Notes under the pieces: model-generated
The model's input: only the letters and a program-made list of their open reading frames with translations
The model's database searches: none
What the model was told of the DNA's origin: nothing
IMG/VR virus record: IMGVR_UViG_3300010354_009115
Span: 1-22,859 of that record
DNA length: 22,859 nt
Reading direction: 5' to 3' (one strand)
From: a virus
Part shown: in pieces, positions 1 to 22,859 of the stretch
How the letters are laid out: each line of letters opens with the position of its first letter
Numbering within the stretch: the first letter of the stretch is position 1
Made by a program: the position numbers and the translations under genes

Positions 1-1
1 C

Positions 2-166
2 GAGTATATGTGGGCAGGTGAAGCACCATACTTCGACGAAATCATATACAATTCTGGCACCGTCGAAGAACTACATAACTCTGTGTCAAATTTGATAAAT
101 GGATATAAGAGTATGGCTGTTCCGACTACCGATACGTTGCTTGAAGTATTGCAGGAGATGAAATGA
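2..166 (+). CDS. Partial CDS, C-terminal 54 residues of an unknown protein
   Basis: An open frame enters from the left edge and ends at a TGA at 164-166. It encodes 54 residues beginning EYMWAGEAPYFDEI and ending LLEVLQEMK. The stop overlaps the ATG of the next gene (ATGA), a typical translational-coupling junction in this window, which supports it being a real gene end. I recognise no domain in the visible part; it is acidic and soluble-looking. The start lies outside the window. Confidence 0.6.
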   Translation, partial: EYMWAGEAPYFDEIIYNSGTVEELHNSVSNLINGYKSMAVPTTDTLLEVLQEMK

Positions 167-372
167 TGGATAATATCACTATCGAATGGATGCAAATGAC
201 TGAAGATGGTAAGGTATCACTTGGAAATTGGCAACCGATCAGAACCAATGTTATGAATAATCCACAGTATATCACTATTGCTATGAATGAGTGTAAGCGT
301 ATGTTTTCTGGGAACGTTCGAATTCGTGCGGTCGATTCTAACGGTCGTCTTGTAGATATGCTTATGAACTGA
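163..372 (+). CDS. Small hypothetical protein, 69 aa
   Basis: This frame starts with two consecutive ATG codons, the first overlapping the stop of the upstream gene. An AGGAG sits about six bases upstream. The product is soluble, with a central ITIAMNECKRMF stretch and no signal peptide or membrane segment. Its stop is followed at once by GAGGAGATGAAAAT, a strong ribosome-binding site for the decayed gene downstream. I do not recognise the family. Operon-like overlap with its neighbour is the main reason to believe it is real. Confidence 0.6.
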   Translation: MMDNITIEWMQMTEDGKVSLGNWQPIRTNVMNNPQYITIAMNECKRMFSGNVRIRAVDSNGRLVDMLMN

Positions 373-384
373 GGAGATGAAAAT

Positions 385-585
385 ATGAGATTTGCAGATA
401 AAAAAAGACTATTCAAAAATTACTGTATATGATGATGTTCTTAGCACAACAGAACATCATGCAATATACAAATATCTTAAAACAAACAGGAAAGAGCTTG
501 CACTGTCCCGCGATATGTTGTTGCTATGAAACTACAACTTGACGTAAACTCCATGAGTTATATGGAGATGTATAATAGGATCTAG
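385..585 (+). pseudogene. Decayed or frameshifted small gene
   Basis: A good ribosome-binding site (GGAG at about 373) precedes ATG 385, but the frame stops after 15 codons. Skipping one base in the A7 run at 400-406 opens a natural-looking continuation (DYSKITVYDDVLSTTEHHA and on). That frame again stops shortly after the CCC at 507-509. A second shift there opens a third stretch (YVVAMKLQLDVNS and on) ending at TAG 583-585, two bases before the next ATG. Read across both shifts the product is about 67 residues and fills the gap exactly. Two disruptions in 200 bp suggest decay; errors in short homopolymers are the alternative. Function unknown. Confidence 0.5.
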
Positions 586-587
586 GT

Positions 588-1334
588 ATGTTTTCATTCT
601 TTCATCGCAGAAGCACAATCACCGTTGACTGTTTCACGACAGATCCTTTTGTCTATGAGTATTCGCCCATAGTCAGAGGAACTAGATGTTATCCAGATTG
701 GTGGAAGAGTCTTCCTCGCAGCGGAAGTACAGTAGATCAAGATCTAAACTTGCAAAACAATATGAAGAATTGTTACGGGTTTATCGAATTACATAAGCGA
801 TCATTTGTGCTGCGATGCTGGTCAGACATATTGTTTTCGGTAACAGAAAACGAAGGATACAAATACAATTTCCTAAGAGGAAAGGCTAAGTTTGAAGAAC
901 ATGGTTCTGATCAATACAATCATGCCTTTTCAAAATTTTACCATGCTAAATTAGGATCTCCATGGAACGTGAGAGAAAAAACAGGAATACATTTTGCCTT
1001 CTTTGCTAATCATTGGCATAATGAACACTTAGACTATATTCTACCAAATGGCGTATTAAGATATGATTGGCAGAACCAAACGAACGTGAATATGTTTATT
1101 CCAAAGAAAAACTTCACGTTCACTATAAATCTGAATCAACCATTAGTTCATATCGTTCCTCTCACAGAAAAGAAGGTCAATATGAAATGCCATCTTATCG
1201 ATGAGAAAGACTGTGAAAGAATGTTCATTGGTGTGGCAAGAACATTTGGTGGGTTCAGGAGAGCAATCACAGAACTACAAAAAGAAAAAGACGAACAGAA
1301 AAAAAGTAAATGCCCCTTTGGTTTTGGTAGATAG
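588..1334 (+). CDS. Hypothetical phage protein, 248 aa
   Basis: Soluble protein with no signal peptide or membrane segment. The N-terminal part contains IVRGTRCYPDWWKSLP, and the C-terminal half has an NFTFTINLNQPLVHIVPLTEK stretch. A WWK-L-P element near the N-terminus followed later by a P-L-V-hydrophobic-I-P-L element resembles an uncharacterised family I associate with T4-like marine phages; I cannot name its function. The last 25 residues are Lys/Glu/Gln-rich and probably disordered, ending in KCPFGFGR. Start codon ATG 588 lies two bases after the decayed gene's stop. The start and length are clear, the role is not. Confidence 0.7.
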   Translation: MFSFFHRRSTITVDCFTTDPFVYEYSPIVRGTRCYPDWWKSLPRSGSTVDQDLNLQNNMKNCYGFIELHKRSFVLRCWSDILFSVTENEGYKYNFLRGKAKFEEHGSDQYNHAFSKFYHAKLGSPWNVREKTGIHFAFFANHWHNEHLDYILPNGVLRYDWQNQTNVNMFIPKKNFTFTINLNQPLVHIVPLTEKKVNMKCHLIDEKDCERMFIGVARTFGGFRRAITELQKEKDEQKKSKCPFGFGR

Positions 1335-1344
1335 GAGAAGTAAA

Positions 1345-1452
1345 ATGAAAAGTGAACTAGAAAACATGGTTGAAGAAGATATGATCGCGGCTGGATATAA
1401 TCCCGAACTTTGGGCTGATGTAGTAGAATATTGGAATGAACGTCTTAGATAA
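1345..1452 (+). CDS. Very small hypothetical protein, 35 aa
   Basis: A 35-codon frame starting ATG 1345, with AGGAGAAG about eight bases upstream, placed between two genes on the same strand. The product (MKSELENMVEEDMIAAGY to EYWNERLR) is acidic and amphipathic, and its stop overlaps the next gene by 17 bases. The strong ribosome-binding site and tight fit argue that it is translated. It is too short to assign to a family. Confidence 0.5.
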   Translation: MKSELENMVEEDMIAAGYNPELWADVVEYWNERLR

Positions 1453-1687
1453 AACGAAGTCGATAGAATGGTGGTTCGAATGGGGTTCGACCATCATTCT
1501 TATTATCGGCGTTGCCCTCGTGGCATATAACGTATATCCTCTTGGAATATGGTTTTCGCTTGCTGGGAACATAGGATGGTTCGTAGTTGGCTGGATGTGG
1601 CGAAAATATTCGCTCTTGACAATTCAGTTAATTGTGGCTATAATATATGTATCTGGTCTACTCAATCACTATGGGATAACATCATGA
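1436..1687 (+). CDS. Small integral membrane protein, 83 aa
   Basis: After a short charged N-terminus (MNVLDKTKSIEWW) the protein is hydrophobic, with about three membrane segments: roughly residues 17-32, 36-54 and 60-76. Short loops carry the charged WRK motif near residues 55-57. The stop TGA overlaps the ATG of the next gene (ATGA at 1684-1687). Small multi-span proteins of this kind are common in T4-like accessory regions and usually have no known role. It could act in membrane remodelling or superinfection exclusion, but nothing in the sequence decides this. A perfect sigma70-type promoter lies inside its coding sequence at 1616-1644. Confidence 0.65.
   Translation: MNVLDKTKSIEWWFEWGSTIILIIGVALVAYNVYPLGIWFSLAGNIGWFVVGWMWRKYSLLTIQLIVAIIYVSGLLNHYGITS
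1616..1644 (+). promoter_or_regulatory. Consensus sigma70-type promoter inside a coding region
   Basis: TTGACA (1616-1621), a 17-base spacer and TATAAT (1639-1644): a 12 of 12 match with ideal spacing. The predicted start near 1651 lies about 33 bases before the gene at 1684. It probably gives early, host-polymerase transcription of 1684 and the genes after it. Confidence 0.7.
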
Positions 1688-2214
1688 ATCGTTTTGTTCT
1701 ACATAATGATCCTTTTATCGCGGCTAAAATGCACTGCGATAAACATGTGGTAAAGATGATCCTTGAAGAAGCGCAGATGCTTTCAACAGCTCATCGTATT
1801 CTAGATGGTAAAGAATATATTGATGCCAGTAGTGGTCGGCGCATCAAGCGTTGGCAACTTCCTAGCACCGAAAATGACAGTGTGCTATACAAGGCAACTC
1901 ATGTCGGTCATCCATGCACACAGTGGTCAATGCAATCAAACAATAACTACACATGGGCAGTTTGTTTGCTTGAAGGTTTGCTAAATGAATATACACATCG
2001 TTATGGAAAATATCATAAGACTGAAAGTATATTCAATCGATTGGTAGCGTTGCCTAAGAATATTCCAACTGGACCTTTGACTGCATTTCCTCAGGCTATG
2101 CCCGATGACTGTAAACGCAACAATCCTGTCGATGGTTATCGTGCATATTATCTTGAATACAAGAAAGCGTTTGCCAAGTGGACTAAACGCGAACAACCAG
2201 AATGGTGGGTGTGA
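1684..2214 (+). CDS. Conserved T4-like phage protein, 176 aa, function unknown
   Basis: I chose ATG 1684 because it overlaps the upstream stop (ATGA), sits downstream of the promoter at 1616-1644, and the protein then begins with the family-typical MNRFVLHNDPFIAAKMHCDK. The open frame extends upstream to 1549, but that part is a shadow of the membrane protein gene. Visible features are an N-terminal CDKHVVKMILEEAQMLSTAHR helix, a GHPCTQWSMQSNNNYTW segment, and a C-terminus FAKWTKREQPEWWV. Similar proteins with HCDKHVVKM occur in T4-like cyanophages and other marine phages. The last 48 bases, including the stop and the next start, are repeated exactly at 2803-2850. Confidence 0.75.
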   Translation: MNRFVLHNDPFIAAKMHCDKHVVKMILEEAQMLSTAHRILDGKEYIDASSGRRIKRWQLPSTENDSVLYKATHVGHPCTQWSMQSNNNYTWAVCLLEGLLNEYTHRYGKYHKTESIFNRLVALPKNIPTGPLTAFPQAMPDDCKRNNPVDGYRAYYLEYKKAFAKWTKREQPEWWV

Positions 2215-2217
2215 TGG
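2170..2217 (+). repeat. 48-bp direct repeat, copy 1
   Basis: Identical to 2803-2850 over 48 bases. This copy encodes the last 14 residues of the upstream gene (FAKWTKREQPEWWV), its stop, and the ATGG start of the methyltransferase gene. Homology continues weakly upstream (K-K-A-F here, K-K-N-F in copy 2). The two copies flank the methyltransferase gene. Confidence 0.95.
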
Positions 2218-2783
2218 ATATTCAATCGCGCATAGATAGTTACTGCAAAACGACAAACTTCCCAAGATCAATTTTTTTGAGCGAGGATGGTAGAATTGTT
2301 GGCACATGGATAATGGGAAATGCGTATGGAGTTCAGTCAGGATATTATGGTGGCTACCCAGCAGGATATCTGAAACGAATTAAGGCTCTCTTTCCAGATA
2401 AAAGAAGTTGCCTGCATTTGTTCTCAGGTAAGGTCGATCAGAGTGCATGGCCAGGTGATACTGTTGACATAAACAATACATTACAACCAACATATATAGA
2501 TGACGCCCAATCTCTTGAACATGTGCCAGTTGAAAAATATGATATAATTTTGGCTGATCCACCATATAGTGTGGAAGATTGCGATCACTACCAAACAACA
2601 ATGGTTAAAAGGAACAAAGTGATGCAGGCACTAAGCAAAGCAAATACTGGGACTCATGTTGTGTGGCTGGATCAGGTTCTACCTATGTATAGAAAAGACA
2701 CATGGAAAATGGTTGGCGTAATAGGTATGGTAAAATCAACAAATCATCGTTTCAGAGTTGTAACGATTTTCGAAAAAATTTAG
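2214..2783 (+). CDS. Putative SAM-dependent DNA methyltransferase (DPPY type), 189 aa
   Basis: The start ATG 2214 overlaps the previous stop (TGATG). The protein has a likely SAM-binding motif I, LHLFSG (residues 67-72), and a catalytic DPPY motif (115-118, in DIILADPPYS). DPPY is the motif IV signature of N6-adenine and N4-cytosine amino-methyltransferases, and the order motif I then motif IV is normal. At 189 residues it is short, with little room for a target-recognition domain, so specificity may be relaxed or depend on a partner. No restriction enzyme is seen nearby. It may protect phage DNA or modify another substrate. It lies between two exact 48-bp repeats, which suggests it arrived as a cassette. 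Confidence 0.7.
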   Translation: MDIQSRIDSYCKTTNFPRSIFLSEDGRIVGTWIMGNAYGVQSGYYGGYPAGYLKRIKALFPDKRSCLHLFSGKVDQSAWPGDTVDINNTLQPTYIDDAQSLEHVPVEKYDIILADPPYSVEDCDHYQTTMVKRNKVMQALSKANTGTHVVWLDQVLPMYRKDTWKMVGVIGMVKSTNHRFRVVTIFEKI

Positions 2784-2802
2784 TTAGAAGCATAAGAAAA
2801 AC

Positions 2803-2850
2803 TTTGCCAAGTGGACTAAACGCGAACAACCAGAATGGTGGGTGTGATGG
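2803..2850 (+). repeat. 48-bp direct repeat, copy 2 (3' end scar of the gene at 1684)
   Basis: Exact copy of 2170-2217. In frame it reads as a remnant (K-H-K-K-N, then FAKWTKREQPEWWV and stop) immediately before the ATGG of the next gene. Upstream of the repeat the remnant frame is closed by a TAG at 2785-2787. The stretch 2784-2846 holds no other gene. Confidence 0.95.
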
Positions 2851-3086
2851 GAAGAATGAAAGAATATACGCAGGAAATGTACGGCGATTCTATTGACTTC
2901 GGGCACTCGTTGCCTATAGGATATACGGAAAGCATTCGTATCATGAGTGAAAATCGCGAAATGAAACTCGCGCTTGAACGAATAATCAAAGAATGCGTTC
3001 CTGGAGTTACAGGATATCATGTTATTCGCCAAATAGCAGAGGAGGCGTTGAGTGATGATCAAACTAACAAACATGAGCAATCCTAA
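2847..3086 (+). CDS. Small hypothetical protein, 79 aa
   Basis: I place the start at ATG 2847, which lies in the repeat at the position that in copy 1 starts the methyltransferase. ATG 2856 (MKEYTQEMYGD) is the alternative. The product is soluble and acidic with a central helix-rich part (REMKLALERIIKECVPG) and a C-terminus IAEEALSDDQTNKHEQS. The segment with a Glu-x-hydrophobic pattern around KECVPG recalls small T4-like phage proteins of unknown role. It overlaps the next gene by 32 bases. Confidence 0.55.
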   Translation: MGRMKEYTQEMYGDSIDFGHSLPIGYTESIRIMSENREMKLALERIIKECVPGVTGYHVIRQIAEEALSDDQTNKHEQS

Positions 3087-3252
3087 TGTGTTGGATATGC
3101 CTATCTACATAAACACAGAACATATCGCTTCGGTGTATGAACGTCGCAATGATGCAAGCGTTGCGACGATTGTCTATTGTGTAAATGGTATTGAATGGAT
3201 TGTTGAAGAATCTCTAACTGAAGTAATGAGAAAGATAAATGAACAACGCTAA
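3055..3252 (+). CDS. FlbD-like small protein, 65 aa
   Basis: ATG 3055 is nine bases after a GGAGG, which decides the start over the preceding in-frame GTG. The protein reads MIKLTNMSN, then PIYINTEHIASVYE, then GIEWIVEESLTEVMRKI. This follows the plan of the flagellar FlbD family (MIKLT, an NxExI-type strand, G-x-x-W-x-V-x-E-S-hydrophobic-x-E-V). In flagellated bacteria FlbD is a small protein of the motility operons; in phage the role of such proteins is unknown, and the similarity may be only a shared small beta fold. The stop overlaps the thyX start. Confidence 0.55.
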   Translation: MIKLTNMSNPNVLDMPIYINTEHIASVYERRNDASVATIVYCVNGIEWIVEESLTEVMRKINEQR

Positions 3253-3913
3253 GATTATTGGTATCACTCAGCCTATGAATATGGGTGAAGCAGACTTGAA
3301 TATTGATGAGTTCATTGCGTATGTTGCTCGTGTAAGCAATCCATCGAATCAGAGCAATCATCTTACTGCCAACAAGCTGCTAAAGTATCTGATGAAGCAC
3401 AAGCACTGGTCGCCTTTTGAGATGGTCAATGTCGTTATGGAGATCAATACCACTCGTGATATTGCTCGCCAAATTTTGCGTCATCGTTCATTCAGTTTCC
3501 AAGAGTTCAGCCAGCGTTATGCTGATCCTACTAAGGACTTGGGTTTCGTTATTCGTGAGGCTCGTCTTCAGGATCAAAAGAATCGACAGAACAGCATTGA
3601 AACTGATGATGGTGAACTTGAAAATCAATGGCAGGGAGCACAACAGTCAGTCCGTGACCATGTAATGAAGGCATATACATGGGCGATTGAAAACGGTATC
3701 GCCAAGGAACAAGCACGTGCTGTTCTTCCTGAAGGTTTAACGGTTTCTCGCATGTATATGAATGGAACACTTCGTAGCTGGATTCATTATTGCCAGTTGC
3801 GTATGGGTCCAGAAACACAGAAAGAGCATCGTGAAGTTGCTCGTGATGCTTGGTATCAGATTACAGAAACGTTTCCCTCACTGAGGGATTGCCTTGATCT
3901 AGGAGAAAAGTGA
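3239..3913 (+). CDS. thyX: Flavin-dependent thymidylate synthase ThyX, 224 aa
   Basis: ThyX makes dTMP from dUMP using methylenetetrahydrofolate, FAD and NADPH, supplying thymidine for phage DNA synthesis. The signature RHR-x7-S is present at residues 81-91 (RHRSFSFQEFS), followed by QRY. The C-terminal half has the substrate-binding part EQARAVLPEGLTVSRM with the downstream RSWIHYCQLR helix. The length is normal for the family and all expected motifs are intact. The start ATG 3239 overlaps the FlbD-like gene's end, and the stop forms TGATG with the next gene. A second, diverged copy of the last 27 codons sits at 4175-4258. Confidence 0.95.
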   Translation: MNNAKIIGITQPMNMGEADLNIDEFIAYVARVSNPSNQSNHLTANKLLKYLMKHKHWSPFEMVNVVMEINTTRDIARQILRHRSFSFQEFSQRYADPTKDLGFVIREARLQDQKNRQNSIETDDGELENQWQGAQQSVRDHVMKAYTWAIENGIAKEQARAVLPEGLTVSRMYMNGTLRSWIHYCQLRMGPETQKEHREVARDAWYQITETFPSLRDCLDLGEK

Positions 3914-4122
3914 TGAACGAAAACATTAGTAGAATCGCAGAACAATGTTGGGATAATGATGATTTTGAAATTGAAAAGTTCGCTGAACTGATCGTGAAAG
4001 AATGTATTGAAACTATGCAAGAACAGTCCTTCAACACATCAATGCTTCTCTGCAATCCTCCAAAAAGTTCTGCTATTTGGGATGCTTGTAACGCAATTGA
4101 AAAGAAGTTTGGAGTTAAGTGA
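3913..4122 (+). CDS. Small hypothetical protein, 69 aa
   Basis: ATG 3913 overlaps the thyX stop (TGATG) and has AGGAGAAAAG just upstream. The product contains EIEKFAELIVKECIETMQEQ, a helix of a type often seen in T4-like and other phage small proteins (F-A-E-L-I-V-x-E-C-I), and ends AIEKKFGVK. I know of no function for this family. It lies between thyX and the thyX remnant, so it may have come with the same recombination event. Confidence 0.6.
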   Translation: MNENISRIAEQCWDNDDFEIEKFAELIVKECIETMQEQSFNTSMLLCNPPKSSAIWDACNAIEKKFGVK

Positions 4123-4199
4123 TGCCTTTTTATAGGAAGAAACCAATCGTTGTTCAGTGTCATAAAATTACTGAAAGGAACATCGTGAAATCGCTCTAG
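4122..4199 (+). CDS. Truncated RKKP-family small protein, 25 aa
   Basis: ATG 4122 overlaps the previous stop (TGATG). The product begins MPFYRKKPIVVQCHKIT, closely resembling the N-terminus of a widespread phage family that starts M-x-Y/F-R-K-K-P-V/I-V-hydrophobic-x-A and is normally much longer. Here it stops after 25 codons, at a point where the DNA has switched into the thyX remnant in another frame. I read it as the 5' stub of a gene cut by recombination. It may still be translated. Confidence 0.45.
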   Translation: MPFYRKKPIVVQCHKITERNIVKSL

Positions 4200-4258
4200 A
4201 TTGCTGGTATGCTATTATTGAAGAATTTCCTTCTCTGAAAGACTCACTCGAGTTATAA
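4175..4258 (+). pseudogene. Remnant of a second thyX 3' end
   Basis: In the frame beginning at 4175, directly after a TGA, the DNA encodes KEHREIALDCWY, then AIIEEFPSLKDSLEL and stop. This aligns without gaps to the thyX C-terminus (KEHREVARDAWY, then QITETFPSLRDCLDL), 18 of 27 residues identical by my count. There is no start codon or upstream thyX sequence. The remnant's stop TAA (4256-4258) lies inside the late promoter TATAAATA. It appears to be the 3' end of an older or different thyX left behind when the present one and two small genes moved in. Confidence 0.85.
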
Positions 4259-4261
4259 ATA
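4254..4261 (+). promoter_or_regulatory. T4-type late promoter of the curli-like operon
   Basis: TATAAATA followed by CTTTCG, an exact match to the T4 late -10 consensus, which in T4 is read by gp55 with gp33 and the sliding clamp. It is 27 bases upstream of csgF, and the window carries a likely gp33 gene at 17682. The csgF ribosome-binding region is the purine run GGAAAGGAAAGG at about 4272-4283. Confidence 0.75.
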
Positions 4262-4287
4262 CTTTCGTAAAAGGAAAGGAAAGGTAA

Positions 4288-4749
4288 ATGAAAGCATCAA
4301 CAGCTTTCGTTATGCTTTTCGTTATGTCTTCATCCGTTAATTCAGCTGAAATGACACATCAATTCCTGTCACCATCTTTTAATGGAGCAGGATACACTAG
4401 CCACGTTTTATCCATATACAATATGGAATTGAGTAGAAAACTGGCTATCGAAGCACAAAGAAAAGCTGATTTATTAAAAGCAGAACAAGATGCCGCCAAT
4501 ACCCCATTGGCTAGGTTTCTTGCAAATTTAGAGTCTCGCGTGTTTAATGAACTCGCAAGACAGATGGTAGATAGAATGTTCTCTGGTGACGGTGAAGCAA
4601 ATCAGAGAGGTTCATTTACATTAGGTGGAAATACCATCGACTGGTATAGAGATGGCACAGAAGTCGTTCTTAATGTTACTGATGTTAATGGAACACTAAC
4701 AACAATCAGAGTACCATTAGGAGATTTCGGATGGATTCCACCAACCTAA
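4288..4749 (+). CDS. csgF: CsgF-like curli secretion accessory protein, 153 aa
   Basis: CsgF is exported to the cell surface and binds the CsgG pore, its N-terminal peptide forming a second constriction and its body anchoring the curli nucleator. The signal peptide MKASTAFVMLFVMSSSVNSA probably ends at residue 20, so the mature protein starts EMTHQFLSPSFNG. This matches the pore-binding N-terminus of CsgF (M-T-F/Y-Q-F-x-N/S-P-x-F-x-G). The C-terminal domain, TIDWYRDGTEVVLNVTDVNG and TLTTIRV, matches the CsgF beta domain (I-x-I-x-R-x-G-x-x-x-L-x-V-T-D). The middle has a Lys/Ala-rich helix. It is somewhat longer than the 138-residue E. coli protein. It overlaps csgG by 19 bases. Confidence 0.85.
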   Translation: MKASTAFVMLFVMSSSVNSAEMTHQFLSPSFNGAGYTSHVLSIYNMELSRKLAIEAQRKADLLKAEQDAANTPLARFLANLESRVFNELARQMVDRMFSGDGEANQRGSFTLGGNTIDWYRDGTEVVLNVTDVNGTLTTIRVPLGDFGWIPPT

Positions 4750-5537
4750 AAGCAGTTACATTATTAATCTCTGCTCTTGCTCTTGGTGGATGTGCCACTG
4801 CAGCTGGCACAAAAGCAATACCATATCAAGATGCAACAGTAACAACACCAACATTCTATAAGAAACAAGCGGTCCCCCAACCAGGTGGTCCGCCAATTGC
4901 CGTTGCAGTCTATAGATTTAATGATCAGACTGGGCAAAGAAAAGCATCACAGAATGTAGCAGTATTAAGTTCTGCTGTAACTCAAGGTGCAGACAATTAC
5001 CTGATCCGCTCTCTACAAGAAATCGGTGGCGGTAAATGGTTCAAAGTCATCGAACGTGGTAATCTAGATCATCTTATCAAAGAACGTCAAATCATTCGTC
5101 AAATGCGTGAACAATATGAAGGTAAGGATGCAAAACCATTACCACCAATGCTATTTGCTGGTGTTCTTCTTGAAGGTGGTATTATAGGTTACGACTCAAA
5201 TGTGAAAACTGGCGGTGCTGGCGCAAGAGTGTTAGGCATTGGAGCATCAACTCAATACAGCATTGATGAAATCGTAGTATCTCTCCGTGCAGTGTCAGTC
5301 ACCACAGGAGAAGTATTAGTATCTGTTACAACAACCAAAACGGTATATTCATTTAGAGATAATGCAGGTATGTTGAAGTTTGTCGATGCTGGAACAAGAG
5401 CATTAGAAGCAGAACTTGGCGCTGCCTCTAACGAAAGTATGAATAAAGCAGTTCAACTAGGTGTTCACGCTGCTGTGTTAGAACTAATCAAAGAAGGCGC
5501 AAGAAAGAAACACTGGAAAATTAAAGGAGCAAAATAA
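4731..5537 (+). CDS. csgG: CsgG-like outer-membrane secretion lipoprotein, 268 aa
   Basis: CsgG is a nonameric outer-membrane lipoprotein channel that exports unfolded curli subunits. The lipobox LALGGC gives a lipidated Cys21. The family core is plain: PIAVAVYRFNDQTGQ, GGKWFKVIERGNLDHLIKER with QIIRQ after it, GGIIGYDSN, GGAGARVLGIG, and the beta strands IDEIVVSLRAVSVTTGEVL with SVTTTKTVYS. The length is near that of E. coli CsgG. In the pore-constriction region (KASQNVAVLSSAV) I do not see the aromatic pair Tyr51/Phe56 of the E. coli loop, so the pore may be gated differently. AGGAG lies nine bases before ATG 4731. The stop is TAATG with the curlin gene. Confidence 0.95.
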   Translation: MDSTNLKAVTLLISALALGGCATAAGTKAIPYQDATVTTPTFYKKQAVPQPGGPPIAVAVYRFNDQTGQRKASQNVAVLSSAVTQGADNYLIRSLQEIGGGKWFKVIERGNLDHLIKERQIIRQMREQYEGKDAKPLPPMLFAGVLLEGGIIGYDSNVKTGGAGARVLGIGASTQYSIDEIVVSLRAVSVTTGEVLVSVTTTKTVYSFRDNAGMLKFVDAGTRALEAELGAASNESMNKAVQLGVHAAVLELIKEGARKKHWKIKGAK

Positions 5538-6205
5538 TGCGTAAATTTACAGCTTTCGTCATGTTCTTGATGTTGGCTGTTACTTCCCATGCATTTGCAC
5601 AAAATAAAGTTTATATTGAGCAGGCAGGTAACTCGAATTCAATAGATATCACACAAGTAGGAAACGGAAACAGAGTCGGTGATGCAAACTCAATTGCACT
5701 AATCACGGGTAATGGTAACTCAGTAACAACTTCACAGACTGGTAGTTCAAACGTAATTGACTATAACATAACTGGTAATAACAACACTGTAACAAAAACT
5801 ATTGTCGGTGACGGTAACACAAATACAACCACACTCGGTGATGGAACAACTGCTGCCACTAATGTTACAACAACAGCAACAGTTACAGGTGATGATAATA
5901 ACATAACACAAACTATCAAAGGTAATCTAATCACTTCTACCATTGATATTCAAGGCAACACTAACTCAATTACTCAAACAATAACAACAAGCAACAGCAA
6001 CAGTAACATTAGCATTCTTGGTGATCTAAACACCATCACCTCAACAATGTCTGGTTCTTCTGCTGGAGGCGGTCATCAATTGACTATGGATATTACAGGT
6101 TCGAGCAATCAATATACTATTGCTCAGACTGGTACAGTTGATACAATCGTAAGTGTTACAACAAATGGTTCTTCAAACGTAGTAAACATAAACTCAGGAA
6201 ACTAA
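5537..6205 (+). CDS. Curlin-repeat secreted amyloid protein, 222 aa
   Basis: Probable main fibre subunit or nucleator (CsgA/CsgB type). A signal peptide MRKFTAFVMFLMLAVTSHAFA precedes the mature QNKVYIEQAGNSNSIDITQVG. The rest is a series of about eight imperfect strand-loop-strand units of about 20-25 residues, rich in Asn, Thr, Ser and Gly, such as ITGNGNSVTTSQTGSSN, ITGNNNTVTKTIVGDGN and VTGDDNNITQTIKGN. These follow the curlin pattern of alternating hydrophobic and polar strands with G-x-x-N and Q positions. Only the first units keep the strict Q-x-G-x-x-N spacing. There are no cysteines. It immediately follows the pore gene, so it is most likely the pore's substrate. Confidence 0.85.
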   Translation: MRKFTAFVMFLMLAVTSHAFAQNKVYIEQAGNSNSIDITQVGNGNRVGDANSIALITGNGNSVTTSQTGSSNVIDYNITGNNNTVTKTIVGDGNTNTTTLGDGTTAATNVTTTATVTGDDNNITQTIKGNLITSTIDIQGNTNSITQTITTSNSNSNISILGDLNTITSTMSGSSAGGGHQLTMDITGSSNQYTIAQTGTVDTIVSVTTNGSSNVVNINSGN

Positions 6206-6206
6206 A

Positions 6207-7274
6207 ATGCTTAGAGTCCTGATGGCGTTATTGCTATTACCATCAGTAGCATATGCTGAAATTGGTTCGGTCGAATCATTCAAAGGTAATATCAGTATTG
6301 ACAGAAACAAAAATATATTCGATGGGAAAAAACAAAGTCCCATCGAATCTATGGATACTGTTATAACCAAATCTGAATCCGAAGCAAAACTCAAATTCAA
6401 AGATGATACGACTGTTAGAATAACACCTAACAGTCGTTTGCTTATTGACGACTTTGTTTATGACCCAAGTAATTCAGACGCAAGTAAAATATCACTCAAA
6501 GCAGCCATGGGAACTATTCGTTATGCGTCTGGACAAATAGCCAGAAACGATCCACAAAAAGTTGCTATCAGAACACCCACTGCTACTATATCCGTTCGTG
6601 GTACTGATTTTGCCATGTCTGTAGATGAAATCGGCAGAAGCCTCATTGTATTATTACCTAGCTGCGATGATGATCGCAAAATGTATAATTATGATGAAAG
6701 ACAAAATTGCGCTGTTGGTGAAATCAAAGTAGAAACACCAGAAGGATTTGTTGTTCTCAATCAACCATTCACCGCAACTACTGTTTATTCTGCTTCACAA
6801 ACACCAACACCTCCCGTTAGGATAAAACCAGACATTCGTATTATCAATAATAATATGTTTCTTGACACTCCCGATAGCATAACTGCAATGTTATCAAAAA
6901 TGAAAAAGGAAGAAGAAAAAAAGAAATTTCCTATAATTGAAATGACAGAAGAAGAAACAAAAGTGGCTGCTGATAATTCGAATAAGAAAATAACAGTAGA
7001 ACAAATAGCCCTAATCAATTCTGTTAAACTAAAAGTTTCACCAGACGCCATAAGACTTTCTGATTGTTCTGTGTTTAATGTGTGCTGGAATGAACGTGGA
7101 TTGAATCGATATCTAAAAGTGGATGGCAAATCAAAGAGCACAATCTATATTGGTATCAATGAAAGACAGGATAATGCAACTTATACTATTTCTCAGAATA
7201 GCGCAGAACCAGAAATCAAAATAACTGGAACTGGAAATCAAAACAGAATAACAATAAGGCAGCTTGATAGATGA
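6207..7274 (+). CDS. Periplasmic FecR-domain protein with curlin-like C-terminus, 355 aa
   Basis: The signal peptide MLRVLMALLLLPSVAYA is followed by a FecR domain (about residues 20-135): GSVESFKGNISI, DDTTVRITPNSRLLIDDF, LKAAMGTIRY, and RTPTATISVRGTDFAM, the last being the family's T-P-x-A-x-x-x-V-R-G-T-x-F signature. FecR domains sense or bind surface structures and signal to membrane partners. A Lys/Glu-rich helix follows (near residues 230-260), and the protein ends ITGTGNQNRITIRQLDR, which has the curlin G-x-x-N-x-x-x-x-x-Q spacing. Cysteine pairs (SCDD with QNCAV, and DCSVFNVC) suggest disulfides. FecR and CHASE2-cyclase genes are commonly neighbours in proteobacteria, so the two probably work together. 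Confidence 0.85.
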   Translation: MLRVLMALLLLPSVAYAEIGSVESFKGNISIDRNKNIFDGKKQSPIESMDTVITKSESEAKLKFKDDTTVRITPNSRLLIDDFVYDPSNSDASKISLKAAMGTIRYASGQIARNDPQKVAIRTPTATISVRGTDFAMSVDEIGRSLIVLLPSCDDDRKMYNYDERQNCAVGEIKVETPEGFVVLNQPFTATTVYSASQTPTPPVRIKPDIRIINNNMFLDTPDSITAMLSKMKKEEEKKKFPIIEMTEEETKVAADNSNKKITVEQIALINSVKLKVSPDAIRLSDCSVFNVCWNERGLNRYLKVDGKSKSTIYIGINERQDNATYTISQNSAEPEIKITGTGNQNRITIRQLDR

Positions 7275-8668
7275 GAAAAATTCTAGCACTGTTGTTCGCT
7301 TTGATCATAACTGTTGCATATGCGGAAGACCTTGGTGGAAATTTTGGGTTTGAAACTGGAACAATGTCTGGTTGGACTATCAGCAATGGTTCAGGAACAG
7401 TTAAATCTGCTACATCATGGAACTCAAATGGTACTGGTGTTAATGTAACAACAGGCATAACAAATTATAGTCCTGGTGGTGGTAACACATGGAATGTTAC
7501 TGGCTATGGTTCATACATGGCAAGTATTCAAGCTGGCTCTGGTTCTCCTACATTTGATGCCTCTACAACATCACTTGGTTTAACTGGTGCTGAGAATACT
7601 GCTATCAAAACATTTTTGACAAATCAGGGTGGTAATAGTAATCCAACCAATGCTTCATGGATGAAAAGAAACGTAACACTTGAAGCAGGTAAAACATACA
7701 CCATTGCTTGGCAATATATGTCAACTGATTATGTTCCATTCAATGATGGTTCAATGATTACACTAACACATTCTACAAATGCTGGAATTATACCTACTCT
7801 TAATAACGAACAGAAAAGATACGCTTTATTAGGCTTCACTAATCCTGGAACTGGTAACTATTCAACAGGCAGTTATGGTTCTACTGGTTGGCAATTGGCA
7901 GTATTCACTGTTCCAGAAAACGGTGAGTATACATTAGGATTTGCTTCGTTCAATCTTGGTGACACTGCTCTCAGTCCTATTCTATTAGTCGATCAAATAC
8001 AAGGTACGACTACACTGAATGGAACAAACTTCGGTCCTATCGCACCAAACGCTGGTTCTACAGCGCCGACAACACCAACGCAACCAACAACTCCTTCATA
8101 TGCTAGTTCAATAACAACACAACAACAGAACAGAGTTAACACTTGGTTGAATCGTGGTAATAATTCAAGCGGTGTTTATATCGAACAGATCGGAAACAAT
8201 AATAATATAACAGTTCTGCAAAAGAATCATAAAGATAACTATATCAAATATCAAGGTGCTGGAAATAATAGCACAGTGAATATAACTCAACAAACAGATA
8301 ATGGAACTGGTGCTGGACATTACTTAGAATTAACTAACACTGGTAACCAGAACACGATAAATCTTACACAAGATAATAACGGTGGTAAGAAAATGTTTGT
8401 TGATAATAATGGATCTGGGAATAACATTAATGTTACTCAGAAGAATGGTGGCAATCATTATCTTGATCTAGGATTAACTGGCAATGGTCATTCTGCTACT
8501 ATTGTGCAAGAAGGATCTGGTAACCATGCTGCTACGATACGACTAAATAATGCAGGTGGTTCTTCTACTTTGAATCTTAGTCAGTCTGGAACTACTAATC
8601 AAGTGTATTCTATAGAACAAACATGCACTAATCCAGCTGGGTGTAGTGTATCGGTGACTCAACAATGA
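7271..8668 (+). CDS. Secreted adhesin-like protein with C-terminal curlin repeats, 465 aa
   Basis: Three parts are visible. A signal peptide (MRKILALLFALIITVAYA) leads to an N-terminal domain of about 235 residues starting NFGFETGTMSGWTISNG, with strands such as VTLEAGKTYTIAWQYMSTD and VPENGEYTLGFASFNLGD; this looks like a beta-sandwich of the kind seen in carbohydrate-binding or surface proteins. A Thr/Pro linker (TAPTTPTQPTTPS) follows. From about residue 300 come seven or so curlin-like units (VYIEQIGNNNNITVLQ, GNNSTVNITQQ, GNQNTINLTQ, GNNINVTQ, GHSATIVQEGSGN). The last 20 residues hold two cysteines. The plan suggests a fibre tip or fibre-anchored adhesin that joins the amyloid through its repeats. 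It overlaps both neighbours through ATGA. Confidence 0.8.
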   Translation: MRKILALLFALIITVAYAEDLGGNFGFETGTMSGWTISNGSGTVKSATSWNSNGTGVNVTTGITNYSPGGGNTWNVTGYGSYMASIQAGSGSPTFDASTTSLGLTGAENTAIKTFLTNQGGNSNPTNASWMKRNVTLEAGKTYTIAWQYMSTDYVPFNDGSMITLTHSTNAGIIPTLNNEQKRYALLGFTNPGTGNYSTGSYGSTGWQLAVFTVPENGEYTLGFASFNLGDTALSPILLVDQIQGTTTLNGTNFGPIAPNAGSTAPTTPTQPTTPSYASSITTQQQNRVNTWLNRGNNSSGVYIEQIGNNNNITVLQKNHKDNYIKYQGAGNNSTVNITQQTDNGTGAGHYLELTNTGNQNTINLTQDNNGGKKMFVDNNGSGNNINVTQKNGGNHYLDLGLTGNGHSATIVQEGSGNHAATIRLNNAGGSSTLNLSQSGTTNQVYSIEQTCTNPAGCSVSVTQQ

Positions 8669-10710
8669 AAAAACTTATAGCATTTTTAATCCTTGGACTA
8701 TTTGTATTTTTGAAAGTGATGGATTATTCGCCTGTTGAGATATTGCGACTAAAGACGTTTGATTATTTGTTAACAAGCAAAACGCCAGTTAAGTCGGATA
8801 ATATTGTTATTGTTTCTATTGATGAAAAATCAATAAAAGAAAAAGGTCAGTGGCCATGGTCGCGCAAAGATATTGCGGAGACCATGGAAACATTGTTCAA
8901 GCAAGGCGCAGGAATAGTTGTGTTTCCTGTTCTTATGTCCGAAAAAGATAGAATGGGCACTGATGAAATCCTTTCTGAGTTTCTGAAGAAACAGAAGGGC
9001 GTTGTAATATCACAAACGCCAACGACTCAGAAAGGAAATGAAAATGCAGTTGTTCGTGGATATTCAGCTATTGGTGGTGACGTTCTACCTTATATTGCTA
9101 GGTGGAATAGTGTTATCGGTCCTTTACCCGATTTTGGTAAGAATGCTTCGGGCGTCGGGATGGCAGCGACCACTCCTGAAAGGGACGGTGTTGTACGCCG
9201 CATCCCTATGCTTGTGGCTATTGGCGAGTCTGTATTTCCCTCGATTGTTTTGGAATCTATACGTGTTGCTGTAGGATCACCATCATTTCAAATTAAATCT
9301 ACCGATGCGGGAATTGAAGCAGTCAGAGTTCGTGGATTCAAACCGCTAACAACCGATTCAAACGCTAGAATATGGCTAAACTGGAACTATCAATTCAATA
9401 AGATATCTTACACAGATATTGCAAAAACAGATATCAAAGGCAAGATAGCTATTCTTGGATTGGAAGTAGAAGGCGTTGGAGGAATTATTGCTACACCATT
9501 AGGATCGAAATGGTCTCATGAAATACAGGCATTAGGTATTGAATCTGCGATACAGGGTAACACACCAGTTCGCTTTGCATTCGCTAATCTTCTTGAAGCA
9601 ATCAGTATTGCTACTATTGGTATTGCGGTGATATTACTCACACCCATACTATTACCCATCGTAACATACTTATTATATCCCATATTTGTTGGATTGTCAA
9701 GTCTTTTTTCTTACTATATGTTCAAAGAATATGGACAGCTGTGGGATGTGAGTTTTCTGATTGTATCTTTCACCATCGTGTTCGGATACATGGTAATTCT
9801 AAAATTCCTCAAAGAACTATTCCTGAAACTACAAATCAAGAAACAGTTTGGTACATATCTTTCACCAGCACTGGTTGAGAAGCTACAGAAGAATCCTGAC
9901 CTGCTAAAACTAGGAGGAGAAACCCGTGAGCTGTCAATTATGTTTACGGATGTTCGTGGTTTTACTTCTATTTCTGAGCACTATGGCGATAATGTGCAAG
10001 GTCTTACACAAATAATGAATCGTTACATGACAGCTATGACGGAGAAGATTATCAAAAATGAAGGCACTTTGGATAAGTATATTGGAGATGCTCAAATGGC
10101 TTTCTGGAACGCTCCCTTAGATAATCCAAGACATGCCAGAGACGCGGTTAAAACAGCACTGGAGATGCTAGATGATTTGGACGTTTTCAATAATTCTATC
10201 TCGTCTGAAGGGGTTCCTCCTTTTGGTATGGGCATTGGGATCAATACTGGTAGTGTTGTCGTTGGCAACATGGGCTCTGCTCAAAGATTTGATTATACCT
10301 GTTTGGGCGATTCTGTCAACTTGGCTTCGAGGCTAGAAGGACAGTCAAAGAACTATGGAGTAAGATTGATTATAGGCGAAGAAACCGCTAAACAGATAAT
10401 GAACGATTTCCATGTCATAAAACTTGATGTTATAGCAGTCAAAGGAAAAAACATTGGAGTTGGAATATACACTATTATATCACCAAACGATATCATGCCC
10501 GTATACCAAAGCACACACAAAGATTTTCGAAAATTCTATGGAGAAGGTAATTGGGATCAAGCATTAGAATTCTTGAGAGTATTAAAGAGCGATCGTGTTT
10601 TCAATGGATTTCTCAAAGAATACTATATAATAATGGAGGAGCGGATTTTAGAATATAAAGCTAATCCACCTGAAAATTGGGATGGAACATATAAAGCAAC
10701 TAGCAAGTGA
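8665..10710 (+). CDS. CHASE2-domain class III adenylate cyclase, 681 aa
   Basis: Membrane receptor cyclase. The first 20 residues are a membrane anchor. Residues about 25-300 form a CHASE2 sensor, expected in the periplasm (RLKTFDYLL, IVIVSIDEKSIKEKGQWPW, GPLPDF, DGVVRRIP, KIAILGL). Three membrane segments lie at about 307-380, then a linker (FGTYLSPALVEKL) and the catalytic domain (about 420-605). Catalytic residues are present: metal-binding Asp429 (MFTDVRGFTSIS) and Asp475 (DKYIGDAQMAFW), Lys471 and Thr545 at the base-specifying positions, and Asn552 and Arg556 for the transition state (GDSVNLASRLEG). Lys/Thr fits ATP, so the product is probably cyclic AMP. The gene overlaps the adhesin gene by ATGA and ends the operon. 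Confidence 0.93.
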   Translation: MKKLIAFLILGLFVFLKVMDYSPVEILRLKTFDYLLTSKTPVKSDNIVIVSIDEKSIKEKGQWPWSRKDIAETMETLFKQGAGIVVFPVLMSEKDRMGTDEILSEFLKKQKGVVISQTPTTQKGNENAVVRGYSAIGGDVLPYIARWNSVIGPLPDFGKNASGVGMAATTPERDGVVRRIPMLVAIGESVFPSIVLESIRVAVGSPSFQIKSTDAGIEAVRVRGFKPLTTDSNARIWLNWNYQFNKISYTDIAKTDIKGKIAILGLEVEGVGGIIATPLGSKWSHEIQALGIESAIQGNTPVRFAFANLLEAISIATIGIAVILLTPILLPIVTYLLYPIFVGLSSLFSYYMFKEYGQLWDVSFLIVSFTIVFGYMVILKFLKELFLKLQIKKQFGTYLSPALVEKLQKNPDLLKLGGETRELSIMFTDVRGFTSISEHYGDNVQGLTQIMNRYMTAMTEKIIKNEGTLDKYIGDAQMAFWNAPLDNPRHARDAVKTALEMLDDLDVFNNSISSEGVPPFGMGIGINTGSVVVGNMGSAQRFDYTCLGDSVNLASRLEGQSKNYGVRLIIGEETAKQIMNDFHVIKLDVIAVKGKNIGVGIYTIISPNDIMPVYQSTHKDFRKFYGEGNWDQALEFLRVLKSDRVFNGFLKEYYIIMEERILEYKANPPENWDGTYKATSK

Positions 10711-10716
10711 ATTATT

Positions 10717-11331
10717 ATGATTTTTTGTAATGAACCAAAACCATTTCCATATCTGAAAGTCCGTGAGTTCTACGACGAACGTGAACTAGGATTGATATGG
10801 CAAGAACTAGACTTCCTTACCTATAAAGATAAACTAGAACCTCCTTCTGAAACTGGTCAGAAGGATAATGATATGAAAAGCAATAGTGGAGTGTTTCTAG
10901 ACAGTCTTTACAAGAACCGCAGTTTCTCAAATATATTGACAGTAAATAGAAAGTTGTTCAGTCGTGATATCATGGAGTCTATGGTAAATCTTGACAAAAT
11001 CATGTCTGCATATTATAATAACTGTGATCATGACGGAAGTTTGGTGAGTTATTACGAACAAGCAGACTATTACAAATCACATGTGGATAGAACAATCATA
11101 ACTTCTATCTCATGGCACTTCAAAAAACCAAAAGGATTCACTGGCGGCGATTTGATTTTTACTGATTACAATGAACGAATTGTGATTGAGGACAACATGT
11201 TGGTTATATTTCCATCATGTGTCAGGCACGAAGTTACAGCAATTGAAATGAATCCAGGAGTAGAGCCATTCAAGGGATACGGTAGATATGCACTCTCAAA
11301 CTTCGTCGGATATGGTCCTAACAAAAACTGA
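10717..11331 (+). CDS. 2-oxoglutarate/Fe(II) oxygenase, prolyl-4-hydroxylase-like, 204 aa
   Basis: The facial triad and cosubstrate arginine are visible: His122 and Asp124 (YKSHVDRT), His171 (FPSCVRHEV) and Arg190 (GYGRYALSNF). These enzymes hydroxylate proteins or small molecules using oxygen and 2-oxoglutarate, and homologues are frequent in T4-like phages. It begins six bases after the cyclase stop with no clear ribosome-binding site, so it may be translated by re-initiation as the seventh gene of the curli operon. The target is unknown; the Pro/Thr linker of the adhesin is one speculative candidate. A perfect sigma70-type promoter lies within its coding sequence at 10991-11019. Confidence 0.8.
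   Translation: MIFCNEPKPFPYLKVREFYDERELGLIWQELDFLTYKDKLEPPSETGQKDNDMKSNSGVFLDSLYKNRSFSNILTVNRKLFSRDIMESMVNLDKIMSAYYNNCDHDGSLVSYYEQADYYKSHVDRTIITSISWHFKKPKGFTGGDLIFTDYNERIVIEDNMLVIFPSCVRHEVTAIEMNPGVEPFKGYGRYALSNFVGYGPNKN
10991..11019 (+). promoter_or_regulatory. Consensus promoter-like sequence inside the oxygenase gene
   Basis: TTGACA (10991-10996), 17 bases, TATAAT (11014-11019). The predicted start is near 11026. The only plus-strand sequence downstream for 900 bases is the oxygenase 3' end, then the antisense side of the minus-strand genes 11339-12174. It may be real (antisense RNA) or a coincidence in AT-rich coding DNA. Confidence 0.35.
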
Positions 11332-11338
11332 AGCTATA

Positions 11339-11689
11339 TTACTTTTTTTTGGCTTCTTGTTTCTGGTTATCAGCAGTATCTTCGGTTGGCTTAGATACGG
11401 TCCCCTTCTCTTCATTAACAATAAACTCATTAGCTTTTTGTGTTAACTCGTCGTGTTCCATTTTACGGAGTTGAAGAACTATATTAACTTTTTGATTAAG
11501 ACGAATGAGGTCATTATCCAACATACGAATACGATCAATGAGAGCAATCAAAACTTTATTAGCGTCTGATAATACTGGTTTGACTTCTTTTGTTGCCCAC
11601 ACCCAAACGAAATAAACGAAATAACCAAGCCCAACTGCTGCAACAATAGGAAAACCGTATTTACTTATAAGCTCTGCGATATTGCCCAT
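11339..11689 (-). CDS. Small one-TM protein with coiled coil, holin-like candidate, 116 aa
   Basis: The N-terminus (MGNIAELISKYGFPIVAAVG) leads into one membrane segment at about residues 12-33, ending with aromatic residues. An amphipathic, probably coiled-coil stretch (LIALIDRIRMLDNDLIRL) follows, and then a charged tail ending KKK. It is a paralogue of the protein at 11887-12174: both have GFPI-hydrophobic-AA, a G-Y-F motif and a D-x-R-hydrophobic-x-x-hydrophobic-x-x-D-hydrophobic-I-R pattern. The layout resembles BhlA/UviB-type holin-like proteins, but this is a resemblance of plan only. It is the last gene of a minus-strand late block and converges with the oxygenase gene. Confidence 0.6.
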   Translation of the reverse strand: MGNIAELISKYGFPIVAAVGLGYFVYFVWVWATKEVKPVLSDANKVLIALIDRIRMLDNDLIRLNQKVNIVLQLRKMEHDELTQKANEFIVNEEKGTVSKPTEDTADNQKQEAKKK

Positions 11690-11915
11690 CTTTGATCTCT
11701 ACTCTTTTTAATGCGGCTCTACCATCATCTAGTTCAACTGCTTCAAAAAAAGTGCCTGGTTTAAATGGTAATAGTTTATTTACTCTTTGTTTAGGATTAG
11801 AAGTGAATACAAGTTCTTCGTCGAATATAATTATGTCTGAGCCTATTGAAAATGTATATCCCAAATGAGGCATAGCTTGTTTGTATTCAGTCTCTTCTTG
11901 CGTCGTTTTTGCCAT
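11661..11915 (-). CDS. Small soluble hypothetical protein, 84 aa
   Basis: The open frame runs further upstream, but ATG 11915 (MAKTTQEETEYKQ) is the likely start, because it gives a 29-base overlap with the upstream gene, equal to the 29-base overlap with the gene below. The product has no signal peptide or membrane segment. Its middle (SIGSDIIIFDEELVFTSNP) and end (AVELDDGRAALKRVEIKDG) look like a small beta-barrel. It sits between two paralogous membrane proteins, which suggests the three act together. No family recognised. Confidence 0.55.
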   Translation of the reverse strand: MAKTTQEETEYKQAMPHLGYTFSIGSDIIIFDEELVFTSNPKQRVNKLLPFKPGTFFEAVELDDGRAALKRVEIKDGQYRRAYK

Positions 11916-12174
11916 CTGCTCTTGCCAATCTATCAACATCGGGCTTGACACCCATTGCATTTGATACCAAAGTATCGATTCGAATAACATCGTGATTCAT
12001 TGTTTTTACTCGATTGTCGAGTGCGGTAATGATACCACTTAGACCTTGTACTGAACTCATAACACCAGCGAGTATAAATTTCATTGTAAGGAAGATAAAA
12101 TAACCACCAGCAATTGCTGCCGCTATAGGGAATCCTACATCGGAAATAAGTTTAAATGCTGCGTTTACATCCAT
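11887..12174 (-). CDS. Small one-TM protein, paralogue of 11339-11689, 95 aa
   Basis: ATG 12174 follows AAGGAAAT and a minus-strand late promoter 30 bases upstream, so I prefer it to longer in-frame starts. The N-terminus (MDVNAAFKLISDVGFPIAAA) leads into a membrane segment (about residues 14-38), then an amphipathic stretch (ITALDNRVKTMNHDVIRID). It shares its plan with the protein at 11339-11689 but has a shorter tail. Duplicated small membrane proteins expressed late are plausible lysis or membrane-disrupting proteins; no endolysin is directly adjacent to test that. Confidence 0.6.
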   Translation of the reverse strand: MDVNAAFKLISDVGFPIAAAIAGGYFIFLTMKFILAGVMSSVQGLSGIITALDNRVKTMNHDVIRIDTLVSNAMGVKPDVDRLARADGKNDARRD

Positions 12175-12203
12175 GGTAGATTTCCTTTCTTTCTTTCCGC
12201 CTT

Positions 12204-12211
12204 TATTTATA
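12204..12211 (-). promoter_or_regulatory. T4-type late promoter, minus strand
   Basis: Read on the minus strand this is TATAAATA followed by AAGGCG, an exact late -10 consensus 30 bases before the ATG at 12174. It would drive the three-gene minus-strand block 12174-11339. Confidence 0.7.
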
Positions 12212-12246
12212 TATTTGATTGAAACGCTAAATAAGGATATAAGATT

Positions 12247-12480
12247 ATGCCAACATATACGTTCCATAACACCAAGACCGATAAATACCATGAGGAGTTC
12301 ATGACAATTTCCTCCATGGAAGAGTATCTCGCACAAAATCCCCACATCAATATATTACCTGCCGCTCCGATGATCGTATCGGGCGTTGCTTCAGGCACAA
12401 ACAAACCAGATAGTGGATTTCGCGATCTACTCAAGACTATCAAGAAAAATAGTCCCCGTTCAACAATCAACACATTCTAG
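12247..12480 (+). CDS. Conserved T4-like small protein, 77 aa
   Basis: The protein begins MPTYTFHNTKTDKYHEEFMT and ends SGFRDLLKTIKKNSPRSTIN followed by TF. This matches a small family common in T4-like cyanophages and relatives (M-P-T-Y-x-F at the start, ENPHI-like centre, D-x-G-F-R-D-hydrophobic-L-K near the end). The N-terminus resembles FmdB-type regulators, but the paired cysteines of the FmdB zinc ribbon are absent. AAGGAT is eight bases upstream. It is read divergently from the minus-strand late block. Role unknown, possibly regulatory. Confidence 0.65.
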   Translation: MPTYTFHNTKTDKYHEEFMTISSMEEYLAQNPHINILPAAPMIVSGVASGTNKPDSGFRDLLKTIKKNSPRSTINTF

Positions 12481-12556
12481 GAGGTATCCAACGGCACAGC
12501 ATCGTTCTATTCGTCGATATGTTACTTACAATAAATCTAGAACACGGAGCAACAAA

Positions 12557-13330
12557 ATGATTCCGAACAAAGTAACCGAACTCTTGAACGAACGAAACCT
12601 AATCGAAGAGGCAGATCGATATTTATCGCGCCGAGAACGAAAACAGCTTAAAAAGAAAAAGCCTAAGACTGTCGCCACTCCTCATTTATCGTGGATAGAA
12701 CCAAAAACTCCCGCTCAACAACAAGTATTTGACGCATTCCAACGAGACAAAAATCTAATCCTACATGGCGTAGCTGGTACTGGTAAAACTTTTATCGCCA
12801 TGTATCTGGCATTAGAAGCAATCCTTACTGGTGATGCTCCTATGCCTATCGTTGTTATTCGAAGTATAGTTCCAACAAGGGATGTGGGATTTCTTCCAGG
12901 AAAAGCTGAACAGAAAGCAGCAGTATATGAAGCGCCATATGCTGGTATCATTTCGGAACTAGTCGATAAACCTTACGACTGGATGAAGCAGAATGGTTAT
13001 ATGGAATTTCATACAACTTCGTTTTTGCGAGGCACGACATTTCGTGATAGTATTATAATCATCGACGAATGTCAGAACATGAGCGATCAGGAAATTCATA
13101 CGATCATGACTCGTGTTGGTGAAGGTTGTCGAGTTATTCTTTGTGGTGATTTCGCACAGAAGGACTATATGAAAGAAGGCAGCGGTATGCCGAATTTATT
13201 AAAAGTGGCTGGTCGCATGAAATCTTTTGAGATTGTGAAGTTCAACAAGGAAGATGTTGTCCGCTCTGGGTTCGTTCGTGAATATATCCTCACTCGTACG
13301 GCACTTGACGAAGCAGGATTGATAACATAA
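12557..13330 (+). CDS. phoH: PhoH-family ATPase, 257 aa
   Basis: ATG 12557 has GGAG eight bases upstream and gives the normal family length; in-frame codons upstream overlap the previous gene and look non-coding. Residues 71-78 are the Walker A motif GVAGTGKT, and IIIIDECQNMSD is Walker B. Other PhoH signatures are FLPG and GDFAQKD. A basic region (RRERKQLKKKKPK) precedes the ATPase core. PhoH proteins are predicted RNA-helicase-like ATPases, abundant in marine T4-like phages; the phage role is unresolved, and the old link to phosphate starvation does not always hold. Confidence 0.9.
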   Translation: MIPNKVTELLNERNLIEEADRYLSRRERKQLKKKKPKTVATPHLSWIEPKTPAQQQVFDAFQRDKNLILHGVAGTGKTFIAMYLALEAILTGDAPMPIVVIRSIVPTRDVGFLPGKAEQKAAVYEAPYAGIISELVDKPYDWMKQNGYMEFHTTSFLRGTTFRDSIIIIDECQNMSDQEIHTIMTRVGEGCRVILCGDFAQKDYMKEGSGMPNLLKVAGRMKSFEIVKFNKEDVVRSGFVREYILTRTALDEAGLIT

Positions 13331-13351
13331 AATAAACGCCTATATAATGGT

Positions 13352-14038
13352 ATGAGAATGCGATTTGACTATTCACCACATATTGATTTACCCAAAGCAA
13401 AACAAATCAATTCGCCCAGCGGGAGACGATACGAAACTCCCGCTGGTTCGCTTTATCCTTCCATAACAACTGTTCTTGGTTCTCAGCCAGAAAAGAAACG
13501 TTCGCTCGCAGAATGGCGCGCTCGCGTGGGCGAAGAAAAGGCACGAGCAATATCTACGCAAGCAGCACGTCGCGGGACTAATCTTCATAATCTCATGGAA
13601 AAGTATATCCTCGGCGATGACGTTGATCCTATAACAGTCCTGCCAGCAACTATCGCGCATTTCAAACCAGTAAGAAAATGTGTTGACAAAAACCTCCAGC
13701 TGGTATATACTACAGAAACTTCGATGTATTCTGATCTACTACGAATTGCAGGAACTGCAGACTTGATCTGTGAATGGGACGGCGAAGTTACAGTGGTGGA
13801 TTTCAAGACTTCGCGAACTATGAAAACTCGTGAAATGATTCACGACTACTTTCTTCAGGCAACCGCATACACGATTATGTTCGAGGAACACACTGGAATC
13901 GAAACCTATAATATCGCTATCCTAATGGTTACGGATGAGGGAGAGTTTCAGGAGTTCCGTGGGCATCGAAATGATTATGTTGCGGATTTGCTGAATGTTC
14001 GTAATGATTTCGAAAAAAGAGTCTTGACAAACGCCTAG
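13352..14038 (+). CDS. RecB-like PD-(D/E)XK exonuclease, 228 aa
   Basis: The nuclease core is clear: His79 in RRGTNLHNLME, Asp137 in AGTADLI, and Asp150/Lys152 in VVDFKTSR, with the supporting helix YFLQATAYTIMFEE. This is the plan of the Cas4/RecB-family phage exonucleases related to MGME1, which process DNA ends in replication and recombination. No Shine-Dalgarno is seen before ATG 13352 or ATG 13358, so the start is uncertain by two codons. Its last codons contain the -35 box of the tmRNA promoter. Confidence 0.85.
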   Translation: MRMRFDYSPHIDLPKAKQINSPSGRRYETPAGSLYPSITTVLGSQPEKKRSLAEWRARVGEEKARAISTQAARRGTNLHNLMEKYILGDDVDPITVLPATIAHFKPVRKCVDKNLQLVYTTETSMYSDLLRIAGTADLICEWDGEVTVVDFKTSRTMKTREMIHDYFLQATAYTIMFEEHTGIETYNIAILMVTDEGEFQEFRGHRNDYVADLLNVRNDFEKRVLTNA

Positions 14039-14052
14039 TATTGATATAGAAT
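14024..14052 (+). promoter_or_regulatory. Promoter of the tmRNA gene
   Basis: TTGACA (14024-14029), 17 bases, TAGAAT (14047-14052). The sequence CTTGACAAACG around the -35 box is shared with the gp32 promoter at 18502. AATAAATACTT (14050-14060) overlaps the -10 and differs by one base from the late consensus in front of csgF, so the RNA may be made both early and late. Confidence 0.7.
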
Positions 14053-14058
14053 AAATAC

Positions 14059-14422
14059 TTGGTTATCGTTGAAGTTGACGATAGACGGATCGGACGTGGG
14101 GGCAGTACCCGCCCAGTCCACCATAAGTACAATAAGCATCCCTCAAGCAATCGTTTAGGTCGAGGGACGAACTAAAGGATGAGCTTCTTATTGTACTTTT
14201 GATGGGGGCGAAACTAGGATCGACGGACGTTGATGCGGAGATGGAGATAACGGGATGACCGCCTAATAGGTCAAAAACTATAGGTGCCAACGATAATGTT
14301 GCTCCTCGTTACGCTCTAGCAGCCTAACATGAGTTTTCGGTGGGTTTGACTTGGAAACAGAATAAACCCACCAACTAATGCGCCCGAGGGGAGGCGTGCG
14401 CTAAACAAAATTTCCCCTCATC
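14059..14422 (+). ncRNA. ssrA: Circularly permuted (two-piece type) tmRNA
   Basis: tmRNA rescues stalled ribosomes and tags their products. The permuted order is clear: an acceptor part ending CCACCA (14118-14123), a linker (14124-14203) closed by the stem AGTACAATAAG/CTTATTGTACT, then the usual tmRNA 5' end, GGGGGCGAAACTAGG from 14204 followed by ATCGACGG. The tag frame starts at GCC 14286 and encodes ANDNVAPRYALAA with stop TAA at 14325-14327. Downstream are a 9-bp stem (14339-14347 with 14364-14372) and an H-type pseudoknot (GCGC 14380-14383 with 14398-14401; GAGGGGA 14386-14392 with TCCCCTC 14413-14419). ANDN...LAA is the alphaproteobacterial tag pattern. Exact processed ends are not visible. 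Confidence 0.92.
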
Positions 14423-14437
14423 TATTCGGAGGTCATC

Positions 14438-14815
14438 ATGAAAACAATAGTCTTGACACTGGCTCTATTGTGCGGTATGATTACTTCATCGATTGCTCAT
14501 GAATGGTGGGGCAATGGAACTGAAGTCGATCCCAAAACAAAAATGAATTGTTGTGGTAAATCTGACTGTAAATTCATAGATGAAAAAACTCTTATCCGTA
14601 GAGTTGGACCACAAGGAATATATCTAAAGTTTCCTAATCCAATGACTGAAGAAGAGTGGAATAAAACTTTTTCCAGTTCAACAAAAAGACCAGCATTCAT
14701 TGAATCTATCATTCCTCATGTAAGAGTTCAACCTTCACCAGATGGTAAATATTGGGCATGTATAAATTCATGGGGTGATATATTATGTTATTTTGAACCA
14801 CATAATGGAGCGTGA
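14438..14815 (+). CDS. Secreted Cys-rich protein, 125 aa
   Basis: A GGAGG five bases before ATG 14438 marks the start. The signal peptide MKTIVLTLALLCGMITSSIA precedes the mature HEWWGNG. The conserved elements are MNCCGKSDCKFID near the N-terminus and RVQPSPDGKYWACINSWGD followed by ILCYFEP at the end. Five cysteines remain in the mature protein. This pattern (C-C-x-x-x-D-C, then R-V-x-P-D-G-x-x-x-A-C-I, then L-C-F/Y-F) matches small exported proteins that I know from rhizobial genomes, where their role is unknown. In a phage it may act in the periplasm. It directly follows the tmRNA without a visible terminator. Confidence 0.7.
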   Translation: MKTIVLTLALLCGMITSSIAHEWWGNGTEVDPKTKMNCCGKSDCKFIDEKTLIRRVGPQGIYLKFPNPMTEEEWNKTFSSSTKRPAFIESIIPHVRVQPSPDGKYWACINSWGDILCYFEPHNGA

Positions 14816-14816
14816 T

Positions 14817-15023
14817 ATGTATCAGAATGAACTTAATCTGCGATTAGAAATTGTTCGTATGGCTCGCGAACAATTAAAAGATGAAACTGGCACAACGCCT
14901 TCACTAAATCAAATTTTAGAACGGTCTAGACATCTATTGAATTTTATTCAAGGTGATACCGATCCAATGGTGAAAACTGTTACACAACTCCTAAATGAAG
15001 TAGACACACAAGTAGGGTGCTAA
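14817..15023 (+). CDS. Small hypothetical protein, 68 aa
   Basis: ATG 14817 has GGAG six bases upstream, which decides it over earlier in-frame ATGs inside the previous gene. The protein is helical (MYQNELNLRLEIVRMAREQL, then LNQILERSRHLLNFIQG) and ends TQLLNEVDTQVGC. Small proteins with an L-E-x-V-R-M-A x7-type N-terminus occur in T4-like phages without known function. Confidence 0.6.
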   Translation: MYQNELNLRLEIVRMAREQLKDETGTTPSLNQILERSRHLLNFIQGDTDPMVKTVTQLLNEVDTQVGC

Positions 15024-15024
15024 A

Positions 15025-15216
15025 ATGACCGAACTCGAAAAGAGTTATCAAGTTGCAGAACCTTTTGGTGGATATTCAATAGACAAAATAAAAAAAGCAG
15101 CATTCGTAGATGAAATAAATAATTGCCTAATTCTTTTAGATGATGATAATATCAAAGAAATTATCAAAGAGTATCTTAATAAGCGTATCAAACAATTTGA
15201 CGAACGATATAACTAG
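15025..15216 (+). CDS. Small hypothetical protein, 63 aa
   Basis: ATG 15025 follows the previous stop by one base. The product is acidic in the middle (LILLDDDNIKEIIKEY) and basic at the end (NKRIKQFDERYN). No signal peptide, membrane segment or recognised domain. Its place between two coupled genes supports translation. Confidence 0.5.
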   Translation: MTELEKSYQVAEPFGGYSIDKIKKAAFVDEINNCLILLDDDNIKEIIKEYLNKRIKQFDERYN

Positions 15217-15224
15217 GATACATT

Positions 15225-16076
15225 ATGTCTTTTTACAATGATTGTGGTAATGATAAACCATTGAGTATTATCGCTGGTCCTTGCGTGTTTGAAGGAAAAT
15301 ACCATGCGATAGAAATGGCTGATCGTTTGCGAACTATAGTCCAAGATATTGGATTTGTGTTGGGACGATCAGTCAACTTCATATATAAGACGTCCTTCGA
15401 TAAGGCGAATCGAACATCTGCGGGAGGCTATAGAGGTGCGGGGTTCGATGAAGCGTTTTATGGAATGGACGCCGTCCGTGGATTAGGTATTCCTGTTCTT
15501 ACGGACGTTCATGACCCCTGGCAATGTGCGGCGGTAAATGCTGATATCATACAGATTCCCGCTTTCCTTTGCAGGCAGACTGATCTACTCGAGGCAGCAG
15601 CGCAGACTGGTAAACCAGTCAATGTCAAGAAAGGTCAGTTTCTTTCACCACAAGAAATGAAAAACGTGGTGGAAAAGTTGGAACATTTTGGTTGCAAGCA
15701 AATTATGCAAACTGAACGCGGAACAACATTTGGTTATAATAATCTAGTTGTTGATATGCGTTCACTTGATATTATGAAACGCAACCAATATCCTGTTATC
15801 ATGGACTGTACTCATGCAGTCCAACTTCCTGGAGGTCAAGGAACATCATCTGGCGGTCAACGTGAGTTCGTACAAACTCTTGCTCGTGCGGCAGTTGCTG
15901 TTGGCGTGGCAGGCGTTTTTATGGAAGTGCATAATGATCCTGATAATGCTCCGTGTGATGGACCCAATATGTTAGATCTTGACATGTTCGAAGATTTACT
16001 ATATGATTTGTTGAAGATTGATCGTGTGAGAAAGGAAATTGATCATGAAAGACGACTTCAAGGAAGACAGCAATAA
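15225..16076 (+). CDS. kdsA: KDO-8-phosphate synthase (KdsA), 283 aa
   Basis: KdsA joins phosphoenolpyruvate and arabinose-5-phosphate to give KDO-8-phosphate, the precursor of the lipopolysaccharide inner-core sugar. The protein is full length and holds the family motifs: IIAGPCVFEGK, FIYKTSFDKANRTS, LTDVHDPWQ, KKGQFLSPQEM, TERGTTFGYNNL, DCTHAVQLPGG and MEVHNDPDNAPCDGPN. The Cys of GPC stands where metal-dependent KdsA enzymes have their metal-binding cysteine (metal-independent ones have Asn), and the His and Glu/Asp partners are present. No KdsB or arabinose-5-phosphate isomerase is nearby, so it would boost the host pathway. Other members of the aldolase family (DAHP or NeuB type) fit less well. 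Confidence 0.9.
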   Translation: MSFYNDCGNDKPLSIIAGPCVFEGKYHAIEMADRLRTIVQDIGFVLGRSVNFIYKTSFDKANRTSAGGYRGAGFDEAFYGMDAVRGLGIPVLTDVHDPWQCAAVNADIIQIPAFLCRQTDLLEAAAQTGKPVNVKKGQFLSPQEMKNVVEKLEHFGCKQIMQTERGTTFGYNNLVVDMRSLDIMKRNQYPVIMDCTHAVQLPGGQGTSSGGQREFVQTLARAAVAVGVAGVFMEVHNDPDNAPCDGPNMLDLDMFEDLLYDLLKIDRVRKEIDHERRLQGRQQ

Positions 16077-16617
16077 AACATTTGCTCCTACACTAGAAGA
16101 AAAACACTACTATCTTTTCAATAAAGATTTTAATCATGATTCCTGTGGAGATGCTCTTGCCTTTATTCTAGAACGTAATCTCATGGATAAAGATCGCCCT
16201 AAGCAAATCAAAATGATTATTAATTCGTATGGTGGCGTTGTTGATGCGGCATTTGCTCTTATCGACACCATAAAGGGATCTCGCATTCCAGTATTTACAT
16301 ATGGTCTTGGTTGTATCGCAAGTTGCGGTCTCATGACGTTTATCGCTGGTCAGAAAGGCAAGCGATTTATTACTCGCAACACATCTATTCTTTCTCATCA
16401 GTTCTCTTGGGGTTCTTTTGGTAAAGAGCACGAACTCTTTGCTACTGTAAAAGAATTCACTAACACTCAACAACGCATTGTCGAACATTATAAGCGTTGT
16501 ACAGGAATGACTGAGAAAAATATCAAGAAGTATCTTCTTCCGCCCGAAGACGTATGGCTCACGGCAAAAGAAGCAGTTAAATATGGCATTGCAGATGAAA
16601 TAGTGGAGTTTTATTGA
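16045..16617 (+). CDS. ClpP-like serine protease, 190 aa
   Basis: ATG 16045, seven bases after AAAGGAAA, is preferred to the in-frame TTG upstream. The ClpP catalytic triad is intact: Ser93 in GCIASCGLMTFIAGQKGKRF, His118 in NTSILSHQ, and Asp169 in PEDVWLTAKEAVKYGIAD, which aligns with the Asp of the E. coli ClpP ERD motif. The substrate-binding MIINSYGG is also present. ClpP-like proteases are common in T4-like phages. It might take part in capsid maturation or act with a host Clp ATPase; no chaperone subunit is seen here. It overlaps kdsA by 32 bases. Confidence 0.85.
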   Translation: MKDDFKEDSNKTFAPTLEEKHYYLFNKDFNHDSCGDALAFILERNLMDKDRPKQIKMIINSYGGVVDAAFALIDTIKGSRIPVFTYGLGCIASCGLMTFIAGQKGKRFITRNTSILSHQFSWGSFGKEHELFATVKEFTNTQQRIVEHYKRCTGMTEKNIKKYLLPPEDVWLTAKEAVKYGIADEIVEFY

Positions 16618-16618
16618 G

Positions 16619-17164
16619 ATGGCAATTATTAATGGAAAAGTATGGGGAAACACAAGCGCATTGATTCAGAATCCTTTTGTGGAACTTCATCGCATCAATA
16701 CAAAAGCAGGTTATCGTTGTTCGGAGCACAAACATGCACACAAGTGGAACGCATTCTATGTTATTTCTGGAGAACTTGAAATTCATGTACGAAAGAATGA
16801 TTATGATCTCACCGACGTCACTGTTCTCAGAGCAGGTGACTTTACTACTGTTCGTCCTGGCGAATATCATTGGTTCAACTGTACCGTCGATTGCGCTGCG
16901 CTAGAACTATATTATCCTGAAACACTGAGTGAAGATATTCAGCGCAAGAGTGTTGGTGGTGTGAATGGTGTGAACATAAAGAAAGATTCACCATGCACTG
17001 CTATCTGCAAACTGGGCGACGATGGTAAGTGTGTTGGTTGTGGTCGCACTGCCAATGAGATTGCCGATCATGGTAAGAAGTATCACACGCTAAAAGGCAC
17101 TGTGACCAACTATGTGGTTCAGGATGAGATGATTGCTGCAGTAGATAAGGAACGTGGCAAATGA
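16619..17164 (+). CDS. Cupin domain fused to a DUF1289-like Cys motif, 181 aa
   Basis: The N-terminal 110 residues form a single cupin domain: CSEHKHAHKWNAFYVISGEL with His residues for metal binding, and LRAGDFTTVRPGEYHWFNC for the second motif. The C-terminal part contains DSPCTAICKLGDDGKCVGCG followed by RTANEIAD. This is the C-x3-C-x7-C-x2-C-G-R-T pattern of the small DUF1289 family, normally a free-standing protein of proteobacteria, predicted to bind metal. I know of no standard fusion of the two. Substrate unknown; the location beside kdsA makes a sugar or surface-polysaccharide link possible but unproven. Its stop overlaps the oxygenase start (ATGA). Confidence 0.75.
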   Translation: MAIINGKVWGNTSALIQNPFVELHRINTKAGYRCSEHKHAHKWNAFYVISGELEIHVRKNDYDLTDVTVLRAGDFTTVRPGEYHWFNCTVDCAALELYYPETLSEDIQRKSVGGVNGVNIKKDSPCTAICKLGDDGKCVGCGRTANEIADHGKKYHTLKGTVTNYVVQDEMIAAVDKERGK

Positions 17165-17685
17165 AAAATATAGAGATGGCGCAAGATTTTCTGCAACCAA
17201 GTCAATCAAATATGGTTGTTGAAAAAACAATCAATTCTCGCGGTTGGCACTTTGGTCAATTTTCTAGCAATGATCCTCAAGTAAAGAACTTTCCTTTCTG
17301 GATGATGACTCTTGACCATGATCCGTTCTTTACTGAATCTATGTTTGCTCATATTCAGCAGTCGTTCAAAAAGAAGTTTACTCTTGAGCGAGTGTATGCT
17401 AATGGTCAAACGTATGGTTTGCCTGGTTCGTTCCATAAAGATTCCGAGTCTGCGTTATCATACACGTTTCTTTACTACGCAAACCCTGAATGGAATCCTA
17501 TGTGGGGTGGTGAAACTATGATTCAGACGCCTGATAGTGGTATTGTTGCTGTTACGCCTATGTTCAATAGTGGAGTATTGTTTCCTGGAGATTGGTGGCA
17601 TATGGGTAAGGAACCAACACGCCATTTCGAAGGATTGCGCGTTACTGTTGCGTTCAAACTATTATTTGCAGGAGATATGCGATGA
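17161..17685 (+). CDS. 2-oxoglutarate/Fe(II) oxygenase, 174 aa
   Basis: A second oxygenase, not close in sequence to the one at 10717. Iron ligands are His92 and Asp94 (GSFHKDSES) and His147 (FPGDWWHMGKEP), and Arg160 (EGLRVTVAFKL) would bind 2-oxoglutarate. The FLYYANPEWNPMWGGETMI segment is typical of a compact T4-like phage oxygenase group. The substrate is unknown; nucleic acid or protein hydroxylation has been proposed for phage members of the superfamily. Overlaps at both ends suggest co-translation with the cupin protein and the gp33 gene. Confidence 0.82.
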   Translation: MKNIEMAQDFLQPSQSNMVVEKTINSRGWHFGQFSSNDPQVKNFPFWMMTLDHDPFFTESMFAHIQQSFKKKFTLERVYANGQTYGLPGSFHKDSESALSYTFLYYANPEWNPMWGGETMIQTPDSGIVAVTPMFNSGVLFPGDWWHMGKEPTRHFEGLRVTVAFKLLFAGDMR

Positions 17686-17915
17686 ATGAATTATCTAGCC
17701 TTATGTCATCCAACACTTTTGTGAGTTTAGTTGAAAAGCGAGTTCAGTCACTTGGTATGGGTTATCTTGAAGCAATCACTGATGTATGTGAAACTACTGG
17801 ACTAGAGTTTGAAAACGTATCCAAACTCATGACGCCAACCATGCGCAAGTTGCTACAATCAGAAGCACTTCAACTTAATCTACTAAAACGAACAGGATCG
17901 CGGTTGCCAATCTAA
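17682..17915 (+). CDS. 33: Probable late transcription coactivator gp33, 77 aa
   Basis: In T4, gp33 links RNA polymerase to the sliding clamp and is needed with gp55 for late promoters. The evidence here is mostly position: the order 33-59-32 is that of T4, with direct overlaps. The protein is small, helical and carries FVSLVEKRVQSLGMGYLEAI, then TDVCETTGLEFENVSKLM, and ends LKRTGSRLPI, as I recall for T4-like gp33 homologues. The presence of TATAAATA late promoters fits. No gp55 is seen in the window. Confidence 0.65.
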   Translation: MNELSSLMSSNTFVSLVEKRVQSLGMGYLEAITDVCETTGLEFENVSKLMTPTMRKLLQSEALQLNLLKRTGSRLPI

Positions 17916-18505
17916 TGGAAGGAATGAAAGCATATCAGCGTTATCAGGCACTGAGGTTACATTTCACAACCGATTATGATTTCATCAAGTATGGCGGTAA
18001 GATTCGGCAGATATCCGCTGAATCGTTCATGAAGCGAAAGGATACTTTTTTCTTTCAGCGATTGGAACGGCGATACAAAGATGAAGAACTCACCGATTAT
18101 TTCGTGGCCAACTTTGTCTCGCGTTCTGGCGTTAAATGGATCGGTGAACTATCTGGTATTGAGTCTGAGAAGGTTTATGCTGCATGGCGTAAACGTATTG
18201 AATCATTCTCATATCAGCTGAAGCAAGAACTGATGGATATCGAATGTGATAGTCTTGAAGAACTGTTGACACCGAAGAATGGTAATCATCCGCCGCTTCT
18301 TCGGCTATATCTGGGAAACAAGATATCCATTGAAACGGTTCTTGCTTTTGATATCGCTCTTGGCATACTCAAACTATGGGATGCCAAGATAGAGGACGAG
18401 ATTGTTTGGTCTGACATATCTCGGCAACTCCATAACTATAGACCATTCCTGAATGTTGATAAAACCAACATCAAAAAAGTAATGAGGAGTGTATTTAAGT
18501 CTTGA
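17915..18505 (+). CDS. 59: Helicase loader gp59, 196 aa
   Basis: gp59 loads the replicative helicase gp41 onto gp32-coated forks. The N-terminal half (YQALRLHFTTDYDFIKYGGK, then MKRKDTFFFQRLERRYKDEE and LTDYFVANFV) follows the T4 gp59 pattern: a Y-D-x-I-K-Y motif, R-x-x-K/D-x-F-F-F-Q-x-L, then a helix and W-I-G-E-L. Length is close to T4 gp59 (217). The start overlaps the gp33 stop (TAATG) and gp32 follows, the classic order. The last codons contain the -35 box of the gp32 promoter. Confidence 0.88.
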   Translation: MEGMKAYQRYQALRLHFTTDYDFIKYGGKIRQISAESFMKRKDTFFFQRLERRYKDEELTDYFVANFVSRSGVKWIGELSGIESEKVYAAWRKRIESFSYQLKQELMDIECDSLEELLTPKNGNHPPLLRLYLGNKISIETVLAFDIALGILKLWDAKIEDEIVWSDISRQLHNYRPFLNVDKTNIKKVMRSVFKS

Positions 18506-18530
18506 CAAACGAGTCAAATTATTTTAATAT
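18502..18530 (+). promoter_or_regulatory. Promoter of gene 32
   Basis: TTGACA (18502-18507), 17 bases, TAATAT (18525-18530). The predicted start near 18537 leaves a leader of about 54 bases before ATG 18591, with GGAG at 18581-18584. The flanking CTTGACAAACG matches the tmRNA promoter. T4 gp32 represses its own translation from its leader; whether this leader does so is not evident. Confidence 0.7.
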
Positions 18531-18590
18531 ATACTCATATGTTATGAATCAAGTGGATAAGACGAAACACAAACTATACGGAGAATACAT

Positions 18591-19499
18591 ATGAATGAAT
18601 CTTTTTCAGCCCTCAAGCGTGCTCGCACCTCTTCCCTCGACAAGCTGTCTCAGGAACTCAACAAACTGGCTAATCCACAGGCGCAGTCATCTAATGCTGA
18701 TGATCGCTTCTGGCAACCAGAAGTTGATAAGGCAGGTAATGGTTATGCCGTTATTCGCTTTCTTCCTGCGACACAAAACGAGGAACTCCCGTGGGTGCGC
18801 ATCTGGAATCATGGTTTCCAGGGTCCAGGAGGCTGGTATATCGAAAACTCTCTTACAACTTTGAATCAGCAGGATCCAGTTGCTGAAATGAATTCAAAGT
18901 TGTGGAACTCAGGCAACGATAAGGATAAGGAAATTGTTCGTCAGCGCAAACGGCGTCTAACTTATATCACAAACATCCTTATTGTAAAGGATCCTGCTCA
19001 TCCAGAAAATGAAGGCAAGGTATTCCTTTACAAGTTCGGTAAGAAAATCTTCGATAAGATCAATGAAAAGATGAATCCACAGTTTGAAGATGAAACCCCA
19101 ATGAATCCCTTTGATTTTTGGGAAGGGGCAAACTTCAAGCTAAAGATTCGGAATGTTGAAGGATATCGTAACTACGATAAGAGCGAGTTTGATGATGCTA
19201 CTGAGATTGCTGATGACGAATCAGACATCGAGGCAATCTGGAAGAAGCAGCATTCACTTCAGGCATTCCTTGCTCCAAGCAACTTCAAGACTTATGAAGA
19301 ACTGAAGAAGCGTTTGGATAAGGTTCTCGGTGATGCTCCCGCTCCTCGTCGGACCGATAGTGAAGACGATGCCTTTGAACCAGCACCTCGTGCAGCTGCT
19401 GCGCCAGCAGTTGGTAAGACCGCAGCTGCTCCAAAGCGTCCTTCAAATAATGATGAAGATTTGTCGTTCTTTGAAAAACTTGCAGAGGACGACGATTAA
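18591..19499 (+). CDS. 32: Single-stranded DNA-binding protein gp32, 302 aa
   Basis: gp32 coats single-stranded DNA in replication, recombination and repair. Visible are a basic LAST-type motif at the N-terminus (LKRARTSSLDKL), the core (GYAVIRFLPATQ, PWVRIWNHGFQGPGGWYIEN, LTYITNILIVKDP), and an acidic C-terminal tail (FFEKLAEDDD) after an Ala/Pro-rich linker. The core His74 is in place of the zinc-binding histidine, but the cysteines expected in the E-N-C ... C-P-V-C segment read Ser87, Asp95 and Ala98, so the zinc site seems lost. A terminator follows. Confidence 0.93.
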   Translation: MNESFSALKRARTSSLDKLSQELNKLANPQAQSSNADDRFWQPEVDKAGNGYAVIRFLPATQNEELPWVRIWNHGFQGPGGWYIENSLTTLNQQDPVAEMNSKLWNSGNDKDKEIVRQRKRRLTYITNILIVKDPAHPENEGKVFLYKFGKKIFDKINEKMNPQFEDETPMNPFDFWEGANFKLKIRNVEGYRNYDKSEFDDATEIADDESDIEAIWKKQHSLQAFLAPSNFKTYEELKKRLDKVLGDAPAPRRTDSEDDAFEPAPRAAAAPAVGKTAAAPKRPSNNDEDLSFFEKLAEDDD

Positions 19500-19534
19500 T
19501 CGTAGGGCTTTCCTTTCCTTTCACCTTACGATTA
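19497..19534 (+). other. Stem-loop at the gp32 stop codon
   Basis: TAATCGTAGGG (19497-19507) pairs with CCTTACGATTA (19524-19534): 11 bp with one G-U. The 16-base loop is almost all pyrimidine (CTTTCCTTTCCTTTCA). The stem begins within the gp32 stop codon. It may stabilise the mRNA 3' end ahead of the terminator. Confidence 0.6.
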
Positions 19535-19539
19535 TACTT

Positions 19540-19567
19540 GGGGGAGCAGCAATGTTCCCCCTTTTTT
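19540..19567 (+). terminator. Rho-independent terminator after gp32
   Basis: GGGGGA (19540-19545) pairs with TCCCCC (19556-19561), followed by six T. It ends the plus-strand gp32 transcript. The T run overlaps the stop codon of the convergent minus-strand gene (19566-19568). Confidence 0.85.
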
Positions 19568-21548
19568 ATGCTATGACGCTATTCGTTTCTCTACCAAACG
19601 CATCACGCTGTGATTGCTTATAGATAAAGGCATGAATGGTAGTTCCGCCCATTTGATCAGCAGTTGGTAGCACACTCATTGGTCCTGTTGGATGATTTGG
19701 ATCGCCTTCAGAAACTTCATCTGACATGTTATATACTTCTGGATTCATATCCATCTGCATATTACGATAAGACGCCATCATGTTCATTGGATCGGTTTGA
19801 CGAGATTGATATTCTAGTCCCGATCCCTTTAGATCTGGTTCTGCAGGTCCGCCTTTTCCGTTTCCAGGACCCTGCTTTACATTAACGGTTTCAGTCGTAT
19901 CTCTGCCCTTTAACCAGCTCATAGGATTCAATCTACTTCTTTGTGTTGGGCTTTGATATGAAAAATCTGTAGCATTGTCATCACCAATGCCGTTGTCTCC
20001 CATTTTTATAAATTTATACCATTCAGCAGTTCCCATTTGTTTGTTCTTTTTACCTTCTTCAGTGTTTTTCCATTTAAGGTATTCTTCTTTTAGAAATCTG
20101 CTTTCGTTAATTTTCTCAACTATGTCTTGATCGGTCATGCCATAAGGATTGAACAGTTCGGTATTACTATCGTCACGGTTTCTACGAAAACGCTGAGCTC
20201 TTGATGCTGATGCATTCCGAATTTCTTGTAATTCTTCTTCTGATACTTTTGCTGCTTCTGCCGCTTTGTACAATTCATCTTTCAACGCGTCCAAGAAATT
20301 TTCACCATCTATTATTGAACGACCCAAAGATCTACCAAGAAGACCGCCTGCTTGAGCGGCCAATATTCCGCCAGCCAAAGATCCTATAGGACCACCAAAT
20401 GCAGTGCCGACCATAGCGCCGACATTACCAGCAAGAAACGATCCTAATCCTTCAAACACAGATATCTGGAAATCTTTCCATGCTCTTTCTTTAGCTTCTT
20501 TTTCGTTTTCAGGAGTATTATAATATCTTTCAAATGCCAAAGCAGGAGCTGCAGCTGCCATAATAACATTAAGGGCGCCACCCAATTTTCCCAAGATTCC
20601 TGGATCAAACCCAAGAACGCCCTTAACGCTACTCATAATCTTTTCAGCAGCACCTTTCATTCCATGTTTAAGCGCAGCAGCTTTTACGTTAGGATCAGCT
20701 TTTGCATTAATGTTTTGTGGTGCTCCCGCTGGAACGTAACTTGGAGGCAACCCTCCCAACCTAGCAGTTGTTTTTCCAGATAGTCCTTCAATCCCTGCGC
20801 CAGAAACTCCTTGTGTTGGCGGCGTGTATGCCATAGAAATTCTAGCGGTAGGTTTTCCTGGAATTTCTATATTGATTGCTGGTGCTGGTGCCTTTGGTGG
20901 CGGACGGTTAGGGGTGGGTTTTTTTTCTGGCGTTCCTGGCTGTGTTCTCTGTGTTCTGTTTCTGGCGTTTTCTTGTAATTGATTAAGCACCCGTTGTCTG
21001 GCATTGACTATTCTTTCCCTAAGAGAAGGCTTCTTTGTGGGTTTTTCGTTTGGGTTTGGTTTAGTGCCTGGTTTATCTGGTTTATTTGGTTTATTTGGGT
21101 CTGGTTTAGTTCGAGGAATAACAGGAGGAATAACAGGAGGACCAAATCCAGTAATTTCCGCTTGAGTTGTTTCTGTAAACGGAAGATCTCCGCCTCCTTC
21201 ACCACCTTCACCACCAGCAAAATCAAATGAGATTGACTTAAGAGCATTTAGAAAATCATTACGCGATGATTCAATTTCTTTACGAAGATAGGTAAACTTG
21301 AAACGAATATTTTTATCTAAATCAGTAAGATCTCTAATAACTTTCTTGAAACCATCAACAGTTTTTGTAGATGAGTCGCGCAAATCCTGCAGCGAATCAT
21401 TAGTCTTACTCAGAAAAGACGAGAAATCGCTTATTGCAAGATTCAATAAATCGCTTGATACTTTGACCATATTATCGTTTGCTGCCATAGCAAACACGCT
21501 TGGTCTATCATATGATTGTGCCGCACCAACTAGATTTGAGATCGCCAT
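19566..21548 (-). CDS. Large probable virion protein, 660 aa
   Basis: No enzyme motif is seen. The N-terminal 110 residues are helical and coiled-coil-like (DLLNLAISDFSSFLSKTNDS, FKKVIRDLTDLDKNIRFKF). A Gly-rich hinge (AGGEGGEGGGD) and a long Pro/Lys/Asn linker follow (about 135-240). Next comes an Ala/Gly-rich hydrophobic part with a glycine-zipper stretch (about 377-420: GNVGAMVGTAFGGPIGSLAG), then a charged helical region and a disordered Met/Gly-rich end. The gene lies directly after a virion-type lysin gene (one base apart), so a baseplate, tail-hub or ejected protein is likely. The glycine zipper could insert into the host membrane during DNA entry. Start ATG 21548. Confidence 0.65.
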   Translation of the reverse strand: MAISNLVGAAQSYDRPSVFAMAANDNMVKVSSDLLNLAISDFSSFLSKTNDSLQDLRDSSTKTVDGFKKVIRDLTDLDKNIRFKFTYLRKEIESSRNDFLNALKSISFDFAGGEGGEGGGDLPFTETTQAEITGFGPPVIPPVIPRTKPDPNKPNKPDKPGTKPNPNEKPTKKPSLRERIVNARQRVLNQLQENARNRTQRTQPGTPEKKPTPNRPPPKAPAPAINIEIPGKPTARISMAYTPPTQGVSGAGIEGLSGKTTARLGGLPPSYVPAGAPQNINAKADPNVKAAALKHGMKGAAEKIMSSVKGVLGFDPGILGKLGGALNVIMAAAAPALAFERYYNTPENEKEAKERAWKDFQISVFEGLGSFLAGNVGAMVGTAFGGPIGSLAGGILAAQAGGLLGRSLGRSIIDGENFLDALKDELYKAAEAAKVSEEELQEIRNASASRAQRFRRNRDDSNTELFNPYGMTDQDIVEKINESRFLKEEYLKWKNTEEGKKNKQMGTAEWYKFIKMGDNGIGDDNATDFSYQSPTQRSRLNPMSWLKGRDTTETVNVKQGPGNGKGGPAEPDLKGSGLEYQSRQTDPMNMMASYRNMQMDMNPEVYNMSDEVSEGDPNHPTGPMSVLPTADQMGGTTIHAFIYKQSQRDAFGRETNSVIA

Positions 21549-21549
21549 C

Positions 21550-22859
21550 TTAGAATGCCCTCATCATTGCGCCAAATAAGGAAGTGGCGACTATCGGAAC
21601 AATAGCTGGTCCGATATCTGGCGCTTTTCTTATTGTTCTTGTTTTATTGATAATAATAGGTTTAATACCCATCATTCCAGGCATAGGTGCGCCTGCCATG
21701 AAACCAAACATTTGTGCTAGTCCAAACAAAGGCGATCCTACGAAAGGATTCATTGCCATTGTTGGAGCTCCCTGTGAAGCAACTTGACCTCCAGGACCAG
21801 GAACTGCTGTTGTGTTTCCAGGACCAGCAATCGGTTCTGTTGCGTTTGCTGCTTCTGCTGCTGGAATAGTTGCTGCTGATCCACCAAGCACTCCAAGCGG
21901 ATCAACTGGAGATCCGTTTTTCCGAATCTCAAAATGAAGATGCGGTCCCGTTGACATACCAGTGCTGCCAACTAGACCGATAACCTGACCTTGCTTTACT
22001 GGTTGCCCCACAGAAGTTCTAAATGCGTGTAAGTGAGCATAACGTGAGGTGGTACCATCGGCATGTTGTATTTCTACCATATTACCATAACCACCAGCAG
22101 GACCTGCACGAACAACATTACCGTCTGCTGTTGCTTTTACTGGAGTTCCTGTTGGTGCAGCATAATCAACGCCAGTGTGCATCCTACGAGTTTTCCTGAT
22201 AGGATGAATACGATAACCAAACTTACTTGATATTCTTGCGCCATCAACAGGAGATGTATATCCGCTTGATGCTCTTTGTGGTCCTCCTGGTGTGGCAGAA
22301 GCGGCAGCAGCATTAGCAGCTGGACCATCTACAGGAACATTTGGTTGATTAGCTAGTGATGTTGGAGAACCAGTTGGGGTTCCGCCTGCTAATCCCCCTC
22401 TTCGTAGAGTTTCGCGTTGAACTGAGCCTACAGTAACTAATCCAGGTCCAGCACTAATTGCAGCTGCTTGTCTGGATCTGCTTATTACGGTATTAGGATC
22501 ATCGTAATTTAATCTTCTTGCATTACCAGGAGCTAGCTGTAATGCCCACAATCTAGACGCGTCTTTTGATGCATCTCCTGTAAAAAATCCAGAAGAAACG
22601 CCTGCATTCCTAATATACTGTTCATATACCTTTAGTTGATCAGCAAAAGATCTTTGTTGATATTGTTCTGGAGTAAGAGATTGTCCGAGCGCAGTTCTAG
22701 TTAAATTAGGTATTTGTCTATCTTCTAGTTGGAATATGCCGTAATATCTGTTGCTTGCTCCGCCTCGTGTTGCTGGATTAAACGTGCCTCCACTTTCAAT
22801 ATTCAAAATACCTGTTAGCGCATTTGGATTTACGCCCAAACGAGCAGCAGTTTCTCTAA
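21550..22859 (-). CDS. Two-domain peptidoglycan hydrolase (transglycosylase-like plus M23), partial
   Basis: The frame enters from the right edge and ends at 21550. The first visible domain resembles lytic transglycosylases: NALTGILNIESGGTFNP with a likely catalytic Glu, NRYYGIFQL, and later LWALQLAPGNA. After an Ala/Gly/Pro linker comes an M23 endopeptidase: SSKFGYRIHPIRKTRRMHTG, then VDYAAPTGTPVKA, GYGNMVEIQHADG, and STGPHLHFEI, giving the zinc ligands H-x3-D and H-x-H. Such double hydrolases cut glycan and peptide and are usually part of the tail tip. A hydrophobic Met/Gly/Pro-rich C-terminus may be structural. The true start is beyond the window. Confidence 0.85.
   Translation of the reverse strand, partial: RETAARLGVNPNALTGILNIESGGTFNPATRGGASNRYYGIFQLEDRQIPNLTRTALGQSLTPEQYQQRSFADQLKVYEQYIRNAGVSSGFFTGDASKDASRLWALQLAPGNARRLNYDDPNTVISRSRQAAAISAGPGLVTVGSVQRETLRRGGLAGGTPTGSPTSLANQPNVPVDGPAANAAAASATPGGPQRASSGYTSPVDGARISSKFGYRIHPIRKTRRMHTGVDYAAPTGTPVKATADGNVVRAGPAGGYGNMVEIQHADGTTSRYAHLHAFRTSVGQPVKQGQVIGLVGSTGMSTGPHLHFEIRKNGSPVDPLGVLGGSAATIPAAEAANATEPIAGPGNTTAVPGPGGQVASQGAPTMAMNPFVGSPLFGLAQMFGFMAGAPMPGMMGIKPIIINKTRTIRKAPDIGPAIVPIVATSLFGAMMRAF

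Follow-up and report, generated by a model that had tools for sequence, protein, structure and literature searches.

A phage curli operon in which a FecR-domain protein may link fibre state to a CHASE2-class III cyclase

The DNA analyzed here (the window: 22,859 bases, an IMG/VR virus record from a T4-like virus of bacteria) encodes a six-gene curli operon on the plus strand. In order, the genes are csgF (4288–4749; PF10614, E 9.2e-14); csgG, for the outer-membrane curli secretion channel (4731–5537; PF03783, E 1.4e-52); curlin 1, which is CsgA/B-like (5537–6205; PF07012, E 1.1e-4); an exported protein that has a FecR domain and a C-terminal tail resembling curlin (6207–7274; PF04773, E 3.7e-11); curlin 2, comprising a head (approximately residues 20–265) followed by curlin repeats and recognized through the domains of its homologues (7271–8668); and a CHASE2-class III cyclase (8665–10710; PF05226, E 1.2e-37; PF00211, E 1.4e-21). 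We tentatively read this operon as a late amyloid-adhesin type VIII (curli) secretion module in which FecR couples the state of the fibre to the cyclase, a reading to which we give somewhat less than even odds. Phage genes lie on both flanks (ThyX, PhoH, an exonuclease, a T4-type single-stranded DNA-binding protein, and endolysin/tail genes). The operon genes overlap or almost abut, with ATGA overlaps at the FecR/curlin 2 and curlin 2/cyclase junctions; the latter joins the cyclase to curlin 2, so its coupling is with that gene and not directly with FecR. An earlier sequence-only reading had the cyclase translationally coupled to FecR and the amyloid genes, which holds for curlin 2 but not directly for FecR; the gene set that it observed is confirmed, with the correction that a second curlin gene is situated between FecR and the cyclase.

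The gene order is shared by every viral locus with sufficient upstream sequence among the 84 examined first (curlin 2 being variably present), and by almost all long loci in two further sets of 80 each, collected around the phages HTVC008M and Melnitz, where the exceptions are a few extra or doubled ORFs. This order is far from chance. Related cyclases number in the hundreds in IMG/VR, a single scan of which returned at least 599 such loci. Both the cultured Pelagibacter phage HTVC008M, grown on Ca. Pelagibacter ubique HTCC1062, and the Methylophilales phage Melnitz (OM43) carry the six genes in the identical order. This contradicts the sequence-only reading, which knew of no such set in any described phage. 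A curli operon in pelagimyophages was reported by Zaragoza-Solas et al. (2020; PMC7029224), and Wittmers et al. (2022; PMC9599517) describe FecR and adenylate cyclase in pelagiphages of two families, within their curli clusters, so that the gene set itself is ordinary. Podoviral pelagiphage clusters have a histidine kinase in front; none was recognized before csgF among the upstream window ORFs scanned (not all small ORFs being covered), and the cultured myophages HTVC008M and Melnitz have no annotated histidine kinase at that position. CHASE2, the FecR tail, and the curlin 2 heads are not mentioned in the passages of Wittmers et al. consulted here, and the PHROGs family that spans the whole cyclase is listed as of unknown function. 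New here are the curlin-like FecR tail, the exchangeable curlin 2 heads, the T4-type late promoter, the closest bacterial cyclases often following giant FecR proteins in loci lacking curli, the lack of class I and class III cyclases in SAR11, and three fixed cyclase subfamilies.

The cyclase has the architecture of a CHASE2 sensor: by hydropathy, an N-terminal transmembrane segment (residues ~1–27), CHASE2 (~28–303), a cluster of transmembrane segments (304–389), and the cyclase output domain from ~395. Its description as a membrane class III cyclase with CHASE2 is therefore upheld, as are the six active-site residues named for it, all of which are present: the metal-binding D429 and D475, the base-specifying K471 with T545, and N552 and R556 for the transition state. 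Across 83 phage cyclases, D429, K471, D475, and R556 are invariant, T545 is present in 81, and N552 in 82. Relative to the close relative L004, dN/dS is 0.08 for the whole gene and 0.046 for the catalytic part, so purifying selection acts on the enzyme. At positions 545 and 552, each of three subfamilies has its own fixed pair of residues: T/N in the window group, S/N in 79 HTVC008M-like loci, and D/S in Melnitz-like loci. In class III cyclases, Lys–Thr and Lys–Asp pairs point to adenine; the window cyclase, judged by these residues, probably produces cAMP, whereas in the Melnitz group the Ser that occupies position 552 may change activity or reduce it. A decaying or relaxed cyclase in the phages of SAR11 and OM43 was considered and rejected, as the catalytic residues are retained among the relatives of these phages and the substitutions are fixed there. 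The HTVC008M and Melnitz cyclases differ at 48 and 43, respectively, of 122 positions conserved in the other phages, part of which contrast is due to how the first sequence set was selected. The phage cyclases form one clade, separate from the nearest bacterial ones sampled; the latter, retrieved with an alignment query (a single-sequence query gave none), are 32–36% identical and nearly all alphaproteobacterial.

The FecR-domain protein consists of a signal peptide and one periplasmic FecR domain, with no anti-sigma part. In a structure model the domain matches PupR-type surface-signalling domains (6ovk, 4m0h), a fold that the window protein has in common with FecR/PupR regulators. The FecI/FecR/FecA system, by contrast, comprises an anti-sigma part, a sigma factor, and a TonB receptor; the window protein has only PF04773 and the signal peptide, and neither fecI nor fecA was recognized beside it in the window. 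Its last ~50 residues, modelled with low confidence, finish with a strand whose terminal Gln352 is invariant (27 phages). The Pfam curlin model PF07012 matched none of the 27 FecR proteins. In hhalign, the tail profile aligns with curlin 2 over 46 columns (probability 74, score 33.6) and scores 27.8 against curlin 1, compared with null maxima of 14.3 for 30 column permutations, 15.6 for reversed tails, and 19.4 for windows of unrelated families, the exception among the nulls being signal-peptide windows, which aligned to signal peptides. FecR-domain proteins occur in 134 of the 367 genomes of an alphaproteobacterial sample, and the bacterial matches, among those listed, end near position 260 of the 368-position profile, short of the tail. 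Given the curlin-like profile score and the point at which bacterial FecR ends, the tail looks, at profile level, like a phage addition linked to curli. A match of FecR to a ‘cell surface anchoring domain’ (5ix9; 62 columns, E 9e-3) is a weak lead toward an anchoring or retention role.

Outside phages, FecR and CHASE2-cyclase genes were expected to co-occur as envelope-sensing modules, and the pairing holds up. In 24 of 80 bacterial loci, a FecR-domain protein is encoded no more than 1.5 kb upstream of the CHASE2-cyclase, mostly within 200 bases, and FecR adjoins CHASE2-cyclase in Campylobacterota (PMC9239204). The window thus resembles bacterial clusters of Campylobacterota and alphaproteobacteria in placing a FecR protein next to a class III cyclase with CHASE2. 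It differs from them in that bacterial FecR domains often belong to giant cadherin/RTX proteins (partners often exceed 1,000 residues and contain cadherin-like and RTX repeats) or are accompanied by TPR and phosphodiesterase genes, with curli genes absent nearby. CsgG, CsgF, and curlin were found near none of the 80 bacterial CHASE2-cyclases, and neither FecR nor cyclase lies within ~10 kb of alphaproteobacterial curli at any of five loci; identical operons in host chromosomes, which the sequence-only reading had said would tell against it, were looked for in these 80 cyclase and five curli loci and none was present. Within the loci sampled, the combination of FecR, cyclase, and curli is found in phages only. 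As a side observation, one SAR11 genome (locus L351) has a large FecR-domain protein of its own (1456–3693), directly after a TPR protein whose C-terminus is barrel-like (59–1456), even though class I and class III cyclases are absent from the SAR11 order. That FecR and the CHASE2-cyclase were acquired together from bacteria, and are neighbours of curli with no action on it, is consistent with the occurrence of the pair in bacteria without curli and with the single phage clade apart from the nearest bacterial cyclases sampled. We nevertheless regard this as distinctly improbable, because the two curlin genes alternate with FecR and the cyclase, in an order kept across very divergent phages, and because the phage FecR has a curlin-like tail.

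Curlin 2 of HTVC008M and of the locus L077 has a PA14 head followed by curlin repeats, and that of L052 and L053 an F5/8C head followed by the same. The window head has no Pfam match; it recurs in L004 and in L179 (a phage contig of 250 kb that has this operon too), with 55% identity in the latter. An AlphaFold model of this head (mean pLDDT 36) was discarded. Interchangeable heads of binding type suggest that the fibre is an adhesive amyloid. Many other phages have a short curlin 2 only, and in most window-like relatives (such as L007, 8616–8876) it is ~90 residues long, with two Cys and a C-terminal NQY.

A T4-type late promoter, TATAAATA, is situated at 4254–4261 on the plus strand, 34 bases upstream of the csgF start. 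The motif NATAAATA occurs at –220 to +40 of csgF in 20 of 49 loci, vs. ~2.5 expected; upstream of the remaining operon genes it is seldom seen (CsgG, 0/53; CurA, 1/57; FecR, 0/60; CurB, 2/41; AC, 5/74); other promoter scans of the window gave results near chance. From the position of this motif, the operon is probably expressed late in infection. Late expression also suits a proposal made for Melnitz (PMC9004378), extended here, by which the CsgG/CsgF pore is a lysis timer whose opening is governed by FecR and the cyclase; that cell clumping was not seen with Melnitz agrees with this, and counts against the fibre model. Two curlin genes with conserved repeats and swappable heads have been kept, however, which a pure pore does not need, and CsgG pores sit in the outer, not the inner, membrane; we therefore consider a lysis timer improbable.

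According to our tentative reading of a fibre-coupled module, the operon would work as follows. CsgG and CsgF would export curlin 1 and the head-bearing curlin 2, giving a fibre that, judged by these domains, would be an adhesive amyloid. Periplasmic FecR, via its curlin-like tail, might associate with curlin that is nascent or not yet exported, or with the pore, after which its FecR domain would pass a signal to CHASE2, the periplasmic part of the membrane cyclase. CHASE2 may otherwise keep the cyclase in check, by analogy with Sinorhizobium meliloti CyaD1, which produces cAMP constitutively without CHASE2 (PMC5498481). The released cyclase would make a cyclic nucleotide, which its residues indicate is probably cAMP in the window. 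As a cNMP-binding domain was found in none of 13 related phage records, and in almost no SAR11 genome, this output lacks a known target.

The SAR11 order was delimited from two genomes that match four 16S probe sequences, which we take to be SAR11 probes, and comprises 117 genomes. Class III and class I cyclases are each encoded by 0 of the 117, and a weak cNMP-binding match is present in 7, always inside an acyltransferase-domain protein. An example of this rare SAR11 protein, with cNMP-binding-like and acyltransferase domains, is at 919–3264 of the locus L172. As controls, class III cyclases were found in 26 of the 32 genomes from a different order with small genomes, and clear cNMP-binding domains in all eight of the other bacterial genomes tested via loci. 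Given their consistency across 117 genomes, it is unlikely that the SAR11 absences are due to genome gaps. With no class I or class III cyclases and almost no cNMP-binding domains, rewiring of cAMP through CRP is unlikely in SAR11.

These counts bear on the suggestion, made in the sequence-only reading, that the phage rewires host cAMP, for which a CRP-type receptor would serve lysis timing or a block to second infections. The suggestion does not fare well for SAR11-infecting relatives: the host clade of HTVC008M is the one with no class III or class I cyclase and few, weak cNMP-binding matches, and the catalytic residues are nonetheless fixed in the 79 HTVC008M-like phages. The survey concerns the hosts of relatives; the host of the window need not be SAR11-like, the window cyclase has intact residues, and receptors are common in other alphaproteobacteria, as in the eight genomes tested. 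On balance, we regard host cAMP rewiring as quite unlikely. The product might instead matter in itself and not as host cAMP, be it as some other cyclic nucleotide, as a signal that is exported, or through the draining of ATP. The three subfamilies with fixed T/N, S/N, and D/S residues, and the lack of a canonical receptor in the SAR11 order or the phages, are consistent with this; Lys471 and the metal aspartates are kept, however, and there is no independent sign of a different product, and we give this explanation little credence. A more far-reaching version of the fibre-coupled module, which we put forward as speculative and on the whole unlikely, is a self-contained viral amyloid sensor, whereby a FecR protein with a curlin-type tail would report fibre assembly or the state of the pore to the CHASE2-cyclase and the nucleotide made in SAR11 would bypass any CRP-type receptor, acting via an undescribed target or as a product other than cAMP.

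Hundreds of viral contigs have curli modules with this cyclase, modules whose function has been termed a mystery. The puzzle is now sharper, given the apparent lack of standard cAMP receptors and cyclases in the SAR11 order: SAR11 phages retain a cyclase that looks functional, in hosts without a known reader of its product, while the anatomy of the operon (tail, heads, and late timing) offers a testable model. The HTVC008M group has Ser where the window cyclase has T545, and in the cyclase of the Melnitz curli operon (PMC9004378) Asp occupies position 545 and Ser position 552, a pair that is fixed in that group; the six-gene order is the same in both phages as in the window, which thereby has the order of the type VIII secretion (curli) cluster of pelagiphages.

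The surroundings of the operon have further genes of their own. A 2OG-Fe(II) oxygenase gene (10717–11331) starts six bases past the cyclase; neither HTVC008M nor Melnitz keeps it at that position. Just past the operon (11339–12345), the minus strand encodes two small, related proteins, which belong to one PHROG family and have weak holin-like hits. At 14020–14372 there is a permuted (two-piece) tmRNA of alphaproteobacterial type (Rfam RF04321, RF01849), and Melnitz likewise has a phage tmRNA. Positions 15225–16076 encode a phage-borne KDO-8-phosphate synthase (for a lipopolysaccharide precursor), scoring over the NCBIfam cut-off.

Follow-up and report, generated by a model that had tools for sequence, protein, structure and literature searches.

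What is the function of a viral protein that carries a large globular domain in front of curlin-like repeats? The window analyzed here, the whole stretch of 22,859 nucleotides at positions 1-22,859 of the IMG/VR virus record IMGVR_UViG_3300010354_009115, encodes such a protein within the gene order CsgF-CsgG-curlin-FecR-second curlin-cyclase (Table 1). The protein is the second curlin of a phage operon for type VIII (curli) secretion, of a type already published. Its gene accompanies those of CsgG and CsgF, sits between the FecR gene and the CHASE2-cyclase gene that closes the operon, and touches both neighbors through ATGA overlaps, with the FecR stop overlapping its 5' end at 7271-7274 and the cyclase start overlapping its stop at 8665-8668. 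A bacterial origin of the locus was rejected, given that the window is a virus record and encodes, among other phage proteins, a T4-type ssDNA-binding protein. Curli operons of phages were reportedly described for pelagimyophages in 2020. The original prediction missed the phage nature of the window, the place of the gene as second curlin in a published operon and the fact that a head is usual at this position. A comparison with the 89%-identical homolog in the related locus L002 yielded dN/dS values of 0.065 over the full length, 0.064 in the head and 0.053 in the repeats. Because of the value of 0.065, a chance ORF was rejected in favor of a real gene, and the substitution pattern indicates purifying selection on both halves.

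Table 1. Features of the phage curli operon and of its second curlin (window coordinates)
Feature	Position	Strand	Evidence
T4-type late-promoter-like octamer TATAAATA, upstream of operon	4254-4261	+	sequence match
CsgF homolog, 153 aa	4288-4749	+	Pfam PF10614, E 9.2e-14
CsgG homolog (outer-membrane pore), 268 aa	4731-5537	+	Pfam PF03783, E 1.4e-52; lipobox LALGGC by eye
First curlin, 222 aa, presumed fiber subunit	5537-6205	+	Pfam PF07012, E 1.1e-4, above cut-off
FecR-domain protein, 355 aa, with signal peptide	6207-7274	+	Pfam PF04773, E 3.7e-11
Second curlin, candidate two-part display protein, 465 aa	7271-8668	+	ORF, AlphaFold2, dN/dS
Sec signal peptide, residues 1-18, cleavage after AYA	7271-7324	+	by eye
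Head, predicted CBM-like beta-sandwich domain, residues 19-262	7325-8056	+	AlphaFold2, fold matches
Thr/Pro-rich linker, residues 260-285	8048-8125	+	AlphaFold2 model residues 242-267, pLDDT mostly 29-49
Predicted seven-unit curlin-like beta solenoid, residues 299-465	8165-8665	+	14 strands in model
C-terminal cysteine pair C452/C458, putative solenoid end cap	8624-8644	+	sequence pattern across curlins
CHASE2 domain-adenylate/guanylate cyclase, 681 aa	8665-10710	+	PF05226, E 1.2e-37; PF00211, E 1.4e-21

We propose, with a probability of roughly 0.6, that the second curlin is a two-domain protein resembling a pilus adhesin, which would be exported unfolded, dock on the phage curli and bind glycans through its head. 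Pilus tip adhesins such as FimH and PapG combine an N-terminal lectin domain, a linker and a C-terminal docking domain that ends the fiber. The window protein appears similar in layout, with a candidate binding domain, a linker and a putative fiber-docking tail, but it differs in fold, chaperone and pathway, being a phage-encoded component of a curli-type secretion system whose unrelated head families are exchanged. The two-part organization that had been read from the sequence, a non-repeat head, a Thr/Pro linker (PTTPTQPTTPSYASS) and a seven-unit tail, was borne out by structure prediction. In the AlphaFold2 model of the mature protein, the C-terminal part folds as a stacked beta solenoid, as expected, with 14 alternating strands forming seven strand-turn-strand units at pLDDT values of mostly 80-95, and it aligns to the SufD beta helix with a Z score of 12.9 over 183 residues. 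A stricter sequence pattern places the first curlin repeat at residue 301. The protein scores 13.4 bits against the Pfam curlin repeat PF07012, below the cut-off of 20.7 bits; relatives in the same slot lie above it (33.1 bits for AGE60352.1 of phage HTVC008M and 25.6 bits for L026). The first curlin consists of a signal peptide followed by nothing but repeats, and the FecR-domain protein ends in a curlin-like C-terminus, as judged from the C-terminal ends of its relatives. The second curlin departs from the repeats-only, open-ended curlin layout in two respects, its head of ~244 residues and its C-terminal cysteine pair.

The head, which the original prediction had taken for a beta sandwich, was modeled as such when folded alone (pLDDT 86.3, pTM 0.87). 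In fold comparison it matches a porphyran carbohydrate-binding module (CBM) at a Z score of 10.0 (rmsd 2.8 over 126 residues), the K2-2 tailspike (Z 9.4) and CBM16 and CBM61 (both Z 9.2), and CBM61 was also found by Foldseek at an E value of 5.4e-5 with a query-normalized TM score of 0.39. Among the fold matches listed, where absence from the list does not exclude a structure, most are carbohydrate-binding modules and CBM-like ends of phage tailspikes. The predicted head thus has a CBM-like beta-sandwich (jelly-roll) fold with a moderate match, and since a shared fold shows no function, carbohydrate binding is not established by it. At the sequence level, the head gave no Pfam match above cut-off and no match in PDB searches, either alone or as a profile, and it scored 25.2 bits against NCBIfam NF038132, below the curated cut-off of 90 bits. 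The head was not found in the 50,697 named phage records searched or in four genomes behind bacterial loci. The resemblance to tailspike ends would also suit a virion protein with only a superficial likeness to a curlin, such as a tail fiber or capsid decoration. We give this reading hardly any credence and rejected it on the signal peptide, the FecR-cyclase slot within a curli operon and the LPXTG and barrel anchors found in relatives.

How widespread are heads on phage second curlins? A recognized N-terminal domain is present on 24 of 34 distinct second curlins of related phage operons, a count that covers two CsgG scans, the window, two cultured phages and the loci L002 and L003 (found by whole-protein search), limited to the loci (49 of 84 and 27 of 82) in which FecR and cyclase ORFs are both present, with near-copies removed (3 and 8 in the two sets). 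Because the best 80 loci per scan were taken, the loci cluster near their queries, and the head scan favors head-bearing loci. The heads are of the window type, PA14, F5/8C or one pelagiphage type without a family name; PA14 and F5/8C exceed their Pfam cut-offs, and a PDB sequence search with the unnamed type gave no match. A PA14 head precedes curlin repeats in AGE60352.1 of the cultured Pelagibacter phage HTVC008M, annotated as 'hypothetical protein'. No head was recognized on four second curlins of the HTVC008M-type set, including that of phage Melnitz, or on six of the window-type set. The expectation that curlins are repeats only held for the bacterial comparison, where none of 140 distinct curlin-labeled ORFs matched any of the five head models, and is not the rule among phage second curlins. 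Six loci (L099, L108, L117, L123, L142 and L152) that resemble phage contigs binned with a genome had been left out of the bacterial set before this count.

Related phages keep the curlin tail and swap the head. L310 and L295 are 93% identical over 232 C-terminal residues and have unrelated N-termini, with the unnamed head type in L310 and PA14 in L295, and the tail tree requires 16 changes of head type against a minimum of 6. Because the tail is kept while the head is exchanged, the head is likely to be the specificity part. Of the complete operons in the two sets, 17 of 49 and 5 of 27 have no second curlin in its slot, so this protein is dispensable; in L040, L046 and L080, three operons with an empty slot, a large protein lies between csgF and csgG instead.

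The C-terminal cysteine pair is present in 56 of 56 distinct second curlins versus 0 of 79 first curlins, counts that include the head-scan loci and exclude near-copies, and in none of 140 distinct bacterial curlin-labeled ORFs. It thus seems to mark phage second curlins, a criterion that we propose here. A deviant, cysteine-paired C-terminus that is always on the second curlin could instead identify a CsgB-like minor subunit, seated at the base on CsgF/CsgG and nucleating the 222-residue curlin, with the head as an anchor or spacer. A pair of curlins is encoded by most curli clusters, and CsgB, whose last repeat is degenerate, binds CsgF, according to the accessible part of PMC10192328; CsgB models also score weakly in relatives (E values of 2.7e-6 for L017, 5.9e-4 for L005 and 1.6e-4 for L009). 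However, a nucleator needs no exchanged heads of several unrelated kinds and would hardly be missing from 22 of 76 complete operons, nor would an anchor domain be expected to recur on LPXTG and barrel proteins away from curli genes. We regard a CsgB-like role as improbable and a displayed, adhesin-like second curlin as the better reading.

The occurrence of the head outside curli operons bears directly on display. The head scan gave 284 relatives, and among the best 80 of them, 36 heads are fused to curlin and have curli genes alongside in all 36 cases, 30 are of the barrel type and 13 belong to other proteins, both of these groups with no curli genes in the fetched stretch, and one further head protein (1445 aa) lies inside a curli operon. 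The six proteins read of the 13 others carry an LPXTG-type C-terminal signal, four of them above the NCBIfam LPXTG cut-off, and in L229 a PA14 protein adjoins a protein with a window-type head on an LPXTG-type tail. The Pfam autotransporter domain was found in L202, L032, L059 and L061 and not in L213, L215, L218 and L225; profile comparison joins these Pfam-positive and Pfam-negative barrel groups at 99.9%, and the barrel-type assignment derives partly from a profile built in this analysis. A bacterial relative, L327, combines the head with a PEP-CTERM tail. The window-type head thus recurs on three surface anchors, a curlin tail, an outer-membrane barrel and an LPXTG signal. Two uncultured phage entries in BFVD carry the same head, A0A6J5MAT9 ('Curlin associated'; 68% head identity, Foldseek E 4.8e-34) and A0A6J5KUW0 ('Autotransporter beta-domain containing protein'; 48%, E 9.9e-28). 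Both names seem to be derived from the C-terminal part. In bacterial surface proteins, NF038132 and the NCBI 'choice-of-anchor' domains likewise combine one domain with several sorting signals, and the LPXTG relatives of the head reach up to 34.5 bits against NF038132 (cut-off 90 bits). To our knowledge, curlin repeats are not among the anchors of such domains. Display of the head is well supported, and its recurrence on two other surface anchors together with head exchange favors the original suggestion of a displayed binding domain; the head would most likely bind glycans.

How would the second curlin reach the surface? It would enter the periplasm by Sec, thread unfolded through the CsgG/CsgF pore that the phage encodes and fold outside. 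Two points speak against this route. In E. coli, the N-terminus of mature CsgA holds the export signal, whereas a folded domain occupies this place in the window protein. In addition, phage operons have no CsgE (PMC9599517). Whether CsgG could export such a domain had been raised as a concern, which is eased, although not settled, by the absence of cysteines from the window head (6 of 34 head sequences contain them) and by engineered CsgA fusions, whose added domains CsgG accepts in the accessible parts of PMC9477280 and PMC6898321. These fusions, CsgA-VHH and CsgA-TFF, likewise put a foreign folded domain on a curlin for CsgG export and fiber display, but they are designed (at the C-terminus for TFF), whereas the window fusion is natural, N-terminal and under selection. 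The large Shewanella adhesins contain spaced curli-like repeats inside a larger adhesin and are called non-curli in the accessible text (PMC3521004). Once outside, the seven-unit solenoid may stack on fibers of the 222-residue curlin, with the putative cysteine-paired cap closing one solenoid end and the bulky head occupying the other. Because it would be capped at one end and carry a head at the other, the second curlin would end the fiber rather than extend it, and the beta-sandwich head would be held out on its linker as a binder.

The phage CsgG and CsgF may alternatively form a pore for lysis timing or uptake, plugged or gated by the head of a second curlin folded in the periplasm. The CsgGF of Melnitz has been read as a pore or pinholin (PMC9004378, accessible part), and CsgE is absent from phage curli operons according to the accessible text of PMC9599517. 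The signal peptides seen by eye on both curlins, the selection on the second curlin and the window-type heads on surface anchors in phages without nearby curli genes speak against this reading, which we consider very improbable compared with surface display of the head.

When would the head be displayed, and for what benefit? The octamer upstream of the operon corresponds to the T4/KVP40 late promoter TATAAATA (PMC2984593, accessible part). Its two copies in the window are not significant by themselves because 1.5 are expected, but it lies upstream of csgF in 34 of 110 distinct regions of relatives versus ~3 expected, which suggests late expression of the operon. The infected cell would probably make the second curlin late, and the protein would decorate the cell and not the virion, so that infected cells probably carry a coat of binding domains selected by the virus. 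The benefit that we favor, at somewhat less than even odds, is the binding of neighboring cells or particles so that progeny meet new hosts. No clumping was seen for phage Melnitz in the accessible part of PMC9004378; its second curlin consists of repeats only. The displayed head could also mask or block receptors of the infected cell or decoy virions and thereby exclude rival phages. Protection from superinfection by curli has been proposed (PMC9599517, accessible part), and head exchange also suits an arms race with rivals; late expression, however, would come too late for most exclusion, and a long fiber would do little to mask receptors on the same cell. We rank the blocking of rivals, a possible but rather unlikely benefit, below the capture of cells or particles, and exclusion as the head's role seems similarly doubtful beside adhesin-like binding.

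The gene order of the window matches that already published for the curli-type operons of pelagiphages and Melnitz, and the accessible parts of these papers (PMC7029224, PMC9599517, PMC9004378) describe no head, head exchange or cysteine cap; PA14, fusion and autotransporter are not mentioned in the accessible text of PMC9599517. No description of head-bearing phage curlins was found in the literature searched, which excluded subscription papers, preprints and supplements and was accessible in part. On a broader view, we consider it about an even bet that many unrelated phages carry exchangeable lectin-like heads and place them on the infected cell by whichever route the host permits. In some Gram-negative hosts the route would be a curlin tail exported by phage CsgG and in others an autotransporter-type barrel, and phages that infect Gram-positive hosts would use LPXTG sorting signals. 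On this view, phage curli operons would serve to display heads, the plain curlin acting as a stalk, and the heads would be exchanged like receptor-binding proteins, though to equip the infected cell's surface instead of the virion's.

Phage curli operons have no agreed purpose and have been interpreted as a means of sibling capture, as lysis pores or as channels for uptake. A conserved, cysteine-capped subunit with exchangeable heads argues for display as the purpose of the operon. This proposal is testable in a cultured system, phage HTVC008M on HTCC1062 with the gene for AGE60352.1, and the second curlin would be a natural case of multi-domain export by CsgG, which curli engineering has demonstrated by construction.

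The second curlin is a 465-residue protein that consists of a signal peptide (assigned by eye), a non-repeat head (residues 19-262), a linker and a solenoid. The original prediction of a separate N-terminal domain preceding stacked curlin repeats is borne out in both halves by structure prediction and fold search. In the AlphaFold2 model of the mature protein (23 aligned sequences; pLDDT 78.7, pTM 0.56), the C-terminal part forms a predicted beta solenoid of 14 strands that can be superposed on the SufD beta helix over 183 residues (Z 12.9, rmsd 3.3), and the linker mostly scores pLDDT 29-49. The head modelled alone (34 sequences; pLDDT 86.3, pTM 0.87) finds its nearest structures among carbohydrate-binding modules (CBMs), namely a porphyran CBM (Z 10.0) and CBM16 and CBM61 (Z 9.2), and also matches the CBM-like ends of the phage tailspikes K2-2 (Z 9.4) and CBA120 TSP4 (Z 9.2). 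Its top Foldseek match is CBM61 (E 5.4e-5; TM 0.60 target-normalised, 0.39 query-normalised). The modelled head is thus CBM-like as a fold assignment that does not imply function. Given dN/dS values of 0.064 for the head and 0.053 for the repeats against the homologue in database locus L002, purifying selection is strong on both halves.

The second-curlin gene overlaps the FecR-domain gene upstream and the CHASE2-cyclase gene downstream by 4 bases each. A phage curli operon of this type has already been published, and the available sections of those papers describe no non-repeat domain on the second curlin of phage curli operons (PMC7029224, PMC9599517, PMC9004378). As far as we have seen, the head is undescribed in print and the operon itself is known. 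The FecR-domain protein has a signal-peptide-like start, with a hydrophobic N-terminus in 151 of 153 relatives, and curlin-like half repeats lie at the C-terminal end in 99 of 153 full-length relatives (our own pattern, near-copies kept); instead of regulating iron, as the literature proposes, this protein may be exported and act at the fibre base or as an adaptor. The inverted repeat within its gene is stronger than the other inverted-repeat matches there. The window, itself a virus record of 22,859 bases, elsewhere carries genes for a T4-type single-strand binding protein, ThyX, PhoH, a ClpP-like protein, a peptidoglycan endopeptidase-like protein and KdsA, the last being a lipopolysaccharide-core sugar gene in a phage that may decorate the cell surface. 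Small opposite-strand proteins downstream of the operon also occur in loci L002 (4062-4406) and L003 (13469-13870); each combines a single hydrophobic segment with a tail that looks coiled-coil-like, and they resemble small holins by eye only.

Features of the curli operon and other features of the window
Feature	Position	Strand	Basis
Octamer TATAAATA	4254-4261		
CsgF	4288-4749	+	Pfam
CsgG	4731-5537	+	Pfam
Curlin (first)	5537-6205	+	Pfam
FecR-domain gene	6207-7274	+	Pfam
12-pair inverted repeat in FecR gene	6408-6437		
Second curlin, 465 residues	7271-8668	+	ORF between FecR gene and cyclase gene
CHASE2-cyclase	8665-10710	+	Pfam
Small protein	11339-11689	-	
Small protein	11887-12345	-	
KDO-8-phosphate synthase (KdsA)	15225-16076		Exceeds two NCBIfam equivalog cut-offs

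Is this bipartite curlin an isolated case? We surveyed the slot between the FecR and cyclase genes in two CsgG scans (window-type and HTVC008M-type), cultured phages, and L002 and L003 (added by whole-protein search), keeping loci with both flanking ORFs (49 of 84 window-type, 27 of 82 HTVC008M-type). The slot is filled in 32 and empty in 17 window-type loci, and filled in 22 and empty in 5 HTVC008M-type loci. The odd curlin of the original prediction is a real and informative protein, but not a single oddity, as recognised heads occur on 14 of 20 distinct curlin-tailed slot proteins in the window-type set and on 10 of 14 in the HTVC008M-type set. The former comprise this head alone (4), with an extra N-terminal module (1) or with F5/8C (1), F5/8C without this head (6) and PA14 (2); the latter comprise PA14 (3) and a domain without a family name (7). 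PA14 and F5/8C heads score above the Pfam cut-off. Nine more window-type slot proteins are barrel-type (this head 4, F5/8C 1, others 4). In the cultured Pelagibacter phage HTVC008M, AGE60352.1, annotated as a 'hypothetical protein', combines PA14 (E 2.7e-6) with curlin repeats (E 5.2e-8); the second curlin of phage Melnitz has repeats only. Within phage curli operons, the second curlin of the window represents one version of a modular display protein.

Several loci vary the operon. A large barrel-type protein replaces or accompanies the curlin in the slot of L032, L041, L053, L054, L059, L061, L062, L072 and L079, and a large protein sits between csgF and csgG in L040, L046 and L080. Six bacterial-bin contigs (L099, L108, L117, L123, L142, L152) contain curli genes of phage type, score highly for phage CsgF and in four cases have FecR as well; they look like contigs of phages that were binned together with bacteria. 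L086, from a Hyphomonas sp. TMED17 bin, follows the phage gene order, with CsgF, CsgG, a curlin of 504 aa that has repeats only, FecR and cyclase; our models found no second curlin in this operon, which is possibly a relative of the phage operon's source.

The same head is mounted on other surface anchors. A head profile detected 284 encoded relatives in viral contigs. Among the best 80, near-copies included, 36 end in a curlin tail, all 36 with curli genes alongside; 30 end in an outer-membrane-barrel-like domain and 13 in other ways, the fetched stretch holding no curli genes in either group; and a single very long protein sits within a curli operon. With near-copies removed and other phage loci added, 19 heads are fused to a curlin tail, 11 are on barrel-type proteins, 5 on LPXTG-type proteins and 1 on another kind. 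Phage contigs with this head on surface proteins and no curli genes nearby include L203-L211, L217, L229, L233 and L242. All six of the 13 other-ended proteins that were read out combine a Thr/Pro-rich stalk with an LPXTG-type C-terminus, above the NCBIfam cut-off in four (L203, L208, L210, L229). The Pfam autotransporter domain is present in L202 and was not found in L213, L215, L218 and L225, a group whose profile comparison with Pfam-positive barrels gave 99.9%. The LPXTG loci tested are phages, since the adjoining genes encode a sigma factor, DNA polymerase exonuclease, endolysin and head-tail adaptor. Beside its LPXTG-type protein bearing this head, L229 encodes a PA14-headed protein whose C-terminus is hydrophobic-basic, and the next gene downstream there is endolysin-like. 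The head is rare in bacteria: a sample of 398 genomes spanning the phylum to which a Hyphomonas genome belongs gave 6 with it, and 80 bacterial CsgG loci gave none. The 6 include a PEP-CTERM protein (L327) and one whose repeats are autotransporter-like (L326, for which 820 residues of a frame of 2004 were fetched). A search of 50,697 named phage records did not find the head.

Heads and tails have separate histories. The slot proteins of L310 (head without a family name) and L295 (PA14) are 93% identical across 232 residues, with a BLAST alignment that starts at the end of the heads. A tree of 55 tails, limited by poor alignment of the curlin repeats and several long branches, requires 16 head-type changes where the minimum would be 6; considered alone, this head requires 9, 6 of them forced by well-supported branches. 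On this comparative evidence, heads are exchanged between curlin tails. In the head tree, a branch (99/97) separates the 19 curlin-fused heads from the rest, and LPXTG forms are interspersed with barrel forms. From the two trees together, this head was probably fused once to a curlin tail and later transferred from tail to tail by recombination.

The C-terminal end distinguishes the second curlins. A cysteine pair of the pattern C-x(3-6)-C lies near the end in 54 of 56 distinct second curlins (CxxC in the other two) and in none of 79 first curlins; C-x(2-6)-C was found in none of 140 bacterial curlin-labelled ORFs. Passages in PMC10192328 state that beta solenoids do not polymerise if capped or sterically blocked, and that open-ended ones can. 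From these two points, we infer that the second curlin would terminate a fibre, at either its tip or its base. In E. coli CsgB, which is located at the base, the last repeat is also deviant.

The CsgG pore is thought to pass chains in an unfolded state. Cysteine is absent from the window head and present in only 6 of 34 related heads, so head folding could wait until after export. Engineered CsgA fusions with antibody domains or trefoil factors are described in parts of PMC9477280 and PMC6898321 as exported and active. These features and fusions are compatible with export of the head, short of proof.

In the window, the octamer TATAAATA precedes csgF by some 26 bases; it recurs in 34 of 110 distinct csgF upstream regions, where about 3 would be expected, and in HTVC008M-type phages its spacing is mostly constant. 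According to PMC2984593, T4 and KVP40 have this sequence as their late promoter, so the curli operon is probably a late operon. The second curlin is likely displayed on the infected cell, and its head is a plausible glycan binder. The head may serve to capture new hosts or else to exclude rival phages.

Follow-up and report, generated by a model that had tools for sequence, protein, structure and literature searches.

The window, i.e., the entire stretch of 22,859 nucleotides that was analyzed, comes from an IMG/VR virus record (IMGVR_UViG_3300010354_009115) and holds a real, alpha-type circularly permuted gene for tmRNA, the RNA that frees stalled ribosomes. By descent, this gene is a confirmed member of a phage family. 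The locus is composed of the following features:

14024-14052, plus strand: sigma-70-type promoter, TTGACA (from 14024)-N17-TAGAAT (ending at 14052), 11/12 matches in a consensus scan.
14061-14123, plus strand: acceptor piece of the permuted tmRNA (5′ linker strand, T-arm, acceptor 3′ strand, encoded CCA), from the RF04321 and RF01849 alignments, with a predicted exact 5′ end.
14096-14112, plus strand: T-arm GUGGG-GGCAGUA-CCCGC, with the 5′ strand like that of the IMG/VR contig 3300010354_002996 (L004) and the loop and 3′ strand like those of the CCAGUCC class.
14113-14119, plus strand: acceptor 3′ strand CCAGUCC, read from the sequence, with U70 of G3-U70 kept and followed by ACCA at 14120-14123.
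14124-14203, plus strand: intervening segment (IVS) of 80 nt, predicted by folding to form a 12-bp outer helix (14125-14136/14187-14198) around a structured inner part.
14204-14210, plus strand: acceptor 5′ strand GGGGGCG, which in sequence comparison fits CGCCUCC and not CCAGUCC.
14204-14373, plus strand: tmRNA coding piece (D-loop region, linker strand, tag, 3′ hairpin), from the covariance match and relatives, 3′ end approximate.
14286-14327, plus strand: tag reading frame ANDNVAPRYALAA plus stop, from the sequence, RF04321/RF01849 and relatives.
14339-14373, plus strand: conserved 3′ hairpin with the loop GACUUGGAAACAGAA, from the alpha_tmRNA alignment.

The initial annotation had described a phage-borne, circularly permuted tmRNA that is complete in outline, and Rfam covariance searches bear this out. 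The model RF04321 (tmRNA_permuted) matches at 14061-14327 with 92.3 bits (cut-off 47, E 5.6e-17). The search with alpha_tmRNA (RF01849), which had been proposed as a check, yielded a match at 14020-14372 with 85.5 bits (cut-off 50, E 3.4e-22), and the alignment spans model positions 1-355, including the alpha-type coding piece and the 3′ hairpin. The order is permuted with the acceptor piece and its encoded CCA end preceding the IVS and the coding piece, and G14206 faces U14117 in the standard register, by which the G3-U70 alanine determinant is kept. The tag announced earlier is read in frame from an alanine start to a degradation signal and a stop at the end (GCC AAC GAT AAT GTT GCT CCT CGT TAC GCT CTA GCA GCC TAA). 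The gene's own promoter was recovered as well; it ends a few bases upstream of the expected tmRNA 5′ end, and TTGACA-N16-18-TAnnnT is present at equal distance in most close relatives (L004-L012, L014, L016). Moreover, the tmRNA stretch as a whole folds better than its shuffles (z -3.95). ARAGORN made no call for a tmRNA gene on the window; it does call the tmRNA of the near twin L004, with an identical tag.

What had been missed is that the acceptor stem of the window copy is mismatched, so that function is not to be assumed. In the standard register, GGGGGCG faces CCAGUCC as G-C, G-C, G-U, G/G, G/A, C/C and G-C, i.e., with three central mismatches in the seven-base stem, and no more than four consecutive pairs form in the best alternative register (GGGC with GUCC). 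This lowers the claim of a working tmRNA, though the gene is homologous by descent. The computed energy of the acceptor duplex is -4.6 kcal/mol for the window compared to -11.9 for L004 and -10.7 for L016, and all computed acceptors except that of the window range from -10.4 to -11.9 kcal/mol. The acceptor strands are matched in 124 of 125 distinct phage tmRNA cassettes, the window being the only mixed pair, where the loci were mostly found by a search for the 3′ strand that left the 5′ strand free except for the GGG start in the last scan, and where three cassettes reading GGGGGGC and one reading GGGGGGT were taken to be these strands preceded by an additional G. The classes observed are CGCCUCC with GGGGGCG, CCAGUCC with GGGCUGG and, in the phage Mosig, CACCUCC with GGGGGUG; every other compared phage tmRNA having CCAGUCC pairs it with GGGCUGG. 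The remainder of the window RNA is intact compared to L004, with 96% identity in the D/linker segment and 99% in the tag module.

As only one acceptor strand seems to have been exchanged, charging or processing of the window allele is probably impaired, a judgment drawn from pairing with G1-C72, G2-C71 and G3-U70 remaining; the copy scores above the Rfam cut-off despite its mismatches. That the allele is fully functional is unlikely. It might use a four-pair acceptor stem GGGC/GUCC with the mature 5′ end at 14206, or the mismatches might be tolerated because AlaRS recognizes chiefly G3-U70 and the stem end. The presence of G3-U70 in both registers, the uninterrupted run of four pairs once the register is shifted and the lack of decay in the tag module and linker helices would suit this explanation, but the retention of all seven pairs in all but one of the cassettes and the existence of two stem classes changed on both strands argue that pairing is strongly selected. 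The mixed acceptor stem represents a natural mutant, which would test how much acceptor pairing a tmRNA needs.

The window copy looks like a mosaic. Upstream and in the T-stem 5′ strand it resembles L004, from the T-loop to CCACCAUAA the CCAGUCC class and in the IVS core the contig L027, before it returns to the GGGGGCG class, with a one-base insertion (GAAACUAGG for GAAAUAGG) just downstream of the downstream joint. It is collinear with L004 on both sides (85-91% identity), and the alignment near the tmRNA is interrupted solely at 14124-14198, i.e., in the IVS, and by an insertion of ~590 bases in L004 after the tmRNA. We consider it likely that this is an alpha-type permuted tmRNA related to that of the phage Melnitz, of which the window allele is a recombinant with a half-exchanged, probably impaired acceptor stem. 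According to this model, which is the most parsimonious, the IVS and the flanking acceptor strands are exchanged between phages, and in the window a change of only one strand would have left a recombination scar. The T-loop, the acceptor 3′ strand and the start of the IVS would derive from the CCAGUCC/GGGCUGG class, the acceptor 5′ strand and the coding piece from the CGCCUCC/GGGGGCG class, and the joining of both classes across the stem would leave it half exchanged and poorly paired. A complete exchange is seen between L007 and L016, in which flanks of 93-96% identity enclose both acceptor strands and an IVS that were replaced together; L016 has an acceptor of the other class on both strands and a different IVS in a body almost the same as that of L007. 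Furthermore, the IVS identity is below 0.65, near the level of unrelated sequences in the measure used, in 18 of 40 pairs with flanks at least 93% identical, these pairs sharing members and not being independent.

Alternatively, the mixed acceptor might be an assembly artefact, in which two co-occurring phage variants were joined within the IVS region, the stem being unbroken in each of the actual phages. This is improbable even though the window is a metagenome contig, both breakpoints lie in sequence shared by the classes (~14 bases GGGGGCAGTACCC and ~7 bases TGATGGG) and every other copy is paired: assemblies usually work with words longer than these shared stretches, the collinearity with L004 holds on both sides, and the outer IVS helix is perfectly paired over the interval, which a random join within the IVS would not give. 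Relative to L027, both partners are changed in 4 of the 12 pairs of this helix, and the pairing holds in both contigs, suggesting that under the recombination model the hairpin uniting the two cut sites was kept and the acceptor stem was not. The window IVS was also considered as a mobile RNA occurring elsewhere, which was rejected: three further matches to its core lie in DNA that is unrelated and lacks the remaining element, and only L027 shares the element. As a separate observation, the module of tag and 3′ hairpin in L026 is 99% identical to that of the window (L023 and L026 were compared with 14273-14373), and the tRNA-like domain and the very short IVS of L023 and L026 look unrelated to it, so that tag modules seem to be mobile as well.

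The IVS is hypervariable across related phages. On balance, the data slightly favor the view that the IVS, discarded at maturation, is a cargo slot swapped as a cassette with the acceptor strands and often with small protein genes, one of them an HNH-like ORF, and that the window represents an exchange that changed one strand only. In 21/50 IVS of at least 100 nt, a Shine-Dalgarno-like sequence precedes an ORF whose length exceeds that obtained in 95% of shuffles. A small membrane-protein-like ORF of 38-44 codons (e.g., MKNPLVREVSKWMFKAYILWSICADITLLAGIIYLVFF), each with a Shine-Dalgarno sequence, is common to nine IVS (L135, L069, L129, L103, L063, L074, L081, L109, L090), and its nonsynonymous-to-synonymous ratio of 0.45, compared to 3.7 expected without selection, indicates strong purifying selection. 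A second ORF, M..WL...VVITRDYFxERxRKADAKIPKYLSG, is shared by four IVS (L002, which is Melnitz, L054, L087 and L116; a predicted peptide of the Melnitz IVS is MFKWLSKTRLVVITRDYFRERNRKADAKIPKYLSG) and shows a ratio of 0.62 compared to 3.6 expected without selection. In Melnitz and L054 it extends into the tmRNA coding piece, so that RNA processing would cut off its stop codon, and this ORF might then itself become a target of the tmRNA. Compared against the phage collection, the Melnitz IVS ORF has matches only within Melnitz SsrA features, and no CDS is annotated within the Melnitz ssrA. Moreover, the IVS of 489 nt located in L009 6660-7500 contains an ORF of 144 residues that matches an HNH endonuclease marginally, just under the Pfam cut-off, and the IVS of L114 and L130 contain 68-residue ORFs, that of L114 with a marginal DUF2061 match, also just under the Pfam cut-off. 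The window IVS has no ORF of at least 30 codons. Literature searches on genes in a tmRNA IVS retrieved no earlier report of protein genes there; the only contents they yielded were a tRNA-Ala for one permuted gene and, for a second one, a repeat (PMC11915505). As permuted tmRNAs of phages are known, the window gene alone adds one member. A discarded segment that evolves by replacement and often encodes proteins represents genes nested in an RNA gene and unseen by annotation pipelines, and the IVS of phage permuted tmRNA genes deserves its own study.

Processing, alanine charging, SmpB-aided rescue and tagging constitute the general tmRNA pathway. If this pathway holds for the window, the sigma-70 promoter of the tmRNA gene would drive synthesis of a single precursor. 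Cleavage at either side of the IVS hairpin would release an acceptor piece with the CCA end and a second piece coding for the tag. The two-piece tmRNA would then be charged with alanine and, together with host SmpB, rescue stalled ribosomes and add the tag ANDNVAPRYALAA. An action late in infection, as initially suggested, is unsupported, since the sole promoter found is sigma-70-like and the authors of the Melnitz study argued for early expression (PMC9004378). It is very unlikely that the phage RNA competes with host tmRNA or SmpB instead of tagging, for which the tag-less tmRNA of mycobacteriophage DS6A provides a precedent (mentioned in PMC11915505), as the conserved 13-codon tag with its stop is nearly unchanged in relatives and would not be needed by a pure competitor. 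Concerning the host, a degenerate pattern for ANDNVAPRYALAA had no exact match in the GTDB genomes searched, and the exact 22-mer of the CCAGUCC T-arm, searched for a bacterial source, was absent from them.

Several neighboring elements were observed in the window. Between the tmRNA and the Shine-Dalgarno sequence of the next gene, a possible H-type pseudoknot (14380-14419; GCGCC/GGCG with GAGGGGA/UUUCCCCUC) is found that has similar sequences in L004, L024 and L027 and no Rfam match. The next gene (14438-14815) encodes a 125-aa protein with a signal-peptide-like start and no Pfam match, which follows the tmRNA in other phages too and is 97% identical in L024. At 16039-16617, ~1.7 kb after the tmRNA whose tag ends in LAA, a phage ClpP-like protease is encoded (Pfam E 2.6e-32), the best relatives of which in isolated phages are ~52% identical. 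A partnership of tag and phage ClpP was considered; among the loci compared, many with short flanks, ClpP was present only in L004 and L136, so that no general partnership is shown. Further upstream, 4288-10710 harbors a curli-like gene run with CsgG (48% identical to that of L002), curlin-repeat-like proteins, a FecR-like protein and a phage-borne CHASE2 adenylate/guanylate cyclase, also found in Melnitz and HTVC008M.

The tmRNA had been called rare among phages, which is contradicted by a survey from 2022 reporting tmRNA in 402 of 18,146 phage genomes and two-piece forms among 53 of 133 distinct structures, as well as permuted ssrA in the Melnitz-type phage group (PMC9004378); moreover, the usual T-arm and acceptor were found as an exact pattern in at least 120 contigs in an IMG/VR scan. 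In 11 of the 11 nearest IMG/VR relatives, which were found via the nuclease gene, the tmRNA follows soon after a PD-(D/E)XK nuclease gene, and the cultivated phages Melnitz and Mosig have their permuted ssrA near the same gene with one or two small ORFs in between. The window phage is likely a T4-like myovirus related to the OM43 phage Melnitz. The ssrA of Melnitz, a phage of Methylophilales OM43 (MZ577097; PMC9004378), is likewise a permuted alpha-type tmRNA with its own promoter near this nuclease gene, and curli genes and a CHASE2 cyclase are found elsewhere in its genome. However, its acceptor stem is fully paired (GGGGGCG/CGCCUCC), its tag is ANDNYVPVDYALAA, its IVS has 142 nt and contains a small ORF, and its ssrA is followed by a glutamine riboswitch, for which the window gave no match at any E up to 5. 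The Pelagibacter (SAR11) phage Mosig (MT647606) also has a permuted tmRNA near this nuclease gene, but with the acceptor GGGGGUG/CACCUCC and the tag GEDNFALAA. Compared to Rfam RF01849 and RF04321, architecture and score agree, whereas the acceptor stem of the window breaks consensus pairs. Finally, L004 shares the tag, 85-91% DNA identity across most of the shared region and a tmRNA body 96-99% identical to that of the window, but differs in its fully paired acceptor, its unrelated IVS and the ~590 extra bases after its tmRNA.
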